The notes under the pieces: generated by a model
Seen by the model: only the letters and a program-made list of their open reading frames with translations
Told to the model about the DNA's origin: nothing
Database searches by the model: none
Assembly: GCA_900313005.1 (NCBI GenBank)
Contig: ONZJ01000002.1
Span: 2,682,996 to 2,746,995, forward strand
Length of the DNA stretch: 64,000 bases
Direction: 5' to 3'
Source of the DNA: Rhodobacteraceae bacterium EL129
GTDB taxonomy: Bacteria; Pseudomonadota; Alphaproteobacteria; Rhodobacterales; Rhodobacteraceae
Shown here: in pieces, positions 1-64,000 of the stretch
How the letters are laid out: each line of letters opens with the position of its first letter
How positions within the stretch are numbered: position 1 is the first letter of the stretch
Translations under genes and position numbers: made by a program

Positions 1-625
1 GAAAGAGCTTCCATGCGATCTGAAACGCGATGGAGGTTTTGCCGGTGCCTGTTGCCAGCGTCAGCAGGATACGCCGGTCGCCATCGGCCATCGCTTCCAG
101 TACCGCATTTACAGCCCCGGCCTGATAATAGCGCGGCTGCCATTTGCCGCCGTCAGTTTCAAACGGCACCTGCCCGAACCGGTCGCGCCAGGCGTTGCCC
201 GTGGGATAGCAGCGATCCCAAAGCTCCAACGGTGTCGGCACCGCGTCCACTTCGCCCTCGGCCCCGGTGTGCAGGTCAATTTCGTAATAGCGCAGCCCGT
301 TGGTGCAATAGGCAAAGCGCGCGCCGATGCGGGTGGCATAGTCATAGGCCTGCCCGCGCCCTTCGGTATAAGGCAGGCTGGCCTTCTTGGCCTCCATCAC
401 CGCCATCACGTGGCCATTCATGCGCAAGACGTAGTCGGCGGGCTTGGGCGCGTTGGTGGCACCACCCGACATGATCCGCCCGGGCCAGAGCATTTCTTCC
501 CGGTTCACCCGCGCGCCGTCGATTTTGGCGGGGCCTTCCCAGCCCTGAGCGGCAAGGTCCGGATCAATCCGCATCGCGCGGGTGTCGGCCTCGGTCTCGT
601 TGGGAAGTGGGGAATTATCAATCAT
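1..625 (-). CDS. hsdR: Type I restriction enzyme R subunit, N-terminal part (cut by window edge)
   Basis: This is the 5' end of the motor and nuclease subunit of a type I restriction-modification complex, which translocates DNA and cuts it far from the recognition site. Reading from the ATG at 625, about 208 residues are visible. They include the MEAKKA segment of the D-ExK nuclease core near residue 77 and a Walker A loop, ATGTGKT, close to the edge. The DEAD-box helicase continues outside the window. It begins 14 bases after hsdS ends, so it belongs to the hsdMSR operon. Whether the rest is intact cannot be seen. Confidence 0.9.
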   Translation of the reverse strand, partial: MIDNSPLPNETEADTRAMRIDPDLAAQGWEGPAKIDGARVNREEMLWPGRIMSGGATNAPKPADYVLRMNGHVMAVMEAKKASLPYTEGRGQAYDYATRIGARFAYCTNGLRYYEIDLHTGAEGEVDAVPTPLELWDRCYPTGNAWRDRFGQVPFETDGGKWQPRYYQAGAVNAVLEAMADGDRRILLTLATGTGKTSIAFQIAWKLF

Positions 626-639
626 CGGTTGAGGTTAGC

Positions 640-1830
640 TCAGGTCAGCTCCCCGGCAAAGGCCTTTTGCAGGAGCGATTGCCGCAGGTCAGCGATGTCG
701 GTGAGTTTGGTGCGATAGTTGGTTTCAAGCACTTCAACACTCGAACGCAACTCGGTCAACTCAGCCGCAACAACTTTTTGGGTCGCGATGTCCGGCAGAT
801 AGATAGGGCAGTCCTTAATTTGCTGACCACTGATGTGGGGCACCCCTATGCCAGTTTGAATAGACAGCACATACTTTTCAAATAGTTTGCTACCGATAAA
901 ATGGCCCAAATAATCATGTCTCGAATTGGACAGGCAGCGAAGTCTGGCAACTCGTTGAACCAATAGTAATGGCAGTTCAGCCTCAGAGACCACTGCAAAC
1001 TTAATGCCGTCTTTGACCGATGTACGGTCCATCGCTAGCAATACATCATTTGCGGCGAGTCTAAACTTTTCATATTCGTCACATTGAGTAAGCGGCCAAC
1101 GTTTGACGTTCTTCCACCGGAATTGACCCTGGACTAAATTGTCACCGCGAACCATTGGCATATCTTCGGGTTCCTCTGAGTAGCCAGCGCTCTTAAATGC
1201 AAAGCCAGTCAACACCTCGACAGCCGCGCCCAAGGTCGAATTGCGATCAGTGGAGTTATTGTCAAATACTCTGCTTACGTGGCTCTCAAACAACTCCCGC
1301 GCGTTTTGGAGGTTGGTTTCGGCGTTCTCTTTGGCGCGGGTCAGCCCCTCAAACGCCGCATCCAAAACCGCCACAATCCGCTTTTGCTCGTCGAGGGGCG
1401 GGATTGGAATTTCAAACGGGGAAATATCTTGCTTGTTGAATCCGGCCTGTGCGCCACGGACAGAAACCGATGCTAGCGGCTGTTGAAACAATTCGGATGT
1501 TAGAAAGTAATAGAAAAAGTCTTGATCCAGTAATGACAAGTTCGGAACGGTCCGGATCAGGGCGACGTTATATGTTCCAGCTTTCCCGCGATGAATTTGG
1601 CCGACCGACGCGCCATAGCGTCCAATCATGATATCAGATTCTTGGCAGGTATTGGTCTTGTTAGTTAGCGGCACGTAGACCGCTTTGTCGTCGCTCTTAA
1701 AATCTCGAATTTGTAGCATTCGGACGTATCCGTCGCGTGGGCTGTCGATAAACTCGGATTTAGGGGGTTGGGAACCACCTTTGAAATCACAAACCTCACC
1801 AAGCGGCGTAACCTCCCACCCGGCCTTCAC
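640..1830 (-). CDS. hsdS: Type I restriction-modification specificity subunit HsdS
   Basis: This subunit recognises the bipartite DNA target and directs both methylation and cleavage by the HsdM/HsdR partners. At 396 residues it has the normal size. It shows two target-recognition domains, each followed by a conserved helix: the phrase PPLDEQKRIVAVLDAAFEGL lies near residue 150, and a matching helix ends the protein (LRQSLLQKAFAGEL). Translation starts at a GTG at 1830 that overlaps the hsdM stop in a GTGA, which implies translational coupling. The target sequence cannot be read from the protein. Confidence 0.93.
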   Translation of the reverse strand: MKAGWEVTPLGEVCDFKGGSQPPKSEFIDSPRDGYVRMLQIRDFKSDDKAVYVPLTNKTNTCQESDIMIGRYGASVGQIHRGKAGTYNVALIRTVPNLSLLDQDFFYYFLTSELFQQPLASVSVRGAQAGFNKQDISPFEIPIPPLDEQKRIVAVLDAAFEGLTRAKENAETNLQNARELFESHVSRVFDNNSTDRNSTLGAAVEVLTGFAFKSAGYSEEPEDMPMVRGDNLVQGQFRWKNVKRWPLTQCDEYEKFRLAANDVLLAMDRTSVKDGIKFAVVSEAELPLLLVQRVARLRCLSNSRHDYLGHFIGSKLFEKYVLSIQTGIGVPHISGQQIKDCPIYLPDIATQKVVAAELTELRSSVEVLETNYRTKLTDIADLRQSLLQKAFAGELT

Positions 1831-3269
1831 AGCATCCCCCTGATCTCTTCCAGGATCGTGGCAGTCTGAACATCCCGCGCCAGCATGTCCTCGATGATTT
1901 CAGCCGGTTCCCGCAGGGGGGCTTCCTCGGGCGCGAAGGGGTTTTTGACGGACATATCAAACGTCTCGTCGTCAATATCCCCGCGCGCCACCGTCCAGCT
2001 TTTGGCGCTGTCGGCCTTGGTTTTTTGCAGCGCCAGAAACTCGGCCAGTTCATCATCGCGCAGGGGCGCGGTTTTGCCCAAGGACCGCTCCGGGTCCAGC
2101 GCGTAAAACCATGTATGCCGCGTCTTGCGCCCCTTCTCGAAGAACAGCACCACGGTTTTCACGCCCGCGCCCTGAAACACCTTGGCCGGGCAATCCAGCA
2201 CGGTGTGCAGGTTGCACGTTTCCAGCAACTCGCGGCGCAGCGCGGCGGCATCGCCGTTGGATAAAAACGTGTTCTTGATCACCACAGCGGCCCGCCCGCC
2301 CGCCTTCAGCTTGCGGATGAAGTGCTGGATGAACAGATACCCCGTCTCACCCGATTTGATCGGAAAGTTCTGTTGCACCTCGGGCCGTTCGCCCCCGCCA
2401 AAGGGCGGATTGGCCAGAACCACGTCATGGCGATCCTTCTCCTGATAATCCATGACGTTTTCATTCAGCGTATTGGTGCGCCGGATGTTGGGGGCGGTGA
2501 TGCCGTGCAGGATCATGTTCATGATACCAATGACATAGGCGAGCGATTTCTTTTCCTGCCCATAGAAGGTCTTGGTTTGCAGGGTGTGGAAATCGGTGGC
2601 GGAGATGTCGGGTGTCATCATATAGGCGTAGGCCTCGCACAGAAACCCCGCCGAACCGCAGGCGCCGTCATAGACCGTTTCGCCAATCTTGGGATCAACC
2701 ACCTTGATCATCGCGCGGATCAGCGGGCGCGGGGTGTAATACTCACCGCCGTTGCGCCCCGCATTGCCCATGCGCTTGATGCGGCTTTCATAGAGGTCCG
2801 ACAGCTCGTGCTTGGCCTCTTGTGTGTTGAACTCCAAACCGTCCACAATTTCCAGCACATCGCGCAGCGAATAGCCTGAGCGGAATTTGTTGGTAATCTC
2901 CGAGAAAATCTCACCAATCTTGTATTCGATGGTATCCGGGCTGGTCGCATCCTTGCGGTATTTCTTGAGCGTCGGGAAAAGGGCTGTGTTGATGAAGGTG
3001 ATCAAGTCTTCACCTGTCAGCACATCCTTGCGCTCGGTGCCATCTTCGTTTTTGGCGGATGCCCATGTTTTCCAGCGCATATGGGTTGGAAGGGTTGGGG
3101 TGTAGTCACGCCCTTCCAACTCGGCCTCATCCTGACGTTCTTGTTCCAGATCATCGAGATATTTGAGAAACAAAATCCATGACGTCTGTTCCGCGTAGTC
3201 TAATTCTGAGGCCAGTCCCTCTTCATTGCGAAGCTCGCGGTCGATACTGTTGAACGCGTTTTCAAACAT
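1827..3269 (-). CDS. hsdM: Type I restriction-modification N6-adenine methyltransferase HsdM
   Basis: This subunit methylates adenine in the HsdS target using S-adenosylmethionine, protecting host DNA. The 480 residues show an N-terminal helical HsdM domain (about 1-150), the GEYYTPR segment at 175-181, AdoMet motif I (DGACGSAGFL, 201-210) and the catalytic NPPF motif (287-290). The product is complete and uninterrupted. It is the first gene of the minus-strand hsdM-hsdS-hsdR operon, with its promoter presumably in the 300 bases to its right. Confidence 0.96.
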   Translation of the reverse strand: MFENAFNSIDRELRNEEGLASELDYAEQTSWILFLKYLDDLEQERQDEAELEGRDYTPTLPTHMRWKTWASAKNEDGTERKDVLTGEDLITFINTALFPTLKKYRKDATSPDTIEYKIGEIFSEITNKFRSGYSLRDVLEIVDGLEFNTQEAKHELSDLYESRIKRMGNAGRNGGEYYTPRPLIRAMIKVVDPKIGETVYDGACGSAGFLCEAYAYMMTPDISATDFHTLQTKTFYGQEKKSLAYVIGIMNMILHGITAPNIRRTNTLNENVMDYQEKDRHDVVLANPPFGGGERPEVQQNFPIKSGETGYLFIQHFIRKLKAGGRAAVVIKNTFLSNGDAAALRRELLETCNLHTVLDCPAKVFQGAGVKTVVLFFEKGRKTRHTWFYALDPERSLGKTAPLRDDELAEFLALQKTKADSAKSWTVARGDIDDETFDMSVKNPFAPEEAPLREPAEIIEDMLARDVQTATILEEIRGML

Positions 3270-3573
3270 TGCGGATTCCTGTCATTTTTTCGCAGATTAG
3301 TTTTTGTCGGGGCGGTGAACAACGAGGAACTAGGCTAATGCTTGCGATTTAGACGATGTTACCCGTTCGTCTGGTCGGAAATGCTGCATCTTGCATGAAG
3401 GTCGGCTTTAGGGAAACGGGATAGCCGAAATTGAGTGGAGCTAAATGACCGGTAAGGGCCGTTTCCAATACAATCGTAGATAATGCTGCGCAACATCCGA
3501 GGTCGGCGAAACTTCCGCTTTTTGAACTAACGCGCCGCTTTTCCTTTCCACTACATCGAAGTAGTCTTGTGGT
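3270..3573. other. Divergent intergenic region between hsdM and the XRE-cupin gene
   Basis: No gene is supported here. It must hold the hsdM promoter (minus) and the promoter of the regulator gene (plus). A segment at about 3379-3415 beginning GAAATGCTGC resembles a segment at about 11251-11290, suggesting an interspersed non-coding repeat. A short palindrome, ACTAC-N6-GTAGT, at about 3550-3565 lies just before the regulator start and could be an autoregulatory site. Confidence 0.4.
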
Positions 3574-4182
3574 ATGGAGAATGCTTTGTCGGAATATGAA
3601 GATAAACAATCCCTAGATCAGGTGGTTGGGGCGGCGGTCAAAGCACATCGTGTACTTGCAGGCCAGACACTCGCCGAGCTATCCAGCCGTGCAGGTGTTT
3701 CCACTGCGATGATCTCAAAGATTGAACGCGGGCAGGTCTCTGCGTCGCTTGGGACGCTTGAGGCGTTGGCGGATGCGATTGGCGTTTCTCTGATCAATTT
3801 TTTTGCCGGGACCGTCGAACATTCAGACGTGTCGTTTGTGGCCGCAGGAGAGGGCATCACGGTTCAACGCCTCGGCAGCGGGTTTGGTCATATCTACAAA
3901 ATGATTGGCCGGGCCGCAGCGCGCCATGTGGGATTTGAAGCGTTTAACGTGACGCTTGAACGGCCTTTGCAAAACCGTCCTTTGTATCAGCATCGTGGTG
4001 TGGAGTTCATTCATGTCACCGATGGTGAAATGATCTATCGCTGTGGGGAGGCGAGCTATCACATGCGCCCCGGTGACAGCCTGAGTTTCGAGTGCAGCAC
4101 TGCACACGGACCGGAAGACCTGATGACCAACAAAGTCAGCTTTGTCACTGTTATCTCAAAGGCAGATACCAACGAAAGTTGA
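3574..4182 (+). CDS. XRE-family transcriptional regulator with C-terminal cupin domain
   Basis: A 202-residue DNA-binding regulator. Residues about 18-75 form a helix-turn-helix of the XRE type (TLAELSSRAGVSTAMISKIE). Residues about 125-195 form a cupin beta barrel, seen in HRGVEFIHVTDGEMIY and MRPGDSLSFE, which in this family senses a small metabolite or metal. Such proteins usually control neighbouring uptake and catabolic genes. Its position beside an ABC transporter and oxygenase genes fits a local regulator of that island. The ligand is unknown. The ribosome-binding site before the ATG is weak. Confidence 0.9.
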   Translation: MENALSEYEDKQSLDQVVGAAVKAHRVLAGQTLAELSSRAGVSTAMISKIERGQVSASLGTLEALADAIGVSLINFFAGTVEHSDVSFVAAGEGITVQRLGSGFGHIYKMIGRAAARHVGFEAFNVTLERPLQNRPLYQHRGVEFIHVTDGEMIYRCGEASYHMRPGDSLSFECSTAHGPEDLMTNKVSFVTVISKADTNES

Positions 4183-4193
4183 GATATCGCGCA

Positions 4194-4209
4194 GCCGCTG
4201 TTCCGCGGC
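4194..4209. other. Hairpin between convergent genes
   Basis: GCCGC-N6-GCGGC forms a 5-bp GC stem between the end of the regulator gene (4182) and the end of the solute-binding protein gene (4227). There is no T-run on either side, so it is at most a weak bidirectional terminator. Confidence 0.3.
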
Positions 4210-4226
4210 CACGCAAGTTGGTGAGC

Positions 4227-4997
4227 TTACAAGCCCCACTTTTCCTGGTTCTTTTCAAAGAAGCCTTGGGCCTTTTTCACCTTTACCCAATTGTTCACAT
4301 AGTTGATCCAGACCTGATCTTGTTGCGGCAGAAGCATCGCAATTGGCGTGGGCCGGCGGGCTTCGGTGTCCGCCACTTTGGCAATCGGGAATTTCTCACC
4401 CAACGTCGCGCCTTCGATGTTGGAGGTGACAAAGACATCAGCACGTCCTGACAGCACTTCCTGGTATCCGCGGGCAGGCGCTTCGACCACAATCAACTCG
4501 GCTTCAGGGAACCATTCGCGGACCATTTTCTCAAATGAAGTACCCAAGGTGGTGGCCACTTTCACATCGGGATTGTTGATTGAATCGTAGCCCGAGAAGT
4601 TGCCCGCCTTGTCTTGCGTGGTGAACGGGAAGAATTCGACTGCGATATAGCTTTCTGAAAATCCGGCAACTTTCATCCGGGCAGGCGACATCGAAGCCGA
4701 GCCTGTCATATGGTACTGTCCTGCAACAACCCCGTTCACAAGCGTCTTCCAGTCGGTCGGAACAAACTCAACCTCAACCCCCAGATCCGTGGCAAGTTCT
4801 GTCATGATATCAATGTCAAAACCCTTGTAACTGTTGGTGGCCGGGTCTTTGACTGTCATAGGGTTCCAGTCGCCGGTGGTGCCAACTTTCAGAACCCCGC
4901 TGTCGAGGATTTCGTTCAAGGCCGATTGGGCCAGTGCTGCGCCCGATAAGCTCAGGCTGAGTGCTGCAGCCGTGATAGCCGTCAAAAAGCGTTTCAT
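4227..4997 (-). CDS. ABC transporter substrate-binding protein, family 3 (polar amino acid type)
   Basis: A periplasmic ligand-binding protein of 256 residues that delivers a substrate to the ABC permease. A Sec signal peptide (MKRFLTAITAAALSLSLSGAALA) is cleaved near residue 24. The mature part has the family-3 fold with the phrases LKVGTTGDWNPM and YKGFDIDIMTELA and ends in a conserved helix. Family 3 normally binds polar amino acids or related compounds. The gene points away from the ATPase and permease genes across a 136-base region, so it is transcribed separately but probably co-regulated. The substrate is unproven. Confidence 0.92.
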   Translation of the reverse strand: MKRFLTAITAAALSLSLSGAALAQSALNEILDSGVLKVGTTGDWNPMTVKDPATNSYKGFDIDIMTELATDLGVEVEFVPTDWKTLVNGVVAGQYHMTGSASMSPARMKVAGFSESYIAVEFFPFTTQDKAGNFSGYDSINNPDVKVATTLGTSFEKMVREWFPEAELIVVEAPARGYQEVLSGRADVFVTSNIEGATLGEKFPIAKVADTEARRPTPIAMLLPQQDQVWINYVNNWVKVKKAQGFFEKNQEKWGL

Positions 4998-5133
4998 ACT
5001 GTTCTCCCGTTGGTGGTTTTGTTGTTCTTATCCAGTCTAACTGAATTGGTGCTTGATTTAAGTCCGACCACCCCACTAACCTCAAGAAAAATTTTTCCTC
5101 ACAAGAAAAAAGCGAGTTCGAGGACGTGATGCA
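4998..5133. promoter_or_regulatory. Divergent promoter region of the ABC transporter
   Basis: These 136 bases separate the solute-binding protein gene (minus) from the ATPase gene (plus) and must hold both promoters. An AT-rich palindrome, GAAAAATTTTTC, lies at about 5088-5099, followed by a second A-rich run. It is a candidate operator for the nearby XRE-cupin regulator; this is inference only. Confidence 0.4.
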
Positions 5134-5874
5134 ATGACCCAGGCCGCCATAGAACTTCATAACGTAAACAAGTGGTTTGATACGTTTCACGTTCTCAAAG
5201 ACATCAATTTGTCGATTCAGCCTGGGGAAAAAGTGGTGATTTGCGGACCATCAGGTTCGGGAAAGTCTACGGTGGTGCGGTGCATCAACCGGTTGGAGGA
5301 GCATCAGAAAGGCACGATTCGGGTCGATGGCGTTGAACTCAATGATGATCCTCAGTCGGTGGCTGCAATACGATCCGAGGTTGGGATGGTGTTCCAGCAA
5401 TTCAACCTGTTTCCACATCTGACAGTGCTTGAAAATCTGACGCTGGGCCCGATCAAGGCACGTGGCCTGTCGAAGGACGAGGCACGCGCAAAGGCGATGC
5501 ATTATCTGGAGCGTGTGCATATCCCGGAACAGGCCGACAAACGACCCGCTCAGCTGTCCGGTGGTCAGCAGCAGCGTGTTGCCATTGCGCGATCCCTGTG
5601 CATGGAACCTAAGGTACTGCTGTTTGATGAACCAACCTCGGCGCTGGATCCCGAGATGATATCAGAAGTTCTGGATGTGATGGTCGAGCTGGCTCAAGAG
5701 GGCATGACTATGGTGGTGGTCACCCATGAAATGGGCTTTGCCCGTAAAGTTGCTGATCAAATGGTCTTTATGGACGCGGGCGAAATTGTGGAGCAGGGCT
5801 CGCCCGAGGCGTTCTTTGGCGCTCCGCGCTCTCCGAGATGTCAGAAGTTTCTGTCACAAATTTTGCAGCATTAG
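5134..5874 (+). CDS. Amino-acid-type ABC transporter ATP-binding protein (GlnQ/HisP-like)
   Basis: The 246-residue ATPase energises import with the adjacent permease. Walker A is GPSGSGKST (38-46), the ABC signature LSGGQQQRV lies near residue 145 and Walker B with the catalytic Glu is [11 protein letters not shown]. The switch His is in VVVTHEM. All catalytic residues are present. GAGGACG before the ATG is a good ribosome-binding site. The permease begins 14 bases downstream, so the two are co-transcribed. Confidence 0.95.
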
Positions 5875-5888
5875 AACGGGAGGATTTC

Positions 5889-6650
5889 ATGAAAAAATAC
5901 CTGATAATCTTCGCCCCGCTTGTGCTGCTCGCAGGATGTTCCAGCTCATCAACTTGGGGCTGGTATGTAATCAATCCGATGACGCCGTCGGGATGGATTA
6001 ATGTGAAATTCTTGATCTCAGGCATGTGGGCCACCATCTTGATTTCCGTCATAGCGGCAGTGATCTCGATTGGCCTGGGTCTAATCGTGGCCTTGCCAGG
6101 TCTGGCCGCAAGCCGGGGATGGCGCGTGCTGAACCGGGTTTATGTCGAACTCATACGCTCCATTCCCCTTTTGCCGATGCTGTTCTGGGTGTTCTACGGT
6201 CTGCCCATCATCTTTCGTGAAATGGGTGTAAACATTCCGATTGATCCGTTCTGGGGGGCGATCATCACATTGGCCATTTCTGACAGCGCCTTTACCGCCG
6301 AGATTTATCGTGCGGGTATTCAGTCAATTGCAAAGGGGCAGACCGAGGCGGCGCAAACCATTGGCCTCAACTACATTCAGACGATGCGCTATGTGATCTT
6401 GCCTCAGGCCATCCGGCGCATCCTGCCACCGCTGGCCAATCAGTTCATCTATATCGTCAAGATGAGCGCCTTTGCCTCGGTCATCGGCATGCAGGAATTG
6501 ACCCGCCGTGCAAACGAACTGGTGGTGACCGAGTATCGGCCACTGGAAATCTATTCATTGCTCATCCTCGAATATCTTGTGCTGGTTCTAATCATCAGTG
6601 CCGGCGTGCGCTGGCTTGAGCGGCGCATGGGGTCGGATGAACGCAGCTAA
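5889..6650 (+). CDS. Amino-acid-type ABC transporter permease with a lipobox-like N-terminus
   Basis: An inner-membrane permease of 253 residues in the His/Glu/Gln/Arg family, with about five membrane segments. The EAA loop is visible as EAAQTIGLNYIQTMRYVILPQA. The ATG at 5889 follows GGGAGGA and is preferred over an upstream in-frame ATG at 5838 that lies inside the ATPase gene. The first 20 residues, MKKYLIIFAPLVLLAGCSSS, read as a lipoprotein signal with lipobox LAGC, which is unusual on a permease. Only one permease is present, so it probably works as a homodimer. Confidence 0.92.
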   Translation: MKKYLIIFAPLVLLAGCSSSSTWGWYVINPMTPSGWINVKFLISGMWATILISVIAAVISIGLGLIVALPGLAASRGWRVLNRVYVELIRSIPLLPMLFWVFYGLPIIFREMGVNIPIDPFWGAIITLAISDSAFTAEIYRAGIQSIAKGQTEAAQTIGLNYIQTMRYVILPQAIRRILPPLANQFIYIVKMSAFASVIGMQELTRRANELVVTEYRPLEIYSLLILEYLVLVLIISAGVRWLERRMGSDERS

Positions 6651-6662
6651 GGAGACGCGAAA

Positions 6663-7004
6663 ATGGAATGGAAATCCTTCATGTCGGATATCGAAAGCGA
6701 TATAGCGGCGTATTCCGATGAAGTTCCCGAAACCGTCCGCGGGTTCGGTATCATGGGCAAAGCGGCCAAGGCTGATGGCGCTCTGAGCGAGAAAGTGAAG
6801 GAATTCATCGCGCTTGGTATTGCGATATCAACTCGTTGCGACAGCTGCATTGGTTTTCACGTGCGGTCTCTTGTTCGTCTTGGTGCCACGCGCGAAGAGC
6901 TTTGCGAAGCCCTTGCCATGGCCACTTATATGGGCGGAGGGCCGTCCTATGCCTATAGCGCCAAAGCGTTGAATGCATTCGATACCTTCTCTGGGAAGGG
7001 CTAA
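6663..7004 (+). CDS. Carboxymuconolactone decarboxylase / AhpD-fold protein
   Basis: A 113-residue protein of the AhpD-like family. The redox motif CDSCIGFH (CxxCxxxH) is complete, as in AhpD-type peroxidase partners and gamma-carboxymuconolactone decarboxylase relatives. It starts 12 bases after the permease gene and ends where the Rieske oxygenase gene begins, so it is an operon member. In this context it may protect the oxygenase from peroxide or act on a ring-cleavage product; the sequence does not decide. Confidence 0.88.
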   Translation: MEWKSFMSDIESDIAAYSDEVPETVRGFGIMGKAAKADGALSEKVKEFIALGIAISTRCDSCIGFHVRSLVRLGATREELCEALAMATYMGGGPSYAYSAKALNAFDTFSGKG

Positions 7005-7007
7005 GTG

Positions 7008-8057
7008 ATGCGACCCGATCTGATTGGCAACGAAGGGTTTTTGCGAAACAGCTGGTATGTTGCCGCGCGCAGCGAAGATATTGAACGCACGCTTCTGCCC
7101 AAGACGATCATGGGAGAGCAGATCGTCTTTTTTCGCGGTGAAAAAGGCGAGCCGATTGCGCTTGAAGATGCATGTCCGCATCGCAAGCTGCCTCTGTCTC
7201 GCGGGTCGATTGAAGGCAATCACGTGGTTTGCGGCTATCACGGACTTACCTTTGACTGTACCGGTGAATGCGTGATTGCACCGACACAGCTGGACAATCC
7301 GCCGCGTCGGGCTGCCGTGCATTCCTACCCGGTAGAAGACCGCTGGGGGTTTCTCTGGATCTGGATGGGAGACCCGGACCAGGCCAATCGGGATGATATC
7401 CTGCACATCCCGAACTTTGACAATTCGGATTGGGGAAAAACCCCCAAAGGCGCGATGCAGATGGCGTGTCACTATCTCTATATCGTCGACAACCTTCTGG
7501 ACCCCAGCCATGTGGCTTGGGTGCATCTAACCTCGTTCGCCGGGGCTGGAACGGACAATCGCCCGCTGGAGGTTGAAGAGATTGAAAACGGGGTCATCGT
7601 CTCGCGGTGGGTTTTGAACGAAGCGCCGCCGCCTTACTATCAGGACATGCTGCCCTTTGGCCCTCAGTGTGACCGCAAGCAGCACTACGAATGCCGCCTG
7701 CCGTCCACAGCGATCAACATGTCGGTTTATACGCCCGCCGGGGAAGGAGGAGCAGACAAGCCGATGTCGCCTAATGCCTTTGTGAATATTTCCTACAATT
7801 TCATCACACCGATCGACAATGAATCTGCGATGTACTTTTGGTTCCAGCACCGAAATATGCACGCCAGAGACGAGACCTTGTCCCAACGTATGTTCGAAGG
7901 CGCGCTGATGGCCTTTAATGAAGACAAGGAAGTGCTGGAATACGTCCAGCCGGGTATGGCAAACCGCACCAAGGATTACATTAACCTTGGTCTTGATGCC
8001 GGAGCGATGCGGTTTCGCACGCGGATCGCACGGGAAATCAAAAACGAAGCTGGATAA
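7008..8057 (+). CDS. Rieske [2Fe-2S] ring-hydroxylating or demethylating oxygenase, alpha subunit (VanA-like)
   Basis: The 349-residue terminal oxygenase of a Rieske non-heme iron system, hydroxylating or O/N-demethylating an aromatic substrate. The Rieske cluster ligands are CPH near residue 56 and CGYH near residue 76. The mononuclear iron site is DNLLDPSHVAWVH. A GTG at 7005 directly follows the previous stop; the ATG at 7008 is equally placed. No ferredoxin reductase gene is nearby, so electrons must come from elsewhere. It ends one base before the convergent gene ends. Confidence 0.92.
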   Translation: MRPDLIGNEGFLRNSWYVAARSEDIERTLLPKTIMGEQIVFFRGEKGEPIALEDACPHRKLPLSRGSIEGNHVVCGYHGLTFDCTGECVIAPTQLDNPPRRAAVHSYPVEDRWGFLWIWMGDPDQANRDDILHIPNFDNSDWGKTPKGAMQMACHYLYIVDNLLDPSHVAWVHLTSFAGAGTDNRPLEVEEIENGVIVSRWVLNEAPPPYYQDMLPFGPQCDRKQHYECRLPSTAINMSVYTPAGEGGADKPMSPNAFVNISYNFITPIDNESAMYFWFQHRNMHARDETLSQRMFEGALMAFNEDKEVLEYVQPGMANRTKDYINLGLDAGAMRFRTRIAREIKNEAG

Positions 8058-8058
8058 C

Positions 8059-9162
8059 TCATGAGCCGCAAAGCTGCCCATCGGCACTTTGCCCGACCTC
8101 CTGACGGGGGGTTTCAAAAACCGCCCGTATGCAAGGGTAGTTGTCAATAATTTCAGCGCCACTGGGTACTTTGGCGGGGTCAAGCCGGCCTGAGGACCAC
8201 ACCGCAACGCCATCGACCATGATGGTTGGATCCAATACATTCAGGGATATTTCACCCGGTGCGTAGTCTCCACATGTATGGAAATGCAACAGGCGTGGAT
8301 TGCCAAAAGCGCTGCCGCTCCAACGTTGGAAATTCTCACTTGCACGGCCTTCGTAGGCACATCCCGGATGAATACCGGCATGCCATGAATGCATGGTAAA
8401 CGGGTCCAGCCCAAACATTTCACTGACATGGCGATACTGCGCGTTTGCTACTGCTACATCCTCGGGGCGTCCTGTGATGTCTTTCAGAATCGCGTTTTCA
8501 AAATGCACGGCGATAGGCTCTTGCAGCGTCACGCCATAGGGTTCGTAAAACCTGGATCCAGTGCCAACCAAAAAGCCTTGCTGCATGACGACACCTGAGA
8601 ATCCGGCGACTGGCACTGGGGCAAACACCAACATCGGGAACCGGTCCACTGATACATCCGTCTTTGTTTCGGAAAAGGCAGCACCGGGGCCGCGGAAATC
8701 AGTCCCCAAAGGGCAGGTGACGTGAATGTCTCTGGCCTGAGCCAGTAAATCATTCACTGCGTTTTTCAGATCGACGAAGCCCTGATAATGCGCCCAGCCG
8801 AAACCGGATGCCAGAGATGCCGTGTCCAGTGCATACGACATGATCGGACGGACATCGCTCATATCGCTGCTAAAGCGTATTTGATCTCCGCTGCGAGACA
8901 AAAAGAGCGTTCGGTCAGCCGCTTTCATATCCTCAATCATCTTACGGGGCAGTTCGGTACCCAGCGGATCAAAAGGTGCAATTTGAAGCTGCGCTTGGAT
9001 GCCCAGGTTCTGAGCATAGCGCACCACTGCATCGGCAATCTCCGCGCAATAATAATCCTGACTGGGGCATTCACGCAATACCAGCAGATGGTCGCCGCGG
9101 GATAATCCACCGCAATTCAGAAGCAGGTTTTCGATACCCGCACGGATATCCGGCTCCCTCAT
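8059..9162 (-). CDS. NicX / aminopeptidase-T-like (M29-fold) metalloenzyme, candidate ring-cleavage dioxygenase
   Basis: A 367-residue protein resembling the aminopeptidase T fold, which includes the 2,5-dihydroxypyridine dioxygenase NicX. Candidate metal ligands are the histidines of MHSWHAGIHPG and the HFHTCGDYAPGEI segment. Beside a Rieske oxygenase and an importer, ring cleavage of a hydroxylated N-heterocycle is more plausible than peptide hydrolysis, but this is inference. The ATG at 9162 follows AGAGGA and is preferred over an upstream TTG at 9222. Confidence 0.65.
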   Translation of the reverse strand: MREPDIRAGIENLLLNCGGLSRGDHLLVLRECPSQDYYCAEIADAVVRYAQNLGIQAQLQIAPFDPLGTELPRKMIEDMKAADRTLFLSRSGDQIRFSSDMSDVRPIMSYALDTASLASGFGWAHYQGFVDLKNAVNDLLAQARDIHVTCPLGTDFRGPGAAFSETKTDVSVDRFPMLVFAPVPVAGFSGVVMQQGFLVGTGSRFYEPYGVTLQEPIAVHFENAILKDITGRPEDVAVANAQYRHVSEMFGLDPFTMHSWHAGIHPGCAYEGRASENFQRWSGSAFGNPRLLHFHTCGDYAPGEISLNVLDPTIMVDGVAVWSSGRLDPAKVPSGAEIIDNYPCIRAVFETPRQEVGQSADGQLCGS

Positions 9163-9314
9163 CCCTGTGTCCTCTGATGGCCAAAATGCAAGAGTGATGA
9201 TACGCCCGATAGGGTAAAGCAATCCAGAAGTTATTTCATCCCGGTGGAAATTTCTACTGTGAATCCGCGCGGCTTTCCCGATACACTTTGCCCAAGAAGG
9301 TGAGGAGGATGAAC

Positions 9315-9905
9315 ATGAGCGCCTGGATCGAGATGATACCCGATGAAAACGCCAATGGCCGATTGAAGGAATTGCTCGACAAGGCGCGCACGCCTCATGG
9401 GACCGTCGATACAGTTATGCGCGTCCATTCATTGCGCCCCGAGACGATGAACGGGCATGTCACGCTGTATCGCTCTGTACTTCATTCAGAAGACAATGTG
9501 CTACCCTTCTGGTTTCTCGAAGTGGTTGCCAGCTACACGTCCATTTTGAACGATTGCACTTATTCGCTCACACATCACTTTATGAACGTGCGCAACCTCT
9601 TGCGGGATCAGCCACGCTCGGACAAGATCTTTACCGCCCTCAAGGCACATCGCCCTGAAAATGAGTTTGACGGAAAAGAACTGGCACTTCTGCGATATAC
9701 CGCCAAGCTGACGACTGATGTCGGTCGTATGATAAAATCCGACTTTGAAGCACTAAGGATTGCGGGCTGCAGCGATGGCGAGATCCTCGAAGTCAACCAA
9801 GTCTGTGCCTATTTCAATTACTCAAACCGGCTTTTGAATGGGTTAGGCGCAACAACTGAAAGTGATATCATAGGGTATTACAAAGGTGACAAAGACACCG
9901 AGTAG
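9315..9905 (+). CDS. AhpD-fold / peroxidase-related protein with altered CxxC motif
   Basis: A 196-residue member of the carboxymuconolactone decarboxylase superfamily, similar in layout to peroxidase-related enzymes. Where the family usually has CxYCxxxH, this protein has CTYSLTHH, so the second cysteine is a serine. GAGGAGG at 9302-9308 sits six bases before the ATG at 9315, which decides this start over nearer and upstream alternatives. It is the second AhpD-like protein of the island. Loss of the resolving cysteine argues against a normal disulfide reductase role. Confidence 0.8.
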   Translation: MSAWIEMIPDENANGRLKELLDKARTPHGTVDTVMRVHSLRPETMNGHVTLYRSVLHSEDNVLPFWFLEVVASYTSILNDCTYSLTHHFMNVRNLLRDQPRSDKIFTALKAHRPENEFDGKELALLRYTAKLTTDVGRMIKSDFEALRIAGCSDGEILEVNQVCAYFNYSNRLLNGLGATTESDIIGYYKGDKDTE

Positions 9906-10373
9906 AATTCTGCAGATAGCCAAGAAAATCCTGCGACGATCCTGACGGTAACGAGTTGCATACAGTTGCGTTAACGTCGCAATTTCAGACTATAGTAGTA
10001 TTTGCTCCTCGACTCAGACCTAAAGCCGGAATTGTGCGGCTGAGTTCGTTTGGTTTTTAATTCGACTAGATATGTCTAACAATTGGTCAAACTGACCAGC
10101 CAACCGGTATCAAAATATGCAATGCGGTCTTTGTCCGGTTGAGAGAGCAGCGCAATTCGCGAATGTCCGCTTTCGGGACATTGATTTGGTGAATTCGAGC
10201 AAAGACCAATGTTGGCTATGGGCCGTTGCGGTTGAATTTGGCTTGTTATCGCGCCACCAATGAGTCCTGAAACTTGCAGAACATTGGCATGGCCCTACTG
10301 TACGAAGACTGTTTAGAGATAGTACGGTGGCTCGGGTAAAAATCGGACCCGCTTTCACGTACAGGACCACGCC
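9906..10373 (+). other. Intergenic region before the VOC gene
   Basis: No gene is supported in these 468 bases. A hairpin AGCCG-N8-CGGCT at 10024-10041, followed by a T-rich stretch ending in TTTTT at about 10054, may be a terminator for the preceding gene. An operator-like palindrome lies at 10084-10098. The segment around 10155-10190 (GAATGTCCGCTTTCGGGACATTG in two parts) looks like decayed repetitive non-coding sequence. Confidence 0.4.
10084..10098. promoter_or_regulatory. Candidate GntR-type operator upstream of the VOC gene
   Basis: TGGTCA-AAC-TGACCA is a perfect palindrome with 6-bp arms and a 3-base centre. The shape matches operators of FadR/LldR-type GntR regulators. No GntR gene is in the window. 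It lies about 275 bases before the VOC gene start, so its target is uncertain. Confidence 0.4.
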
Positions 10374-11123
10374 ATGCCCAGGATTGATACGATATTGTTG
10401 CGGTGTCGCGACCCTCTCGCCCAACGGCGGTTTTACTGCGAGATTCTGGGCATGGATGTTCGCGCCAATGGTGCAGTTGCCTATGGTTCGGAAGAGGCTG
10501 GCCTGAAGTTCGAAAAGGCCACACACTCATATCAACCAACCAAGGGCGATATCTATTGGAAAATAGCATTGGCCGTGCCGAACATCGAACTGGCCTGCGA
10601 ACAGTTGACAGCCCAAGACATCAAAGTGGGAACACCCCACCAATTCCAAGACATTGGCTATCTGGCGCATTTCCAAGACCCCGAAGGCTTCACAATCGAG
10701 CTGATCGAACATTGGTTCGAAGGCAACCGGCCCGAAGGTCGACATGACACATCCCAGTTGGGCGGCGGGGCCAGCCTGAACCTGCTCACCCTGCGCACCC
10801 ATGACATCGCGCCCATTCGTGAGGACTGTCTTGCTTGGGGCATGACCACGCTTTCGGTTCAGCCGGTAAACGACTATGGGTTCACCCTGCATTTCTTTGC
10901 TTTCACGGAAGACACGCCACCCAATTCGGACCTGGAAGCGGTGGAAAACCGGGAATGGCTATATCAACGCCCTTACACGGTGCTGGAGATTCAAGCCGTA
11001 CACGCGACTGGCGAAAAGACACCCGCCGATTTGGACACAGCGGGGTATTCAGGAACTGAATTTACTGGCATGCCGCACCCCTTTTATAGCGAACGGTTAC
11101 AGATAAGCGGAAAGGGGAACTGA
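10374..11123 (+). CDS. Two-domain VOC (glyoxalase/bleomycin-resistance/dioxygenase) family protein
   Basis: A 249-residue protein with two VOC modules: residues about 3-110 (beginning IDTILLRCRDPLAQRRFY, with FQDPEGFTIELIE as the last strand) and about 120-235. The family binds a divalent metal and includes glyoxalases, extradiol dioxygenases and resistance proteins. A metal-site Glu is visible in the first domain (TIELIE); the second is more divergent. It stands alone, with no operon partner. The substrate is unknown, but the first-domain metal site leaves a dioxygenase or lyase role open. Confidence 0.8.
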   Translation: MPRIDTILLRCRDPLAQRRFYCEILGMDVRANGAVAYGSEEAGLKFEKATHSYQPTKGDIYWKIALAVPNIELACEQLTAQDIKVGTPHQFQDIGYLAHFQDPEGFTIELIEHWFEGNRPEGRHDTSQLGGGASLNLLTLRTHDIAPIREDCLAWGMTTLSVQPVNDYGFTLHFFAFTEDTPPNSDLEAVENREWLYQRPYTVLEIQAVHATGEKTPADLDTAGYSGTEFTGMPHPFYSERLQISGKGN

Positions 11124-11364
11124 GCCGACACCAGACGGTAATGGGTCATCGTAGCCATAGCTACAAGAACAACACCAGAGCGAACCTATACAACGACATA
11201 CCCGCTTTGAGAGACCGATTTGTCCGAATTGCGTGAATTCAAGTCAGCTGAAATGCTGCGTCCTGCACGAATGACCGCAATGCGAAAGCTGCGCTGTGGC
11301 GGCAATCGACGCGATGAATGACTGCAATCGGCCGATCTTATAAAGTAATTCCGTTCAACAATGA
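11124..11364. repeat. Intergenic region containing a possible interspersed non-coding repeat
   Basis: The segment at about 11251-11290 (starting GAAATGCTGCGTCCTGCACG) matches the segment at about 3379-3415 at most positions. A looser match lies near 15262. All three are intergenic in or beside accessory DNA. No coding capacity is supported. Confidence 0.4.
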
Positions 11365-12196
11365 CTAATCGTACGATTCCTTTTGTTTAACACCCACTTC
11401 GGCGCCTATGCCTTCTGGTTCGTGATCAACCAGGTATTCCGGAAATCCTGGAGCGCACAGGTCTTCCCCACAATCATCTTCCAGGCGCTTTACAACCTGG
11501 CTTGACCACACACGAGGACCATAGCGCTTTAACCCATCCTCCACGGCCGCCACGCAGACAGGGGACAACTCGACCGGCACATCGTAAGACTTCGCCAGAT
11601 CATCAAAGAGCGTCACGTCCTTCACCTCATGATCCATCGTGAAGTTGATGTTGTAGCTTCCGTTCAGGATCAATTGACCCTCGGTTTCTTGCACAAACGA
11701 ATTGCCGGAACTCACGCGTATCGCCTCGTAGGCCACGGTTAAATCAATGCCAGCCTTTTTGACGACCATGAATGCCTCTCCGGTTGAGACCAGTTGCACA
11801 CCTGCCAGGTAATTGGTGATGACTTTCAGAACAGAAGCCGAACCGAGTTTGCCGGTATGTACGATCTGGCGGCCCATTGTTGACAAAAGCGGAAGAACCT
11901 TTTCAAAGGCGTCGCGACGACCGCCAGCGAAAATCGCGATGTTGCCCGTTGACGCCCTGTGGCACCCCCCGGAAACGGGGCTGTCCATTGCGATGCCACC
12001 TTTTGCTTCGACCAAGGCACCAAGACGCTGCACGTCTTTGGCCTCAATCGTGGACATTTCCAGCCAAATCTTACTTTCAACTATGCCTTCCAACACGCCG
12101 TTCTCTTCTTCAAGTACCAGTGTAGAAATCACAGGCGACGGAAGACAGGTGATGATGACGTCGCATGTCTCCGCCAGTTCGCGACCGCTGTCTGCC
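11365..12196 (-). pseudogene. 3-hydroxyisobutyrate dehydrogenase-like oxidoreductase, 5' part lost at an IS element
   Basis: This is the 3' part of a beta-hydroxyacid dehydrogenase gene. The reading frame is open back to 12196, where the IS3-family element begins. It retains the end of the Rossmann domain (CDVIITCLPSP), the substrate loop DSPVSGG and the catalytic Lys and Asn in GSASVLKVITNYL. The N-terminal GxGxxG half is missing, and I find no matching sequence on the far side of the element. It is therefore a truncated, probably dead gene, and an adjacent deletion is likely. Confidence 0.85.
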
Positions 12197-12209
12197 TGAC
12201 CTGCTCCCC
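12197..12209. repeat. IS3-family terminal inverted repeat, orfB end
   Basis: TGACCTGCTCCCC is the exact complement of 13385-13397 and marks the orfB-proximal end of the element. It lies directly against the truncated dehydrogenase gene. Confidence 0.9.
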
Positions 12210-12219
12210 ATTGAGTCCG

Positions 12220-13158
12220 CTAATTTAGGTTAGCTCTGTTCAGGTTTTGGTCTTCCTTTGACCGGTTAGCACATTCTGCTGGCGTCAGGCCAGCGAGGCT
12301 TGTGTGTGGACGGTGGTGGTTGAAGTCCTTCCGCCAAGCGGCAATTAGATCACGTACATGGCGGAGGTTATCGAATAGGTGATCGTTCAGGCATTCGTCA
12401 CGCATCCTGCCGTTGAAGCTTTCGACAAACCCGTTCTGCATTGGCTTGCCGGACGCGATGTAATGCCATTCAACCTTGCGGTCTTCTTGCCACTTCAGGA
12501 TCGCATTGGAAGTCAGTTCGGTCCCATTGTCGCTGACCACCATGCAGGGGTATCCACGCATTTCAGCGATCCGATCCAATTCACACGCAACGCGATCACC
12601 AGACAAAGACGTATCAACCACAGCGGCAAGACATTCACGACTGAAGTCATCAATCACATTCAGAATGCGGAACCGGTGACCGCAGGACAGGCTGTCAGAC
12701 ACGAAGTCCAACGACCACCGCTGGTTCGGCCCCTGCGGTATCGCCATGGGCGCTCTGGTGCCCACTGCACGCTTGCGACCGCCGCGTTTACGGACTGTTA
12801 ACCCTTCTTCGCGGTAGATCCGATACAGCTTCTTCCAGTTCACATGCCATCCTTCGCGCTTCAGCAGAATGTGCAGTCGACGATAGCCAAAGCGTCGCCG
12901 TTCAGACGACAGCTCTTTCAATCGACCACGCAGCTCCGTATCCGCTGGCCGCTTCGACACACGTCGATAGACCCGTGGATCAATCCCAGCCAATGCACAG
13001 GCACGCTTCTGATTGTATCGCTTCTTTGTCATGGCCCAGGTCACCGCGTTTCTGCGTGAGCCGGGCCTCAATAGTTTTTCCCAGCATTTCCTTGAGTGTC
13101 GAGACATCCATGATCTGCTCAGCCAGCAACTTCTTAAGCTTAGTATTCTCCGCCTCAA
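12220..13158 (-). CDS. IS3-family transposase OrfB (DDE integrase core)
   Basis: The catalytic half of the IS3 transposase. The rve/integrase core carries the DDE triad: SLDFVSDSL (first Asp), [11 protein letters not shown] (second Asp) and [15 protein letters not shown] (Glu). An HTH_21-like domain precedes it ([11 protein letters not shown]). The frame overlaps the end of OrfA, so the full OrfAB transposase is expected from a programmed -1 frameshift, as in the family. The first 40 or so residues of the open frame are probably not translated on their own. Confidence 0.94.
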
Positions 13159-13333
13159 GACTCTTCAGCTTCTTCACGTCAGGCACTTCCATACCACCAA
13201 ACTTGGATCGCCATTTGTAAAACGTGGCATCGCTGACACCGTGCTTCCGGCACAGCTCCTTCGCACCAAGTCCAGCCTGATGCTCTTTCAAGATCCCAAT
13301 AATTTGCTCTTCACTGAAACGGCTTCTCTTCAT
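12980..13333 (-). CDS. IS3-family transposase OrfA
   Basis: A small DNA-binding protein that recognises the element ends. It has a helix-turn-helix ([20 protein letters not shown] and [15 protein letters not shown]) and a leucine-zipper-like stretch ([20 protein letters not shown]) used for multimerisation. The open frame has 117 codons, longer than the typical 90 or so, because it runs on through the overlap with orfB where the frameshift should occur. Confidence 0.93.
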
Positions 13334-13384
13334 CGTCTGTCTCCTTGTTGGAGAACAGGCTAACTCAGAACATCGGACTTTTCA

Positions 13385-13397
13385 GGGGAGCAGGTCA
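13385..13397. repeat. IS3-family terminal inverted repeat, orfA end
   Basis: GGGGAGCAGGTCA is the complement of the repeat at 12197-12209 and marks the promoter-proximal end of the element. Confidence 0.9.
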
Positions 13398-13731
13398 GGA
13401 GGAGTTCGGCTTAATTTCAATGCTTTGTTGATTATTCACAACAAGATTCTGAAAGGATACGCAGATCAGTCAGCTATCAGGTAGGTGGGGAGAGGACGCC
13501 GACTACGATCGTAAGAGTTTTTGTTCGACAGTACGCATTCCTGATCTAAGCAGGTGATCCTCCGCCTTTGAATTGGCCCCCCAATAGTTAGGCAGCGGAG
13601 GATCAACGTTGCACTTATTAAAATCAAACTACTGCTCGGCTGGGCAATCTAGCTGCTCTCATTGGGCAGCAATAGAAGGGCGACTGGTACACTTCCCTAT
13701 TGGACAAGATCGACAGTAGTTCAAGGGTTAA
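13398..13731. other. Non-coding stretch beside the IS element
   Basis: I see no supported gene here. The missing 5' half of the dehydrogenase gene at 11365-12196 is not present, since all minus-strand frames are interrupted and lack a GxGxxG motif. Decayed sequence is the best description. Confidence 0.5.
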
Positions 13732-14955
13732 CTACTTCCATTGTGTCTCGAACCCGGCGTGGCCGCGCCAAAAGTCCAGAATCTCATCAATCGCCCGAAA
13801 ATCGCAATTGTTCGAGCCGCAGGGGGCGTGCGCGCCATCCTTGCCCGGGATTTCGTGGTTGCCCCCGACCACTGTGATAACACTGACCGGTTCGGAGTCC
13901 GGTTCAAGTGCGACGTAGTCCTGTCTGACGCCGACGGTTATGTCCTGCTCCAAGAGCGCGCCATCCCCGCGGCCCTTGTCCGCATAGGTTGTCTCGACGG
14001 CGCGCAGAAATGCTCCATTTCGGATAACCAGCCAAAAGGCGGTCTCGTCTATGCGCGAGAAGTAGTCGAAAACACTGGTCGCAGGTGAAGTCGGCGTCAG
14101 CATGTAGCATTCCATAAACGACCGCGCATCGGTGATCGCCGGACATGTGCCTGCCGTTACCTTCGCGTCGATATCTGCGATAATGGTTTCGCTTGGGAAC
14201 GCTATTTTGTCGGCCGTGCCCCAGATCAGCATCGTTGGGTGAAGCGTCTCGGTGTTCGGCTGCCACGGTTTGACGCCCGCCGCGCCGAGCGCATCGACCT
14301 TTTCCTGAGTGATGCCGTTGGCAATCAGGCCAAAGCCGAAAAACCGCGCCGACAGTGGATCGGTGATCATCAACTGCAATGCCATGCCCGCACCGTTCGA
14401 GAATCCCATTGCGTAGTGTCCCAGCACATTGAAGCGCGCATCGGCTTCGTCCAGCAGAGCCTCAACCAGTTTAAGGTCGTGATCGTTGTTGGCCCCCGCC
14501 GGGCCGCAGCTGTTGGGGTTGGGATTCGCGAAGTCGGCCCAGTCCTGTACACCATAGTGGGTCAGATGTCGCCAGAGCGGGGTGCAGACGCTGACCGTGG
14601 CGGGAGGAACGCCGAGCGTCAAGTCCGACTGGAGTGCCTGGGGCGCTATGAAGATGATATCCTGCTCGGTCAGGTGATCGACAAAGGCAACAGCATTGCG
14701 CCGGTTGCCGCCGCCACCGTGGAAGACGAACACCACCGGGCGGGCATGGCCAGTGGCGGGTGGCGGCAGTTCCTTCGGCTTGTGCAAGCAGAACTCACGG
14801 TCGACTCCGTCAACGTTGATCGTGCAGTCCAGGAATTCTTCATTGCCGCAGGCAGCGACCGAGGTCGCTCGCGTACAGGCCTGGGCCTGGGCGGCGGTTG
14901 CGGTACTTATGACGACGAGCAGTAGCAGCGGTATGGCAGCTAGGAAAATGGGCAT
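13732..14955 (-). CDS. Secreted alpha/beta-hydrolase, polyhydroxybutyrate-depolymerase/feruloyl-esterase-like
   Basis: A 407-residue exported esterase of the PHB-depolymerase/LpqC-like group. It starts with a signal peptide (MPIFLAAIPLLLLVVISTATAAQA). The oxyanion-hole region is VFVFHGGGGN, the nucleophile elbow is GFSNGAGM and the likely catalytic His lies in VVGGNHEIPG. It has many cysteines, consistent with a periplasmic or secreted protein. The ATG at 14955 follows AGGAAGGAG at ideal spacing, so an upstream in-frame start at 15012 is rejected. The natural ester substrate cannot be told from sequence. Confidence 0.85.
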   Translation of the reverse strand: MPIFLAAIPLLLLVVISTATAAQAQACTRATSVAACGNEEFLDCTINVDGVDREFCLHKPKELPPPATGHARPVVFVFHGGGGNRRNAVAFVDHLTEQDIIFIAPQALQSDLTLGVPPATVSVCTPLWRHLTHYGVQDWADFANPNPNSCGPAGANNDHDLKLVEALLDEADARFNVLGHYAMGFSNGAGMALQLMITDPLSARFFGFGLIANGITQEKVDALGAAGVKPWQPNTETLHPTMLIWGTADKIAFPSETIIADIDAKVTAGTCPAITDARSFMECYMLTPTSPATSVFDYFSRIDETAFWLVIRNGAFLRAVETTYADKGRGDGALLEQDITVGVRQDYVALEPDSEPVSVITVVGGNHEIPGKDGAHAPCGSNNCDFRAIDEILDFWRGHAGFETQWK

Positions 14956-15413
14956 TGCACGCACTCCTTCCTGGAAAGTTTGCACGGAATAGGCGACTAA
15001 AAATAACGCCATTCTATCATGAACTGCAGGTGCCCAACAGCCCGGTGACCTGCACTACAATTTCCGGCCGTTGCCCGCCGGTTTTTATGAAACCAGCTGT
15101 GGACGCGCGCGTTTGCTTCGAAACAACGCCCTACTGATTGACATGACCTCGCTACAGCGCCTGTCCCGAACAGAGCAGTCGTGGGAAGCGCTGTAACAAA
15201 TGTCTGCGTCTCCACCCAACACTGAGTCGAGGGCGGCCCAAACCCGACCTTGGACAGAAGGTCGGAATGCTGCAGTCACAGCCCGCTTAGCGGCCGTTCG
15301 CTGCAATGGCGAATTCTTGAGTTCAGCGAATGGGAAGGGTGCGGACGAAGTCGTCGTTTGTCTTAGGATTGTGAAGGACCGTTCTCAGTTGGATCGCTGC
15401 CAACCATCCCGAC
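14956..15413. other. Non-coding stretch before the aidB remnant
   Basis: It contains the esterase promoter region near 14960-15010. Further right is decayed-looking sequence, including a segment near 15262 (GGAATGCTGCAGTC) that resembles the interspersed repeat at 3379 and 11251. No gene is supported. Confidence 0.4.
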
Positions 15414-15839
15414 ATGCGTGCCTCCAACCAGAGTGCCGGTTATAAGTTCGAGCATTCGATACTATCCGGCGCGTACAGCTATGTGGACCGTCTGACAGGA
15501 CTGGATGAAACCTTTGAGAAAGCCAATCAGGCCAACCGTCATGGACTGGAATTGCGCGCGTTTGACCGTTACGGAATGCGGATCAACGCAGTGGAGTTTC
15601 ATCCCGCCTATCACGATCTCATGGGCCTCGCGGTTTCCAACAAGGTGCATAATTTTGCCTGGCATAATGAGGGCAATGCAGTGCATGTTGGCCAGTCTGT
15701 TTTGACCTATATGTTCAGTCAGCCCAAGGGAGGTGTGATGTGCCCGATGGCGATGGCCTATGGGCCAAGCCTAACCTGCTGGATGAAGCAGCCGGTACAT
15801 CCCATTACCTGCCATTATCTTCTAGACAGGATGCTGTAG
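15414..15839 (+). pseudogene. aidB: Remnant of an AidB-like acyl-CoA dehydrogenase
   Basis: The 141-codon open frame matches only the N-terminal part of AidB-type acyl-CoA dehydrogenases, a family of roughly 540-560 residues. The clearest stretch is VEFHPAYHDLMGLAVSNKVH followed by FAWHNEG, which corresponds to the AidB segment with VRFHPAWHLLM. Similarity stops near codon 118, and the rest of the gene, with the FAD-binding core, is absent. I read it as a truncated relic. Confidence 0.7.
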
Positions 15840-16215
15840 CCTTAGCCACGCTTTAAGGCCATTAGCTGCAAGCGCGAAATTGAGACCAGGTTACGTTCTC
15901 AGATCCGTGATGTACCTGCCCATTACACTACTTGATCAAGTGGTTAGTTTCGTTATGTGACTGTATCCTCGATGCCGTTTCCAGCTCAACTTGTCGCAAC
16001 TTCACGCCAATTTGTTCGGGCTTTGGTCGCTTTTTGGCCAAGTGTTTCCTCCGTTTCCCTAAACATAGCGGAGGACCGCTTCAGCGTGGGAAGAGCACGT
16101 GGTCAACGAGTGATTTCCAAGCACCACCCACTGAATTGTACCGTTGCGCCAATCTTGAGCATCAGCGGAGTTGGTCGACGAATTGCGGCGTTGGTAAAAT
16201 ACAGCTCTCAATTGC
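15840..16215. other. Non-coding stretch after the aidB remnant
   Basis: No gene, RNA or clear repeat is supported in these 376 bases. It probably contains further decayed sequence. Confidence 0.4.
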
Positions 16216-16833
16216 TCAGAACAGATGCCGCTCTTTTGCCATCAGTGCTGCCTGAGTGCGGTTTGCGACCTTGAGCTTTGCCAGTACATTTTTTACATGC
16301 AGTTTTACGGTGACTTCTTGAACATTCAGGGCGCGCGCAATCTCTTTGTTAGACAACCCAATACAAAGCTGTTCCAGTGTTTGCAGCTCTCTTTCTGACA
16401 ACTCAGAGAATACACTATCGCGAGGAGTTTCGTTTTGGGCATTTCCAAAATCGAATGGAAAGTAGCGTTCACCTGACAGAATGAACTTTATCGCGTTTAC
16501 CGTTGAGGCTGCTGTCAACGATTTTGGAATGAACCCATCAGCGCCACGCGACATGGCCATGTTCGCAACATCTCGGTTGGCTATCCCTGACATAAGCGCA
16601 ACTTTGACAGTTGGATGTTCTTTCATGGCGCGTTCCAGGCCTTCAAGGCCATTCATGCCGTGCATTTGGTAGTCCAGGATCAACAAGTCGAATGAGGTCA
16701 ATCCAGACATTTCCTTTAGGGCAGCATCCAAGCTGGAGACAGATGTGACATCAAAGTCATCAATCGTGCCTAGATAAGCTGAAATGGTGTCTCGGACCAA
16801 TCCGTGATCATCTGCTAACAAGATACTCGGCAT
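16216..16833 (-). CDS. LuxR/NarL-family two-component response regulator
   Basis: A 205-residue regulator. The receiver domain (about 2-120) has the acidic pocket (LLADDHG), the phospho-acceptor Asp in LLILDYQMHG and the conserved Lys in FIPKSL. The C-terminal LuxR helix-turn-helix (about 143-202) reads LSERELQTLEQLCIGLSNKE and continues IARALNVQEVTVKLHVKNVL. It is divergent from the molybdopterin-fold and hybrid kinase genes and is the likely end of their phosphorelay. Confidence 0.94.
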   Translation of the reverse strand: MPSILLADDHGLVRDTISAYLGTIDDFDVTSVSSLDAALKEMSGLTSFDLLILDYQMHGMNGLEGLERAMKEHPTVKVALMSGIANRDVANMAMSRGADGFIPKSLTAASTVNAIKFILSGERYFPFDFGNAQNETPRDSVFSELSERELQTLEQLCIGLSNKEIARALNVQEVTVKLHVKNVLAKLKVANRTQAALMAKERHLF

Positions 16834-16990
16834 TTACTCAACGTCCTTAGTCATATCGTTCCAGTATAGGCAGAAAATGACAAAAAGGTGGCGAACCTCT
16901 ACCTTAGTATAGGTGACTATGCCTATGCCTCCAATAATTGTTTCAGGGAATAGTGTATCTCGAAAACGAACCCACTTACGGAAGAAGCAA
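16834..16990. promoter_or_regulatory. Divergent promoter region with repeated AGTATAGG elements
   Basis: The region between the LuxR regulator gene (minus) and the sensory operon (plus) holds two copies of AGTATAGG, at 16863-16870 and 16906-16913, spaced 43 bases. A nearby TGCCTATGCC resembles the reverse complement of the same core. These are candidate binding sites for the LuxR regulator itself; this is inference. Confidence 0.4.
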
Positions 16991-17479
16991 ATGTACCACA
17001 GACTGACAACAGCAATTTTAGCTTTCCTCGTCGCGCTTGTGACTCAATTTGCAAGCCCCTCGGCCGCCCAAGACGAGGTTAAACTGGAGCTATCCGGTGC
17101 AATCGATCCGGCTGAGTTTTCATTGAAAGATCTGGATATGATGGAACAGATCACGTTTGAAACATCCACGATTTGGACCGACGACGTGACTACATTCTCT
17201 GGAATATCTCTCAAGGCATTGCTGGATGCTGGAAATGCCAGCGGCAACATGGTGCAGATGATTGCTCTTAATGATTATGCGGTGAAAATCACCCTGGCCG
17301 AACTGGGTGATGATGCACCGATCATTGCAACACGGATGAATGGTGAGCCGATGTCAATCCGCGACAAGGGACCTTACTGGGTTGTCTTTCCTTACGATTC
17401 AGACGCGCAATACCAATCAGAGATTGTTTACTCTCGCAGTATTTGGCAACTTAATCGCCTAGTTGTCACTGAAGAGTGA
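16991..17479 (+). CDS. Exported molybdopterin-binding-fold protein, putative periplasmic sensor
   Basis: A 162-residue protein with a signal peptide (MYHRLTTAILAFLVALVTQF, cleaved after SAAQ or nearby). The mature part resembles the oxidoreductase molybdopterin-binding (SUOX) fold in short form: FSLKDLDMM, FSGISLKALLD and the closing GPYWVVFPYD region. I see no conserved cofactor-ligating cysteine, so it is probably not an enzyme. It overlaps the hybrid kinase gene by four bases (GTGA), suggesting that it feeds a periplasmic signal to that kinase. The ATG at 16991 follows GGAAGAAG. Confidence 0.75.
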   Translation: MYHRLTTAILAFLVALVTQFASPSAAQDEVKLELSGAIDPAEFSLKDLDMMEQITFETSTIWTDDVTTFSGISLKALLDAGNASGNMVQMIALNDYAVKITLAELGDDAPIIATRMNGEPMSIRDKGPYWVVFPYDSDAQYQSEIVYSRSIWQLNRLVVTEE

Positions 17480-20052
17480 GCCAAGACGCTTCGCGTCAAT
17501 CTCACAATGCTAGGTTGCGCATGAATGCTCGTTTGAAAGGCTATAGAATTGTCATCATCGCGGGCATTGGTCTGCTGATTTTGCTGCTCACCCTGATGTG
17601 GGCGGATCTTGCAGCGCAGCTTCGCGATCTTTCGACGGCAGAAGACGACAACACACAATGGAGCATTTCACAGGTCGAAACTGAGTTCGCCAACCTTCAG
17701 GCCACATTGACGAAACCGCCAAGTGACGGGCAGTACAATGATTCAGTGATCAACTTGCGCCTTGATCTTGCGCTCAGCCGGTTAGGAATTCTAACGTCAG
17801 GGCGGTCCAGAGTATTCTTCTCGGAAAGCGAAGAAGCACAGCGACTGATCGGATCGATATCGGACTTCGCAGATCAGGTCATCCTTGTCGCAGATCAGCC
17901 CGGCCCCTTGACTGACGAGCGGGTTCGCCAACTCAGAACACTGACCGAGAACATCCGTCCTGATATTCGCAAGGTCGCCCTCTTGGGTGTGGAAATCGAC
18001 GCGGCCCGATCGGACGCGCAGCGGGCTGCATTTTCCAAACAGCTCAGGCAGACTGGTGGTACCGCGATTGCGCTTATCCTTCTGATGGGGGTGTTGATGC
18101 TGTTGCTGGACCGGATGCTTACGCGTGCAGCCTCTCGTGATGCCGAGCTTTTGGCCTCTTCAAAACTGCTGAAATCGACAATCGCGGCGTCATTGGATGC
18201 GATTGTCACCGCAAACGATAAGGGTGAGATCATTGAATACAACGCAGCGGCAGAAGATGTCTTTGGATGGACACGGGATGAAATTATCGGTGAAACGATG
18301 GAGAACACCATTATTCCGCTCCGTATGCGAGAGGCCCACCAAACAGGCATGGCAAGGTTCCTTGCAACGGGAGTCCCCCGGGTGGTTGATGGGGGGCGGG
18401 TGGAACTGTTTGCATTGCGCAAAACAGGCGAGGAATTCCCAATCGAATTGAACATTACTTCTGTAAAGGATGAAGAAGACACCAGATTCATCGCTTACAT
18501 TCAAGATGTGAGCGATCGTAAGATCAACGAACAGAAGTTGATTGATGCACGTGATCGCGCCCAACAAACGGACAAGGCGAAATCTCAGTTCCTGACCGTA
18601 ATGAGCCATGAAATGCGCACTCCACTCAATGGTATCATGGGTGTCTTGGACCTATTGCGAACCACTGAACTGACCGAACAGCAGGATCGTTACGCGCGCA
18701 TCGCAACAGCATCCAGTGAGATATTGTTGGGGCACACCAACGAAGCCCTGGATATCACGCGCATTGAAACGGGTAGCTTTCAATTAAAACCGCAGAATTT
18801 TGATCTTTTCGACCTCATCACCTCGTTGGTCGATGTATTGGAGCCATTAGCCCAGGAAAAGAACCTCGATGTATCCGTGAATGTCGATGAATCTATGCGA
18901 ACCGAGTTCTTTGGTGACAGCAACCGTATACGTCAAATTCTGGCGAACCTCATCGGCAATGCGATCAAGTTCACCAGTGAAGGTGGAATTTCCATCACTG
19001 CCTCGGGAATACATGGCGCATCTGAGACCTCTTTGAAGATTGCCATTCAAGACACTGGAATTGGCATTCCTTCTGATCAACAAGAGCAAGTTTTTGAAGA
19101 CTTCGTGGCCCTCACAAAAAGCGAAGGTCGCCAGTCACGTGGCGATGGGCTTGGTTTATCTATATCTCGCAGAATTGCGCGCAAATTGGGCGGGGACATA
19201 TCTGTTTCGAGCACGGTGAACGTGGGATCAACTTTTATTTTGACGATCCCACTGATGCGACGCGACCTCAGACAAAATGAAGTCCAAGAGCCCCCTTCGG
19301 TCAAGTCAATCAATGACCAGTATCCGATGCGAGTCTTGGTGGTTGAGGACAATTACATCAGCCGCAAGGTACTGCGTGACATGCTAGTGGGTCTGGGCAA
19401 CCACGTCACCGAAGCGGTCAATGGGATCGTTTGCCTGAAAAAGGCGGAAGTTGAGAAATTTGACCTCATCTTTATGGATGTCAGCATGCCTGAAATGAAT
19501 GGGATAGAAGCGACAGAACGCCTGAGGGCAGGCCAAAGCCAGAATGCCAAAACGCGTATCGTCGGACTTACCGCACATGGTCAGGAAGAATATCGCGAAG
19601 CCGGTGAACAAGCTGGAATGAGCATGTTTCATACAAAACCCATTCGTCTGGCCGCGTTGCAACGAATATTGTCTGACGGTGTTAGCGGGCCCACACAGTC
19701 TGTCCCTTCTGATGTCGTGCTTTCCCCTGAATTGGGCGATCTTTATGAGATGTTGGGTAAAGCAAAAGTCCAGTTCACTATGGACACATTCTTTGACGAG
19801 CTTCAGCGCTTCGTGACTGCTTTGCCCACCCATGCCGAAAGTGATCACGCAGAAATTGCGGCGGAGATCCACAAGCAAAAAGGCGCTGCCGCATTGCTAG
19901 GACAGCATAAATTGGCGTCGCGACTGGCGCATTTCGAATCACGCGCGAAGCAAGGCGATGTCACGGATGTGGCGCAGTGGGCTGCCGAGCTCGCTGATTT
20001 GGCAATTGATTCTCAGGCACAGTTTGCCAATGCGATCTTTCTCAAGAGTTGA
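17476..20052 (+). CDS. Membrane hybrid histidine kinase with PAS, receiver and HPt-like domains
   Basis: An 858-residue sensor kinase. Two membrane helices (about 26-44 and 192-213) enclose a periplasmic region of about 145 residues. Then follow a PAS domain (about 222-345), a HisKA domain with His378 in SHEMRTPLNG, an HATPase domain (NLIGNAIKFT, DTGIGIP, GDGLGLS), a receiver (about 617-735, Asp near 668 in FMDVSMPEMNG) and an HPt-like C-terminus with IHKQKGAAA near 798. This is a full His-Asp-His relay needing a separate regulator, most simply the LuxR protein encoded at 16216. It starts at a GTG overlapping the preceding stop. Confidence 0.94.
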   Translation: MSQDASRQSHNARLRMNARLKGYRIVIIAGIGLLILLLTLMWADLAAQLRDLSTAEDDNTQWSISQVETEFANLQATLTKPPSDGQYNDSVINLRLDLALSRLGILTSGRSRVFFSESEEAQRLIGSISDFADQVILVADQPGPLTDERVRQLRTLTENIRPDIRKVALLGVEIDAARSDAQRAAFSKQLRQTGGTAIALILLMGVLMLLLDRMLTRAASRDAELLASSKLLKSTIAASLDAIVTANDKGEIIEYNAAAEDVFGWTRDEIIGETMENTIIPLRMREAHQTGMARFLATGVPRVVDGGRVELFALRKTGEEFPIELNITSVKDEEDTRFIAYIQDVSDRKINEQKLIDARDRAQQTDKAKSQFLTVMSHEMRTPLNGIMGVLDLLRTTELTEQQDRYARIATASSEILLGHTNEALDITRIETGSFQLKPQNFDLFDLITSLVDVLEPLAQEKNLDVSVNVDESMRTEFFGDSNRIRQILANLIGNAIKFTSEGGISITASGIHGASETSLKIAIQDTGIGIPSDQQEQVFEDFVALTKSEGRQSRGDGLGLSISRRIARKLGGDISVSSTVNVGSTFILTIPLMRRDLRQNEVQEPPSVKSINDQYPMRVLVVEDNYISRKVLRDMLVGLGNHVTEAVNGIVCLKKAEVEKFDLIFMDVSMPEMNGIEATERLRAGQSQNAKTRIVGLTAHGQEEYREAGEQAGMSMFHTKPIRLAALQRILSDGVSGPTQSVPSDVVLSPELGDLYEMLGKAKVQFTMDTFFDELQRFVTALPTHAESDHAEIAAEIHKQKGAAALLGQHKLASRLAHFESRAKQGDVTDVAQWAAELADLAIDSQAQFANAIFLKS

Positions 20053-20215
20053 GAGCCACACTTTAGCCTAACGACCTATCCCAATTGATATCCAACCCAT
20101 GCCAATTCGACTGCGGCTATGCCGTCGCGTGCGCCTTTTGCCGGATTTGACCCCTTAAACCTGTTCCATCAACAACACGGACCGCTTGGAGGGGTCCACA
20201 GCAAGGAACAGACCA

Positions 20216-21430
20216 ATGACGAAAGCAAAAGATATTATTGTAGTTGGTGGCGATGGCTTCTGCGGATGGCCAACGGCACTTCACCTGTCACAAAACGGTC
20301 ATAACGTGACCATCGTCGACAACATGTCGCGTCGCGACATCGACAAGAAAATGGGCGCCGACAGCCTGACGCCGATTGCCTCGATGGATGAGCGACTGAA
20401 AGCGTGGAAAGAAAAGACCGGCCTGACCATCGCATTTGAACATATCGATGTTGCTCGTGAATTTGATCGCGTGACAGAGCTGCTTGAAGCCATCAAGCCC
20501 GACACCGTGATCCACTTTGGCGAACAACGCGCTGCCCCATATTCAATGCGCGGTGTCGGCGAGAAGCGTTACACTGTCGACAATAACATCTCGGGCACGC
20601 ACAACCTACTGGCGGCATCCATCGAGCTTGGTCTTGATCCGCATTTTGTACACCTCGGCACAATGGGTGTTTACGGGTACGACGATGACGGGATCGAAAT
20701 TCCCGAAGGATATTTGCCTGTCTACATCCCCGGCGACGACAAGATGATTTTCCAGCGTGAAATCCTCTATCCCACCAACCCTGGCAGCGTGTACCACATG
20801 ACCAAGTCAATGGATCAGCTGCTGTTCCAGTTCTACGCCAAGAATGACCGCCTACGGATCACCGATTTGCATCAGGGCATTGTCTGGGGAACGCAAACCG
20901 ATGAGACGAAACTTGATGAACGTCTGATCAACCGCTTTGACTATGACGGCGATTATGGAACGGTCTTGAATCGCTTTCTGATGCAAGCTGTTGTTGGCCA
21001 TCCTCTGACCGTGCACGGGACCGGTGGCCAAACCCGCGCATTCATTCACATCCAGGATACGGTGAAATGCATCGCCTTGGCTGTGAACAACCCCCCTCCA
21101 AAGGACGGTAAGGTAGCGATCCTGAATCAGATGACGGAAACGCACACGGTTCGCTCCCTTGCCACCTTGGTGGCAGATGTTGCAGACGCGAAAATCGCGA
21201 ATGTCGATAACCCACGCAATGAGGCCGCGGAGAACGATTTGCGCGTATCGAACAAAACATTCATCTCGCTTGGCCTGAAGCCGGTGACACTGGCAGAAGG
21301 TTTGATGGACGAGACATTCCAGATTGCGAGCAAGTATGCCAATCGCTGCATCTACAAGATGATCCCTTGTGTTTCAACTTGGACCAACAACCAGCGCCCC
21401 GGCGTCGTAAAGGTCGACAAAGTAGCCTAA
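20216..21430 (+). CDS. SqdB-like NAD-dependent epimerase/dehydratase (UDP-sulfoquinovose synthase family)
   Basis: A 404-residue extended SDR. The NAD site is VVGGDGFCGWPTALHL, with a SqdB-like insert after VDNMSRRDIDKKMG. Active-site features are HLGTMGVYGYD and YHMTKSMDQ (YxxxK). SqdB makes UDP-sulfoquinovose from UDP-glucose and sulfite, normally for sulfolipid. Here it heads a polysaccharide-type locus, so it may supply a modified, possibly sulfonated, sugar nucleotide. The ATG at 20216 follows AAGGA. Substrate assignment is by family resemblance only. Confidence 0.85.
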   Translation: MTKAKDIIVVGGDGFCGWPTALHLSQNGHNVTIVDNMSRRDIDKKMGADSLTPIASMDERLKAWKEKTGLTIAFEHIDVAREFDRVTELLEAIKPDTVIHFGEQRAAPYSMRGVGEKRYTVDNNISGTHNLLAASIELGLDPHFVHLGTMGVYGYDDDGIEIPEGYLPVYIPGDDKMIFQREILYPTNPGSVYHMTKSMDQLLFQFYAKNDRLRITDLHQGIVWGTQTDETKLDERLINRFDYDGDYGTVLNRFLMQAVVGHPLTVHGTGGQTRAFIHIQDTVKCIALAVNNPPPKDGKVAILNQMTETHTVRSLATLVADVADAKIANVDNPRNEAAENDLRVSNKTFISLGLKPVTLAEGLMDETFQIASKYANRCIYKMIPCVSTWTNNQRPGVVKVDKVA

Positions 21431-21448
21431 GGCGAATGATCAAAAGTG

Positions 21449-21474
21449 CTGAACCCGCTTGGAGGTGGGTTCAG
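21449..21474 (+). other. Hairpin between the epimerase gene and the BcsB-like gene
   Basis: CTGAACCC-N10-GGGTTCAG is a perfect 8-bp stem 19 bases after the epimerase stop. No T-run follows, so it may limit rather than end transcription, setting expression of the epimerase apart from the synthase genes, or it may protect the mRNA 3' end. Confidence 0.55.
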
Positions 21475-21512
21475 AACAGCTGATCAAACTCTCAAAAATA
21501 TTGGTGAATTTC

Positions 21513-23069
21513 ATGCGGATGATTGGCATTGGGCTGATGGGGTTTCTTCTTGCGGGCGTGGCTCTCCTGCTGTCGACAATGAACTTTTGGGAAAGAGCCC
21601 AATGGTTGGTTCAATCAAAAGTCTACGGTCCCCAACTTGTCTTTGAAGTGCCGGCAGCGTTGACGGTGACGGATGAGCATACCGCGGTGATCGCGCGTTC
21701 CAACCCGGATCATGCGGTCATACTCTCTGGTTTGCCGGCTTACCAAGGCGTCACATTCAACCTTCCACAGAATGCGCGCCCTACGTCAGGATACCTCCAA
21801 ATCGATGCGACGTTGCAAGTGCTTGCCGGTGTTGAGGGGGTTCTTCGGATCTCAATCGACAATTCCCGGCGAGGAGAAATGTTGCTGCATCCAGGCGAGG
21901 CCGGTCGTTCCTTGCAAATTCCGCTTTCACCAACGGAAATTGCCAGGGAACAACTTGTCGTCTCATTCTCTCTGCAAGGCGATGGACCCTCAGACCATTG
22001 CCCCACGGATACAGGTTATGCTGCCGTTGTTGAGATTGAGACGACAAGTGCTGTTCATCTCACCTTAGATCGCCCCCTCTCAACACTCACTGATCGAGTA
22101 AACGCGTGGGGAGGTGTTGTCAGGGTTGGTTGGCCAGATTGGCTGGAGCCGTCAGAAAAGATTCGTCGTCTGGTGCTCGCCACGCAATTCAAACAACGCG
22201 GTATCCCGACGGCGTTCCTGGATGGCCATTCAGATGATGCGCTTTCAACTGTTGAATTGCGCGAAACGCTTCCCAATCTCGCGACCGCTGTTGCGCCAAT
22301 TTTGGCGAATGCATCACTTCAGGATGTCGCTGTGAATGGCTCAAACGCAGGACTGCGCCGATTTCTGCAAGAAACGCGCTGGCGCATCAGTGTTGATCTG
22401 CGCAACGGCCATGACAAACGCATTCCAATCGAATTGGACCTGCAACTGGCTCTCGGACGGCAAACATTGGACGACAGCTGGTCTGTGACGGTCACGTTGA
22501 ATGACCGGTTGCTGCATCATGATCTACTAAAGCACAATGCGACCCGTTTCGATGCACGTGTGTCGCTGCCCTCTGATCTTGTGACCGCCAGCAACGTTAT
22601 CGAAGTGCTGGCAACCTCGACCAGAACACGCGATGGCCTTTGCAGTCGGCCGTTTGAACTTGTCGCAGAAATGTTGCCTGAGACACGTCTGATCGAAGGG
22701 GACGCCGTATTCTCCGATGCGCTGACCTATCTGCGCTCACGTCTGTCTGCGATCGGCGTGCTTCGCGTCGGAATGCTGTCCGATTTAAGCGCGACAGATG
22801 CAGACACCGCAAGTGCTCTGCTGGCCGAAGTCGTGCCCGTTGATGCCACACTGAAGCCAAAGAACGGCGAGGCTGACCTCTTTGTTGTCACCCCCAATGA
22901 CGCGATGCCAATCCTGCCGGATGCTGCAGAAATGTGGTTTGTTAGCCGCGATACGGTAACACGCGAATTGGTTGTCGATCACCTAACGCCCCATTCTGTT
23001 TTGCCACGCAGAGGTTTGGGTATCCTGATCATCCCCGGTGGCGCTGATTTGACCGAGGTGGCGCTATGA
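21513..23069 (+). CDS. BcsB-like periplasmic subunit of a polysaccharide synthase
   Basis: About 518 residues. One N-terminal membrane helix (MIGIGLMGFLLAGVALLL) is followed by a large periplasmic domain with carbohydrate-binding, BcsB-like features: LSGLPAYQGVTFNLP, the Cys-containing DHCPTDTGYAAVVEIE and a flavodoxin-like second half. BcsB guides nascent cellulose away from BcsA. Unlike BcsB, the C-terminus (LILIIPGG region) has no membrane anchor. The start is uncertain; the open frame runs back to a TTG at 21459 inside a hairpin, so the ATG at 21513 is preferred. It overlaps the synthase gene by four bases. Confidence 0.75.
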   Translation: MRMIGIGLMGFLLAGVALLLSTMNFWERAQWLVQSKVYGPQLVFEVPAALTVTDEHTAVIARSNPDHAVILSGLPAYQGVTFNLPQNARPTSGYLQIDATLQVLAGVEGVLRISIDNSRRGEMLLHPGEAGRSLQIPLSPTEIAREQLVVSFSLQGDGPSDHCPTDTGYAAVVEIETTSAVHLTLDRPLSTLTDRVNAWGGVVRVGWPDWLEPSEKIRRLVLATQFKQRGIPTAFLDGHSDDALSTVELRETLPNLATAVAPILANASLQDVAVNGSNAGLRRFLQETRWRISVDLRNGHDKRIPIELDLQLALGRQTLDDSWSVTVTLNDRLLHHDLLKHNATRFDARVSLPSDLVTASNVIEVLATSTRTRDGLCSRPFELVAEMLPETRLIEGDAVFSDALTYLRSRLSAIGVLRVGMLSDLSATDADTASALLAEVVPVDATLKPKNGEADLFVVTPNDAMPILPDAAEMWFVSRDTVTRELVVDHLTPHSVLPRRGLGILIIPGGADLTEVAL

Positions 23070-24901
23070 GCGACACAGATGATAAGCGCGAGCAGATCAA
23101 CTACATCTCTGTTGACAGCGCCCCGAAGCGTTTCGCCGGCCCTGTTGCGCAGTCTCAGGCACCTATGATGTTGGCCGTATTTACGTTTCTGGCCGTGGGA
23201 TTGCTGTGGACCTTTAACACGGCAGCTGTCAGCGCAGTCTTTCCCAATCGCGACCTTGTGTTTTCACCGCATGAAGGGCGTCATGCGATTGCGATCCGGA
23301 TTTATCTGATCTCGTTCTTCGTCTCATTCGCGGCATTCAGTAACGGAGGCGCACGCGCGCGCACGTTCTTCGGGTTCGACATGGTTGTGACGTTCCTGCT
23401 GGGCTGTGCTGCCTTTGATGTTGCGAACGCAGTGGCACACGCGTTGATCGGCACGTCGCTTTCTTTGCACTTCAGCGCGATTGCATCGGGCCTTTTCGGT
23501 TTCGCTGTTTATTCGTTCAAGCTGCTTGAGCGTGGTTTCATGCCTGCCAGAATTCGGATCGAGCATGTTCCAATCAGCCAATTCCGTGCCTTCACGCGCC
23601 TAGCCTGTACACTGTGCAGCGCAACAGGAGTGGCAGTTTGGGTTGGGGGAATGGACCTCGCACTCGTCAACTGGTTGCGAGAGTGGACACTTCTTGGAGG
23701 TATCGGCCCAGGTGTCTTCCTCTTGTTGCCCGTTTTGTTTGGGCAGCTGTATCTGCTCGCGATCTACGATGTGATCATGGCGAAAAAGCCTAAGTTTGCG
23801 CCATCCATTTCGGTCATCGTACCTGCTCATAACGAATCCTACATCATCGAAGACACGATCAACGCGATGGACCGTGCCGCGATCCACTATGGTGGTGAAG
23901 TCAACATTCTCATCATGAACAACAACTCGACAGATGATACTGAAACCATCGCGCGAGACGCCCTTTCGGCATGCAAGGCTGCAAAAGGCAAAGTCATTAA
24001 TGTCCCCAAGCCAGGGAAATCCAACGCGCTAAATGCCGGGCTGGATGCGTGCGAGACAGAGTTTCTGGTGCGTGTGGACGCCGACACTTTGGTCGGCGAA
24101 GACAATTTCACCCGGGCCATGCCGTATTTTACCGATCCGAATGTCGGTGTCGTGGGCGGGGTGCCTGTCCCGCCGGGTGGCGCATTGTTTGACCGCGCAC
24201 GATTGCTGGAGGTTTTGGTCAAGCACGGCTTTTACTCGGTTGCGATGGGGGCAGTGAACGGAGTGGTTGGCATCCCCGGCATGTTCGTTGTCTACCGCAC
24301 CCATCATCCACGATACTTGGGTGGTTTCGTCGAAGGAATGAATGGCGAAGACACAGATGTGTCTTTGCGCATTGGAGAACTAGGCTTCCATTCGGTCGTC
24401 GATCCCAAGATCCGCTACATTTCGGAAGTTCCATCATCTTACAGCCATATGCGCGAACAGCGGATGCGGTGGTTTCGATCGATTTACCATATCTCATCCC
24501 GTTGCCGTGACCTTATCTATGGCTCTAACAAGACGCTGCGCGGGAAATTCATCTTGCCCTATATGCTGGTGAATTCTGCGCGGAGGGCGATGTTGGTTCC
24601 GCTGATCATCTATGGCGGGCTCGAATGGGGACTGCGATTCAACCCTGATAGCCCCATTATGTGGCAATCAGTGGTCGCGGTCACAACGGGTGCGCCGGCA
24701 ATCATGGCGATCTTCGCCTCGCTCTTGAACGGAGTGCCCAAGGCCATATTCGCGCTTCCCGAATACCTGATGTTTCGCCTGTTGCGGGCGTATTTCACCC
24801 TCGAATCCATGCTCAGCATTTTGGTCGATATTCAAGGCGAAGACCTTGAGCGGGCAATCAAACTTGATGTTGTGCCGGACAAACCCATGCGGGTCGCGTG
24901 A
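23066..24901 (+). CDS. BcsA-like processive family 2 glycosyltransferase, membrane-bound
   Basis: A 611-residue inner-membrane polysaccharide synthase. About five N-terminal membrane segments precede the GT-A domain starting at SVIVPAHNESYIIEDTIN (near 250). Catalytic signatures are VDADT (DxD), GEDTD (general base region) and QRMRW (QxxRW), the set typical of processive synthases. Two or three further membrane segments follow. There is no PilZ domain, so direct cyclic-di-GMP control as in BcsA is not indicated. The ATGA overlap with the BcsB-like gene supports a two-subunit synthase-translocase. Confidence 0.93.
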   Translation: MSDTDDKREQINYISVDSAPKRFAGPVAQSQAPMMLAVFTFLAVGLLWTFNTAAVSAVFPNRDLVFSPHEGRHAIAIRIYLISFFVSFAAFSNGGARARTFFGFDMVVTFLLGCAAFDVANAVAHALIGTSLSLHFSAIASGLFGFAVYSFKLLERGFMPARIRIEHVPISQFRAFTRLACTLCSATGVAVWVGGMDLALVNWLREWTLLGGIGPGVFLLLPVLFGQLYLLAIYDVIMAKKPKFAPSISVIVPAHNESYIIEDTINAMDRAAIHYGGEVNILIMNNNSTDDTETIARDALSACKAAKGKVINVPKPGKSNALNAGLDACETEFLVRVDADTLVGEDNFTRAMPYFTDPNVGVVGGVPVPPGGALFDRARLLEVLVKHGFYSVAMGAVNGVVGIPGMFVVYRTHHPRYLGGFVEGMNGEDTDVSLRIGELGFHSVVDPKIRYISEVPSSYSHMREQRMRWFRSIYHISSRCRDLIYGSNKTLRGKFILPYMLVNSARRAMLVPLIIYGGLEWGLRFNPDSPIMWQSVVAVTTGAPAIMAIFASLLNGVPKAIFALPEYLMFRLLRAYFTLESMLSILVDIQGEDLERAIKLDVVPDKPMRVA

Positions 24902-24946
24902 CGACCCGTTCAAACAAACCTCAAAACAACAAATGAAGTGAAAGCT

Positions 24947-26533
24947 ATGACAAGACGAATTTATGGAACACCCGAAGCAGATCAAATCGATGGCGGCGCA
25001 GGGCCTGACAAGATCCTCGGCAAAGCAAGTGATGACGTCATCACATCCGGCAACAGCGCCGATCGCGTTTTGGGCCAAGGTGGCAATGACACCATCTCAG
25101 GCAATGCCGGTGGCGACGTACTAATCGGCGGAAACGGACAGGACGTCATCAATGGCCACACAGGTCAAGATCGTCTCTATGGCGGGGCTGATGACGACAT
25201 TCTGTCTGGCGGTGGCAGCAAATCCTCCGGCGGCGGTGGTCAAGGCGGTGGCATTGACGACCGGCTATGGGGCGGTGCTGGCGATGACATTATGTCAGGC
25301 AATGGCGGCAATGACAGGCTATCCGGTGGGCAAGGCTCTGACACGATGTACGGCAACGAAGGGGCGGATCGCCTTAATGGTGGAGCCGGAGATGACCAGA
25401 TGGATGGCGGTTCGGCAAACGACGTGGCCAATGGCGGGTCAGGAGATGATGTCGTTTCTGGTGGGGATGGCGCGGATCGACTGTACGGTGCCAGCGGCCA
25501 AGATGCCATTCTCGGTGGTAGCGGATCCGACAAGATCTACGGTGGCGCAAATGCTGACACTCTGGAAGGTTCTGCTGGGAATGATCAGCTGTTTGGCGCA
25601 GATGGTGATGACGTCCTTATCGGCGGCAGCGGTGGAGACCAGTTGTACGGTGGCGAAGGCAATGATCAAGTTGAAGGCGGCCAAGGCGCTGATCAGGTTT
25701 GGGCTGGCAACGGCGATGATCAGGTCTTTGGCGGCGATGGCAACGACGCGCTTGGCGGTGGGGCCGGCGACGATTCACTGATGGGTGAAAATGGAAACGA
25801 CACGTTAAATGGGCGTTCTGGTGACGATAACCTTTCTGGCGGAACAGGCGCGGATGAGTTGGTCGGCGGTGAAGGTGCGGATCTGCTCAGCGGCGATGAA
25901 GGTGCGGATTGGTTAAGCGGCGGTCGCGGACAAGATACCCTGGACGGTGGGATCGGCAATGATGAACTCTGGGGACATGCAGATAATGATGTACTCTCGG
26001 GTGGTGCCGGTCTCGACACACTCAATGGCGGAAATGGTGCAGATCAGCTCGATGGTGGTACGGGTCGTGACGTTTTGCATGGTGGTTCTGGTAATGATGT
26101 CCTGCTTGGCCAAAATGGAGAAGATACGCTCGACGGAGGGGGCGGCACTGATCAACTGATCGGCGGAACAGGCAACGACGCTCTGGATGGTGGATACGGA
26201 CACGATGTCCTTGATGGGGGTAGCGGTGTCAACACACTGACCGGCGGATCCGGAGCGGATGAGTTCGTATTCTCATCGCTAGATTCCTACTTCTCGAACA
26301 CGGTGAGGGATTTTCAGATCTACGGAGCGAACAAGGATACCCTCAATCTGTCTGATTTCGATTTGCTTGCAGAGTACGACACGCTCGATGACTGGCAAGT
26401 TGAAAACGTCTCCGTGCTAGCCGATGGAACCGTGGCCATCAATATCTCACACTCGCAGACGGTGTTCATCACTGATCACGCTGAGATTGGGGAAACCTTC
26501 GTCGACAGCGTGTTGGATTCCATTCTCTTCTAA
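24947..26533 (+). CDS. RTX calcium-binding repeat protein, likely type I-secreted matrix protein
   Basis: About 528 residues. From about residue 10 to 440 it is almost wholly made of GGxGxDxLx nonapeptides (for example GGAGDDIMSGNGGNDRLSGG), interrupted once by a Gly/Ser-rich segment near 88-101. Each repeat pair binds calcium to form a parallel beta-roll outside the cell. The last 90 residues (from ADEFVFSSLDSY to SVLDSILF) look like the uncleaved C-terminal type I secretion signal. There is no N-terminal signal peptide and no enzyme domain. No type I transporter is in the window. Its place between synthase and barrel genes suggests a matrix or capsule-binding role. Confidence 0.92.
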   Translation: MTRRIYGTPEADQIDGGAGPDKILGKASDDVITSGNSADRVLGQGGNDTISGNAGGDVLIGGNGQDVINGHTGQDRLYGGADDDILSGGGSKSSGGGGQGGGIDDRLWGGAGDDIMSGNGGNDRLSGGQGSDTMYGNEGADRLNGGAGDDQMDGGSANDVANGGSGDDVVSGGDGADRLYGASGQDAILGGSGSDKIYGGANADTLEGSAGNDQLFGADGDDVLIGGSGGDQLYGGEGNDQVEGGQGADQVWAGNGDDQVFGGDGNDALGGGAGDDSLMGENGNDTLNGRSGDDNLSGGTGADELVGGEGADLLSGDEGADWLSGGRGQDTLDGGIGNDELWGHADNDVLSGGAGLDTLNGGNGADQLDGGTGRDVLHGGSGNDVLLGQNGEDTLDGGGGTDQLIGGTGNDALDGGYGHDVLDGGSGVNTLTGGSGADEFVFSSLDSYFSNTVRDFQIYGANKDTLNLSDFDLLAEYDTLDDWQVENVSVLADGTVAINISHSQTVFITDHAEIGETFVDSVLDSILF

Positions 26534-26543
26534 GACCCCAACA

Positions 26544-26584
26544 AATCTGTTGCGCAACACGAGTTCTCAGTTGCGCAACAGATT
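26544..26584 (+). repeat. Perfect 15-bp inverted repeat with nested TTGCGCAA palindromes
   Basis: AATCTGTTGCGCAAC at 26544-26558 and its exact complement at 26570-26584 flank an 11-base loop, 10 bases after the RTX stop. Each arm contains the self-complementary core GTTGCGCAAC, and a third partial copy (CCGCAACAGG) follows. No T-run follows, so it is not a classic terminator. It may be an mRNA-processing or stabilising hairpin, or a double operator. Confidence 0.75.
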
Positions 26585-26628
26585 CCGCAACAGGCACGCG
26601 TGCCAGAGCCACAACAAGGAAGTGACCC

Positions 26629-27540
26629 ATGTTTAGTAAGTGCTTCAGTACTTTTGTCATCGCTACCTTGGCCATGACGTCCGCGTATGCTGAAAAGTCT
26701 AACCTTCAGGATCCGGTCTATTCGTTCAGCGCCAAGATCGATCAGGTCGATAAGCTGGTCGAAGACCCTATGGGCGTTCTTGCCGCAGAGCATGTCACGC
26801 GAATGTCGCTAGAGACAAAAGCCCGGTTCAGATGGCGTTTTGACGGGAAAAAGCATTTGTTTGTCGAGCCCTTCTTGCGCAAGAGCACCTTTGATCGCGT
26901 TGAAGATGAGTTGGTGTTGGGGTTTTTTGCAGAGTATCGCCATCCTCTCGCAAATAACGTCAAAATCCAGCTTCGCTGGCGAAGTGGTTTGGAACTCAAA
27001 GATGATGTTTTCACCCGTGTCGCCGCGCAGGTGGCATTGAACACACGCCACACCTCTTCGCGCACCAGTCGCGTGACTGCACGCTATAGATATCGCGATC
27101 AAAATGAGACAAAGACATTCAGCGGATATGACCAACATGAAGCGTTTGTTTCCTTTCAGCAGATATGGAAACCAACCAGGGGCAACGTCAGCCGTGTGGC
27201 CGGGATGGTGTATGGCGATTTTCGTCAGGCAGAGGCTGTTGAATTTGACTATGCGGAAATCGGGGTGCGTTTAAATGCCCGTTTTGAGCCGCATCGAGAT
27301 TGGGATCTGACGGCGTTCGCTAAAGCGTTCATTCGTGAGTATGACGGCAAATTTTCATCCGATTATGATTTTGCCAGGCGAGACAAAAAATTATCTGTGG
27401 GACTGGAGGCCAAGTATCAGATCGATAAAAAACAGTCCCTTGCTGGTGCGCTTGGATGGGAGGTTAACCAATCAAATGTAGATATTCGTTCGTATTCCGG
27501 CCCGGTATTCCGGTTGCAATATGTGAGGAAATTCAATTGA
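26629..27540 (+). CDS. Outer-membrane beta-barrel-like protein, candidate polysaccharide export porin
   Basis: A 303-residue exported protein with signal peptide MFSKCFSTFVIATLAMTSAYA. The mature part alternates polar and aromatic or basic residues in strands of 8-12 (for example VKIQLRWRSGLELK, RVTARYRYRD, FRLQYVRKFN), consistent with a 12-16-strand barrel. I do not recognise a named family. By analogy with AlgE or the BcsC C-terminal barrel, it could export the polymer made by the upstream synthase. The end KFN lacks the usual terminal aromatic residue but has Phe next to last. Confidence 0.65.
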   Translation: MFSKCFSTFVIATLAMTSAYAEKSNLQDPVYSFSAKIDQVDKLVEDPMGVLAAEHVTRMSLETKARFRWRFDGKKHLFVEPFLRKSTFDRVEDELVLGFFAEYRHPLANNVKIQLRWRSGLELKDDVFTRVAAQVALNTRHTSSRTSRVTARYRYRDQNETKTFSGYDQHEAFVSFQQIWKPTRGNVSRVAGMVYGDFRQAEAVEFDYAEIGVRLNARFEPHRDWDLTAFAKAFIREYDGKFSSDYDFARRDKKLSVGLEAKYQIDKKQSLAGALGWEVNQSNVDIRSYSGPVFRLQYVRKFN

Positions 27541-28041
27541 GATCGAAGTGATCCAACTACAAACACATCAACTATCGCGAAACTGACTTAACTCGAGGTG
27601 TCTTCACTGAGGCAAGAAATTGTCTGTTTTTCATGATGCAGTTCATGCATCATCCTCGAACATCGAGTTGAATCATTATTTTTGTAGAAGTTGATCATTC
27701 AAACACAGATTAAAAATGCGTCCATCTAGTTTTTTGTCTCTATTGCTGGGTGATCGTTCTTATGAACATTCTGAAGCTTTCAAGTTTCAAACGGCGACTT
27801 AAATCAACCGTTTCTGGATGTCTGCTTTCATTCCAAAAAAATATCACATTAGCCCTCGCAGCGAAGGGCCGCAATCCGCCCCTACCGCCAGACACTTAAG
27901 CTTAATCTCACGCAGCAGCTTCGAATCATCTTCTCTGAATGCCGTTTCCGTACCATGCCATCTACCTCTTTTGGTGAAAGTGTAGTGGCACAGTTTTAGG
28001 GGGAAGGACACTTAGGTGGGGCTGATCAACTGGACGAAAGC
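27541..28041. other. Intergenic stretch after the polysaccharide locus
   Basis: No gene is supported in about 500 AT-richer bases. ATGATGCA-N5-TGCATCAT at 27633-27653 is a perfect 8-bp hairpin, preceded rather than followed by T's, so not a normal terminator for the plus strand. CTCGA-N3-TCGAG follows at about 27655. Confidence 0.4.
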
Positions 28042-28572
28042 CTAGGTCACAATATCGACTCCTGTCGGGATGATATGAAAACCGTCGTCTTCAGGCATAT
28101 TCGTCCCCATCGCCTCGAAGGCCGACTTGCGAAACCGCCTGGTCCGCCAGCCAGCTGCGGAGGGTATGCCGGCGACGTTATCGCTATCCATTCCCCAAGA
28201 CCAGAATTGCACCACCAACCGGTTGCCCTCCTCTTTCACGTCAGTACGGGCCACGAAAACGTGCGGAGTCAAAGCTTGTTTGTAGTATTCCAGAGAAGCG
28301 TTCGCCTCTATGATGTCAATATTTGCCACGTAATCAAGCTTACACAAAAGCAACAAAAACGACGGCCTAGACTTATCCAACGCGAGAACGTCGGCAGTCT
28401 TGTATTTGATGGGTATAACATCAAATAGTTCAGAGGCCTCCAACGGCTCCTCCCCTTCCATGCTGGAAGAGGCAAAAAGCTGGCCAGGATTTTCCAGCGA
28501 TTCAATGTCATAAAAGGTGTTTTGAAAATCCCGGATGGCAATGACCAAAAACAGATCAATCATGTTCATCAT
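28042..28572 (-). CDS. Uncharacterised protein, second gene of an overlapping pair
   Basis: A 176-residue protein I do not recognise. It has no signal peptide or membrane helix. The first half is acidic (SMEGEEPLEASELFDVIPIK) and the middle hydrophobic (SFLLLLCKLDYVANIDIIEA), suggesting a globular cytoplasmic alpha/beta protein. It overlaps the upstream partner by four bases (ATGA), so the two are translated together. The neighbourhood, with integrase relics close by, suggests horizontally acquired cargo. Confidence 0.65.
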   Translation of the reverse strand: MMNMIDLFLVIAIRDFQNTFYDIESLENPGQLFASSSMEGEEPLEASELFDVIPIKYKTADVLALDKSRPSFLLLLCKLDYVANIDIIEANASLEYYKQALTPHVFVARTDVKEEGNRLVVQFWSWGMDSDNVAGIPSAAGWRTRRFRKSAFEAMGTNMPEDDGFHIIPTGVDIVT

Positions 28573-28967
28573 TTTTTGTTCAGCGACGGTTTCAAAATCC
28601 TTTGATCGCAGTAGCCCATTAGGAATTTATGCGCCATCAACATATCCCAACGGTATTGAAAATCCTTTGCCCTTAGTCCCTTAGCTCGCTCAAAGACATT
28701 CGCGGGTGCTTCGAGTAGGTCAAGGTGCAGTATTAGATCGTGCTCTTGATCTTCCCACTCTTTGCGTTCGCGTGTGTAGTGCGCAAGATCGAAGGGCCAA
28801 TCGATACTATTCACCGGTTCTGGCGCAGTTTCCGCTTCGACTCTGCCTCGTTCGAGATCTTCGCTACGACTGCGATGCATTCGCACTCTCAATAACAAAG
28901 CTGCGCCAAGCAATTGTACGCCAGTGCGGTCAAAAGGTATTCGCCGATTCCATTCGTCCAATTTCAT
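28569..28967 (-). CDS. Uncharacterised protein, first gene of an overlapping pair
   Basis: A 132-residue protein without a recognised family. The first 40 residues hold a helix with a small hydrophobic patch (TGVQLLGAALLLRVRMHRS). The rest is rich in charged residues (RERKEWEDQEHDLILHLDLL) and likely helical. It is coupled by an ATGA overlap to the following 176-residue protein. Paired small cytoplasmic proteins of this sort are often toxin-antitoxin, immunity or defence modules, but nothing here proves that. Confidence 0.65.
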   Translation of the reverse strand: MKLDEWNRRIPFDRTGVQLLGAALLLRVRMHRSRSEDLERGRVEAETAPEPVNSIDWPFDLAHYTRERKEWEDQEHDLILHLDLLEAPANVFERAKGLRAKDFQYRWDMLMAHKFLMGYCDQRILKPSLNKK

Positions 28968-29009
28968 ATGGCTTCCCGTGCGCTGTTCGTCGTTTCCTTT
29001 CTTTGCAAT

Positions 29010-29127
29010 AAGTCTCCACCGCTAGGCTGAATGCGTCAAGCGAAGGACCGATAAAGCGCTGAACCGTAACCCACGTAGATGTGTGATTATGAAGAAGTCC
29101 GCCGCCAAAATTGTAATGAGAAAATCA
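29010..29127 (-). pseudogene. Decayed 3' end of a tyrosine integrase (copy 2, catalytic Tyr replaced)
   Basis: On the minus strand the frame reads GLLHNHTSTWVTVQRFIGPS then LDAFSLAVETYCKERKR. This parallels the integrase end at 29317-29580 (RLLNHTPLSITGQRYTRPS, LDALRPAMELVCTELRN). The position of the catalytic Tyr is Phe (QRF for QRY), and a stop codon lies upstream at about 29128. It is a non-functional remnant. Confidence 0.7.
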
Positions 29128-29283
29128 ACCGCGGATGCGCTCCCAAAATCACTCAAAATCGGGAGTGGGATAGGCTTGATATCGTATAACATCGTGGCTT
29201 GTTGCATACACAGAGGTGCGAATCCGAGCTTACGACATGGTTTGGTATCGCGCTTTTGATAACGAGTAATAGAGTTACGAAAG

Positions 29284-29318
29284 GGCCCCGCCGTGAGTGG
29301 AGGGCGGGGCCCATTTTT
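29284..29318. terminator. Strong GC-rich hairpin terminator next to the integrase relic
   Basis: GGGCCCCGCC (29284-29293) and GGCGGGGCCC (29303-29312) form a perfect 10-bp stem with a 9-base loop, followed on the plus strand by ATTTTT. On the minus strand it directly follows the stop of the integrase fragment and ends in CTTTC. It is probably bidirectional. Confidence 0.8.
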
Positions 29319-29580
29319 ACTCGGCGCTTGGAGACCCGCGCCCTGCCCTCGTGCGATTTCGCAATTCAGTACAAACCAATTCCATCGCAGGCCTGAGTGC
29401 GTCAAGAGAAGGCCTGGTGTAGCGCTGACCTGTGATCGACAATGGCGTGTGATTGAGCAAACGCCCAACAATCTCCTCTAGCACCCCGGCTTCCATTGCC
29501 ACAGTTGCAAAGGTACGCCTGTGGGTGTGAGGGCTCCATTCGAGCCTAGGCGTTTGCGATTCTTCACGGCGCGAACTTTG
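29317..29580 (-). pseudogene. C-terminal fragment of a tyrosine (phage/island) integrase (copy 1)
   Basis: The open frame from about 29580 reads SQTPRLEWSPHTHRRTFATV then AMEAGVLEEIVGRLLNHTP. It keeps the HxxR box (HTHR) and the catalytic Tyr in ITGQRYTRPS, but the N-terminal arm-binding and first catalytic regions are gone, and a stop codon precedes it. It shows that an integrative element once lay here. Confidence 0.8.
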
Positions 29581-29920
29581 TCATCCTATTGTCCAGATTC
29601 GCTTCTGATAAAAAGCGAGTTTCCGTATCATTTTGAGCCGATTTTATCGCGCGACTTGGAGAACAAATTTGACGAGTTGAGCAGAGAGCACGATACGCTA
29701 ACGCAAAACATCGATGCGTGTTTCATTCGTGACAAGCCCGTAAGCTCGCATGACGCATGCGACTGAAGCGAGGGTGAACTTCACTTTCCTCCTGTGAAAT
29801 TCGAATAGTTGTGCGGCTTGAAGAGGCCGAAACAAAGGGGGACAGTCGGGGTTACCGGTTGTCAGGTGGCCAGCGCGAAGGACCTGCGCTGGCGGGATGT
29901 GGTCACCCATGGCACAATTG
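29581..29920. other. Non-coding stretch with a hairpin beyond the FAD-monooxygenase gene
   Basis: No gene is supported. CCAGCGC (29870-29876) and GCGCTGG (29886-29892) form a 7-bp GC stem about 30 bases past the stop of the minus-strand monooxygenase gene. There is no T-run, so it is only a possible terminator. Confidence 0.4.
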
Positions 29921-31078
29921 TTACGCTGCAATGGGAAGTTCGGGCAAAAGCGCCTCATGTTCCGCCTTCATGCAGAGGCTTAGCTTCATATGCAGCGCCT
30001 TGAGCGTGTCGTAATCCCAGTCGAATGAAGCGATTTTTGACGTCACATCAAACAACACCGGCGCAATGCAATCACGCTCGGCCTGATACAGGCGCGCATC
30101 GCCGGGAGTGGCCCACAAGGCCTGAGCAATGCGGTTCGCGTCAAGAAACGCATCGGTAATGCCATGCGCGGTGGCAGGATCCTTGAAATACCCCGCATCG
30201 CCGACTAGAGCCCAGCCGGGCCCGGCGCATTGCCGAATATGACCTGGCGCACCGGCAAAGCGACGCATTTTTTCGATTGCGCCACGTTGCCCGAGGTCGG
30301 CGACGCTATCAGGCTCCCAAGCAGACAGGATGGTCATGGCACCTTTGAAAGCATCGTGCCCAAACCATCTGTGGAATGCCTTTGGTGTGCAGGAGGTAAA
30401 AAGGCAATGTGCACCATTTGTGGTGGGGATCAGCCCCGATGACGTGCCCGCTCCGAAGTACCAGCGGTATCCCTGGTTTGGCACACCGTCCACATAGGTA
30501 TAGACGGTTGCGGACCGATGCGCGGAGGTCTGGATTGTCCGGGCCCCCACGCTCTGGGCGACGATTGACCGGCGCCCGTCCGCTCCAATCAGCATATCGG
30601 CATAGACTGACTGATGTGTGCCATCCGGCTGGCGCAGAATTGCACCGACCACGCGTCCGGACTGGTCTGTAATGGTCGAAACAAAGCTAACACCGGTGTG
30701 CAGCTCCGCGCCCGCGGTAACAGCTGCATCGCGCAGGACAGCATCCAGCAACCATCGACGCGGTGCATAAAGGCCATCGGCTGCACCGACTGGTTTTACG
30801 TCAACCACGATCTCTTCTGCACCGTAGTGAAATTGCGTGCTCCGCACAGCAGGCGTCCCCCCGGCCTTGATCCGGGGCAGCAGCCCCCATTGATCCAGCA
30901 AGGTCACTGCTGGACGCATCAGGGCGTGGGTTGACAGTGTGTCGTGCATTTTGGTCTCGCGATCCACGATCAGGACCCGCGCCCCATTGCGGGCCATCAG
31001 CATGCCAGTGGCAGCACCAGCGCAGCGGGCTCCGATGATGATGACGTCGTAGCGGTTATGTTTGAATGCTTGTGTCAT
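29921..31078 (-). CDS. FAD-dependent monooxygenase / geranylgeranyl-reductase-like flavoprotein
   Basis: A 385-residue single-component flavoprotein. It has the N-terminal dinucleotide fold (DVIIIGARCAGAATGMLMAR) and the second FAD motif with GD (WALVGDAGYFKDP). It belongs to the group A hydroxylase/halogenase-like superfamily; no WxWxIP halogenase motif is seen. It starts at the ATG at 31078 after AGGAG, 19 bases after the upstream monooxygenase gene, so the two are co-transcribed. The substrate is unknown; a role in tailoring an amine or thiol product of this cluster is inference. Confidence 0.88.
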   Translation of the reverse strand: MTQAFKHNRYDVIIIGARCAGAATGMLMARNGARVLIVDRETKMHDTLSTHALMRPAVTLLDQWGLLPRIKAGGTPAVRSTQFHYGAEEIVVDVKPVGAADGLYAPRRWLLDAVLRDAAVTAGAELHTGVSFVSTITDQSGRVVGAILRQPDGTHQSVYADMLIGADGRRSIVAQSVGARTIQTSAHRSATVYTYVDGVPNQGYRWYFGAGTSSGLIPTTNGAHCLFTSCTPKAFHRWFGHDAFKGAMTILSAWEPDSVADLGQRGAIEKMRRFAGAPGHIRQCAGPGWALVGDAGYFKDPATAHGITDAFLDANRIAQALWATPGDARLYQAERDCIAPVLFDVTSKIASFDWDYDTLKALHMKLSLCMKAEHEALLPELPIAA

Positions 31079-31097
31079 GTTGGAATTCTCCTGCATT

Positions 31098-32330
31098 TCA
31101 GGCGGCGAGTGAGCGGGGAAGCCCCGCAATCAGATGATTGGCAAGAGCGCGGGCATCGTCTGCGGCCCCGTCGATGAAGGTTGATTTGCGTTGGCGCAGA
31201 TAAGGCAGACCCATGGCGTAAAGCCCGCCCGCAACCACACCGCCTTCATGTGCGAGGTTGCCCTTGCGATCAAAGACCGGCAGTTTGAGCCAGCTGAAGT
31301 CAGGCTTGTAACCCGTGGCCCAGAGCACAGCGCCAAACCCCTCCGCCGCCAGATCAATACTCAGACGCGGAGCGGCTGGCACCTGTGTGGGCGCGTAGCG
31401 TTCCGGCGGGGTGGAAAGCTCTGTCTGTCTCTCGGCCTCGACCCACTGATCAATCGCGCCAAGCAGACGGTTCATTTTCAGATCAGCAGCAGCGCAATGA
31501 TTGGCCAGCGAGCCCGAGAAAAGCGCACGGCCCTGCTGGATCGTGGCCAGACGACCGGTGATTTCGACCCCAAGCTCCTGAAGCGCGTTGAGGTCAATCG
31601 TTTCTCCGGCAACCAGGGTGAGCGAAGGTGTGCGGCGCACCCGGTTAATGTCATCGACCTCCGTGTAGGGTGTGGTTGTGGTGCCCAGACGCTCCATCCA
31701 CGTGGTGATATCCGCATCGCGATAACGGCGCGGGAAGCGCAGGTGATTGCCGACCGCCAAAACCACCTGACGACCTGATTGCTGAATTTCGCGGGCCAGT
31801 TGCAAGCCTGATGCGGACGCGCCGACCACCAGGATCTTGCCATCCGGCAGCTGCGATGGGCGTTTGTAGCTTTGCGGAGTGACGCTCAGGATTCCGGGCG
31901 GTATTTCAGAAGCAAAGCCAGGGATTTTCGGCAGCGCGCAGGCGCCGTTGGCCATGACCACGCTGTCGGCTGTGAACTGGCCTTGGTCGGTTTGAATTTG
32001 ATACGCTCCGGGCATCCCATCGACGGACACCACCGTGGTGCTGGGCAGGATGGGGGCGTTTGATCTTGCCGCGTAGTTGTCAAATTGGTCAACAAGATCA
32101 GAGACTTTCATGAAGCCGTCGGGATCAGAACCAGAGTCGGCTTGGCCATGTAATCCGTTCATCCGATTGGGGGTGAGCAGGCGCAGGCTGTCCCAGCGCT
32201 CGGTGCGCCAGCTGTTGCCAACGCGGCCGCGTTCGATGATCAGATGATCCACTCCGGCCCTGGTCAGCTCGTGGCTCATGGCGAGACCCGAATGACCAGC
32301 GCCGATAATGATTGCAGATCTGTGTTTCAT
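31098..32330 (-). CDS. NAD(P)/FAD-dependent flavin monooxygenase (CzcO/FMO-like)
   Basis: A 410-residue flavoprotein. It has an N-terminal FAD motif (AIIIGAGHSGLAMSHEL), an NAD(P)-binding Rossmann motif (ILVVGASASGLQLAREI) and a third motif, VLWATGYKPDFSWL, typical of class B monooxygenases. Such enzymes oxidise soft nucleophiles (N or S) or insert oxygen next to ketones. The ATG at 32330 directly precedes the FAD motif; a frame extending to 32492 adds an unrelated basic leader and is rejected. It belongs with the OsmC and DUF1127 genes upstream. Confidence 0.9.
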   Translation of the reverse strand: MKHRSAIIIGAGHSGLAMSHELTRAGVDHLIIERGRVGNSWRTERWDSLRLLTPNRMNGLHGQADSGSDPDGFMKVSDLVDQFDNYAARSNAPILPSTTVVSVDGMPGAYQIQTDQGQFTADSVVMANGACALPKIPGFASEIPPGILSVTPQSYKRPSQLPDGKILVVGASASGLQLAREIQQSGRQVVLAVGNHLRFPRRYRDADITTWMERLGTTTTPYTEVDDINRVRRTPSLTLVAGETIDLNALQELGVEITGRLATIQQGRALFSGSLANHCAAADLKMNRLLGAIDQWVEAERQTELSTPPERYAPTQVPAAPRLSIDLAAEGFGAVLWATGYKPDFSWLKLPVFDRKGNLAHEGGVVAGGLYAMGLPYLRQRKSTFIDGAADDARALANHLIAGLPRSLAA

Positions 32331-32436
32331 GTCCGTCGTCCATCGTTCAGGGCATCGCAGGCGTTTGTCCGGATGCGGGGTTTTTCTTGAGGGAAGGTTG
32401 CGGTGGCAGCGGGAGGATCTGCCACCGCAGAGGCGC

Positions 32437-32655
32437 TCAGTGTGCGCCGGGATGAGAGAAGGTGTTTGCCATCGCCTCTCTGACGTCGGCACGGGTTAGG
32501 CCGATATCGGCCAGCTCGCGATTGGTCATGCGCAGCATGTGTCCATAGGTGCGCCGATCTTTGCGATGTAGCGCGTGGTCTTTCAGAGCCTTCCGAGCTT
32601 TTGCGAAAACCGATACGCTGGGGACGCGGGTCATGTGGTCGATGAGATGTGCCAT
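32437..32655 (-). CDS. Small DUF1127-domain protein
   Basis: A 72-residue basic protein ending in the DUF1127 signature, here LRMTNRELADIGLTRADV. Proteins of this kind in alphaproteobacteria are small, often stress- or phosphate-responsive, and can bind RNA. It sits between the OsmC gene and the flavin monooxygenase gene on the same strand. Its role in this cluster is unknown. Confidence 0.85.
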   Translation of the reverse strand: MAHLIDHMTRVPSVSVFAKARKALKDHALHRKDRRTYGHMLRMTNRELADIGLTRADVREAMANTFSHPGAH

Positions 32656-32687
32656 TTTCTGGCTCCTTTGGCGGGGATGTCCTTTCG

Positions 32688-33254
32688 TCAGTTCACACTG
32701 ACATGGACATTGGTGGGGTTGGTGATGATGTCGAAGACAGCCGAGCGTTTCTGCGACTGGGCAACCACGGCGGCAATGTCTTCCTGGCTTGCATCGGCAT
32801 CAATGTCGAAGGACACGCGAATGGCCGAAAAGCCGTTGCGGATATCCGCATCAATGCCAAGAATGCCGGAGACATCCATGTCGCCCTCTACTTTGGCACG
32901 CACCGAATGCAGTTGAATGCCACGGTTCTGCGCAACAGAGGCGACTCCGGCGGTCAGGCAGCTGGCGAGCGCGGAAAGCACGATCTCAACCGGCGTGGCA
33001 CCCAGATCGGAGGCCGCGAATTGCGGGGGGTGATCGGCGTCGATCGTGAACTCACCACTATGCGCCTGTTCTTCACCAAGGCCGAAGAAGCTCTTGACGG
33101 TTGAGCGGCTATGCACCCCACCCATCCAGTCGCATTCAGCACGCCAGGTAAATTGTGCGGCGGCCGGGGCTTCGGTGAGGGCGGCACGCGCACCCATCAG
33201 GGCGTCTACGTTTACGCCATTGTCAGCGGTTTTAACTTCGGTTTGTACGTTCAT
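32688..33254 (-). CDS. OsmC family peroxiredoxin-like protein
   Basis: A 188-residue OsmC/Ohr-fold protein. The family reduces organic or lipid hydroperoxides through a reactive Cys. Here LSALASCLTAGVASVAQNRG holds the conserved peroxidatic-type Cys. The first-position Cys of Ohr is not evident at the equivalent place (CDWMGGVHSR is nearby), so thiol chemistry needs testing. It is the first gene of the minus-strand group that continues with DUF1127 and two monooxygenases, and a conserved palindrome lies upstream. Confidence 0.9.
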   Translation of the reverse strand: MNVQTEVKTADNGVNVDALMGARAALTEAPAAAQFTWRAECDWMGGVHSRSTVKSFFGLGEEQAHSGEFTIDADHPPQFAASDLGATPVEIVLSALASCLTAGVASVAQNRGIQLHSVRAKVEGDMDVSGILGIDADIRNGFSAIRVSFDIDADASQEDIAAVVAQSQKRSAVFDIITNPTNVHVSVN

Positions 33255-33358
33255 TGGACTTGCCTTTCTGATATGGCCGGATGGCCAGAATTTGTGATGT
33301 GTTGCAGTTGATTGAGCAGACCGTCTCGATCTGCGGTGAAGACGTTATGCGGGCGACG

Positions 33359-33429
33359 TGTTTCAGTCCGATGTCGCGGGTTGGGCATTCATGTTTCAGT
33401 TGTGAAACTGTTTTGCCAAACGTGTTTCA
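33359..33429. promoter_or_regulatory. Operator cluster upstream of the OsmC gene (TGTTTCA-N4-TGAAACW plus phased half-sites)
   Basis: TGTTTCA-GTTG-TGAAACT at 33392-33409 is a near-perfect 7-4-7 palindrome, matching the site at 40443-40460 in all but one arm base. Two further TGTTTCA half-sites lie at 33359-33365 and 33423-33429, that is 33 and 31 bases away, close to three helical turns. This suggests cooperative binding by one regulator upstream of the OsmC group. Confidence 0.6.
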
Positions 33430-33435
33430 GACAGC

Positions 33436-33467
33436 AAAAAAAGGTCCTGCATTTGGTATGCAGGGCC
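33436..33467 (-). terminator. Rho-independent terminator of the globin-cyclase-kinase operon
   Basis: On the minus strand GGCCCTGCAT-N5-ATGCAGGACC forms a 10-bp stem (one G-U pair) followed by seven T's. It lies 53 bases after the stop of the histidine kinase gene (33520) and separates that operon from the OsmC group. Confidence 0.88.
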
Positions 33468-33519
33468 ATTGTTGCTGATCGTCGAAGTGATAGGGAATTG
33501 CCCGGCTGCGCCGTGTCGC

Positions 33520-34980
33520 TCACTCAGCAGAAATCGGAAGGTCCACAACAAAGGTCGCACCGGGCTGGCTGTTTGCTTCCAGGCGTATCTGCCCTTGATG
33601 CGCGTTTACCGTGCGCAGGCAAAAGGCCAGTCCGACGCCAGTGCCTTTGCCTGTTTCTTTGGTGGTGAATAAGGGGTCGAACACCCGGTTCTTGATCATT
33701 TCCGGGATGCCGGGGCCATTGTCTGATACGGTTATGCGCAGGAAACCATCCAGCGGCTGACATTCCAGTTCGATCCGATCACCGAAACCCGCATCTCGGA
33801 TTGCATGGGCGGCGTTGATCACAAGGTTGATGATAACCTGGGACATCTGCACCTCATCCGCGGTCACAGGCGGGCAATCATCAGGGCAGGTTACATGCAG
33901 GCCAATGCCCCCCTTGTCCAATTCGGCAGAGGTGGCCTCTTTCGCGATCTCAATCAATTTGCGCGGAGCCACAGGCGCCAGATCAAGAGGCTCTTCGCGC
34001 GCAAGCGATAGAAAGGACCGGACAATCCGCACGCAACGATGGGCGGCAGTAGACAGCTTGTCCAACCGGCGGCTGAGCACGGTGCCTTCAAGCTCTTCCT
34101 GCAAAATATCCGCATTGCCGACAATGATTGATAAAGGGTTGTTCAGCTCATGTGCAATTCCAGCCAAGAGCTCTCCCAGGGCCGACATTTTTTCAAGCTG
34201 GAAAAGCTGTTCTTTTTGTCGATCCAGTTCCGCCTGCACGGACAACTCGTCTGTTAGATCCTCGATATTGGCGACAATCACATCTTCGCCACGATAATCA
34301 ATCAGGCGGGCGGAGACATCAGCCGGAAATTCCTGGCCATCTGCACGCAGGCAAGTGGCGCGCATATTGTCCACCATGCCGTCTGGTAACAAAGCCGTCA
34401 CGAAATCGGCACGCTGTTTTCGATGGGCGAAATGCGCAAAACTACTGCGGGCTGTGCCCAGCAAGGCAGTGGCAGCTGGAGAGCGATAGAGGATTAGACC
34501 ATCATTGATCCGAGACATGGTGAGGCTGGCCGGACAAGCCTCAAGCACCTTGCGCAAAAGGGCTTCGGCCTCGCGTGCTGCATCCACTTCGGTGGTTTCG
34601 GCATGGGTGACAGTTTGGGTGAGGGCAAAACCACCGTCACTCGTCTGGTGGATCATGTAGGCAAAAACCTGTCCATGGGCGCTCGGCATCAAAACGGGAT
34701 CATTGGCGTCAGCCTCTCCGGTCAACCCAGATTCAATCAGATCCAATCGATTGCTAACTGGCTTCGAAAAAGCCGCGCGATTGACAGCCTCACGCAGGAA
34801 GATGTTCCAGGGCAATCCGGGCCTCAACACATCCAAAAGCGTGGCATGTGTGTTGCAGAAATGCGCATTGACAAGAACGAGACATCCCTCTGCATCAAAC
34901 AGGGCCACACCGTGGTCGATGACATCAATCACCTCGCGCAGCGTGTCCTGGCTTGTGGTCTCTTGATCGGGCACCGACAC
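33520..34980 (-). CDS. Cytoplasmic PAS-domain sensor histidine kinase (NtrB-like)
   Basis: A 486-residue soluble kinase. The N-terminus has a PAS_7-like domain (GVALFDAEGCLVLVNAHF, about 20-130), then a second PAS region (about 140-255). The HisKA domain reads EKMSALGELLAGIAHELNNP, with the phospho-acceptor His in AHELNN, and the HATPase has DNGPGIP and GTGVGLAFC. No membrane helix is present, so the signal is cytoplasmic. It starts at a GTG three bases after the cyclase gene, implying coupling, and ends before a strong terminator. It is a paralogue of the kinase at 40615. No receiver gene is directly attached. Confidence 0.93.
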   Translation of the reverse strand: MSVPDQETTSQDTLREVIDVIDHGVALFDAEGCLVLVNAHFCNTHATLLDVLRPGLPWNIFLREAVNRAAFSKPVSNRLDLIESGLTGEADANDPVLMPSAHGQVFAYMIHQTSDGGFALTQTVTHAETTEVDAAREAEALLRKVLEACPASLTMSRINDGLILYRSPAATALLGTARSSFAHFAHRKQRADFVTALLPDGMVDNMRATCLRADGQEFPADVSARLIDYRGEDVIVANIEDLTDELSVQAELDRQKEQLFQLEKMSALGELLAGIAHELNNPLSIIVGNADILQEELEGTVLSRRLDKLSTAAHRCVRIVRSFLSLAREEPLDLAPVAPRKLIEIAKEATSAELDKGGIGLHVTCPDDCPPVTADEVQMSQVIINLVINAAHAIRDAGFGDRIELECQPLDGFLRITVSDNGPGIPEMIKNRVFDPLFTTKETGKGTGVGLAFCLRTVNAHQGQIRLEANSQPGATFVVDLPISAE

Positions 34981-34983
34981 CAG

Positions 34984-36012
34984 TCAAGCTTTTTGCATTG
35001 GATCAGGCGCGTCTTCCAGCGTGACAAAACCGCCGTCGCCGACCTTGGGAGTGACCTGAAAACTGTCGCTGAACTGAGTAGCGAACTCTTCGTTTGAGAC
35101 CACCGTCATCGGATCGGCAATTGTCCGGTTGTGCATGGCGGCGGAAACGCTCGGGCCGAAAACATCGTAAATGTAGTTCTGGCTGCCCACGACTGATCCG
35201 ATCACAGACCCCGAGGACACACCGATGCGCGGGGACCATTGAATGGGATGGGACGTGTTGCGACGCTCCATGTACCGCAGGAACCTGACCGCAGAATTGG
35301 CGATGGCCAGGGCGTGATCTTCATTGGGATCAGGCACCCCGGATACGGCAACATAGCTGTCCCCATTGGTCCGGATACGCTGGCAGCTGAACTGCGCGCC
35401 AATGCGATCAAAGGCACTGTAAATGTCGTTCAGCTCGCTGACAATCACTCCAGGGTCGTGATTGGCCAGCTGCGCGTCAAACCCGACAAAATCAAGCGAA
35501 AGAACCGACACTGGTGCAAACAACTGAGGAGAGACCACTCCAAAAGTCTTGTATTCTTCATATGCAGCACGCGGCATCATGTTGAGAAGCAGTTTTTCAA
35601 CTTGCTCCTTTTCACGTTTGATCTCGTGTGTGTTGCGTTCAACCATGACGGAATAGGAATCGATCATCGATTCCAGTTCCTTGATCCGCGTGATGTTTTG
35701 ACAAACCAGAACCGCGATATTCTGAGACGTGTCTGTCGCACGATTGAACTCCATGGCAACGGTCATGGTTCGCCGCCGCAGCTTGAACGACGTTTCTGTC
35801 GTCAGCCGACCGCCACCGTTCATTTCAACGATCAGAGCGTCAACATCCAATTCAGGGAAGAGTTCGCCCAGATGGGCTGTCGAGGCGGCATCGGAAAACC
35901 ATTCGTTAAACGTATCGTTGCTGAAATTCAGGGCCAGAGTGTCGAGGTCAATCAGGGCGACGCCGACACCAATTGCACGCAAAAGCTGCTCGTTGATGGC
36001 TTCAATTGACAT
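34984..36012 (-). CDS. PAS/coiled-coil/class III nucleotidyl cyclase-like protein, soluble guanylate cyclase architecture
   Basis: A 342-residue protein. Residues about 1-115 form a PAS/H-NOXA-like domain. Residues about 115-165 form a signalling coiled coil ending in LLLNMMPRAAYEEYK. Residues about 170-335 form a class III cyclase domain, the same order as soluble guanylate cyclase after its heme domain. Metal-site Asp residues are present (LSLDFVGFD, RTNGDSYVAVSG). The transition-state segment, normally VNxAxRM, reads SVSAAMHNR, so the usual Asn and Arg are changed and activity is doubtful. The ATG at 36012 overlaps the globin gene by 11 bases, so globin and cyclase are translationally coupled. 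Confidence 0.85.
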   Translation of the reverse strand: MSIEAINEQLLRAIGVGVALIDLDTLALNFSNDTFNEWFSDAASTAHLGELFPELDVDALIVEMNGGGRLTTETSFKLRRRTMTVAMEFNRATDTSQNIAVLVCQNITRIKELESMIDSYSVMVERNTHEIKREKEQVEKLLLNMMPRAAYEEYKTFGVVSPQLFAPVSVLSLDFVGFDAQLANHDPGVIVSELNDIYSAFDRIGAQFSCQRIRTNGDSYVAVSGVPDPNEDHALAIANSAVRFLRYMERRNTSHPIQWSPRIGVSSGSVIGSVVGSQNYIYDVFGPSVSAAMHNRTIADPMTVVSNEEFATQFSDSFQVTPKVGDGGFVTLEDAPDPMQKA

Positions 36013-36373
36013 TGGGTTTCTCAACCAGAAGGACGCGGCGCTTTTCAAAGCCTTCAAGGATCACGTCGACATCCTCGGTGGCGACATCAAACTCCACCAG
36101 CGTTTCGGAAACGATCTCTTTCAAGCGATCAAAATGCAGATTCTCTATCGCCATATTGCGGTGCGCGCGTTCGATATGATCATCCGAGAACGAGGCCGGA
36201 CCACCCATCAAAGACGAAATGAACTTAGTTTGGTGGTCGATCAGTTTTGGCAAATCAATATCGTCAAAAAACGGCCCGACATCTTCGTCCTCGATCATCC
36301 GGTCATAGAATGTCAGAACAATTTTGCTGATGGTTGAAAAGCCACCATATTTATCAAAAAGCGTTTTTTCCAT
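36002..36373 (-). CDS. Truncated hemoglobin (group I-like), putative gas sensor partner
   Basis: A 123-residue heme protein. Features are FDKYGGFSTISKIV at the N-terminus, the B10 Tyr in TFYDRMIED, CD1 Phe in PFFDD, the GGPASFS turn and the proximal F8 His in RAHRNM. Truncated globins bind O2 or NO. The ATG at 36373 follows GGGGAAG and gives a normal length; an in-frame start at 36409 would add 12 residues. It overlaps the cyclase gene, which places this globin where the H-NOX domain would be in a soluble guanylate cyclase. Confidence 0.92.
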   Translation of the reverse strand: MEKTLFDKYGGFSTISKIVLTFYDRMIEDEDVGPFFDDIDLPKLIDHQTKFISSLMGGPASFSDDHIERAHRNMAIENLHFDRLKEIVSETLVEFDVATEDVDVILEGFEKRRVLLVEKPNVN

Positions 36374-36413
36374 GTCTTCCCCAGTGCGCGTTGGCGCAAC
36401 AAAACCCATCCGT

Positions 36414-37271
36414 TTATGCAGCCGATGCCATAGTATTTGCACAGGAATTCATGATCCGGTCAACGCCATTGATAAAGCGACCAATTGCGGGATCGACCAG
36501 ATGCGGATCCGTAAGCGGCAACATATGCCCCGCCCCATCGAACAAGGTTTCACCGGCAAACGGAAGTCGGGCCAACAGATGACGGGACAAGATTTCAACC
36601 ACGGCCGGTGAAGCGGTTCCGCGCAGGATTTGTACCGGGCAAGCAACGTTTGCCAGGTGGTCTGCCGTCATCTTATCATTTGCCATGGCCCTGAAGTCAT
36701 TGACAACCTGGGCTGCCAACGATGCCAGTTTCACTCGCATATCTACAGAGCTGCGCTGCCAGGTACCGGAACCATTCCAAAAATCGAAAAACCGGTTCAT
36801 TGCGTCGAACGGCTTGCCATGTGCCAACCGGGCGCGCGTGCATTGAGCCATAGAGACAAACTTGCGGGTTTGCGGCGCTGAAATGCCGTGCTCTGTCCAG
36901 TAAGGGCTGAAGGTTGCAGGTTCGATCAGGGTCAGGCTCAGCACCTTATGAGGGGTCAACGTGGCCAATTTCAATGCAACCGAAGCGCCAAAGGAATGGC
37001 CAACCAAATGAACCGGCTCGCCAATGTCGGTGATCAGGTCCAAGAGGATTTTCGCGGTGTCTTCCAATGATGGGGCTACGCCTACAGGCCGCGCGCTGTT
37101 TCCGTATCCGGGCAGATCCGGGATCACTACGCGGTGGTTGGCTTTAATGTACCCTGTCAGGCTGCGCCATTGTTTGCCGTTGCTCGCAGAGCCATGCAGC
37201 AACACGACGGGGGTTCCTTCCCCTTCCTCGGTAACATGCAAGCGGTGTGGCGTGCGAAGTTGAATGGTCAT
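36414..37271 (-). CDS. Alpha/beta hydrolase
   Basis: A 285-residue hydrolase. It has the oxyanion segment VVLLHGSASNGKQW, the nucleophile elbow GHSFGAS and the catalytic His in FDGAGHMLPL. No signal peptide is present, so it is cytoplasmic. The ATG at 37271 follows AAGGACG. It precedes the globin gene by about 40 bases and probably shares its transcript. Its own upstream region carries several TGTTTCA-type half-sites. The substrate is unknown; an ester or amide intermediate of the local pathway is a guess. Confidence 0.9.
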   Translation of the reverse strand: MTIQLRTPHRLHVTEEGEGTPVVLLHGSASNGKQWRSLTGYIKANHRVVIPDLPGYGNSARPVGVAPSLEDTAKILLDLITDIGEPVHLVGHSFGASVALKLATLTPHKVLSLTLIEPATFSPYWTEHGISAPQTRKFVSMAQCTRARLAHGKPFDAMNRFFDFWNGSGTWQRSSVDMRVKLASLAAQVVNDFRAMANDKMTADHLANVACPVQILRGTASPAVVEILSRHLLARLPFAGETLFDGAGHMLPLTDPHLVDPAIGRFINGVDRIMNSCANTMASAA

Positions 37272-37446
37272 TGGTGCGTCCTTTCGTCTAAACAAATGTT
37301 GTGTTGAAACCGTTATTAAGCACCGCGTGTTTCATCTGTTTGTCCGAATGGCCGCTAGTGCGTTTCATTTGTTTCAAACGCCGGAATGCATAGACCCTCA
37401 CCAGGTAATCTGGCGAGGGTCCGTTCGCAGTTCCGAGAGGCTTGGT
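37272..37446. promoter_or_regulatory. Gap between decarboxylase and hydrolase genes with hairpin and TGTTTCA half-sites
   Basis: GACCCTCACC (37393-37402) and GGCGAGGGTC (37412-37421) form a 10-bp hairpin after the decarboxylase stop, fully paired with one G-U only in the minus-strand RNA. Downstream, TGTTTCA occurs at 37328-37334 and 37370-37376, with GTTTCA at 37362-37367 and TTGAAAC at 37304-37310. It is likely that a second regulated promoter serves the hydrolase-globin-cyclase-kinase genes. Confidence 0.5.
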
Positions 37447-38856
37447 CTAGGCGCCGATATCCGCCCACAGCGTTTTAATTTTGCGGGCGAGGGCTTGGAT
37501 GTGATCCGGTCCGGTTTCAAACCCAATAATCGAGACTCGCAACACGCGCTGTCCGCGCCATTCTGCTGTGCGAAAGAAATGCTGCCCATCGGCATTAAGG
37601 GCTTGCTCCATCGCCTGCACCATCTGATCTGAATCGCCCTGCCCGCGATCAAAACTCAGGACCACCTGATTGAGAACAACATCATTCAGCACCCGTACAC
37701 CGGGGGTGGTTTGCAACTTGTGGGCCAGCAGGCTGGCGCAGTCACAGTGATTGCGCACCATGTCGCTGATCCCATCCCGGCCCAGCGCTTTTAGTGTGGC
37801 CCACACCGCGAACCCGCGTGCCCGGCGCGATAGCTCGGGATTGTAATGGGTGGCATGGCGTCCATCTTCAGGTGCTAAAGGCAGGTAGCTGGCCGAGATG
37901 TCCATAGCACGGCGATGCGCCTGCCGGTCCCGCACAATGGCAAAGCCCGCATCAAACGGGATCTGCAACCATTTGTGGCCATCCGTTGACCAGCTATCGG
38001 CACGGTCAATCCCGCTTGTCAGATATTTCGTGCTCACACTGGTCCGCGCCCAAAGCCCAAAGGCAGCATCCACATGCAGCCATGCATCGTGCTGGGCGGC
38101 CAGATCGGCCAGCGCGTGAAAATCATCAAATGCGCCCGAGTTAATGTGGCCGGCGGTGGCTATGACAATTTTGGGACCATCGACAAGCGCCATGCGCTCG
38201 GCCAGATCAACCAGGATCATGCGACCCTGATCATCCGATGGCACCCGGCTGATATTACGGTTGCCAAAACCAAGGTAACGCAAGGCCGCAAGGTTCGACA
38301 CATGTGTGTCGTCTGAGGCGAAGATTGTGATACCTGGTGCGCCCTGCAACCCGTCTGACGCGAGGTCATAGCCTTTGCGCCGCAAAACCTCGTCTCGTGC
38401 AGCGGCAAGGCCGATGAAACCGGCCATCGTTGCCCCAGTGGTGATCCCGACAGAGGCCGTGCGTGGCAGATCAAGGACATCGAGAACCCAATCGCAGGCC
38501 ACTTCTTCGGCTGTGGCCGCGGCCGGGGACCCTTGATAGATACCCGCATTCTGACCCCAGATGGAGGTCAGCCAATCCGCAGCCACCCCGGTTGGATGAG
38601 AGGCTCCCATGACCCAGGCGTGAAACCCGGGTTGCGTGTTGCCGACAAGTCCGGGTTCTGCTGCGTGGATCAACTCGGCGATCACATCCTCACCCGGCTG
38701 CGCCTTGGCAGGCAGTGGACCACCGAAGGCATTACGCAGCTCGGCCAGGCTGGCCGTGGGGTGCAGGTTGGTTTTGGTCTCGCGGTAGCCGTTGGCATAG
38801 GACGCAGCCAAGGCCAATGGACCGGAAACGGTGGGAAAAATATGGGTCTGTTTCAT
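37447..38856 (-). CDS. PLP-dependent group II amino acid decarboxylase
   Basis: A 469-residue decarboxylase of the aromatic-amino-acid/glutamate/cysteine-sulfinate type. HVDAAFGLWA contains the Asp that pairs with the PLP pyridine nitrogen. DGHKWLQIPFD holds the Schiff-base Lys near 294. The ATG overlaps the stop of the CysK-glutaredoxin gene (ATGA), so the two products are made together. That coupling suggests the substrate is the amino acid made by the CysK-like enzyme, for example a cysteine analogue, giving a thio- or substituted ethylamine. This is inference. Confidence 0.9.
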   Translation of the reverse strand: MKQTHIFPTVSGPLALAASYANGYRETKTNLHPTASLAELRNAFGGPLPAKAQPGEDVIAELIHAAEPGLVGNTQPGFHAWVMGASHPTGVAADWLTSIWGQNAGIYQGSPAAATAEEVACDWVLDVLDLPRTASVGITTGATMAGFIGLAAARDEVLRRKGYDLASDGLQGAPGITIFASDDTHVSNLAALRYLGFGNRNISRVPSDDQGRMILVDLAERMALVDGPKIVIATAGHINSGAFDDFHALADLAAQHDAWLHVDAAFGLWARTSVSTKYLTSGIDRADSWSTDGHKWLQIPFDAGFAIVRDRQAHRRAMDISASYLPLAPEDGRHATHYNPELSRRARGFAVWATLKALGRDGISDMVRNHCDCASLLAHKLQTTPGVRVLNDVVLNQVVLSFDRGQGDSDQMVQAMEQALNADGQHFFRTAEWRGQRVLRVSIIGFETGPDHIQALARKIKTLWADIGA

Positions 38857-40328
38857 CTCGGGTGAATCCAGTTCGGCAGGAAGGAATAGGCGTTGACGTT
38901 GCCTGAAGGCGCGCAAGCAAGGCCGTTGGCTATTAACCGGTCCTGCAAGCTGCCGTCATTGAACGCATCGAAGGTTTCAGTGGCGCCGCCAATATGTTCA
39001 CCTCCAACAAAGACCTGAGGAATTGTCGCCGCACCAGTAATCTGGCGCAGGGCCACGCGCATTTCAGCGCCCAGATTGTCTTTCTGATACGCGACATTAT
39101 CGATATCCACGCTTTCATAGGCGATACCAGCGGCGGCAAACATCTTGCGCACCGACCAGCAGAATTCGCACCATTCCAGAGAAAAGACGAGCACGGGCTT
39201 TTCGGCAACCATCGCCTTGACCTTCGTCATCACGTCCGGGCGCGCGGCTTGCGCGGCACTTGTGGGGGCCGCTGGACCCGGAATATCAAACCGCGCCTGC
39301 TCGGTCGAACGGGACAGAGCCATCTCCTCTGCCGTCATCTCCTCCGGAACATCTTCAAACAGAGGGGTGGACAGGTAACGCTCTCCGGTATCAGGCAGCA
39401 TGGCCAGAATGCGTGACCCTTCCGGTGCGGTTTCGGCCACTTTCAGTGCGGCAGCGAAAGTGGCCCCACCGGTGATACCGCAGAATATGCCTTCCTTGCG
39501 AGCCAGTGCCTTGGCCATTGCGATCGCATCTGCACCCGCAACCGGTTGCATCTGGTCGATCAGATTACCTTCCAGTGCAGTGTTTGCCAGATGGGAAATA
39601 AAATCAGGCGACCAGCCCTGCATCGGATGCGGGCGGAAGTCAGGATGGCTTTCGGCAGCACTGCCGTCCGCATTGAAGGCCTGAACTGAACCGCTGCCCA
39701 AAAGCTGAGCATTATCGGGTTCTGCCGCGATCACTCTTGTCTTGGGGCTTTGCGCCTTCAGGACACGGGCCACACCGGTCAGCGTGCCGCCGGTGCCAAA
39801 TCCCGTCACCCAATAGTCCAGCCCATCAATGCCGAAATCGCGCATGATTTCCTGTGCGGTTGTGGTGCTGTGGATGTCGGCATTGGCTGGGTTCTCGAAC
39901 TGGCGAGACATGAACCAGCCATGTTTTTCGGCCAGCTCACGGGCCTTGGCGACCATGCCGCTGCCTTTCGCGGCGGCTGGAGTCAGAACCACTTTTGCGC
40001 CCAAAAAACGCATCAACTTGCGGCGTTCAACGCTGAAGCTTTCGGCCATGGTGACAACCAGGGGATACCCCTTTTGCGCACAGACCATGGCAAGCCCGAT
40101 GCCGGTATTGCCAGATGTGGCTTCGACCACGGTCTGTCCGGGTTTCAGCGTTCCGTCACGCTCGGCCGCTTCGATGACGCCAAACGCCAGACGGTCTTTG
40201 ACAGAGCCCATCGGATTGAAAGCTTCCAGCTTGACGAACAGTTCGACACCTGCCGGGGCAAGGTTGTTGATTTTGACAATCGGAGTGTTTCCGATCGTCT
40301 CGAGGATGGAGGATTTTATATTCATCAT
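38853..40328 (-). CDS. Cysteine synthase (CysK-like) fused to a C-terminal glutaredoxin domain
   Basis: A 491-residue fusion. Residues about 1-315 are a PLP beta-substituting synthase: K44 in NPMGSVKDR, TSGNTGIGLA and the phosphate loop GTGGTLTGVA. CysK normally joins O-acetylserine with sulfide. After a linker rich in Ala and Pro, residues about 370-480 are a glutaredoxin with the dithiol site CEFC near 386-389 and the TIPQVFVGGEHIGG loop. Standard CysK lacks the second domain. The first of two ATGs (40328) follows AAAGGA. It is the first gene of the minus-strand series, with a conserved palindrome about 115 bases upstream. Confidence 0.92.
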   Translation of the reverse strand: MMNIKSSILETIGNTPIVKINNLAPAGVELFVKLEAFNPMGSVKDRLAFGVIEAAERDGTLKPGQTVVEATSGNTGIGLAMVCAQKGYPLVVTMAESFSVERRKLMRFLGAKVVLTPAAAKGSGMVAKARELAEKHGWFMSRQFENPANADIHSTTTAQEIMRDFGIDGLDYWVTGFGTGGTLTGVARVLKAQSPKTRVIAAEPDNAQLLGSGSVQAFNADGSAAESHPDFRPHPMQGWSPDFISHLANTALEGNLIDQMQPVAGADAIAMAKALARKEGIFCGITGGATFAAALKVAETAPEGSRILAMLPDTGERYLSTPLFEDVPEEMTAEEMALSRSTEQARFDIPGPAAPTSAAQAARPDVMTKVKAMVAEKPVLVFSLEWCEFCWSVRKMFAAAGIAYESVDIDNVAYQKDNLGAEMRVALRQITGAATIPQVFVGGEHIGGATETFDAFNDGSLQDRLIANGLACAPSGNVNAYSFLPNWIHPR

Positions 40329-40442
40329 TTTCGACGGTCCTTTTTCAGGGTGCAGTGAGGCCGACAGGGATGCGGGCCGCGTTTGAGATGTGAAGGTTTT
40401 GCCCGTCCAAGGTTGCAGTCTGTTGTCGCGACGCTTGTTTCT

Positions 40443-40460
40443 TGTTTCAGTAGTGAAACA
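40443..40460. promoter_or_regulatory. Perfect palindrome TGTTTCA-N4-TGAAACA between CysK-Grx and hybrid kinase genes
   Basis: TGTTTCA-GTAG-TGAAACA has exact 7-bp arms. It lies in the divergent region and could control both directions. The same motif with one arm change occurs at 33392-33409 upstream of the OsmC gene, and related half-sites occur before the hydrolase and EamA genes. Which regulator binds is unknown; the OmpR-type protein at 42870 or an unlinked enhancer-binding protein are candidates. Confidence 0.65.
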
Positions 40461-40553
40461 GTGGAATAGAGTGCTAAAAATTTTCAAAACCGCATAAAAT
40501 CAATAAGTTATTTTGAATACCGGCAATCCATCTCAAGACAGGCTTGTTACAAT

Positions 40554-40592
40554 TGAAACAAAACAACGCAGCACTGAAAACGAGCTGAAACA
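40554..40592 (+). promoter_or_regulatory. Phased TGAAACA half-sites in the leader of the hybrid kinase gene
   Basis: TGAAACA occurs at 40554-40560 and 40586-40592, 32 bases apart. The first is exactly 100 bases from the TGAAACA arm at 40454, close to three steps of 33. If translation starts at the ATG at 40615 they are non-coding; if it starts at the TTG at 40513 they are inside the gene. The spacing supports a regulatory reading. Confidence 0.4.
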
Positions 40593-40614
40593 TTCGCCGG
40601 ATAAGACGGAATAC

Positions 40615-42873
40615 ATGACCGTAAAAACGCATCGACAACGCATCACTCAGGATCCGGAATCACTTGATCTGGTCTGGGACGCACTTGAAGCTCTCTCAGA
40701 GGGCATCGCAATTTATGATGCCAACCACACGTTGGTGACCTGCAATCAACGCTATATGGACATGTATCCGCTGGTGGCGGACCTGATTAAGCCAGGCGCA
40801 GTTTGGGAAGATCTGGTGAGGGCCGGGGCGGAACGTGGGCAGTATGTGGATGCAATTGGGCGTGTCGAGGAATGGATCGCGGAGCGCAAGGCAGCAGGTG
40901 AGAGGTTCAAACAGAATCCTGAGGCGCAGAACCGGGAAATTGAACTGACCAGCGGCCAGATTTACTTCACTCAGTTCAGCATAACGCAACACGGTGGATT
41001 TGTTGTCACCAACAGCGACATTACTCAGAGAAAACGGGCTGAGGCCATGGTCCGTGAACGCGAGAACATTTTAAGCATGGTGTTAGAGACCAGCCCGATT
41101 GCGATTGTCATGGCGCGGCTGGATGACGGCAAGATCCTGTACCGCTCTCCTCATGCGCTTGCGTTTCTTGGAAACATAGACAACGCAGCAGAAAGTTTTG
41201 CCGACCCCAGCGATAAGGACGACTATGTTGCCGCGCTAAAAAAATCGGGGCGCGTGGATGACTATCACCTCACTCTTTTGAATGCAGACGGAAAGCGCTG
41301 TGCGACAGCTTCTTGGGGCAGGTTGACTGAATTCGAAGGGGATATCTATGCCGTGACCGCAGTCATGGATCAAAGCGAAAAGCAGGCGCAGGAAGCGTTG
41401 ATCCGACGGGTGCTGGAAGCCTGCCCAGCACCCATCCAGATGACCGAAGCGAATTCAGGTGAAGTGCTGTTTAGCAGCCCCGAGACGATCGCCTTGTTCG
41501 GGTCTCAGGAAAAAGCAATGTCGTTTTATGCCGATTCCGATACCCGCGCCCGATACCTAAAGAGATTGCAGCGCGAAGGCTCGGTTTCAGAGTTCAAGGC
41601 CGAATACATCAATTCTGACGGAGATCGGTTCTGGGGCGCGGTATCTGCCCGGCTGATCCGGTATGATGGCCGGGATGTCATCGTCTCTCACACACGAGAT
41701 CTTACCGACCAGATGCGCATCGAAGCGGAACTGGCACAACAGCAGGATCAACTTTTCCAGAACGAGAAAATGTCAGCAATGGGGGAGTTGCTGGCTGGTG
41801 TGGCACATGAGTTGAACAACCCCCTGTCTGTGGTGGTGGGCCACGCCCTGATGCTGAGCGAAGATTGCAGCGATCCCAAGATTTCACGCCAGGTTAACAA
41901 GATCAGTGGCGCAGCAGAGCGCTGTGCCAAGATCGTGAAAACCTTTCTGACCATGGCACGGCAACAGCCGGTCAAGATGCTGAACGTTGATATAAACGAA
42001 ATTGTCCAGACTGCGACAGATGTTGCCGGGTATGGTAATGCCGGTGCAGGCCTGACAATCGCAAGTCAACTGGCGGAAGGTCTGCCGAAAACCGGCGTGG
42101 ATCCCGACCAGATTACCCAAGTGGTGATCAATCTTATCCTGAATGCCGAACAAGCCATGAAAAGCAGTGGGATCGGGGAACGGATAACGGTATCGACCCG
42201 TGTATCCGGTTCTGGAGAGAGGATTGAAATTTTTGTCGAAGACGATGGCCCCGGCATTCCCGAAAATTTGCGAGGCCGTATTTTCGAGCCCTTCTTCACC
42301 ACCAAAGATGTGGGTGATGGTACGGGTATCGGACTGGCCCTGTGCCATCGCATTATTCAGACCCATGACGGCAGTATTACCCTGGACACGCCACCAGGTG
42401 GAGGTGCGGTTTTTAAAGTTTCACTGCCCCTTTCTGCGGCTAGAACGCGCCATCCGAATGATCAATCACCCGAGCACAAAGATCCAACCACAACCCGCAT
42501 TCTTATCCTGGATGATGAGGCGGATGTGGCTGAACTGAATGCGGAAATTTTGGAACGTGACGGTTACCAGGTGGATGTATTCAGCACTGCCGCCCCGGCA
42601 ATAGAAAGCCTGCGCCTGCATAACTATGATCTGATCCTGAGTGATCTGCACATGCCGGAAATTGACGGGCGCGGTTTTTTCGAGATTATCAAGGACGAAT
42701 TTCCAGAGATGATTACCAAAACTGGATTTGTAACAGGAGATACAATGGGTCGTTCGTCGCAAAGCTTTCTTAAAGAAGCGAACCGGCCTTGCGTCGAAAA
42801 GCCGGTATCTCCCAAGGAATTGCGCAGTTTCGTGGCAAAGCTGCTCGTGAAGTCAGGACAGGACAGCGAATGA
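40615..42873 (+). CDS. PAS-rich cytoplasmic hybrid histidine kinase
   Basis: About 752 residues without membrane helices. The first domain is PAS_7-like (EGIAIYDANHTLVTCNQRYM). Two further PAS units follow (about 150-260 and 275-390). The kinase core reads EKMSAMGELLAGVAHELNNP with the phospho-acceptor His, and the HATPase has EDDGPGIP and GTGIGLALC. A C-terminal receiver domain (about 635-745) has its Asp in LILSDLHMPEIDG. It is a paralogue of the kinase at 33520. The start is unsure: an in-frame TTG at 40513 exists, but the ATG at 40615 is preferred. It overlaps the response regulator gene by four bases. Confidence 0.92.
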   Translation: MTVKTHRQRITQDPESLDLVWDALEALSEGIAIYDANHTLVTCNQRYMDMYPLVADLIKPGAVWEDLVRAGAERGQYVDAIGRVEEWIAERKAAGERFKQNPEAQNREIELTSGQIYFTQFSITQHGGFVVTNSDITQRKRAEAMVRERENILSMVLETSPIAIVMARLDDGKILYRSPHALAFLGNIDNAAESFADPSDKDDYVAALKKSGRVDDYHLTLLNADGKRCATASWGRLTEFEGDIYAVTAVMDQSEKQAQEALIRRVLEACPAPIQMTEANSGEVLFSSPETIALFGSQEKAMSFYADSDTRARYLKRLQREGSVSEFKAEYINSDGDRFWGAVSARLIRYDGRDVIVSHTRDLTDQMRIEAELAQQQDQLFQNEKMSAMGELLAGVAHELNNPLSVVVGHALMLSEDCSDPKISRQVNKISGAAERCAKIVKTFLTMARQQPVKMLNVDINEIVQTATDVAGYGNAGAGLTIASQLAEGLPKTGVDPDQITQVVINLILNAEQAMKSSGIGERITVSTRVSGSGERIEIFVEDDGPGIPENLRGRIFEPFFTTKDVGDGTGIGLALCHRIIQTHDGSITLDTPPGGGAVFKVSLPLSAARTRHPNDQSPEHKDPTTTRILILDDEADVAELNAEILERDGYQVDVFSTAAPAIESLRLHNYDLILSDLHMPEIDGRGFFEIIKDEFPEMITKTGFVTGDTMGRSSQSFLKEANRPCVEKPVSPKELRSFVAKLLVKSGQDSE

Positions 42874-43580
42874 CAACCTCAGCACATATTTTGATCTGCG
42901 ATGACGAACCTGATGTGCGTGAGATGCTGGAGGAGTATCTGTCCAAACGCGGTTTTTCCACCACGGCAGTGGCCGACAGTAACGCCTTGCGTGCAGCACT
43001 GTCCGAAGCCGTGATTGATCTGGTCCTGCTCGATATCAACATGCCTGGCGAAGACGGGCTGACCACGCTTCGAACGCTCAGAAGCACGGATCAAGTCCCG
43101 GTGGTTATGCTGACAGCGGCCGGAGAGGTAATCGACAAAATCGTCGGCCTTGAAATGGGCGCCGATGATTACCTCGCCAAACCGGTGGACCTGCGCGAGC
43201 TAGAGGCACGCATCAAGGCCGTGTTGCGCCGCAAATCCGAGCCCGAGCAAAAACAAACCTCCGGAGATGCACCAAAGACGGCGGCGTTTGGTTCATTCAC
43301 GCTAGATCTGACGGCTGCCAAACTGCTTGCCGCGGATGGCGAGGAGCTGGCTTTGACGGCGATGGAGTTCAACCTGCTGAGCCTGTTTGCCCGCAACAAA
43401 GGACGGGTGCTCAACCGCGATCAAATTCTTGAACTTGCTCATGATCGGTCCTGGGATCCGTTTGATCGCAGTATCGACATTCGTATTTCCCGCCTGCGCC
43501 GCAAGATCGAGGCGAACCCGCAAAAGCCACAGATCATCAAAACCGTGCGCGGGATTGGATATATTTACGATCCAGAATGA
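42870..43580 (+). CDS. OmpR/PhoB-family response regulator
   Basis: A 236-residue regulator. The receiver domain (about 5-120) has the acidic pair in LICDDEPDVRE, the phospho-Asp in VLLDINMPGEDG and the Lys in YLAKPVD. The winged helix (about 140-233) contains LTAMEFNLLSLFARNKGRVL and ends with IIKTVRGIGYIYDPE. Its ATG overlaps the kinase stop (ATGA), making them a cognate pair. It is the only DNA-binding regulator inside the 30-45 kb cluster, hence a candidate for the shared palindrome. Confidence 0.95.
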   Translation: MTTSAHILICDDEPDVREMLEEYLSKRGFSTTAVADSNALRAALSEAVIDLVLLDINMPGEDGLTTLRTLRSTDQVPVVMLTAAGEVIDKIVGLEMGADDYLAKPVDLRELEARIKAVLRRKSEPEQKQTSGDAPKTAAFGSFTLDLTAAKLLAADGEELALTAMEFNLLSLFARNKGRVLNRDQILELAHDRSWDPFDRSIDIRISRLRRKIEANPQKPQIIKTVRGIGYIYDPE

Positions 43581-43605
43581 TGTCTGTGCCTTTGGCCAAA
43601 TGCGT

Positions 43606-44676
43606 TCAGGTGGTGGGCGATACCCTGCGGGCGGCTGCGACAGGCACCAGAAATTCCGCAAGTTCCCCAGGTGTGAACTTGGTTTGTTTGATCCACCATT
43701 TAGCAAGCACGCGAAAGATCGGTGCGTTCTGATTGCCCACATACATGGCGTAGAGAATGAGCGCCCCACCAGGCAGCAAGCCCCGACCTGGGTCTTCTCC
43801 CAGCACAAGAGCTGCAAAGGCGATGGTCGCCAGAGGCGAAAATGATGTAGCCAATGAAATCTCACCAGTGCGTGCATGTTTCAAGGCAAAAAACCAAACC
43901 AGCTGGCCAAGAACCAGAACAAGACCGGCATAAACCCAGATCCATTTCCAGAAGATCGGCGACAACGCGCCCTGAAATTCCTCGGGTCCACGCAGCAATA
44001 GGACCGCTGCGACATAGATCACAGTTCCGATGATGGTGCGAAAGATCGAGTAAATCCCCATCGGGATCGTCTGTAAGGCACGCCGCGCGAGCAGAAGCGA
44101 GGCAATGTAAGACAGGGTTGCGCCAACTGCCGCAAGCTCACCCATGCCAAAGGTGCTTTGAGTGTCTGTCGTCTTCAGACCGATGATCAGCGCGGCACCG
44201 CATAAAGCGAAGATTCCGGCTTTGAAAGCCTGCACATTAAACTGCTCTTTAAAGAGTATGGTCACGATCAGAATGAACAGCGGTGGCTCAATCCGACCGA
44301 TCAGCATGACATTGGTCACGCTTGACGTCTCAAGTGCAAAGAAGAAAAGCCCCGGTGTGAGCGCCGAGGATACGACCGCAGACAAAGCAAGCAGACGCCA
44401 GTTGCACGCCGACAGCCGTTCCAGATTGTTGCGCGTCAGATCAGAGCGGAACAAAAAGGCCATCGGCGCAAGAGAGATGATAGACCCGAACACCAGCAGG
44501 TTCGTAAGTGTGATTGCGCTTTGCCCACTGGGCAGCGGGTGAGCGGACCCGACATCAACCAGCAGAGAAGCGATGGGATTGGATCCTGCATAGATCAACA
44601 TGCCAAACCAGGCGCAGTACAGGCCTGCATTTGCCGGGTTCATTCTTTTCAATATATGTGTTCCGATGAGGTGCAT
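43606..44676 (-). CDS. EamA/DMT-family transporter
   Basis: A 356-residue inner-membrane protein with about ten membrane segments in two EamA repeats (about 20-160 and 175-310). Members export amino acids, amines or other small metabolites. The ATG at 44676 follows GGAG at fair spacing; a second Met at codon 12 is possible. It is convergent with the response regulator gene and its upstream region has TGTTTC-type half-sites, so it may be the exporter of the cluster's product. The substrate is not predictable. Confidence 0.9.
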   Translation of the reverse strand: MHLIGTHILKRMNPANAGLYCAWFGMLIYAGSNPIASLLVDVGSAHPLPSGQSAITLTNLLVFGSIISLAPMAFLFRSDLTRNNLERLSACNWRLLALSAVVSSALTPGLFFFALETSSVTNVMLIGRIEPPLFILIVTILFKEQFNVQAFKAGIFALCGAALIIGLKTTDTQSTFGMGELAAVGATLSYIASLLLARRALQTIPMGIYSIFRTIIGTVIYVAAVLLLRGPEEFQGALSPIFWKWIWVYAGLVLVLGQLVWFFALKHARTGEISLATSFSPLATIAFAALVLGEDPGRGLLPGGALILYAMYVGNQNAPIFRVLAKWWIKQTKFTPGELAEFLVPVAAARRVSPTT

Positions 44677-44720
44677 CTTGCGCTCCGATCTTGGCTTTCA
44701 GTGGCCTTATGACGAAGCGA

Positions 44721-44780
44721 TGTTTCGGGTAGATTTCGAATGCGCGGTCTTAACGTTTCAGTTGCTTCAAGGATGTTTCG
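44721..44780. promoter_or_regulatory. TGTTTCR half-sites upstream of the EamA gene
   Basis: TGTTTCG at 44721-44727, CGTTTCA at 44754-44760 (33 bases on, followed by GTTG as at 33399) and TGTTTCG at 44774-44780 lie 45-105 bases upstream of the EamA start. Similarity to the palindromes at 33392 and 40443 suggests co-regulation, with weaker sites. Confidence 0.4.
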
Positions 44781-45155
44781 GTCAATCGACGTTACGAAAA
44801 ACCGGGTTCGTTTTTCGCGAGCTGACCGGAGTTGACGCGAGCGTCCGAACGGATCCAGCCCTCAAGATCTGGCAGCGTCGGTTTAGAATAATCGGAAATT
44901 GCCGCAGAAAAATGTGAAAAAGGCCAGACACATCACTAGAATTGCACTTGCTGACTATCCACGTGAATTGCTTCGGAGACTGATGGATACTCGTCAGCCA
45001 TTGTCGGTGCGTTCGAAGGCGCGCGCAGCTCTAACACTCTCCAGGAACGAAAAATATTTCCGGTGGATTAAAAATATTTCCGGTGGATTACCGCAGGGCT
45101 TACCAAGCAATGTCACCTGGGTGAAGAGAAGGGGTCAGAGATTAAAGACCAGCCG
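44781..45155. other. Decayed stretch with an exact 20-bp tandem duplication
   Basis: No intact gene is supported. AAAAATATTTCCGGTGGATT occurs twice head to tail at 45050-45069 and 45070-45089. It lies some 65 bases before the IS3 transposase remnant and may mark a slippage event or an old element boundary. Confidence 0.6.
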
Positions 45156-45392
45156 ATGAACCATGTTCGAGAAACGCCGTATCACCCACCGCCCCAGGGT
45201 AAGATTGAGCGTTGGCACCAGGCGCTCAAGAACCGCATCCTGCTGAATTACTACTATCTGCCCGGTGAGCCCCGGCAGCAGATCTACACCTTCGTCGATC
45301 ATGACAACCACCGACGCTATCACGAGAGCCTGCAAAAACTCACTCCAGACGACGTCTTCTTCGAGCGCGGTAAGATCATTCAGAAACAATGA
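45156..45392 (+). pseudogene. C-terminal remnant of an IS3-family transposase OrfB
   Basis: The frame reads TPYHPPPQGKIERWHQALKN then RILLNYYYLPGEPRQQIYTF, matching the end of IS3-type DDE transposases around the catalytic Glu (in KIERWH). Only about 78 codons remain; the first two catalytic Asp residues and OrfA are missing, and the tail is cut. It is not the same subgroup as the intact element at 12197-13397, so at least two IS3-type insertions have occurred in this window. Confidence 0.8.
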
Positions 45393-45778
45393 GAAAGGAT
45401 CAAATGACAGACCATCGAAACACGACGTCTGCTTCACCGGAAATCCACCGTATAATCTAACCAACCAGTTGCGCCAGACACTCTCCTAGATCAGGCAAGC
45501 CAACTGGCCCAAATTATCTGACGGCGGACAGACAGCAGGCAATCGCAACCCAAAGCTAACTCAGCGCGGTAGCGGCTTATGTCAGTTTTTTCCGCGATGC
45601 GTGAGTTCGCTGGACTTATAGAAATGCGTCCTCGGCGATTGTCGGGAAAGCGGGATGCAAATGCAGTATCCCGACCGCTAGCCCTATGTCGGTTCTGGGC
45701 CGCCCATGAAGACGACCCTGTACGGTTAGATTTCAATGGCTTCAGCCATGGCCAGAGCATCTTCGACAATAAGAACTT
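45393..45778. other. Non-coding stretch after the transposase remnant
   Basis: Open frames exist on both strands but none resembles a known protein and none has a convincing ribosome-binding site. I see no gene here. Confidence 0.4.
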
Positions 45779-46489
45779 TCACTGGGCGTCTACTTTATCA
45801 GCGGCGCTATCACGCGGAAGGTCTTGCGACGGATTAAGAACCTTTGCCAAAGCTGTATGGCCGCGGGCAACAGCGTGATCAAATGCGGTTTTGCCGTCTT
45901 TGTCTTCGACGGCCCTGTCTGCCCCGGCTTGTGTCAGCACCTTGGCGATTTCAACATAAGGCTCCGTTCCATCTCCAAGAATGGCCACCTCTAGCAAGGC
46001 CGTCCAACCCAGGTTGTTTACCCGATTGACCGGCGCTCCGGCCTTGACCAACATCTGAATGATCTCAACTTCACCTTTTGCAGATCCATAAATCACGGCG
46101 GCCCCATCGTATACAGATGTTACCAAGGTCGGATCAGACCCCAAATTTAAGGCCAGGCGGGCCAATTCGGGATTTTTATTGGAAATCGCAATATTCAAGA
46201 CATCCCGCCTCTTGGCGTCCATTGCATTGATATTGGCGCCTCGTTTGGTCAGGAGCTCAACGATCTTCAAATCGTTTTGACGCGCGGCCATCAGCAATGC
46301 GGTATCCCCCCGCGCATCGCGTAGTTCAAGATCAGGGTGTTGATCAGACAGAACCGCCATAAGCCTTGATACATCTCCCGATTTCACCGCAGCAAAGAAG
46401 TCCGAGCCATTGGACTGCGCTTGCGCTGACAAAATCGGTCCAATCAAAAGGAAAACGGCAATGGTCGCGATTGATCTGAGCTTCATCAT
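45779..46489 (-). CDS. Exported ankyrin-repeat protein
   Basis: A 236-residue protein with signal peptide MMKLRSIATIAVFLLIGPILSAQAQ. The mature part is a stack of about five ankyrin repeats, with signatures such as RGDTALLMAARQNDLKIVEL, AKRRDVLNIAISNKNPELAR and DGKTAFDHAVARGHTALAKV. Ankyrins bind other proteins; an exported one acts in the periplasm or outside. No partner gene is adjacent. Confidence 0.9.
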   Translation of the reverse strand: MMKLRSIATIAVFLLIGPILSAQAQSNGSDFFAAVKSGDVSRLMAVLSDQHPDLELRDARGDTALLMAARQNDLKIVELLTKRGANINAMDAKRRDVLNIAISNKNPELARLALNLGSDPTLVTSVYDGAAVIYGSAKGEVEIIQMLVKAGAPVNRVNNLGWTALLEVAILGDGTEPYVEIAKVLTQAGADRAVEDKDGKTAFDHAVARGHTALAKVLNPSQDLPRDSAADKVDAQ

Positions 46490-46663
46490 TTGTCCTCGGG
46501 GTTAGAGCGATGATTCCCTTGCGTAGCAAAGTTACCTGACTCCAGGCTGAATTGGTTCACACAAGTATTTTACCAAGACCTCAGGATCGGATCAGGTTTT
46601 GCGCCTAAGTGTTGCGACGGCAGTTTCGCCGTAAGATATGTCATCCCTAGGGAGGGAAAAAAC

Positions 46664-47066
46664 ATGAGAACAGCGCTTCTTTCCGTCGTCGTTGCAACGC
46701 TTGCGAACCCACTGTTTGCTGGTGATTTGCAAAAGATTTCTGAACCAACCGAAACGCAAGGGGTCAGCCTGAGTGTGTTGCAGCAAAACGCTCTGGAAGC
46801 ACAAATTCCAGCGATGAAGGGATTTGAAATTCGCGCGCCGCATTGAATTTGCGCCAGGGGCCTCATTCACCAAGCACAATCACGCGGAACGTCCGGGCTT
46901 TGTGTTCGTTGAATCCGGTGAGATTATCGAAGGTCGGAACGGAACCAACCGGGTTTTCAAAGCAGGCGACACCTGGATTGAAGACGCTAAAACCGATCAT
47001 TGGATCCGCAACATCGGTGACGAACCGGGTGTGATTATCATGGTGGATTTGCCTGTCATGGAGTGA
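46664..47066 (+). pseudogene. Exported cupin-domain protein gene, frameshifted
   Basis: The first frame gives a signal peptide (MRTALLSVVVATLANPLFAG) and reads to a stop at 46844-46846. The overlapping +1 frame then continues as a clear cupin: FAPGASFTKHNHAERPGFVF, SGEIIEGRNG and DTWIEDAKTDHWIRN. The break falls in CGCGCGCC at about 46836-46843; restoring one CG pair joins the frames as EIRARRIEFAPG. Two lost bases in a CG run, or one gained base, explain it. GGGAGGGAAAAAAC before the ATG is a strong ribosome-binding site, so decay is recent or this is a sequencing error. Confidence 0.85.
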
Positions 47067-47211
47067 TTTTTGATCCACGATCAAAGCGAGTTCCGCATGT
47101 ATCGGGTGTGGGCCTCGTTTTTAATATTCTGACATTTGACACCTGTGTCGAAGTCCGTTTTGTCCCGCATAGCATACACCTGTCATTTTTGAACAGCCCA
47201 TATGACCAGTG

Positions 47212-49410
47212 CTAGAGGAAACTCTGCGGGTCAATGTCGACACTCAGCCTTGCCTGCCCGGTGACACGCACCTGGCCAATCCAGTGTTTCAACGCCGCCT
47301 GCAACGCGACACCTTTAGGGGCCTTGACCAATAGACGAACCCGGTGGCGTCCTCTGATCCGGGCAATTGGCGCAGGCGCAGGGCCAAAGACCTGAGCACC
47401 CACCTGTCGCAGCGGACCATCTCGCCGTGCCAGTTCATTGCCCAGATCAAACACCTGCTGCATATCGGTTGACGACAGGATGACCCCGGCCATCCGCCCA
47501 TAGGGCGGCACCTCGGCTTGACGGCGTTCTTCGGCCTCGGCACGCCAGAAGCCTTCTTCGTCACCAGACAGAATGGCCCGTATCACCGGATGCTCGGGCT
47601 GGAAGGTCTGCAACATTGCGGTGCCCTTCTTTTCGGCGCGCCCTGCCCGGCCAGCCACCTGTCGCATCAGTTGAAACGTGCGCTCCGCCGCGCGCAGGTC
47701 CGAGCCTTGCAGGCCCAGATCCGCATCAATCACACCCACGAGCGTCAGCAAGGGAAAGTTGTGCCCCTTCGCCACCAGCTGCGTGCCGATGATAATGTCA
47801 GCGGCCCCTTCGGCAATCTCGACGATCTGTTCCTTCAACGCGCGCGCCGAGCCGAACAAATCAGACGACAGCGTTGCAATCCGCGCCTCAGGGAAAAGCG
47901 CCACGGCCTCTTCGGCCAATCGCTCCACTCCGGGGCCCACGGCGGCCAGCTTGTCCTCAGCTTCGCAAGAGGGGCAAACCTCAGGCATTGGCTTGGTCTC
48001 ACCGCATTGGTGGCACATCAGGCGTTTCAGAAACCGGTGTTCGACCATGCGCGCATCGCAGGTGTCGCAACCAATCTGATGCCCGCAAGCCCGGCAAATG
48101 GTCACGGGCGCATATCCACGGCGGTTCAGAAATAACAGCGATTGCTCGCCTTTGCTGATCCGGTCGGTCACGGCCGCTTGCAAGCTGGGCGAGATCCAGC
48201 GCGAAGATGGTAGTGTTTCAGCGCGCATGTCGATCGTGCGCAATTCGGGCAGCACCGCGGGGCCAAAGCGCGAGGTCAGATCAAGCCTTGTGTATTTGCC
48301 AGCCTCTGCGTTGCTCCAGCTTTCCAGGGATGGCGTGGCCGAGGCCAACACCACCTGTGCGCCGACGATGGACGCTCGCAACACAGCCATGTCGCGGGCA
48401 TTGTAGAGCACGCCATCCTCTTGCTTGTAGGAGGTGTCATGCTCCTCATCCACCACGATCAGGCCAAGGTTCTGGAACGGCAAGAACAATGCCGAGCGCG
48501 CGCCCACCACAACCTGCGCGCCGCCCTGCCCGACCATCTTCCAGGTGCGGCGGCGTTCGGTCATGGTGACGCCGGAATGCCATTCGGCCGGTCTTGCGCC
48601 AAACCGCGCTTCGATCCGGGTCAGGAATTCCGCGGTCAGGGCAATCTCGGGCAGCAGCACCAGCGCCTGCCGACCCTGCCGCAATGTGTCGGCCACAGCC
48701 TCAAGATACACCTCGGTTTTGCCCGATCCGGTGACACCGCGCAGCAAGGTCGTGCCGTAGTCTCCGGATTGAATGGCCGCTTTCAAATGCGCAACCGCCT
48801 GCGCCTGATCATCGGTCAGCTCTTTGCTGGGGCGTTCAGGATCAAGCCGGGCAAAGGGCATATCGCGCGGCGTGTCTTCCTCAGCCACGACACCCTGCTT
48901 GACCAGCCCTTTGACCACCGAAGAAGTCACCCCGGCCTCGTCGCTCAGTTCCTTCAGCGTAAACGACAGCCCTCCAAACTGGCTAAGCACCTCCAGCACC
49001 TTGCGCCGCGCATCCGTTTCGCGATCGGGCGTGCCACTGCCCATCCGGTAAACCTTGCGCATCGAGGGCGGGTCGCCCAGGCCCGGTGCGCGGGTGGCCA
49101 GCCGTAGCATGGCGGACATTGGCGTCAGCGTGTAATCCCCGGCACGCTGCAAGAACATCTGCATCTCTTCGCGCATGGGCGCCACGTCCAGCACACGGTT
49201 GATGGCGCGCGCTTTGGACAGATCAAATCCACCCACCCCCGGCCCCCAAACGACACCCGGCACCTTGCGCGGCCCCAGCGGCACCTCGACAAAGGCCCCG
49301 ATATGACAGCCGCCTTCGGGGGCCTTGTAATCCAGCGCCCGATCCAAAGGCTGCGTGGTCATCACAGCCACCAGCGTGCCTTCGGCAAAAAAGGACGGGA
49401 TATCGGACAA
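47212..49410 (-). CDS. priA: Primosomal replication-restart helicase PriA
   Basis: A 732-residue 3'-5' helicase that rebuilds replication forks. The N-terminal DNA-binding domain is followed by Walker A in [14 protein letters not shown], the DEEH box ([11 protein letters not shown]) and the eight-cysteine zinc-binding region ([19 protein letters not shown] and CPSC). The helicase C-terminal part has [20 protein letters not shown] in its expected place. The gene is complete and typical. Confidence 0.97.
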
Positions 49411-49503
49411 AGGCAGCAGGCTCCTAACGGGGGTTTCGGCAGACGTATCTATGGGGTAAACCGATCCACAACAAACGCCAACCCAAAGTCAGGATGCTGC
49501 CCC

Positions 49504-50157
49504 ATGAAATTCTTTGTTGATACAGCCGAAGTCGATGAAATTGCCGAGTTGAACGATCTTGGCATGGTGGACGGGGTCACGACCAACCCCTCGCTGATCA
49601 TGAAATCAGGCCGCGACATTCTGGAAGTCACCAAAGAGATCGCCGAGATGGTCGACGGTCCGGTGTCTGCCGAGGTTGTCGCCACCGAGGCCGACCAGAT
49701 GATCGCCGAAGGGCGCAAACTGGCCAAGATCGCCGACAATATCGCCGTGAAGGTACCGCTGACCTGGGATGGGTTGAAGGCCTGTAATGTGCTGACCAAC
49801 GAAGGCAACATGGTCAACGTCACGCTGTGTTTCTCGGCCAATCAGGCGCTTCTGGCGGCCAAAGCGGGGGCCACATTCATCTCGCCCTTCATTGGCCGTC
49901 TGGATGACATCAACCTCGATGGCATGGAGCTGATCGCCGACATCCGTCAGATCTACGACAATTACGGTTATGAAACCCAGATCCTCGCGGCCTCGATCCG
50001 CACGGTGAACCATGCCTATCAATCTGCCATGGTTGGATCAGACGTGATGACGGCCCCGCCCAAGGTCATCAAGGCAATGGCCCAGCATGTGCTGACCGAC
50101 AAAGGGCTTGCGGCATTTTTGGCAGACTGGGAAAAAACCGGGCAGAACATCCTCTAG
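49504..50157 (+). CDS. fsa: Fructose-6-phosphate aldolase / transaldolase (TalC-like)
   Basis: A 217-residue small transaldolase-family enzyme of the pentose phosphate area. The catalytic Schiff-base Lys is in [12 protein letters not shown], and family features are [21 protein letters not shown] and SPFIGRLDD. The short subfamily includes FSA and TalC-like transaldolases; the sequence alone does not separate them. AGGA lies 13 bases before the ATG at 49504. It is divergent from priA, an arrangement common in this bacterial group. Confidence 0.93.
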
Positions 50158-50185
50158 ACGCTTGATCTGATTGGGGTGATTGATG

Positions 50186-50216
50186 CTATAAGGGCGCCAA
50201 ATAATACGAGGCGCCC
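50186..50216 (+). promoter_or_regulatory. Promoter -10 and hairpin covering the ribosome-binding site of the DUF484 gene
   Basis: TATAAG at 50186-50191 is a plausible -10 box. GGGCGCC (50192-50198) pairs with GGCGCCC (50210-50216), and the second arm directly abuts the ATG at 50217. The only Shine-Dalgarno candidate, GAGG at 50208-50211, overlaps the second arm, so the hairpin could hide it. Confidence 0.5.
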
Positions 50217-50924
50217 ATGAGCAGCAAGCCCGAAGTTGATGACACACTGCGCGAAAAGATCATCGCGCAGCCTGATGTTATTTTGGAAGACCAAGACCTG
50301 ATGCGCGCCCTGATCGCCGCGAACGAGCGTGCGATGGGCGGCAATATCGTCGATCTGCGCGGCATCGCGATGGATCGGTTGGAAACGCGTCTGGACCGAC
50401 TGGAAGACACCCACCGCAGCGTGATTGCTGCCGCCTATGAAAATCTGGCGGGCACCAATCAGGTGCACCGCGCGATTTTGCGGATGCTGGACCCGGTTGA
50501 GTTCGAGGATTTTCTAAAAGACCTTGGCACCGAAGTGGCCGCCATCCTGCGCGTGGATACGGTCAGGTTGGTGCTGGAAACGGTCCAGGACGGGGAGAGC
50601 ACGGCCGTTAAGAAGCTGGGCGATGTTCTGTCACTGGCGGAACCTGGGTTCATCCAGAGCTATCTGTCAGATGGCCGTGGCAATTCGGCGCGACAGGTGA
50701 CATTGCGTCAGATCCACGAAGGCAACCGGCTGATTTACGGGCGGGCCGCCGAATACATCAGATCCGAGGCGTGTTTGCTGCTTGATTTCGGCCAAGGCCG
50801 TTTGCCCGGTATGCTGGTGATGGGCACCGAAGACCCGCACCAGTTCACCCCACAGCAAGGCACTGATTTGCTGACCTTTTTTGCCGGAGTGTTTGAGCGA
50901 GCCATGCGTCGCTGGCTGTCATGA
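50217..50924 (+). CDS. DUF484 family protein
   Basis: A 235-residue protein with a short helical N-terminus and a GAF-like DUF484 domain (about 60-225; for example LSLAEPGFIQSYL, GMLVMGTEDPHQFTPQQGTD). The gene overlaps xerC by four bases, the usual arrangement of DUF484 genes. Its molecular function is unproven; the conserved linkage suggests a link to recombination or chromosome segregation. Confidence 0.92.
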   Translation: MSSKPEVDDTLREKIIAQPDVILEDQDLMRALIAANERAMGGNIVDLRGIAMDRLETRLDRLEDTHRSVIAAAYENLAGTNQVHRAILRMLDPVEFEDFLKDLGTEVAAILRVDTVRLVLETVQDGESTAVKKLGDVLSLAEPGFIQSYLSDGRGNSARQVTLRQIHEGNRLIYGRAAEYIRSEACLLLDFGQGRLPGMLVMGTEDPHQFTPQQGTDLLTFFAGVFERAMRRWLS

Positions 50925-51835
50925 TATCCCAAGCTGCCCGCGATGCGTTGCAGGGCTGGCTGGATGCGCAAAAGGCCCTCAAAGGGGCCTCTGCCAACAC
51001 TCTGAGCGCATATTCGGCCGATGTGGCCGGGTTTCTGGCGTTTATGTCCGAACACAAGGGCGAACTGCAGGGCCTTGCCCCGCTGGCACGCATCACCGTG
51101 GGCGATATGCGGTCGTGGATGGCGTTTACGCGCGGCAAGGACGTGGGGTCCAGGTCGCTTGCGCGCAAACTCTCGGCGGTGAAAAGCTTTTATCGCTGGC
51201 TCAGTGAACGCGAGGGGTTTGAGCCCACCGCTGTTCTTTCAACCCGCAGCCCCAAGTTTCAACGCAAACTTCCGCGCCCTTTGGCCGAAGACGCCGCCAA
51301 GGACATGATCGCAACGGTCGAAATGCAATCGGCAACCCCTTGGGTGGCCGCCCGGGATCAGGCCGTGATCACCCTGCTTTACGGGTGCGGCCTTCGGATT
51401 TCCGAGGCGCTCAGCCTGTCAGGGCGCGATTTACCCATCGGCGACGCGCTGAGGATCATGGGCAAAGGCGGCAAGGAACGGATGGTTCCGGTCCTTCCAG
51501 CAGCCCGTGACGCAGTAGAGGCTTATCTGCGGCTGGTGCCCTATGAGACAGGCCCTGACGACCCGGTTTTCAAGGGGGTGCGCGGCGGGAAACTCAGCCC
51601 CCGGATGGTGCAAAAAGTGGTCGAGAAAACACGGATGCAGCTGGGTCTGCCTGCATCGGCCACACCCCATGCGATGCGCCACAGCTTTGCCACGCATTTG
51701 CTGAACGCTGGCGGGGACTTACGGGCCATTCAGGAGCTGTTGGGACATGCCTCATTGTCCACCACGCAAGCCTATACGGCGGTTGATACCGCACGCCTGA
51801 TGGAGGTGTACAAACGTGCCCATCCCAAAGCCTGA
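50921..51835 (+). CDS. xerC: Tyrosine recombinase XerC
   Basis: A 304-residue site-specific recombinase that, with XerD, resolves chromosome dimers at dif. It has a SAM-like N-terminal core-binding domain and the catalytic set: Arg in GCGLRISEALSL, Lys in GKGGKERMVP, HxxR in PHAMRHSFATHLL, His in LLGHASLSTTQAYT and the nucleophile Tyr in that same segment. It is complete. The ATG overlaps the DUF484 stop. Confidence 0.95.
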   Translation: MISQAARDALQGWLDAQKALKGASANTLSAYSADVAGFLAFMSEHKGELQGLAPLARITVGDMRSWMAFTRGKDVGSRSLARKLSAVKSFYRWLSEREGFEPTAVLSTRSPKFQRKLPRPLAEDAAKDMIATVEMQSATPWVAARDQAVITLLYGCGLRISEALSLSGRDLPIGDALRIMGKGGKERMVPVLPAARDAVEAYLRLVPYETGPDDPVFKGVRGGKLSPRMVQKVVEKTRMQLGLPASATPHAMRHSFATHLLNAGGDLRAIQELLGHASLSTTQAYTAVDTARLMEVYKRAHPKA

Positions 51836-51871
51836 TTGCATCTGTCTCAGAATTCCGGCAAACCCGGCGCC

Positions 51872-52567
51872 ATGAGCTTGTCTGTCAAGGCGCTGAGCGT
51901 CCATCTTTTCACCGCCACCGGTGCCGTCTTCGCTATGCTGGCCATGCTGGCCGCCGTGGATGGCAAATGGAGCCTGATGTTCCTTTGGCTGGTCGTGGCC
52001 TTCATTGTGGACGGGGTCGATGGGCCCTTGGCGCGCAAGTATGATGTGCAGAAAAATGCGCCGCAGTTTGATGGCAATATCCTGGATATGATCATCGACT
52101 ATCTGACCTATATCTTTATTCCCGCCTTTGCCCTGTTCAAATCGGGCCTTCTGCCGGGCTGGACCGGTTGGTTTGCCATTATCGTGATCACCTTCGCCTC
52201 GGCGCTGTATTTGGTGAATACAGGCATGAAAACCAAGGACAAGTCGTTCATGGGCTTTCCGGGCTGTTGGAACATGGTGGTACTGGTCCTTTTCGCGATT
52301 GAGCCGAATTTCTGGATCAGCTTCGCGCTTGTGGCCGTTCTGGCTGTGGCGATGTTCCTGCCGCTAAAGTTCATCCACCCGGTACGCACCGTGCGCTGGC
52401 GGTTGGTGTCCCTGCCCATGGCATTGGCGTGGACTTTCTTTGCGGGCTGGGCCGCCTGGGTCGACTTTCACCCCGAAAGCTGGGCGCATTGGGGTCTGGT
52501 GATCACCACTTGCTATCTGCTGGTGGCAGGCGTGGCGCAGCAGGTTATTCCGGAGAGGCAGCGCTGA
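51872..52567 (+). CDS. pcs: Phosphatidylcholine synthase
   Basis: A 231-residue membrane enzyme that joins CDP-diacylglycerol with choline in the Pcs pathway found in alphaproteobacteria. The CDP-alcohol phosphotransferase motif is DGVDGPLARKYDV followed by FDGNILDMIIDY, with all four Asp residues. About seven or eight membrane segments are visible. The ATG at 51872 is preferred over a TTG directly after xerC, though its ribosome-binding site is weak. It may be co-transcribed with xerC. Confidence 0.9.
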   Translation: MSLSVKALSVHLFTATGAVFAMLAMLAAVDGKWSLMFLWLVVAFIVDGVDGPLARKYDVQKNAPQFDGNILDMIIDYLTYIFIPAFALFKSGLLPGWTGWFAIIVITFASALYLVNTGMKTKDKSFMGFPGCWNMVVLVLFAIEPNFWISFALVAVLAVAMFLPLKFIHPVRTVRWRLVSLPMALAWTFFAGWAAWVDFHPESWAHWGLVITTCYLLVAGVAQQVIPERQR

Positions 52568-52650
52568 CGATTTTAGCGCATGCCAAGGACCTTCGCAGCG
52601 CTATAGGATCAAGTCTACAGAAACCAAGATTCTGAACAAACCTGTTTTGA

Positions 52651-53490
52651 CTAACTCGATGCCAGCCCTTCCGCGAAACATGCCGAATACCAAAGAGAAG
52701 AGGAGGTATCAGATTTCCATGCCTCAAGCTCTTCTATGCCCGCACTGAAAGCCGCCTCATCCAATAGACCGCCTGCAATCATCGCATTTTTCGCTCCGGT
52801 AAATGCTGCAATCAGATTGTTGGCAGTGGCTTCAAACTTATCATCTCCCGCGCAGCCTCCAAAGAAAATGCCACCATTGCGCACAGGAGTTAGACCAGCT
52901 TTCACAAGTAACGACACAAGCTTTCGCCCGACGTACGGATCGCTGCCATTTGCTTTGAAGGTTCCGACGTAGGCAGACCAAAGGGCCGCGAAACAGGGGG
53001 GTTCAGGCCATGGTCGAAAATCTCCGTGATCATCGTCGATAACAACCACCCGCCCACCTAGTCTGACAGCGCGCGCCATTTGTTCAACGACCAATTCTGG
53101 CTGGGAAACATGCTCCAACAAAAACCGCGCATGGGCCAGCGAGAAAGTCCCCCATTCAGAACCGTGCAGCGGAACCGCTGTGGCATCCCCCACACGAAAT
53201 TCGACCAGATCAATCTCATCAGCGGTTTCTGCCAGAATGCGCGCTTGGTCTACTTGGTTGGGATCCTGTTCAATGCCAACGACACGCGCCTCATTGCCCG
53301 CCGCTTTTGCCATCAAACGCGAAAACTGTCCAAGCCCACTGCCAAAATCCAAGACACTTTCACCAGCTTCAAGATTGAGCTCTTTTAGGCAAGCATCGTT
53401 CAGTATGTCATTCAGTAAGGACAACCTGTGTTGCTCCTCCGGAGAACTCCCATGAATGTACGGGGTCGGCTTGGGCGTTTTCTCATTCAA
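52651..53490 (-). CDS. Class I SAM-dependent methyltransferase
   Basis: A 279-residue methyltransferase. Motif I is SVLDFGSGLGQFSRL, the acidic motif II is VVGIEQDPNQ and a later motif is VGDATAVPLHG. The C-terminal 90 residues are helical and include the Gly/Ala-rich IFFGGCAGDDKFEA segment. The methyl acceptor is unknown. No neighbour suggests a pathway. Confidence 0.88.
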   Translation of the reverse strand: MNEKTPKPTPYIHGSSPEEQHRLSLLNDILNDACLKELNLEAGESVLDFGSGLGQFSRLMAKAAGNEARVVGIEQDPNQVDQARILAETADEIDLVEFRVGDATAVPLHGSEWGTFSLAHARFLLEHVSQPELVVEQMARAVRLGGRVVVIDDDHGDFRPWPEPPCFAALWSAYVGTFKANGSDPYVGRKLVSLLVKAGLTPVRNGGIFFGGCAGDDKFEATANNLIAAFTGAKNAMIAGGLLDEAAFSAGIEELEAWKSDTSSSLWYSACFAEGLASS

Positions 53491-53718
53491 TTGATTTCAC
53501 CCTTTTTATTCAGCGTGGCATTGTTTCCGATTGTGTTGCTCGATCGCGCTGCAAACCGGTTGCCACTAAAGTTTGCAAATCACATCGCAATCATAATATG
53601 TGGCACTCTTAGCATGAAAGCTGCATTGCGCCGATACCTCTGAAGATGCCGATCATCATACGGATGGCACCGGCAACGAAGATGTATAAAACCGACATCC
53701 GATTCACCTGCGCAATTT

Positions 53719-54174
53719 CTAGATCAGCAACCCACCGGCTTTTTCATGTTTCAGAAGCCAGACCTTGGTCTCGATCCCGCCATCCCCTGAATATCCTCCA
53801 AGGCTTTGCGCGCCCAGCACCCGGTGGCAGGGGATGATGACAGGGATCGGATTGCCCCCGCAGGCGCCACCGATGGCCTGAGCCGGGACACCCAGGTCCT
53901 GGGCCAGATCGCCATAGGTGCGGGTTTCACCAAAAGGGATGGCCAGCATGGCTTCACAGACCGCCTGCTGAAACGGCGAGGCCGCGACATGCCAGGGCAG
54001 GTCAAATTCGGTCAGATCACCCGCAAAATATGCCGCCAATTGCTCAAGGCTTGCCGCGATTTCTGGCGTTTCGGGGCCCGAGGCGAAGTCACCCCAGCGC
54101 AGACGTTCAATATTACCAGCTTCGCTGATCACCGTCAGGGGGCCAAGAGGGGTATCGAGACAACCGCTTGGCAT
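53719..54174 (-). CDS. ogt: Methylated-DNA-protein cysteine methyltransferase (Ogt-like)
   Basis: A 151-residue suicide repair protein that removes alkyl groups from O6-guanine. The acceptor Cys lies in IIPCHRV (115-119). The preceding recognition helix reads AQAIGGACGGNP, whereas typical members have RAVG with an Arg finger that fills the space of the flipped base; here that Arg is Gln. Since PCHR is intact it should still accept alkyl groups, but base flipping may differ. Confidence 0.92.
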   Translation of the reverse strand: MPSGCLDTPLGPLTVISEAGNIERLRWGDFASGPETPEIAASLEQLAAYFAGDLTEFDLPWHVAASPFQQAVCEAMLAIPFGETRTYGDLAQDLGVPAQAIGGACGGNPIPVIIPCHRVLGAQSLGGYSGDGGIETKVWLLKHEKAGGLLI

Positions 54175-54177
54175 GGG

Positions 54178-55113
54178 TTACTCGCTGTTCAGCAAAACGG
54201 CCTCGACACGGCGGTTCGCCTCGCGGCCAGCTTTGTTCAGGTTGGGCGCGATGGGGGCAAGATACCCCATGCCTTCTGCATCCAGCTGTGCCCGCGGGAC
54301 GTCGTGGGCCCCCACAAGACGCTCCAGCACAGACCGCGCCCGGCGCTTGGACAGGCTGATGTTTGGATCAAGCGCGCCCACCGCATCGGTATGACCCACC
54401 AGGGCGACCCGCAAATTTGCATCGGCTTTCAGGAAAGCCGCCAAATCCACCAGCGACTGAAACGGTCCTTCACCCAAATCGGATGATCCGCTTTGAAAGT
54501 TCAGATCGGACAGGATCACGTGGCCTTGCTCCAGCAAGGATTTCGCCACGGGTTGTGCGGTAAACGCGCGCGGCAGGCTTTCGCGGGCATCTGCCGTCAC
54601 CGACACGCCGGCACTCCCGGCCGGGGCCACATAGATCACCTGCACATAGGCCGTCACGCCAATGCGGCTGACCAACAGGCTGACATAGCCAGTCGAGCCG
54701 CCTTCACCCCCTTGCCGCAGGGACATAAAGCGATAGTCAAGCAGATCCACAAACATGTCTGGGGCAGGCATCACCCGCGTGGCAAACCGAAAGTCAAACC
54801 CACCACATTCGCGCCCCGAGCAATCCAGCAGCGTCTCATACCCGTCTTGTCGCAGCTGATCGCGCAGCGGGGTCAGGATTTGCAGCGTGGTGAGGGATTG
54901 CGCCTCAAGCCGCCAGGCCTGTTGCACCAAGCGGCCTTCAACCTCCAGCGAGGGCACTTTGGCCTCCTCAAACGGGCCGATTGGCAACTGATAACTGCCA
55001 GGATCCTCGATCACTTCGGCACTGAGCGTGGCACTGGTCGGCAATGACAGATCAAGCGCTTGCCCGGCCAGAGGCCACAGACAAAGCACCAGAGCTGTCA
55101 GCCGCGCGCGCAT
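54178..55113 (-). CDS. OmpA-family outer-membrane or peptidoglycan-associated protein
   Basis: A 311-residue exported protein with signal peptide MRARLTALVLCLWPLAGQA. The N-terminal 180 residues have paired cysteines (LLDCSGRECGGFDFRF) and no known domain. The C-terminal 115 residues are an OmpA/MotB-type peptidoglycan-binding domain (VALVGHTDAVGALDPNISLS and KRRARSVLERLV). It ends three bases before the ogt start, so the two may share a transcript. Confidence 0.92.
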   Translation of the reverse strand: MRARLTALVLCLWPLAGQALDLSLPTSATLSAEVIEDPGSYQLPIGPFEEAKVPSLEVEGRLVQQAWRLEAQSLTTLQILTPLRDQLRQDGYETLLDCSGRECGGFDFRFATRVMPAPDMFVDLLDYRFMSLRQGGEGGSTGYVSLLVSRIGVTAYVQVIYVAPAGSAGVSVTADARESLPRAFTAQPVAKSLLEQGHVILSDLNFQSGSSDLGEGPFQSLVDLAAFLKADANLRVALVGHTDAVGALDPNISLSKRRARSVLERLVGAHDVPRAQLDAEGMGYLAPIAPNLNKAGREANRRVEAVLLNSE

Positions 55114-55116
55114 CCC

Positions 55117-55689
55117 TCAGCGGGCCTGTGCGTGATAGTCAGAATTGGGCTGCATGCCCGTGGCGCTGGCTACCCGATTGGTCATGTTGAAGAAGCCCGC
55201 AACATTGGCAATGTCCCAGATGTCCGCCTCGGAAAACCCGACGTTGCGTAGGGCAGCCCGGTCTGCTTCCTCAATGGCGTGGCTTTCCTTGGTGATCTTC
55301 TCGGCAAAACCCAGCATCGCCGTAGCCCGCGCATCCAGATCGGCCATGCGCCAGTTCATCACCATCGCCTCGCCCAGTTCCGGCTGACCCGAGAGTTGCC
55401 GCACGGCCGCCCCGTGGGCCACCTGACAATACCAGCAGCGATTGATCGAGCTGACCACCACGGCAATCATCTCGCGCTCAAGTTTGCTTAGGCCGCTGTC
55501 GGCCAACATCAGGTCATTATACATACCCGTAAATGCGTTCAGCTTATCGATATTGAAGGCATAGGCTTTCAGCACATTGGGCGTGAACCCCAGCTTTTCA
55601 TCACAGATGTCAAAATACTTCTGCGTGGCCTCGGGCAGCGGATCGACCATCGGCAGATCAAGGGCGGTGGGCTGTTGGTCTTTGGTCAT
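55117..55689 (-). CDS. Peroxidase-related AhpD-fold protein
   Basis: A 190-residue member of the uncharacterised peroxidase-related (AhpD-like) family. The redox site is intact as CWYCQVAHG (CxxCxxxH), unlike the protein at 9315. It probably reduces hydroperoxides or partners a peroxiredoxin. It lies three bases before the OmpA-like gene on the same strand and directly downstream of the GNAT gene. Confidence 0.92.
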   Translation of the reverse strand: MTKDQQPTALDLPMVDPLPEATQKYFDICDEKLGFTPNVLKAYAFNIDKLNAFTGMYNDLMLADSGLSKLEREMIAVVVSSINRCWYCQVAHGAAVRQLSGQPELGEAMVMNWRMADLDARATAMLGFAEKITKESHAIEEADRAALRNVGFSEADIWDIANVAGFFNMTNRVASATGMQPNSDYHAQAR

Positions 55690-55692
55690 GTC

Positions 55693-56418
55693 TCAGGCAT
55701 CTTTCTTGATACGGTAGTGGTATGTTCCCACAAGCGCCATCCCGAGGGAAGCATAGAGCGCATTGGCACCTGTATTGGCTTGCGTACAAACTGCCGACAT
55801 ACGGTTGGCCCCATTCTCAGCGGCCCAAAGTGACGCCCGACGCATCATTTGCTTACCCAGACCTGCGCCACGATGGTGTTCGAGGATTTCCAGCGCGTGG
55901 ACCATCGCGATGCCATGATAAATACCCACATAGGCCGCCCCAGCCGGTCGGTTGCTGTCGCGGCCAAAGATCGAGGTCTTGGGGCATGTGGCACGGGTCA
56001 TCACCTCAATGCGACCCGGTCCGATACCGCCCGCCGCCCAGATGTCCAGCATGATGGCCAGAGGCTCCCAGATGCTGAAGGTGGTAACTTTCGCCATGTG
56101 TTCCGAGGTGAGATCAGCCACATCCCCCACATAGAGGTTCACCGGGTCGATGATGGTATAGCCCTGCCCCTCCAGCATCACATCAAGTGCCGCATCTCCG
56201 TCGCGGATCATGAACAGAGGATCCTGGCCCATCTTTGTCATCTCAGCCTCCGCGCGGGTCAGCTCTTCAGCCGTGACCGGCAGCCTCGCTGTTGCGGCCG
56301 ACACCCGTTTACCACCCCCTGCCCCATTCCGCAGCGTGACAGGCCCGGTGTCATGCCTGGTGGCCGGGGGCCATGTGGCCTCAACCACATCATAAAGCGT
56401 ATGCACGTCTGGCATCAT
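55693..56418 (-). CDS. GNAT-family N-acetyltransferase
   Basis: A 241-residue protein with an N-terminal non-catalytic half and a C-terminal GNAT fold (about 120-235). The acetyl-CoA motif A is HHRGAGLGKQMMRRA (QxxGxG/A type) and the last strand is NTGANALYASLGMALVGTYHYR. It overlaps cinA by four bases. The acyl acceptor is unknown. Confidence 0.9.
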   Translation of the reverse strand: MMPDVHTLYDVVEATWPPATRHDTGPVTLRNGAGGGKRVSAATARLPVTAEELTRAEAEMTKMGQDPLFMIRDGDAALDVMLEGQGYTIIDPVNLYVGDVADLTSEHMAKVTTFSIWEPLAIMLDIWAAGGIGPGRIEVMTRATCPKTSIFGRDSNRPAGAAYVGIYHGIAMVHALEILEHHRGAGLGKQMMRRASLWAAENGANRMSAVCTQANTGANALYASLGMALVGTYHYRIKKDA

Positions 56419-57137
56419 GCCGGGAATTCCGCCTTCAACTCGTCCATGGCAGCGTTGACCTGATCGGCATCCGTCCCCCGGATCACGATCTGCGCGCCGA
56501 ACTTGCCGTCTTGCTGGAACGGATAGGACCCTATCGAAAGCTCAGCATATCGCTCGGCCAAGGCCCCCAACGGCCCGGCAATGTCACCCTCGCCGCGATA
56601 GATGCGTTCGGACAGGGACACCACCGGCGCGCCGCCCGTCAGGGTCGGCAGAACCGAGGCCACCATCGCCTTGAAGATCGCAGGCACCCCGGCCATGACA
56701 TGCACGTTTTCAATGGTAAACCCCGGCGCGGTGCTGACCGGATTGTCAATCAGGGTGGCCCCATCCGGAATACGCGCCATGCGCAGACGGGCGTCGTTCA
56801 ATGTCTGATCGGATTTGGCATAATGCGCCTCAAGCAAAGCACGGGCATCATCGCGTATACTGATGGGCCGCCCAAAAGCCCGCGCCACATTGTCAGCGGT
56901 GATATCATCATGGGTGGGGCCAATGCCGCCTGAGGTGAACACGGTATCGTAGGCCTCACTTAACGCCTTCACGGCGTTTGTGATCGCCTCCGGATCGTCC
57001 GAGACCACCCGCACCTCGGCCAGATCAATGCCCACCTGCGTCAGCTCGCCTGCCAGATAATGCATATTGGCATCGCGCGTGCGACCCGAAAGGATCTCGT
57101 CTCCGATCACCAGCATGGCGGCGGTGGGGTTGGGCAT
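56415..57137 (-). CDS. cinA: CinA-like molybdopterin-binding-domain protein (competence/damage-inducible A)
   Basis: A 240-residue protein of the CinA N-terminal (MoaB/MogA-like) family. It has AAMLVIGDEILSGRTRDANM at the start and TSGGIGPTHDDITADNVARA in the active-site region. The C-terminal NMN-deamidase domain of full CinA is absent, the short form common in alphaproteobacteria. The ATG at 57137 follows AAGGAG and is preferred over an upstream frame extension to 57188 that would overlap the sfsA start. Confidence 0.92.
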   Translation of the reverse strand: MPNPTAAMLVIGDEILSGRTRDANMHYLAGELTQVGIDLAEVRVVSDDPEAITNAVKALSEAYDTVFTSGGIGPTHDDITADNVARAFGRPISIRDDARALLEAHYAKSDQTLNDARLRMARIPDGATLIDNPVSTAPGFTIENVHVMAGVPAIFKAMVASVLPTLTGGAPVVSLSERIYRGEGDIAGPLGALAERYAELSIGSYPFQQDGKFGAQIVIRGTDADQVNAAMDELKAEFPA

Positions 57138-57186
57138 GGTGCGGCACTCCTTGAAGGCAATTACATGTCGGTATAGGCCTTGGGTC

Positions 57187-57891
57187 ATGCGCTTTCAAAC
57201 CCCTCTTCAACCCGCCCGACTGATCCGCCGCTATAAGCGGTTTCTGGCGGATATCACGCTTGAGGCCGATGGCCGCCACGTCACGGCCCATTGCGCCAAT
57301 CCCGGCTCTATGATGGGACTGGCTGAGCCGGGATGTCGCATCTGGGTGGAACCCAATGATGATCCAAAGAAAAAGCTGAAGTACGGCTGGCGACTGGTCG
57401 ATCACGAGAACGGGCATTTCACCGGGGTTGATACCTCGCTGCCCAACCGGGCGTTGAAAGAAGTGATCACAGCAGGCGGCATTCCCGAGCTGGCCGTGTA
57501 CCAAACCGTAAAGCCCGAACAGAAATACGGCGAAAACAGCCGGATTGATTTTCTGTTGCAACAGGATGGATTGGCAGACGCCTATGTCGAGGTGAAATCC
57601 ATGACCCTCTCACGTCAGCTTGGTCTGGCCGAGTTTCCCGATTCCGTGACAGCTCGCGGGGCCAAACACCTTGGCGAATTGGCGCAGATGGCCGAGGCAG
57701 GCCACCGCGCTGTCTTGTTCTATCTGGTGCAAAGAACGGATTGTGCCCGCGTCTGCGTGGCTGCGGATATCGACCCGACCTATGCCGCCGCCTATGCCCA
57801 TGCCCGCGCGGCCGGGGTTGAGGTGCTGGCCTATGGCACCACCATCACCCCAGACGGGATCGAGATTGCGGGCCGATTAGAAGTTGACTAA
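57187..57891 (+). CDS. sfsA: SfsA family DNA-binding / sugar fermentation stimulation protein
   Basis: A 234-residue SfsA protein with an N-terminal OB fold (RLIRRYKRFLADITLEADGR, HCANPGSMMGL) and a C-terminal nuclease-like domain (RIDFLLQQ, AYVEVKSMTL, the D-ExK-like core). It was first described as a maltose regulator in E. coli; the biochemical role is unclear. It is divergent from cinA and its stop overlaps the convergent acyl-CoA dehydrogenase gene. Confidence 0.95.
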   Translation: MRFQTPLQPARLIRRYKRFLADITLEADGRHVTAHCANPGSMMGLAEPGCRIWVEPNDDPKKKLKYGWRLVDHENGHFTGVDTSLPNRALKEVITAGGIPELAVYQTVKPEQKYGENSRIDFLLQQDGLADAYVEVKSMTLSRQLGLAEFPDSVTARGAKHLGELAQMAEAGHRAVLFYLVQRTDCARVCVAADIDPTYAAAYAHARAAGVEVLAYGTTITPDGIEIAGRLEVD

Positions 57892-59063
57892 CCCTCACCA
57901 AAACCCTTCGGAATGGGCAGTGGCTCCAGCTCTTTCGCCCGCTTCTGCAAGTGACGTCCAATGACTATGCGGCTGATCTCGGTGGTCCCATCCACAATCC
58001 GCAACATCTGGCTTAGGCGCGACAGACGGTCCATTCCATAGGATTGCAACAGCCCCATGCCGCCCAGCACCTGTGTGCAGGTGTTCGCGGCCTTCACCGC
58101 CGCGTCTGGCACAAAGCGCTTAGCGTGGGCGGCCATCAACGGGCCTTCGTCGGTGCCCAGCGCATTGGCGGCGGCCCGGTAGAGTAAACGCGACGCTTCC
58201 AGCTCGGTCGCGACATCCCCCAGCATCCATTGAATGCCATCCAAATCCAGGTTCTTTCCACTGAACATCTTGCGATTGGCAGAATAGGCCAACGCGGTGT
58301 CCAATGCGGCCTGTATCAACCCGCAGCAGCCCGAGGCAATCGAGACCCGCGCGATATCAATCGCCATCAGTGATCCTTGCAGGCCTTGCCCCACCGGCAG
58401 GATGATGTTGTCGGCGCTGACGACGACATCGGTCATATACATCTCGGACATTGGCAGGAACTGATAAGAGGGCGTGTCATACTTGGGGCCGAAGGACAGA
58501 CCGGGCGTGTCCGCAGGGATCGCAATCATCGCCATATCCTTGTGGCCGGGCTGATCGGTGGTTTTGACCACGGTAAAGTAAATATCCGCCTCACCCGCCA
58601 GCGACACCCAGGCCTTGGCGCCATTGATGGTCCAGGTGCCATCCTCGTTGATCACGGCACGGGAATACATGTTCATCGGATCGGACCCGGACTGAGGCTC
58701 GGTCAGCGCAAAATTGGCCAGCTTGCGGCCCGATGTCAGCGCTTGCGCCCAATCGGTCTTCAACGCCTCGGTGCCAAACCCACAGGCGGCATAGGTGCAG
58801 ATGTTATGCATCGACAGCGCAAAGGCGTAGGCCCCGTCGCCGCGGCCCAGCTCTTCGTAGACTCGGATGCCCTCGCCCAAAGGCAAGCCCTGCCCGCCCA
58901 ATTCGGTCGGGGCGTAGAGCCCAGTCAACCCCAATTCCCCTGCTTTGTCCGATGCGGTGCGCGGCCAGACGCCAGCGGCATTCCAGGCGCCCACATTTGG
59001 CATGATTTCATCTTCGCAGTGACGGCGTGCGGCGGCCAGTATGGTGTCAATGGTCTGTGTCAT
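57888..59063 (-). CDS. Acyl-CoA dehydrogenase
   Basis: A 391-residue FAD enzyme of fatty or branched-chain acyl-CoA oxidation. Features are the FAD/substrate loop FALTEPQSGSDPMNMYSRAV, GAKAWVSLAGEAD and the C-terminal catalytic region QVLGGMGLLQSYGMDRLSRL with a regular end (TTEISRIVIGRHLQKRAKEL). The ATG at 59063 is taken as start; the one at 59078 is possible. A 34-base perfect inverted repeat lies 24-57 bases upstream and is a likely operator. Chain-length specificity cannot be told. Confidence 0.93.
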   Translation of the reverse strand: MTQTIDTILAAARRHCEDEIMPNVGAWNAAGVWPRTASDKAGELGLTGLYAPTELGGQGLPLGEGIRVYEELGRGDGAYAFALSMHNICTYAACGFGTEALKTDWAQALTSGRKLANFALTEPQSGSDPMNMYSRAVINEDGTWTINGAKAWVSLAGEADIYFTVVKTTDQPGHKDMAMIAIPADTPGLSFGPKYDTPSYQFLPMSEMYMTDVVVSADNIILPVGQGLQGSLMAIDIARVSIASGCCGLIQAALDTALAYSANRKMFSGKNLDLDGIQWMLGDVATELEASRLLYRAAANALGTDEGPLMAAHAKRFVPDAAVKAANTCTQVLGGMGLLQSYGMDRLSRLSQMLRIVDGTTEISRIVIGRHLQKRAKELEPLPIPKGFGEG

Positions 59064-59086
59064 GGTTGGAAGGTCCATTCTTGCAT

Positions 59087-59120
59087 TTAATTGTAAGACA
59101 ATTAAATGTCTTACAATTAA
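59087..59120. promoter_or_regulatory. Double palindromic operator upstream of the acyl-CoA dehydrogenase gene
   Basis: TTAATTGTAAGACA (59087-59100) and its exact complement (59107-59120) flank the six bases ATTAAA. The left arm with its neighbours also forms the smaller palindrome TTAATTGT-AAG-ACAATTAA. The ATTGT-N3-ACAAT shape matches GntR/FadR-type operators. It probably represses the dehydrogenase gene at its start; it could also affect map on the other side. Confidence 0.7.
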
Positions 59121-59252
59121 TCCCCGAGTCGCCAAGCCCAAAATCGCCTGATGCCAACATGTCGCATGTTTTACGGGAAGCCTCTGGCCCTTTGGCTTAA
59201 GGACACCTAAATAGAAGCGGATAAATCAAGTCAGACCACGAGGAACCGCAAC

Positions 59253-60065
59253 GTGAACGATCAACACCGCGGACGCATGACACGGGACGGAATTCGCATC
59301 CACGAGGCGGCGGATTTCGCAGGGATGCACAAGGCCGGCGCGCTGGCCTCGGACATATTGGACAAGGTGGCCGAACACGTCTTTGTCGGACAAACGACCG
59401 GGGCGATTGACAAATTCATCGAAGATCAGGTGAATGCCGCCGGGGCCAGGTCAGCGACGATTGGCTACAAAGGCTATCAGCACGCCAGCTGCATTTCGGT
59501 CAACCATGTGGTTTGCCACGGGATACCGGGCGATAAGGTGCTGAAAGATGGGGACATTCTGAACATCGACGTGACGGTGATCGTGGATGGCTGGTATGGC
59601 GACACCTCTCGCATGTATGTGGCCGGCAAACTCAGCCGCAAGACCGAGCGCCTAATCCAGATCACCCATGACAGCCTGATGTTTGGGATCGAAGCGGTGA
59701 AGCCGGGCAATACCTTTGGCGATATCGGCCATGCAATCCAGTCCTTCGTCGAGCGGCAACGCATGTCTGTCGTGCGCGATTTCTGCGGGCATGGGTTGGG
59801 CCGCGTGTTCCACTCCCCACCAAACGTGCTGCACTACGGGCGTCCGGGTTCCGCCGCCACGCTGGAAGAAGGCATGTTCTTTACGATTGAGCCCATGGTC
59901 AATCTGGGCCGGGCTGAGACCAAGATCCTCGCAGACGACTGGACGGCCGTGACGCGCGATAAATCCCTGTCAGCGCAGTTTGAGCATTCGGTCGGCGTGA
60001 CAGCCAACGGCTGCGAGATTTTCACCTTGTCGAAAGCCGGCAAGTTTCATCCGACGTATGGCTAA
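59253..60065 (+). CDS. map: Type I methionine aminopeptidase
   Basis: A 270-residue metalloprotease removing the initiator Met. Metal ligands are the two Asp of ILNIDVTVIVDGWYGDTSRM, the His of CGHGLGRVFH, the Glu of FFTIEPMV and the Glu of QFEHSVGVT. It starts at a GTG at 59253 after GAGGAA; an ATG eight codons in is an alternative. The gene is full length. Confidence 0.96.
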   Translation: MNDQHRGRMTRDGIRIHEAADFAGMHKAGALASDILDKVAEHVFVGQTTGAIDKFIEDQVNAAGARSATIGYKGYQHASCISVNHVVCHGIPGDKVLKDGDILNIDVTVIVDGWYGDTSRMYVAGKLSRKTERLIQITHDSLMFGIEAVKPGNTFGDIGHAIQSFVERQRMSVVRDFCGHGLGRVFHSPPNVLHYGRPGSAATLEEGMFFTIEPMVNLGRAETKILADDWTAVTRDKSLSAQFEHSVGVTANGCEIFTLSKAGKFHPTYG

Positions 60066-60145
60066 GACGTTTTTAGCTTTCAGCCTTTCTCCGTCTTACG
60101 TTCCATGCCAACATCCGGGCCAACGTCACATGGGACACGCCCGAA

Positions 60146-61003
60146 ATGGAAATCCTCGTCACTGTTTTTCTGCCTTTGTCGCTGGCCATCATCATGCTTA
60201 GCCTGGGTGTAGGTCTAACACCATCTGATTTTGCCCGAGTGGCCACACGCAAACGCGCCTTTTTCATTGGGGCAGCGTTTCAAGTGTTGGTCGTCCCACT
60301 GACGGCCTATGTGTTGATCATGGCCTTTGGCCTTACCGGGGCTTTGGCGGCCGGGGTGATGTTACTTTCCTTCTGTCCTGGCGGGGTAACGTCCAATATC
60401 GTCAGTCGTTTGGCCAATGGCGATGTCGCGCTGTCCGTCTCTTTGACGGCCATCATCTCTTTGTTGTCTATTTTGACTGTCCCGATACTTGTCGGCTGGG
60501 CGGTGGTGCATTTCATGGGCACAGACGCCCCGGACATCACGGTGACGTCTCTGGCCATCGCCATGTTTCTCATCACAACCCTACCCGTGGCCATTGGCAT
60601 GGTGATACGAAGACTGGCCCCCGCGTTTGCGATCCGGATTGAGCCCAAGCTGGTTGCCGTCGCCAGTGGCCTTTTTGTCGTGATCATCCTCGCCGCCATC
60701 GCCAGCAACTGGGGCGCGTTGATGTCCAACCTGGCGACACTTGGCCCTGCGCTTATTTCGATGCTGATCATCTTGATGCTGGCAGGGGTTATGGTGGCAG
60801 GCTTTGCCGGGCTCAGCTGGGCCGAACGCAAAACCATTTCCATCGAAGTGGGTATTCAAAACGGCACATTGGGTATCACCCTGGCCCCGATCATCATGGT
60901 TACCACCAGCGGCATTCCTGAAATTGGCCTGCCCTCGGCCGTCTACGGGGTACTGATGTATGTGGTGGCGATCCCGTTTGTGCTGTGGATCAGGAACAAG
61001 TGA
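60146..61003 (+). CDS. Bile acid:sodium symporter (BASS/SBF) family transporter
   Basis: A 285-residue membrane protein with about nine or ten segments. It has the SBF signature region LSFCPGGVTSNIVSRLANGD near 75-95 and FEVGIQNGTLG-like sequence (SIEVGIQNGTLGITLAP) in the second half. Bacterial members import organic acids with sodium; real substrates are rarely bile acids. It stands alone between map and the cobalamin adenosyltransferase gene. Confidence 0.9.
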   Translation: MEILVTVFLPLSLAIIMLSLGVGLTPSDFARVATRKRAFFIGAAFQVLVVPLTAYVLIMAFGLTGALAAGVMLLSFCPGGVTSNIVSRLANGDVALSVSLTAIISLLSILTVPILVGWAVVHFMGTDAPDITVTSLAIAMFLITTLPVAIGMVIRRLAPAFAIRIEPKLVAVASGLFVVIILAAIASNWGALMSNLATLGPALISMLIILMLAGVMVAGFAGLSWAERKTISIEVGIQNGTLGITLAPIIMVTTSGIPEIGLPSAVYGVLMYVVAIPFVLWIRNK

Positions 61004-61014
61004 CGCGGCAGATT

Positions 61015-61115
61015 AGCGGTTCGCGCCCGGCCTGTGGCCCGAGGCTCCGCCCTTCCGGTCGCCAGGCCGTCCTCCGGACGCCCCGCCACTGATTGCATCA
61101 GCGGTTCGCGCCCGG
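61015..61115. repeat. 16-bp direct repeat duplicating the 3' end of the adenosyltransferase gene
   Basis: AGCGGTTCGCGCCCGG occurs at 61015-61030 and 61100-61115, 85 bases apart. The second copy encodes the last codons of the adenosyltransferase (PGANR plus stop), so the first looks like a duplicated 3' gene end with GC-rich sequence between. Confidence 0.65.
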
Positions 61116-61670
61116 AACCCACAACACATCATCTTTGCCGTCGTTGTTGGCCATGCGTCCGGCGCAGAAGAACCAGTCGCTCAGGCGGTTCAGATACTTC
61201 ACCGCCGCTGGGTTCACGCTTTCCATCGTGGCCAGTTCCACAGCCAGCCGCTCGGCCCGGCGGGACACGGTCCGGCACAAGTGCATCTGTGCGGCCAGTG
61301 CGGACCCTCCCGGCAGGATGAAACTGCGTAAGGGTTCCAATACACCCGTCATGGCGTCAATCTCGGCCTCCAGCCGGGCCACCTGCCCGTCTGACACGCG
61401 CAACGGCGCATATTCGGCGTCGGCGTCTTTCTCCATATCCGGGCGACACAGGTCCGCACCCAGATCGAACAAATCGTTCTGAATACGCGCCAAAGCCTCA
61501 TCCACATCGCCGGATGACACCTGCCGCGCCAGACCAACCGTGGCGTTCACCTCATCCACCGTGCCATAGGCGTTCACCCGCGCGGAATGTTTGGCCACAC
61601 GCGCCCCGTTGCCCAGCGCTGTTTCACCGGCATCCCCGGTTTTGGTGTAGATCTTGTTCAAGACAACCAT
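61098..61670 (-). CDS. Cob(I)alamin adenosyltransferase, PduO type
   Basis: A 190-residue enzyme transferring adenosyl from ATP to cob(I)alamin to make coenzyme B12. It has the ATP-binding N-terminus KIYTKTGDAGETALGNGARV, NAYGTVDEVNA and the C-terminal RLSDWFFCAGRMAN with the conserved Arg and Asp region. It lies three bases after the small HIG1-like gene on the same strand, forming an operon with that gene and the SDR gene. Confidence 0.95.
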   Translation of the reverse strand: MVVLNKIYTKTGDAGETALGNGARVAKHSARVNAYGTVDEVNATVGLARQVSSGDVDEALARIQNDLFDLGADLCRPDMEKDADAEYAPLRVSDGQVARLEAEIDAMTGVLEPLRSFILPGGSALAAQMHLCRTVSRRAERLAVELATMESVNPAAVKYLNRLSDWFFCAGRMANNDGKDDVLWVPGANR

Positions 61671-61673
61671 GTC

Positions 61674-61877
61674 TTAGCCCCCCGAGCGTATCCAAAGAAA
61701 AAACAGGATCAGCACAACCGCTATGAATTGCGCGGCGATCCGGTATTGCATGTATTTGTTCGACTTCTTCGCCGACTCCAAATCACCCTTGCCAAAGTGG
61801 CTTATGCCGATGGCCAGAATGATCACCACCACCAGACACGCGGCGGCGGCCACAAGGAAAATTGGATCACTGAACAT
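61674..61877 (-). CDS. Small twin-transmembrane HIG1-domain protein
   Basis: A 67-residue membrane protein with two helices (FLVAAAACLVVVIILAIGIS and YRIAAQFIAVVLILFFLWI) and the loop GKGDLESAKKSNKYMQYR typical of HIG1-domain proteins, linked to respiratory complexes. The ATG at 61877 follows AAGGGG; an in-frame extension to 61976 lies inside the SDR gene end and is rejected. Confidence 0.85.
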   Translation of the reverse strand: MFSDPIFLVAAAACLVVVIILAIGISHFGKGDLESAKKSNKYMQYRIAAQFIAVVLILFFLWIRSGG

Positions 61878-61954
61878 AAGACTGCCCCTTTGCACGTCAC
61901 TGATGTCAGCTGATGTAGTCGAGGGCGCGGCAAAAGCGAACCCGAAAAGCGCGG

Positions 61955-62785
61955 TCAGGTTTTTGACAACACCCAATCCAAGGCTCGGGTCGGCAGGATA
62001 CGGCGCAAAATACCCATCACGTAGGTGGGCGTGGTCACGTAATAGCGCGCGCGGGGGCGGCGGGCCTCCAGCGCGTGTACCAGCTTTTTGGTGACGGCCG
62101 AGGCGGGCAGCTCAAACGGATCGGGCCCACGGCTTTCATACAGACGTTTTTGCAGACCGGTCCGGTAATCCTCAGCCCGGGGCGAGGCCTCCCAATTAAT
62201 CCAGCGTTCAAAATGTGGAATCGCGTTTTCGCGGATCTTTGACGTGACCGGGCCGGGTTCAATCAGGATGATCTCGATCCCGGTGCCACGCATCTCGACA
62301 CGCATCGTATCACTCAGACCCTCAAGCGCAAACTTGGTGCTGTTGTAAGCCCCGCGCCAGGGCAGGATGACCATTCCCAGCACGGATGAGTTCTGTACGA
62401 TCCGTCCGTGACCTTGCGCACGCATCACCGGGATCAGCTGCCGAGTCAGCTCATGCCAGCCAAAGAAGTTGGCCTGAAAGATGTCGCGCAGCGCATCGGT
62501 GGGCAGATCTTCAACCAGACCGGGGCAGCCAAAGGCGCCGTTGTTGAACACAGCATCCAAGGTGCCGCCTGTGGCGTCCAGCACCTCGGCTAGGCCGGAT
62601 GTAATCGTGGCCTCATCCTGATAGTCGATCAAAGGGCTTTCAAACCCTTCTTCGACCATACGTTGGCAGTCCTCAGGCTTGCGGCAGGACGCGAACACGC
62701 GCCAGCCGCGCGCGCGCATACCTAAAGCGGCATCATACCCGATGCCGCTGGAGCTGCCTGTGATCAGAAGGGATTTATGTGTCAT
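61955..62785 (-). CDS. Short-chain dehydrogenase/reductase
   Basis: A 276-residue NAD(P)-dependent SDR. It has the cofactor motif LLITGSSSGIGYDAAL, FNNGAFG (NNAG-like), the Ser in QNSSVLG and the catalytic YNSTKFALEG (YxxxK). The ATG at 62785 places the cofactor motif at the normal distance; a TTG at 62821 adds 12 residues. The substrate is unknown. It leads a minus-strand group with the HIG1 and adenosyltransferase genes. Confidence 0.92.
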   Translation of the reverse strand: MTHKSLLITGSSSGIGYDAALGMRARGWRVFASCRKPEDCQRMVEEGFESPLIDYQDEATITSGLAEVLDATGGTLDAVFNNGAFGCPGLVEDLPTDALRDIFQANFFGWHELTRQLIPVMRAQGHGRIVQNSSVLGMVILPWRGAYNSTKFALEGLSDTMRVEMRGTGIEIILIEPGPVTSKIRENAIPHFERWINWEASPRAEDYRTGLQKRLYESRGPDPFELPASAVTKKLVHALEARRPRARYYVTTPTYVMGILRRILPTRALDWVLSKT

Positions 62786-62821
62786 AACCGAAGCTATGCC
62801 GTGCCCGAGGCGTGGATGCAA

Positions 62822-63538
62822 TCAGTTCGACGCCGTCAGCAGCCAATCTGCCATCCAGCCCGTTTCACCGGTTGCTAGAACCTCCAGCTTGACCCAGCCA
62901 TTGCCCGGTTCTTCGAGCACGGCAATCTGCGTGCCTTTGCTGAGGCGGCCGACTTTTTCATAGTCGGTGCCGGGGCCAGACCGCATGTTAACGGTGTTGC
63001 CGGAAACACGGCGAATGTCGCCTTCTGGTGCAGTGCCCAAGCTGCCTTCGGTGGTGGGGGTGTAGTCGTTGTTCTGGCGCATCACATAGGTCTCAAGGCT
63101 GAACACCTCTTCGCCGATGAACCCGGTTTTCACGCTGTCAGGCACCTCTGCCGCTTCAACTGTGGGCTCTTCAGTGTTCGCTGTGGCGATGGCCGTGGCT
63201 ATAGCGTCGGCCACATTTTCAGACCGCGCAGGTTCGGGACGGGCGTCCGTTTCGATACCGGCGGTGGCCTCAGCTGCAGCCAGCGTGATCTGGAAGCGAT
63301 TGCCATCCGACAAATCAAGATCGCTCAGCGATGATATGGTTCGCGTGACAATCGCGTCACCCTCTTCGGGCTGGCCGTCGTCGTCCAAGCGCACCACGTC
63401 CACCTGAGGGGCCTGGGCATTTTCAGTCTCTGCATGCGCTTGGATCGAGTTGGATGTCGGCTGATAGTCGCTGCCGCCGCTCAGCTGGTAAAAAGCCAAG
63501 CCCAAAAATGCAAAAGTCACTGCCATAAAGCGCCACAT
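62822..63538 (-). CDS. Membrane-anchored bacterial SH3-domain protein
   Basis: A 238-residue protein. One N-terminal helix ([19 protein letters not shown]) anchors it, or acts as a signal, followed by about 140 residues of acidic low-complexity linker rich in Ala, Glu and Asp. The C-terminal SH3b domain ([20 protein letters not shown] to GWMADWLL) is of the type that binds cell-wall peptides. It is divergent from parC. Confidence 0.9.
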
Positions 63539-63713
63539 CGCGCATCCCCCTAAACAGGTTACCTCACCTAGTCCGTTAATGTTCTACACGATTCGCGTTG
63601 ATCCTTCATGGGAAAACCTTAAATTTCTTCCCATTCGCGGCTTTCAGGCTTTGTTCGCCTTCCCATGCAATTTGGCATTGTCGGGGAATCCCGGCCCTTG
63701 TATCACATCATCT

Positions 63714-64000
63714 ATGAGTGATTTGGTTGACGACCCCAACATCGGCCCCGAAGAGGTTGCAGAGCCCCTGCGCCGGGCCATTGGCGATCGCTATCTGACC
63801 TATGCGCTGTCCACGATTATGCACCGCGCCCTGCCCGATGCGCGCGATGGGTTGAAGCCGGTTCACCGTCGTATTCTCTATGCCATGCGCGAGCTGAAGC
63901 TCAGCTCCTCGGGCGGCTTCCGGAAGTCCGCCAAAATCTCGGGCGACGTGATGGGCAACTATCACCCACACGGGGATGCCGCGATTTATGATGCCATGGC
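63714..64000 (+). CDS. parC: DNA topoisomerase IV subunit A, N-terminal part (cut by window edge)
   Basis: The first 95 residues of a type IIA topoisomerase A subunit, which decatenates daughter chromosomes. [20 protein letters not shown] and [20 protein letters not shown] are typical of the ParC/GyrA start, and [20 protein letters not shown] leads to the active-site region. ParC is preferred over GyrA from the short leader and the [17 protein letters not shown] segment. The rest, with the catalytic Tyr, lies outside. Confidence 0.9.

Follow-up and report, generated by a model that had tools for sequence, protein, structure and literature searches.

Truncated globins are mostly discussed as detoxifying or storage proteins. 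The described systems closest to the locus in our study are eukaryotic soluble guanylate cyclase (sGC), in which H-NOX, H-NOXA, coiled-coil and class III cyclase domains follow one another in a single chain; bacterial stand-alone H-NOX proteins, encoded beside a partner kinase or an HNOBA-GGDEF protein; and globin-coupled sensors (AfGcHK, NmpU of Myxococcus xanthus and the globin-coupled diguanylate cyclases), in which a globin or protoglobin is fused to a kinase or cyclase output. The available text on NmpU states that its autophosphorylation is sharply cut when the heme-binding His is missing (PMC11841059). A further point of comparison is the truncated hemoglobin of Roseobacter denitrificans, likewise a roseobacter truncated globin with Tyr B10 and Gln E11, but one placed in group II and having peroxidase activity; the words "cyclase", "histidine kinase" and "operon" are absent from the available portion of the text on it (PMC4319818). 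Among the papers listed in open-access searches, no title or abstract opening describes a truncated globin adjoining a class III cyclase, a scope outside which subscription journals mostly fall.

Our study describes such a pair, followed by a histidine kinase gene, in a window of 64,000 nucleotides (the whole stretch of DNA that was analyzed) from Rhodobacteraceae bacterium EL129. Its central features are the following.

36002-36373, minus strand: group I truncated hemoglobin P0001, 123 aa (Pfam Bac_globin)
34984-36012, minus strand: PAS - signalling helix - class III cyclase-like protein P0002, 342 aa, predicted to be catalytically impaired
35692-36012, minus strand: N-terminal helix and PAS/H-NOXA-like domain of P0002, residues 1-107 (secondary structure of the model; PAS_8 in 24 of 51 members)
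35539-35691, minus strand: signalling helix of P0002, residues 108-158 (model and identity data)
35371-35373, minus strand: P0002 residue 214, Arg, at the position of the base-recognition Lys of 29 of 31 intact relatives
35143-35145, minus strand: P0002 residue 290, Ser, at the position of the transition-state Asn of 31 of 31 intact relatives
35131-35133, minus strand: P0002 residue 294, His, at the position of the transition-state Arg of 31 of 31 intact relatives
33520-34980, minus strand: PAS_7-PAS-HisKA-HATPase_c histidine kinase P0003, no receiver domain, GTG start (Pfam; kinase tree)

The arrangement that the sequence-only reading had pointed out was borne out: the globin and cyclase genes share 11 bases (36002-36012), and a PAS histidine kinase gene starts three bases past the cyclase stop codon (gap 34981-34983). 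In P0003, PAS_7, HisKA (51.8 against a cut-off of 26.9 bits) and HATPase_c (76.5 against 26.4 bits) lie above the Pfam cut-offs and PAS_9 lies just below its own.

P0001 matches Bac_globin across residues 4-111 (E 2.6e-15) and is the sole match to this family in the genome (E <= 0.001). Among PDB sequences it best matches group I truncated hemoglobins, and its AlphaFold2 model (pLDDT 90.5) best matches M. tuberculosis HbN; the group I placement is by best match and not by a tree. In the register of the PDB group I globins, we take Tyr23, Leu44, His47, Gln48 and His71 to be positions B10, E7, E10, E11 and F8, and Tyr23, His47, Gln48 and His71 are found in 54 of 54 aligned globins. The 2/2 fold, His F8, Tyr B10 and Gln E11 of a group I (N) truncated hemoglobin are thus all found in P0001. 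In the cyanobacterial globin 1s69, the residue aligned with His47 is a His that we take to be the E10 sixth ligand of that globin, and endogenous six-coordination of the heme is therefore a possibility. The globin may respond to O2, NO, CO or redox state. In the window, as in its relatives, globin and output occupy separate reading frames; this differs from the globin-coupled sensors, which share with it a globin input to a kinase or cyclase, in that a separate 2/2 truncated globin takes the place of a fused domain and a cyclase-like chain stands between it and the kinase.

In P0002, the Pfam family Guanylate_cyc is matched across residues 162-305 (E 1.4e-27; 96.9 bits against a gathering score of 21.9), which places this region in the class III catalytic-domain family, and the fold matches agree. 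The AlphaFold2 model (mean pLDDT 86.9, pTM 0.57) contains an N-terminal mixed sheet-helix domain, a single long helix (residues 108-145) and a cyclase fold, and its eight best Foldseek matches in the PDB are human sGC chains. The order H-NOXA-like PAS, coiled coil and cyclase, which had been proposed as that of sGC downstream of its heme domain, is therefore upheld by fold. At the level of sequence families, the PAS/H-NOXA-like label holds in part: PAS_8 is found in 24 and HNOBA in 33 of 51 aligned members (E <= 0.01), whereas HNOBA in the window protein covers residues 94-148 only and remains under its gathering score (15.7 against 23.4 bits). Pfam gave no match to an H-NOX heme domain along the 342 aa of the chain. 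P0002 thus has the PAS/H-NOXA-like domain, long helix and cyclase fold of eukaryotic sGC in the same order, but its sensor is a separate truncated globin in place of the fused H-NOX and a histidine kinase gene comes after the cyclase gene. A further difference lies in the residues of catalysis and base recognition. Intact relatives carry a Lys/Asp base-recognition pair, and this pair is usual for adenylate cyclases; the "guanylate" part of the earlier label is consequently not supported. The full set (two metal-binding Asp, Lys/Asp or Glu/Cys, Asn and Arg) is incomplete in the window protein, which retains Asp174, Asp218 and Asp283 and has Arg214 in place of Lys, Ser290 in place of Asn and His294 in place of Arg. 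P0002 is predicted to be a cyclase-like protein and we do not class it as an active cyclase.

Matches to the cyclase protein were found in 20 of 146 genomes of relatives, 27 of 394 of the family, 18 of 385 of the class and 6 of 398 of the phylum, tallies that take in some generic cyclases matching the catalytic domain only. The position at which a match begins separates the two kinds: those starting at or before profile position 52 always have a globin gene upstream on the same strand, and those without a globin start at position 107 or later, including L063, which is cut short in its locus. The 398 genomes of the phylum sample yielded no PAS-reaching cyclase match outside the class. Our table has 72 rows, comprising 21 kinase-linked cyclases, 33 globin-linked cyclases without a kinase and 18 cyclases without a globin (17 generic cyclases and L063); the 54 globin-linked rows are non-duplicate and unbroken, identical sequences having been merged and L015/L080 and L074 excluded for broken frames. 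These excluded genes (G114, G681) contain in-frame stop codons and represent broken copies or sequencing errors. In 49 of 53 globin-cyclase loci the two genes overlap by at most 11 bases or are separated by at most 60. Conversely, in the 385 genomes of the class, 16 of 17 globins found at E <= 1e-40 adjoin a cyclase gene (the exception is in G126), against one of nine weaker globin places (E 1e-34 to 4e-23), in G114. The adjacency is repeated across many alphaproteobacterial families, and the pairing is therefore beyond chance; the globin-cyclase pair is a patchy but conserved alphaproteobacterial cassette. No fusion of globin to cyclase or of cyclase to kinase was found among the loci. An apparent globin-cyclase fusion in L038 was rejected, as a stop codon splits the frames and the alignment had run over it, and apparent cyclase-kinase fusions in L004 and L007 (open frames of 835 and 844) are likewise split by stop codons.

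The same genome contains other heme and cyclase genes. Its only H-NOX match overlaps an HNOBA-GGDEF gene elsewhere (L110 365-1983, minus strand), forming a split pair that resembles an NO sensor. The globin system is therefore additional to, and no substitute for, the H-NOX pathway, and the earlier proposal that the globin replaces H-NOX stands for P0002 only. Bacterial stand-alone H-NOX systems, including this pair, resemble our locus in having a separate heme protein gene beside that of an effector, and differ from it in that here the heme protein has a globin fold and a cyclase-fold intermediary stands between it and the kinase. Two other class III cyclase domains were found in the genome, both in proteins of unrelated architecture: the first (L108 1468-3228, minus strand) is accompanied by a ferredoxin domain and apparent membrane segments, the second by no further Pfam domain. 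In three alphaproteobacterial genomes, a truncated globin domain lies between the Hpt and dimerization domains of CheA-type kinases. Two of them read Hpt - Bac_globin - H-kinase_dim - HATPase_c - CheW (L187 1036-3363 and L189 1048-3351, both plus strand) and the third is cut by the end of its stretch (L188 2-1333, minus strand); since such globins are built into kinases, sensing by them is plausible. In L184 (1043-1854, minus strand) a globin gene overlaps a gene of 146 aa that appears PAS-like by eye; as it matches neither a Pfam family nor the cyclase profile, we do not claim a shared PAS domain.

Special attention was given to the kinase gene behind the cyclase. A cyclase was considered kinase-linked when phmmer matched the window kinase (E <= 1e-10) downstream of it, on the same strand and inside the flank that was fetched, about 1.5 kb for most loci; hybrid kinases that are divergent or lie upstream are not counted. 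By this definition, 21 of the 54 globin-linked cyclases are kinase-linked, and they form one clade (support 100/100) nested among the others in a cyclase tree with long branches at L066, L062 and L081. Our search for globin-cyclase-kinase adjacency, proposed as a check by the sequence-only reading, thus found the globin-cyclase pair conserved and the kinase adjacency conserved within this clade. What is new here is that cyclases with a linked kinase have lost catalytic residues and globin-linked ones without a kinase mostly keep them. Among the kinase-linked cyclases Asn is lost in 21 of 21, Arg in 20 of 21 and Lys in 20 of 21; in the 33 without a kinase, Asn is kept in 31, Arg in 31 and Lys in 29, the exceptions being L062, L066 and, at the Lys position only, L076 and L077, which have Arg. 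It is important to note that, because the 21 rows are a single clade, loss of residues and gain of the kinase coincide mainly in one historical event.

With L062 and L066 left out, the intact kinase-less reference set has 31 rows, in which 82 columns are at least 93% conserved; 68 of these 82 are still at least 90% identical across the 21 kinase-linked sequences. Four columns are kept in at most 10% of the kinase-linked set (290, 179, 294 and 214), and three of them are catalytic. Within the set, 5 residue types occur at the freed Asn position and 10 at the freed Arg position, and the helix that bears these positions has an identity of 0.51. The mean pairwise identity of the signalling helix is 0.92 in the kinase-linked set versus 0.69 in the intact kinase-less set; the higher identity of PAS and helix is partly expected, since the kinase-linked clade is younger than the reference set. 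Catalytic positions set free beside a signalling helix at 0.92 are as expected of a retained adaptor. One could also regard the cyclase gene of this clade as a relic in decay that encodes a protein with no function left: its catalytic positions drift freely, and L066, a very divergent, degenerate second copy that evolves fast, has no kinase seen and shares its genome with the kinase-linked L047, suggests that decay happens. Yet the frame is open in 21 of the 21 rows used (the two broken genes that were dropped are not kinase-linked), the helix is conserved as stated, and 14 of the 21 genes, that of the window included, still overlap the globin gene by 11 bases, so that we consider a relic very improbable.

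It is more difficult to dismiss residual catalysis. Asp174 is kept in 19 of the 21 kinase-linked proteins, and Asp218 and Asp283 are kept; with these metal-binding residues, residual nucleotide binding or weak activity of the window protein is possible. Natural cyclases with one degenerate half exist, as in mammalian C1/C2 and sGC alpha/beta, and the 33 kinase-less relatives are mostly intact. On these grounds, the window protein might still be a working nucleotide cyclase despite its unusual residues, or might serve as one of the two halves of a heterodimeric cyclase, in either case under the control of the globin; the kinase would then be merely co-transcribed or would read the cyclic nucleotide. 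We consider this unlikely: besides the near-complete loss of Asn, Arg and Lys, L034 and L047 also lack the metal-binding Asp174, the two further class III domains of the genome, the only ones found, have unrelated architectures, and the Pfam matches of the P0003 kinase and of the hybrid kinase described below include no cyclic-nucleotide-binding domain. Because of the same losses, the nucleotide route from cyclase to kinase, which the sequence-only reading had allowed, is not supported, and we favor an adaptor that would signal by contact.

The following neighboring features were annotated around these genes.

36414-37271, minus strand: alpha/beta hydrolase, first gene of the likely operon (Pfam Abhydrolase_6, E 4.9e-23)
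40513-42873, plus strand: PAS hybrid histidine kinase with a receiver domain (Pfam; in-frame ATG near 40615)
42789-43580, plus strand: OmpR-family response regulator (Pfam Response_reg, E 9.5e-30; Trans_reg_C, E 1.6e-24)
32688-33254, minus strand: OsmC-like protein, putative target (Pfam OsmC, E 2.2e-18; near the pair in several other loci)
29921-31129 and 31098-32330, minus strand: two FAD oxidoreductase genes, putative targets with OsmC (Pfam; near the pair in some loci)
38853-40328, minus strand: cysteine synthase - glutaredoxin fusion, putative target (Pfam PALP and Glutaredoxin; neighbor in most kinase-linked loci)
37328-37376, minus strand: candidate operator, tandem TGAAACNNNTGAAAC and a further TGAAACA, upstream of the hydrolase-globin-cyclase-kinase genes
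33359-33429, minus strand: candidate operator, three TGAAACA sites, one forming GTTTC-N6-GAAAC, upstream of the OsmC gene
40443-40592, plus strand: candidate operators in the stretch that separates the CysK-glutaredoxin gene from the hybrid kinase, namely GTTTC-N6-GAAAC and a TGAAAC pair

A homologue of the hydrolase adjoins the globin-cyclase pair in several loci and is absent from others, and homologues of the hybrid kinase also adjoin the pair in other loci. We searched for the OmpR gene in 24 genomes chosen for having the pair. In 11 of them (the window genome, G806, G291, G265, G357, G277, G334, G484, G087, G160 and G753) the best match, with 57-100% identity, lies 0.7-11.3 kb from the pair; that of G265 holds one in-frame TGA, and a second match in G265 (62%) and all matches of 56% or less are on contigs other than that of the pair. 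No close OmpR homologue was found near the pair in 13 of the 24, and six of the 24 have no match at E <= 1e-55. Five genomes with an intact cyclase also have the OmpR gene nearby, and therefore its linkage needs no erosion of the cyclase. The hybrid kinase homologue is near the intact cyclase in L090, L091, L097 and L102, and the OmpR gene is near it in L090, L097 and L102 and just outside L091, in G334; in L102 both precede the pair on the same strand. In L038 and G484, globin, cyclase, kinase with receiver and OmpR genes run in one direction, the receiver of G484 being read by eye at the end of the kinase. The L038 cyclase, from a metagenome bin labelled Nitratireductor that may be mis-binned, retains Lys and Arg and lacks Asn. 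In an unrooted tree of 24 kinase cores, restricted to loci longer than 8 kb, the window kinase clusters with the kinases encoded behind the cyclase in other kinase-linked loci, and the kinase-receiver of L038, which likewise lies downstream of its cyclase, stands next to these 14 (100/99). Outside the kinase-linked clade, L062 has lost Asn, Arg and Lys and is adjoined by an OmpR gene and a divergent hybrid kinase outside the operon; it groups on a long branch (96/78) with L012 and L044, close kin in which the cyclase is intact and a hybrid kinase is near (L090, L091).

TGAAACA or TGTTTCA occurs 23 times in the 64 kb. The 1033 intergenic bases of the window cluster contain TGAAACA eight times, against 0.25 expected. 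In many kinase-linked loci, a tandem TGAAACNNNTGAAAC lies upstream of the globin gene, often with another TGAAAC about 33 bp on. In the distant L102, whose cyclase is intact, all four TGAAACA in 12 kb sit upstream of the globin and OmpR genes, and each of the two genes has the tandem. TGAAACN{26,27}TGAAAC has nine sites genome-wide, versus one for the reversed control; three are in the cluster, upstream of the OsmC gene, the hydrolase-globin genes and the ATG of the hybrid kinase, and six fall outside the globin-cyclase cluster. The TGAAAC pair near the hybrid kinase is inside its longest open reading frame, ahead of the ATG near 40615. Repeat scoring was run on 33 loci, and 18 had a scorable intergenic region; enrichment was found in 10 of the 18 (P < 0.02, values that are optimistic as the repeat was discovered on the same loci) and none in eight. 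As a motif by itself, GTTTC-N6-GAAAC is weak (8 forward sites in the genome versus 12 for the reversed control), and the case therefore rests on the TGAAACA repeats. From linkage, we infer that the OmpR protein may bind them.

The OsmC gene and the two FAD oxidoreductase genes (29921-33254, minus strand) adjoin the pair in some loci, and L091 adds a SAM methyltransferase. A role of these genes in furan fatty acid synthesis was dropped, as UfaO is a DUF1365 protein and the words "flavin" and "OsmC" are absent from the available part of the source (PMC7380195). The window also encodes an RTX calcium-binding repeat protein at 24938-26533 on the plus strand (15 stretches, E 2e-91). The stress-type character of the neighboring genes, and the candidate operators that they would share, also fit an explanation without signalling by the globin, in which it detoxifies NO or peroxide as part of a stress operon under OmpR control (OsmC, flavoproteins, CysK-glutaredoxin) and cyclase and kinase form a separate sensor. 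Its Tyr B10/Gln E11 pocket is as in M. tuberculosis HbN, which carries out NO dioxygenation. However, the pairing of globin and cyclase genes, usually with an overlap or almost no gap, persists in loci where no homologue of the stress genes or the regulator is seen within 12 kb (e.g. L087, L089, L098, L099, L100, L101 and L104), and the globin-bearing CheA-type kinases come from the same class. We therefore regard detoxification without signalling as rather unlikely.

The reading that we prefer is a pathway from the globin through a pseudocyclase adaptor to the kinase and the OmpR regulator, operating by contact and descended from a working adenylate-type cyclase, to which we assign a probability of about one half. 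It builds on the observed gene order, conservation, residue losses, predicted fold, linkage to the regulator and clustering of the repeats. To these we add, as what we infer, docking, contact signalling, the route of phosphotransfer, DNA binding and the ligand. The globin would be a separate heme sensor subunit that docks on a cyclase-like homodimer at its PAS and signalling helix. In the ancestral cassette, which persists across Alphaproteobacteria, the cyclase protein is probably a working adenylate-type cyclase, and cAMP is probably the output of most lineages; in the window lineage the output would most simply be a contact signal to the kinase. The cyclase of the window clade, having lost the residues of catalysis and base recognition, would act as a pseudocyclase adaptor. 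A change of ligand or redox state at the globin heme may alter the PAS and helix of this adaptor, which by contact would set the activity of the PAS histidine kinase encoded by the next gene. Phosphate from this kinase would pass to the neighboring hybrid kinase or the OmpR-type regulator, and the latter would bind the TGAAACA repeats and control the globin operon, its own genes, and the OsmC-flavoprotein and CysK-glutaredoxin genes. The path may have begun with an intact cyclase that had the hybrid kinase and OmpR genes as neighbors, continued with a kinase-receiver placed behind a cyclase without Asn, and ended with loss of the receiver and further erosion of the cyclase. Somewhat more tentatively, at a little under even odds, we propose that the locus is a split gas or redox sensor in which a truncated globin acts on a histidine kinase and OmpR regulator via a pseudocyclase, an adenylate-type cyclase turned adaptor that perhaps binds nucleotide, and that it records a stepwise swap from second messenger to phosphotransfer on an unchanged heme sensor, with intermediates surviving.

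If this is correct, truncated globins would gain a conserved signalling partner, and bacteria would possess an analogue of sGC whose sensor is in a separate chain. The loci would then form a natural series, from an intact cyclase, through one that has lost Asn and has a kinase-receiver behind it, to a fully eroded one with a bare kinase, that may reveal how an enzyme becomes a signalling adaptor.
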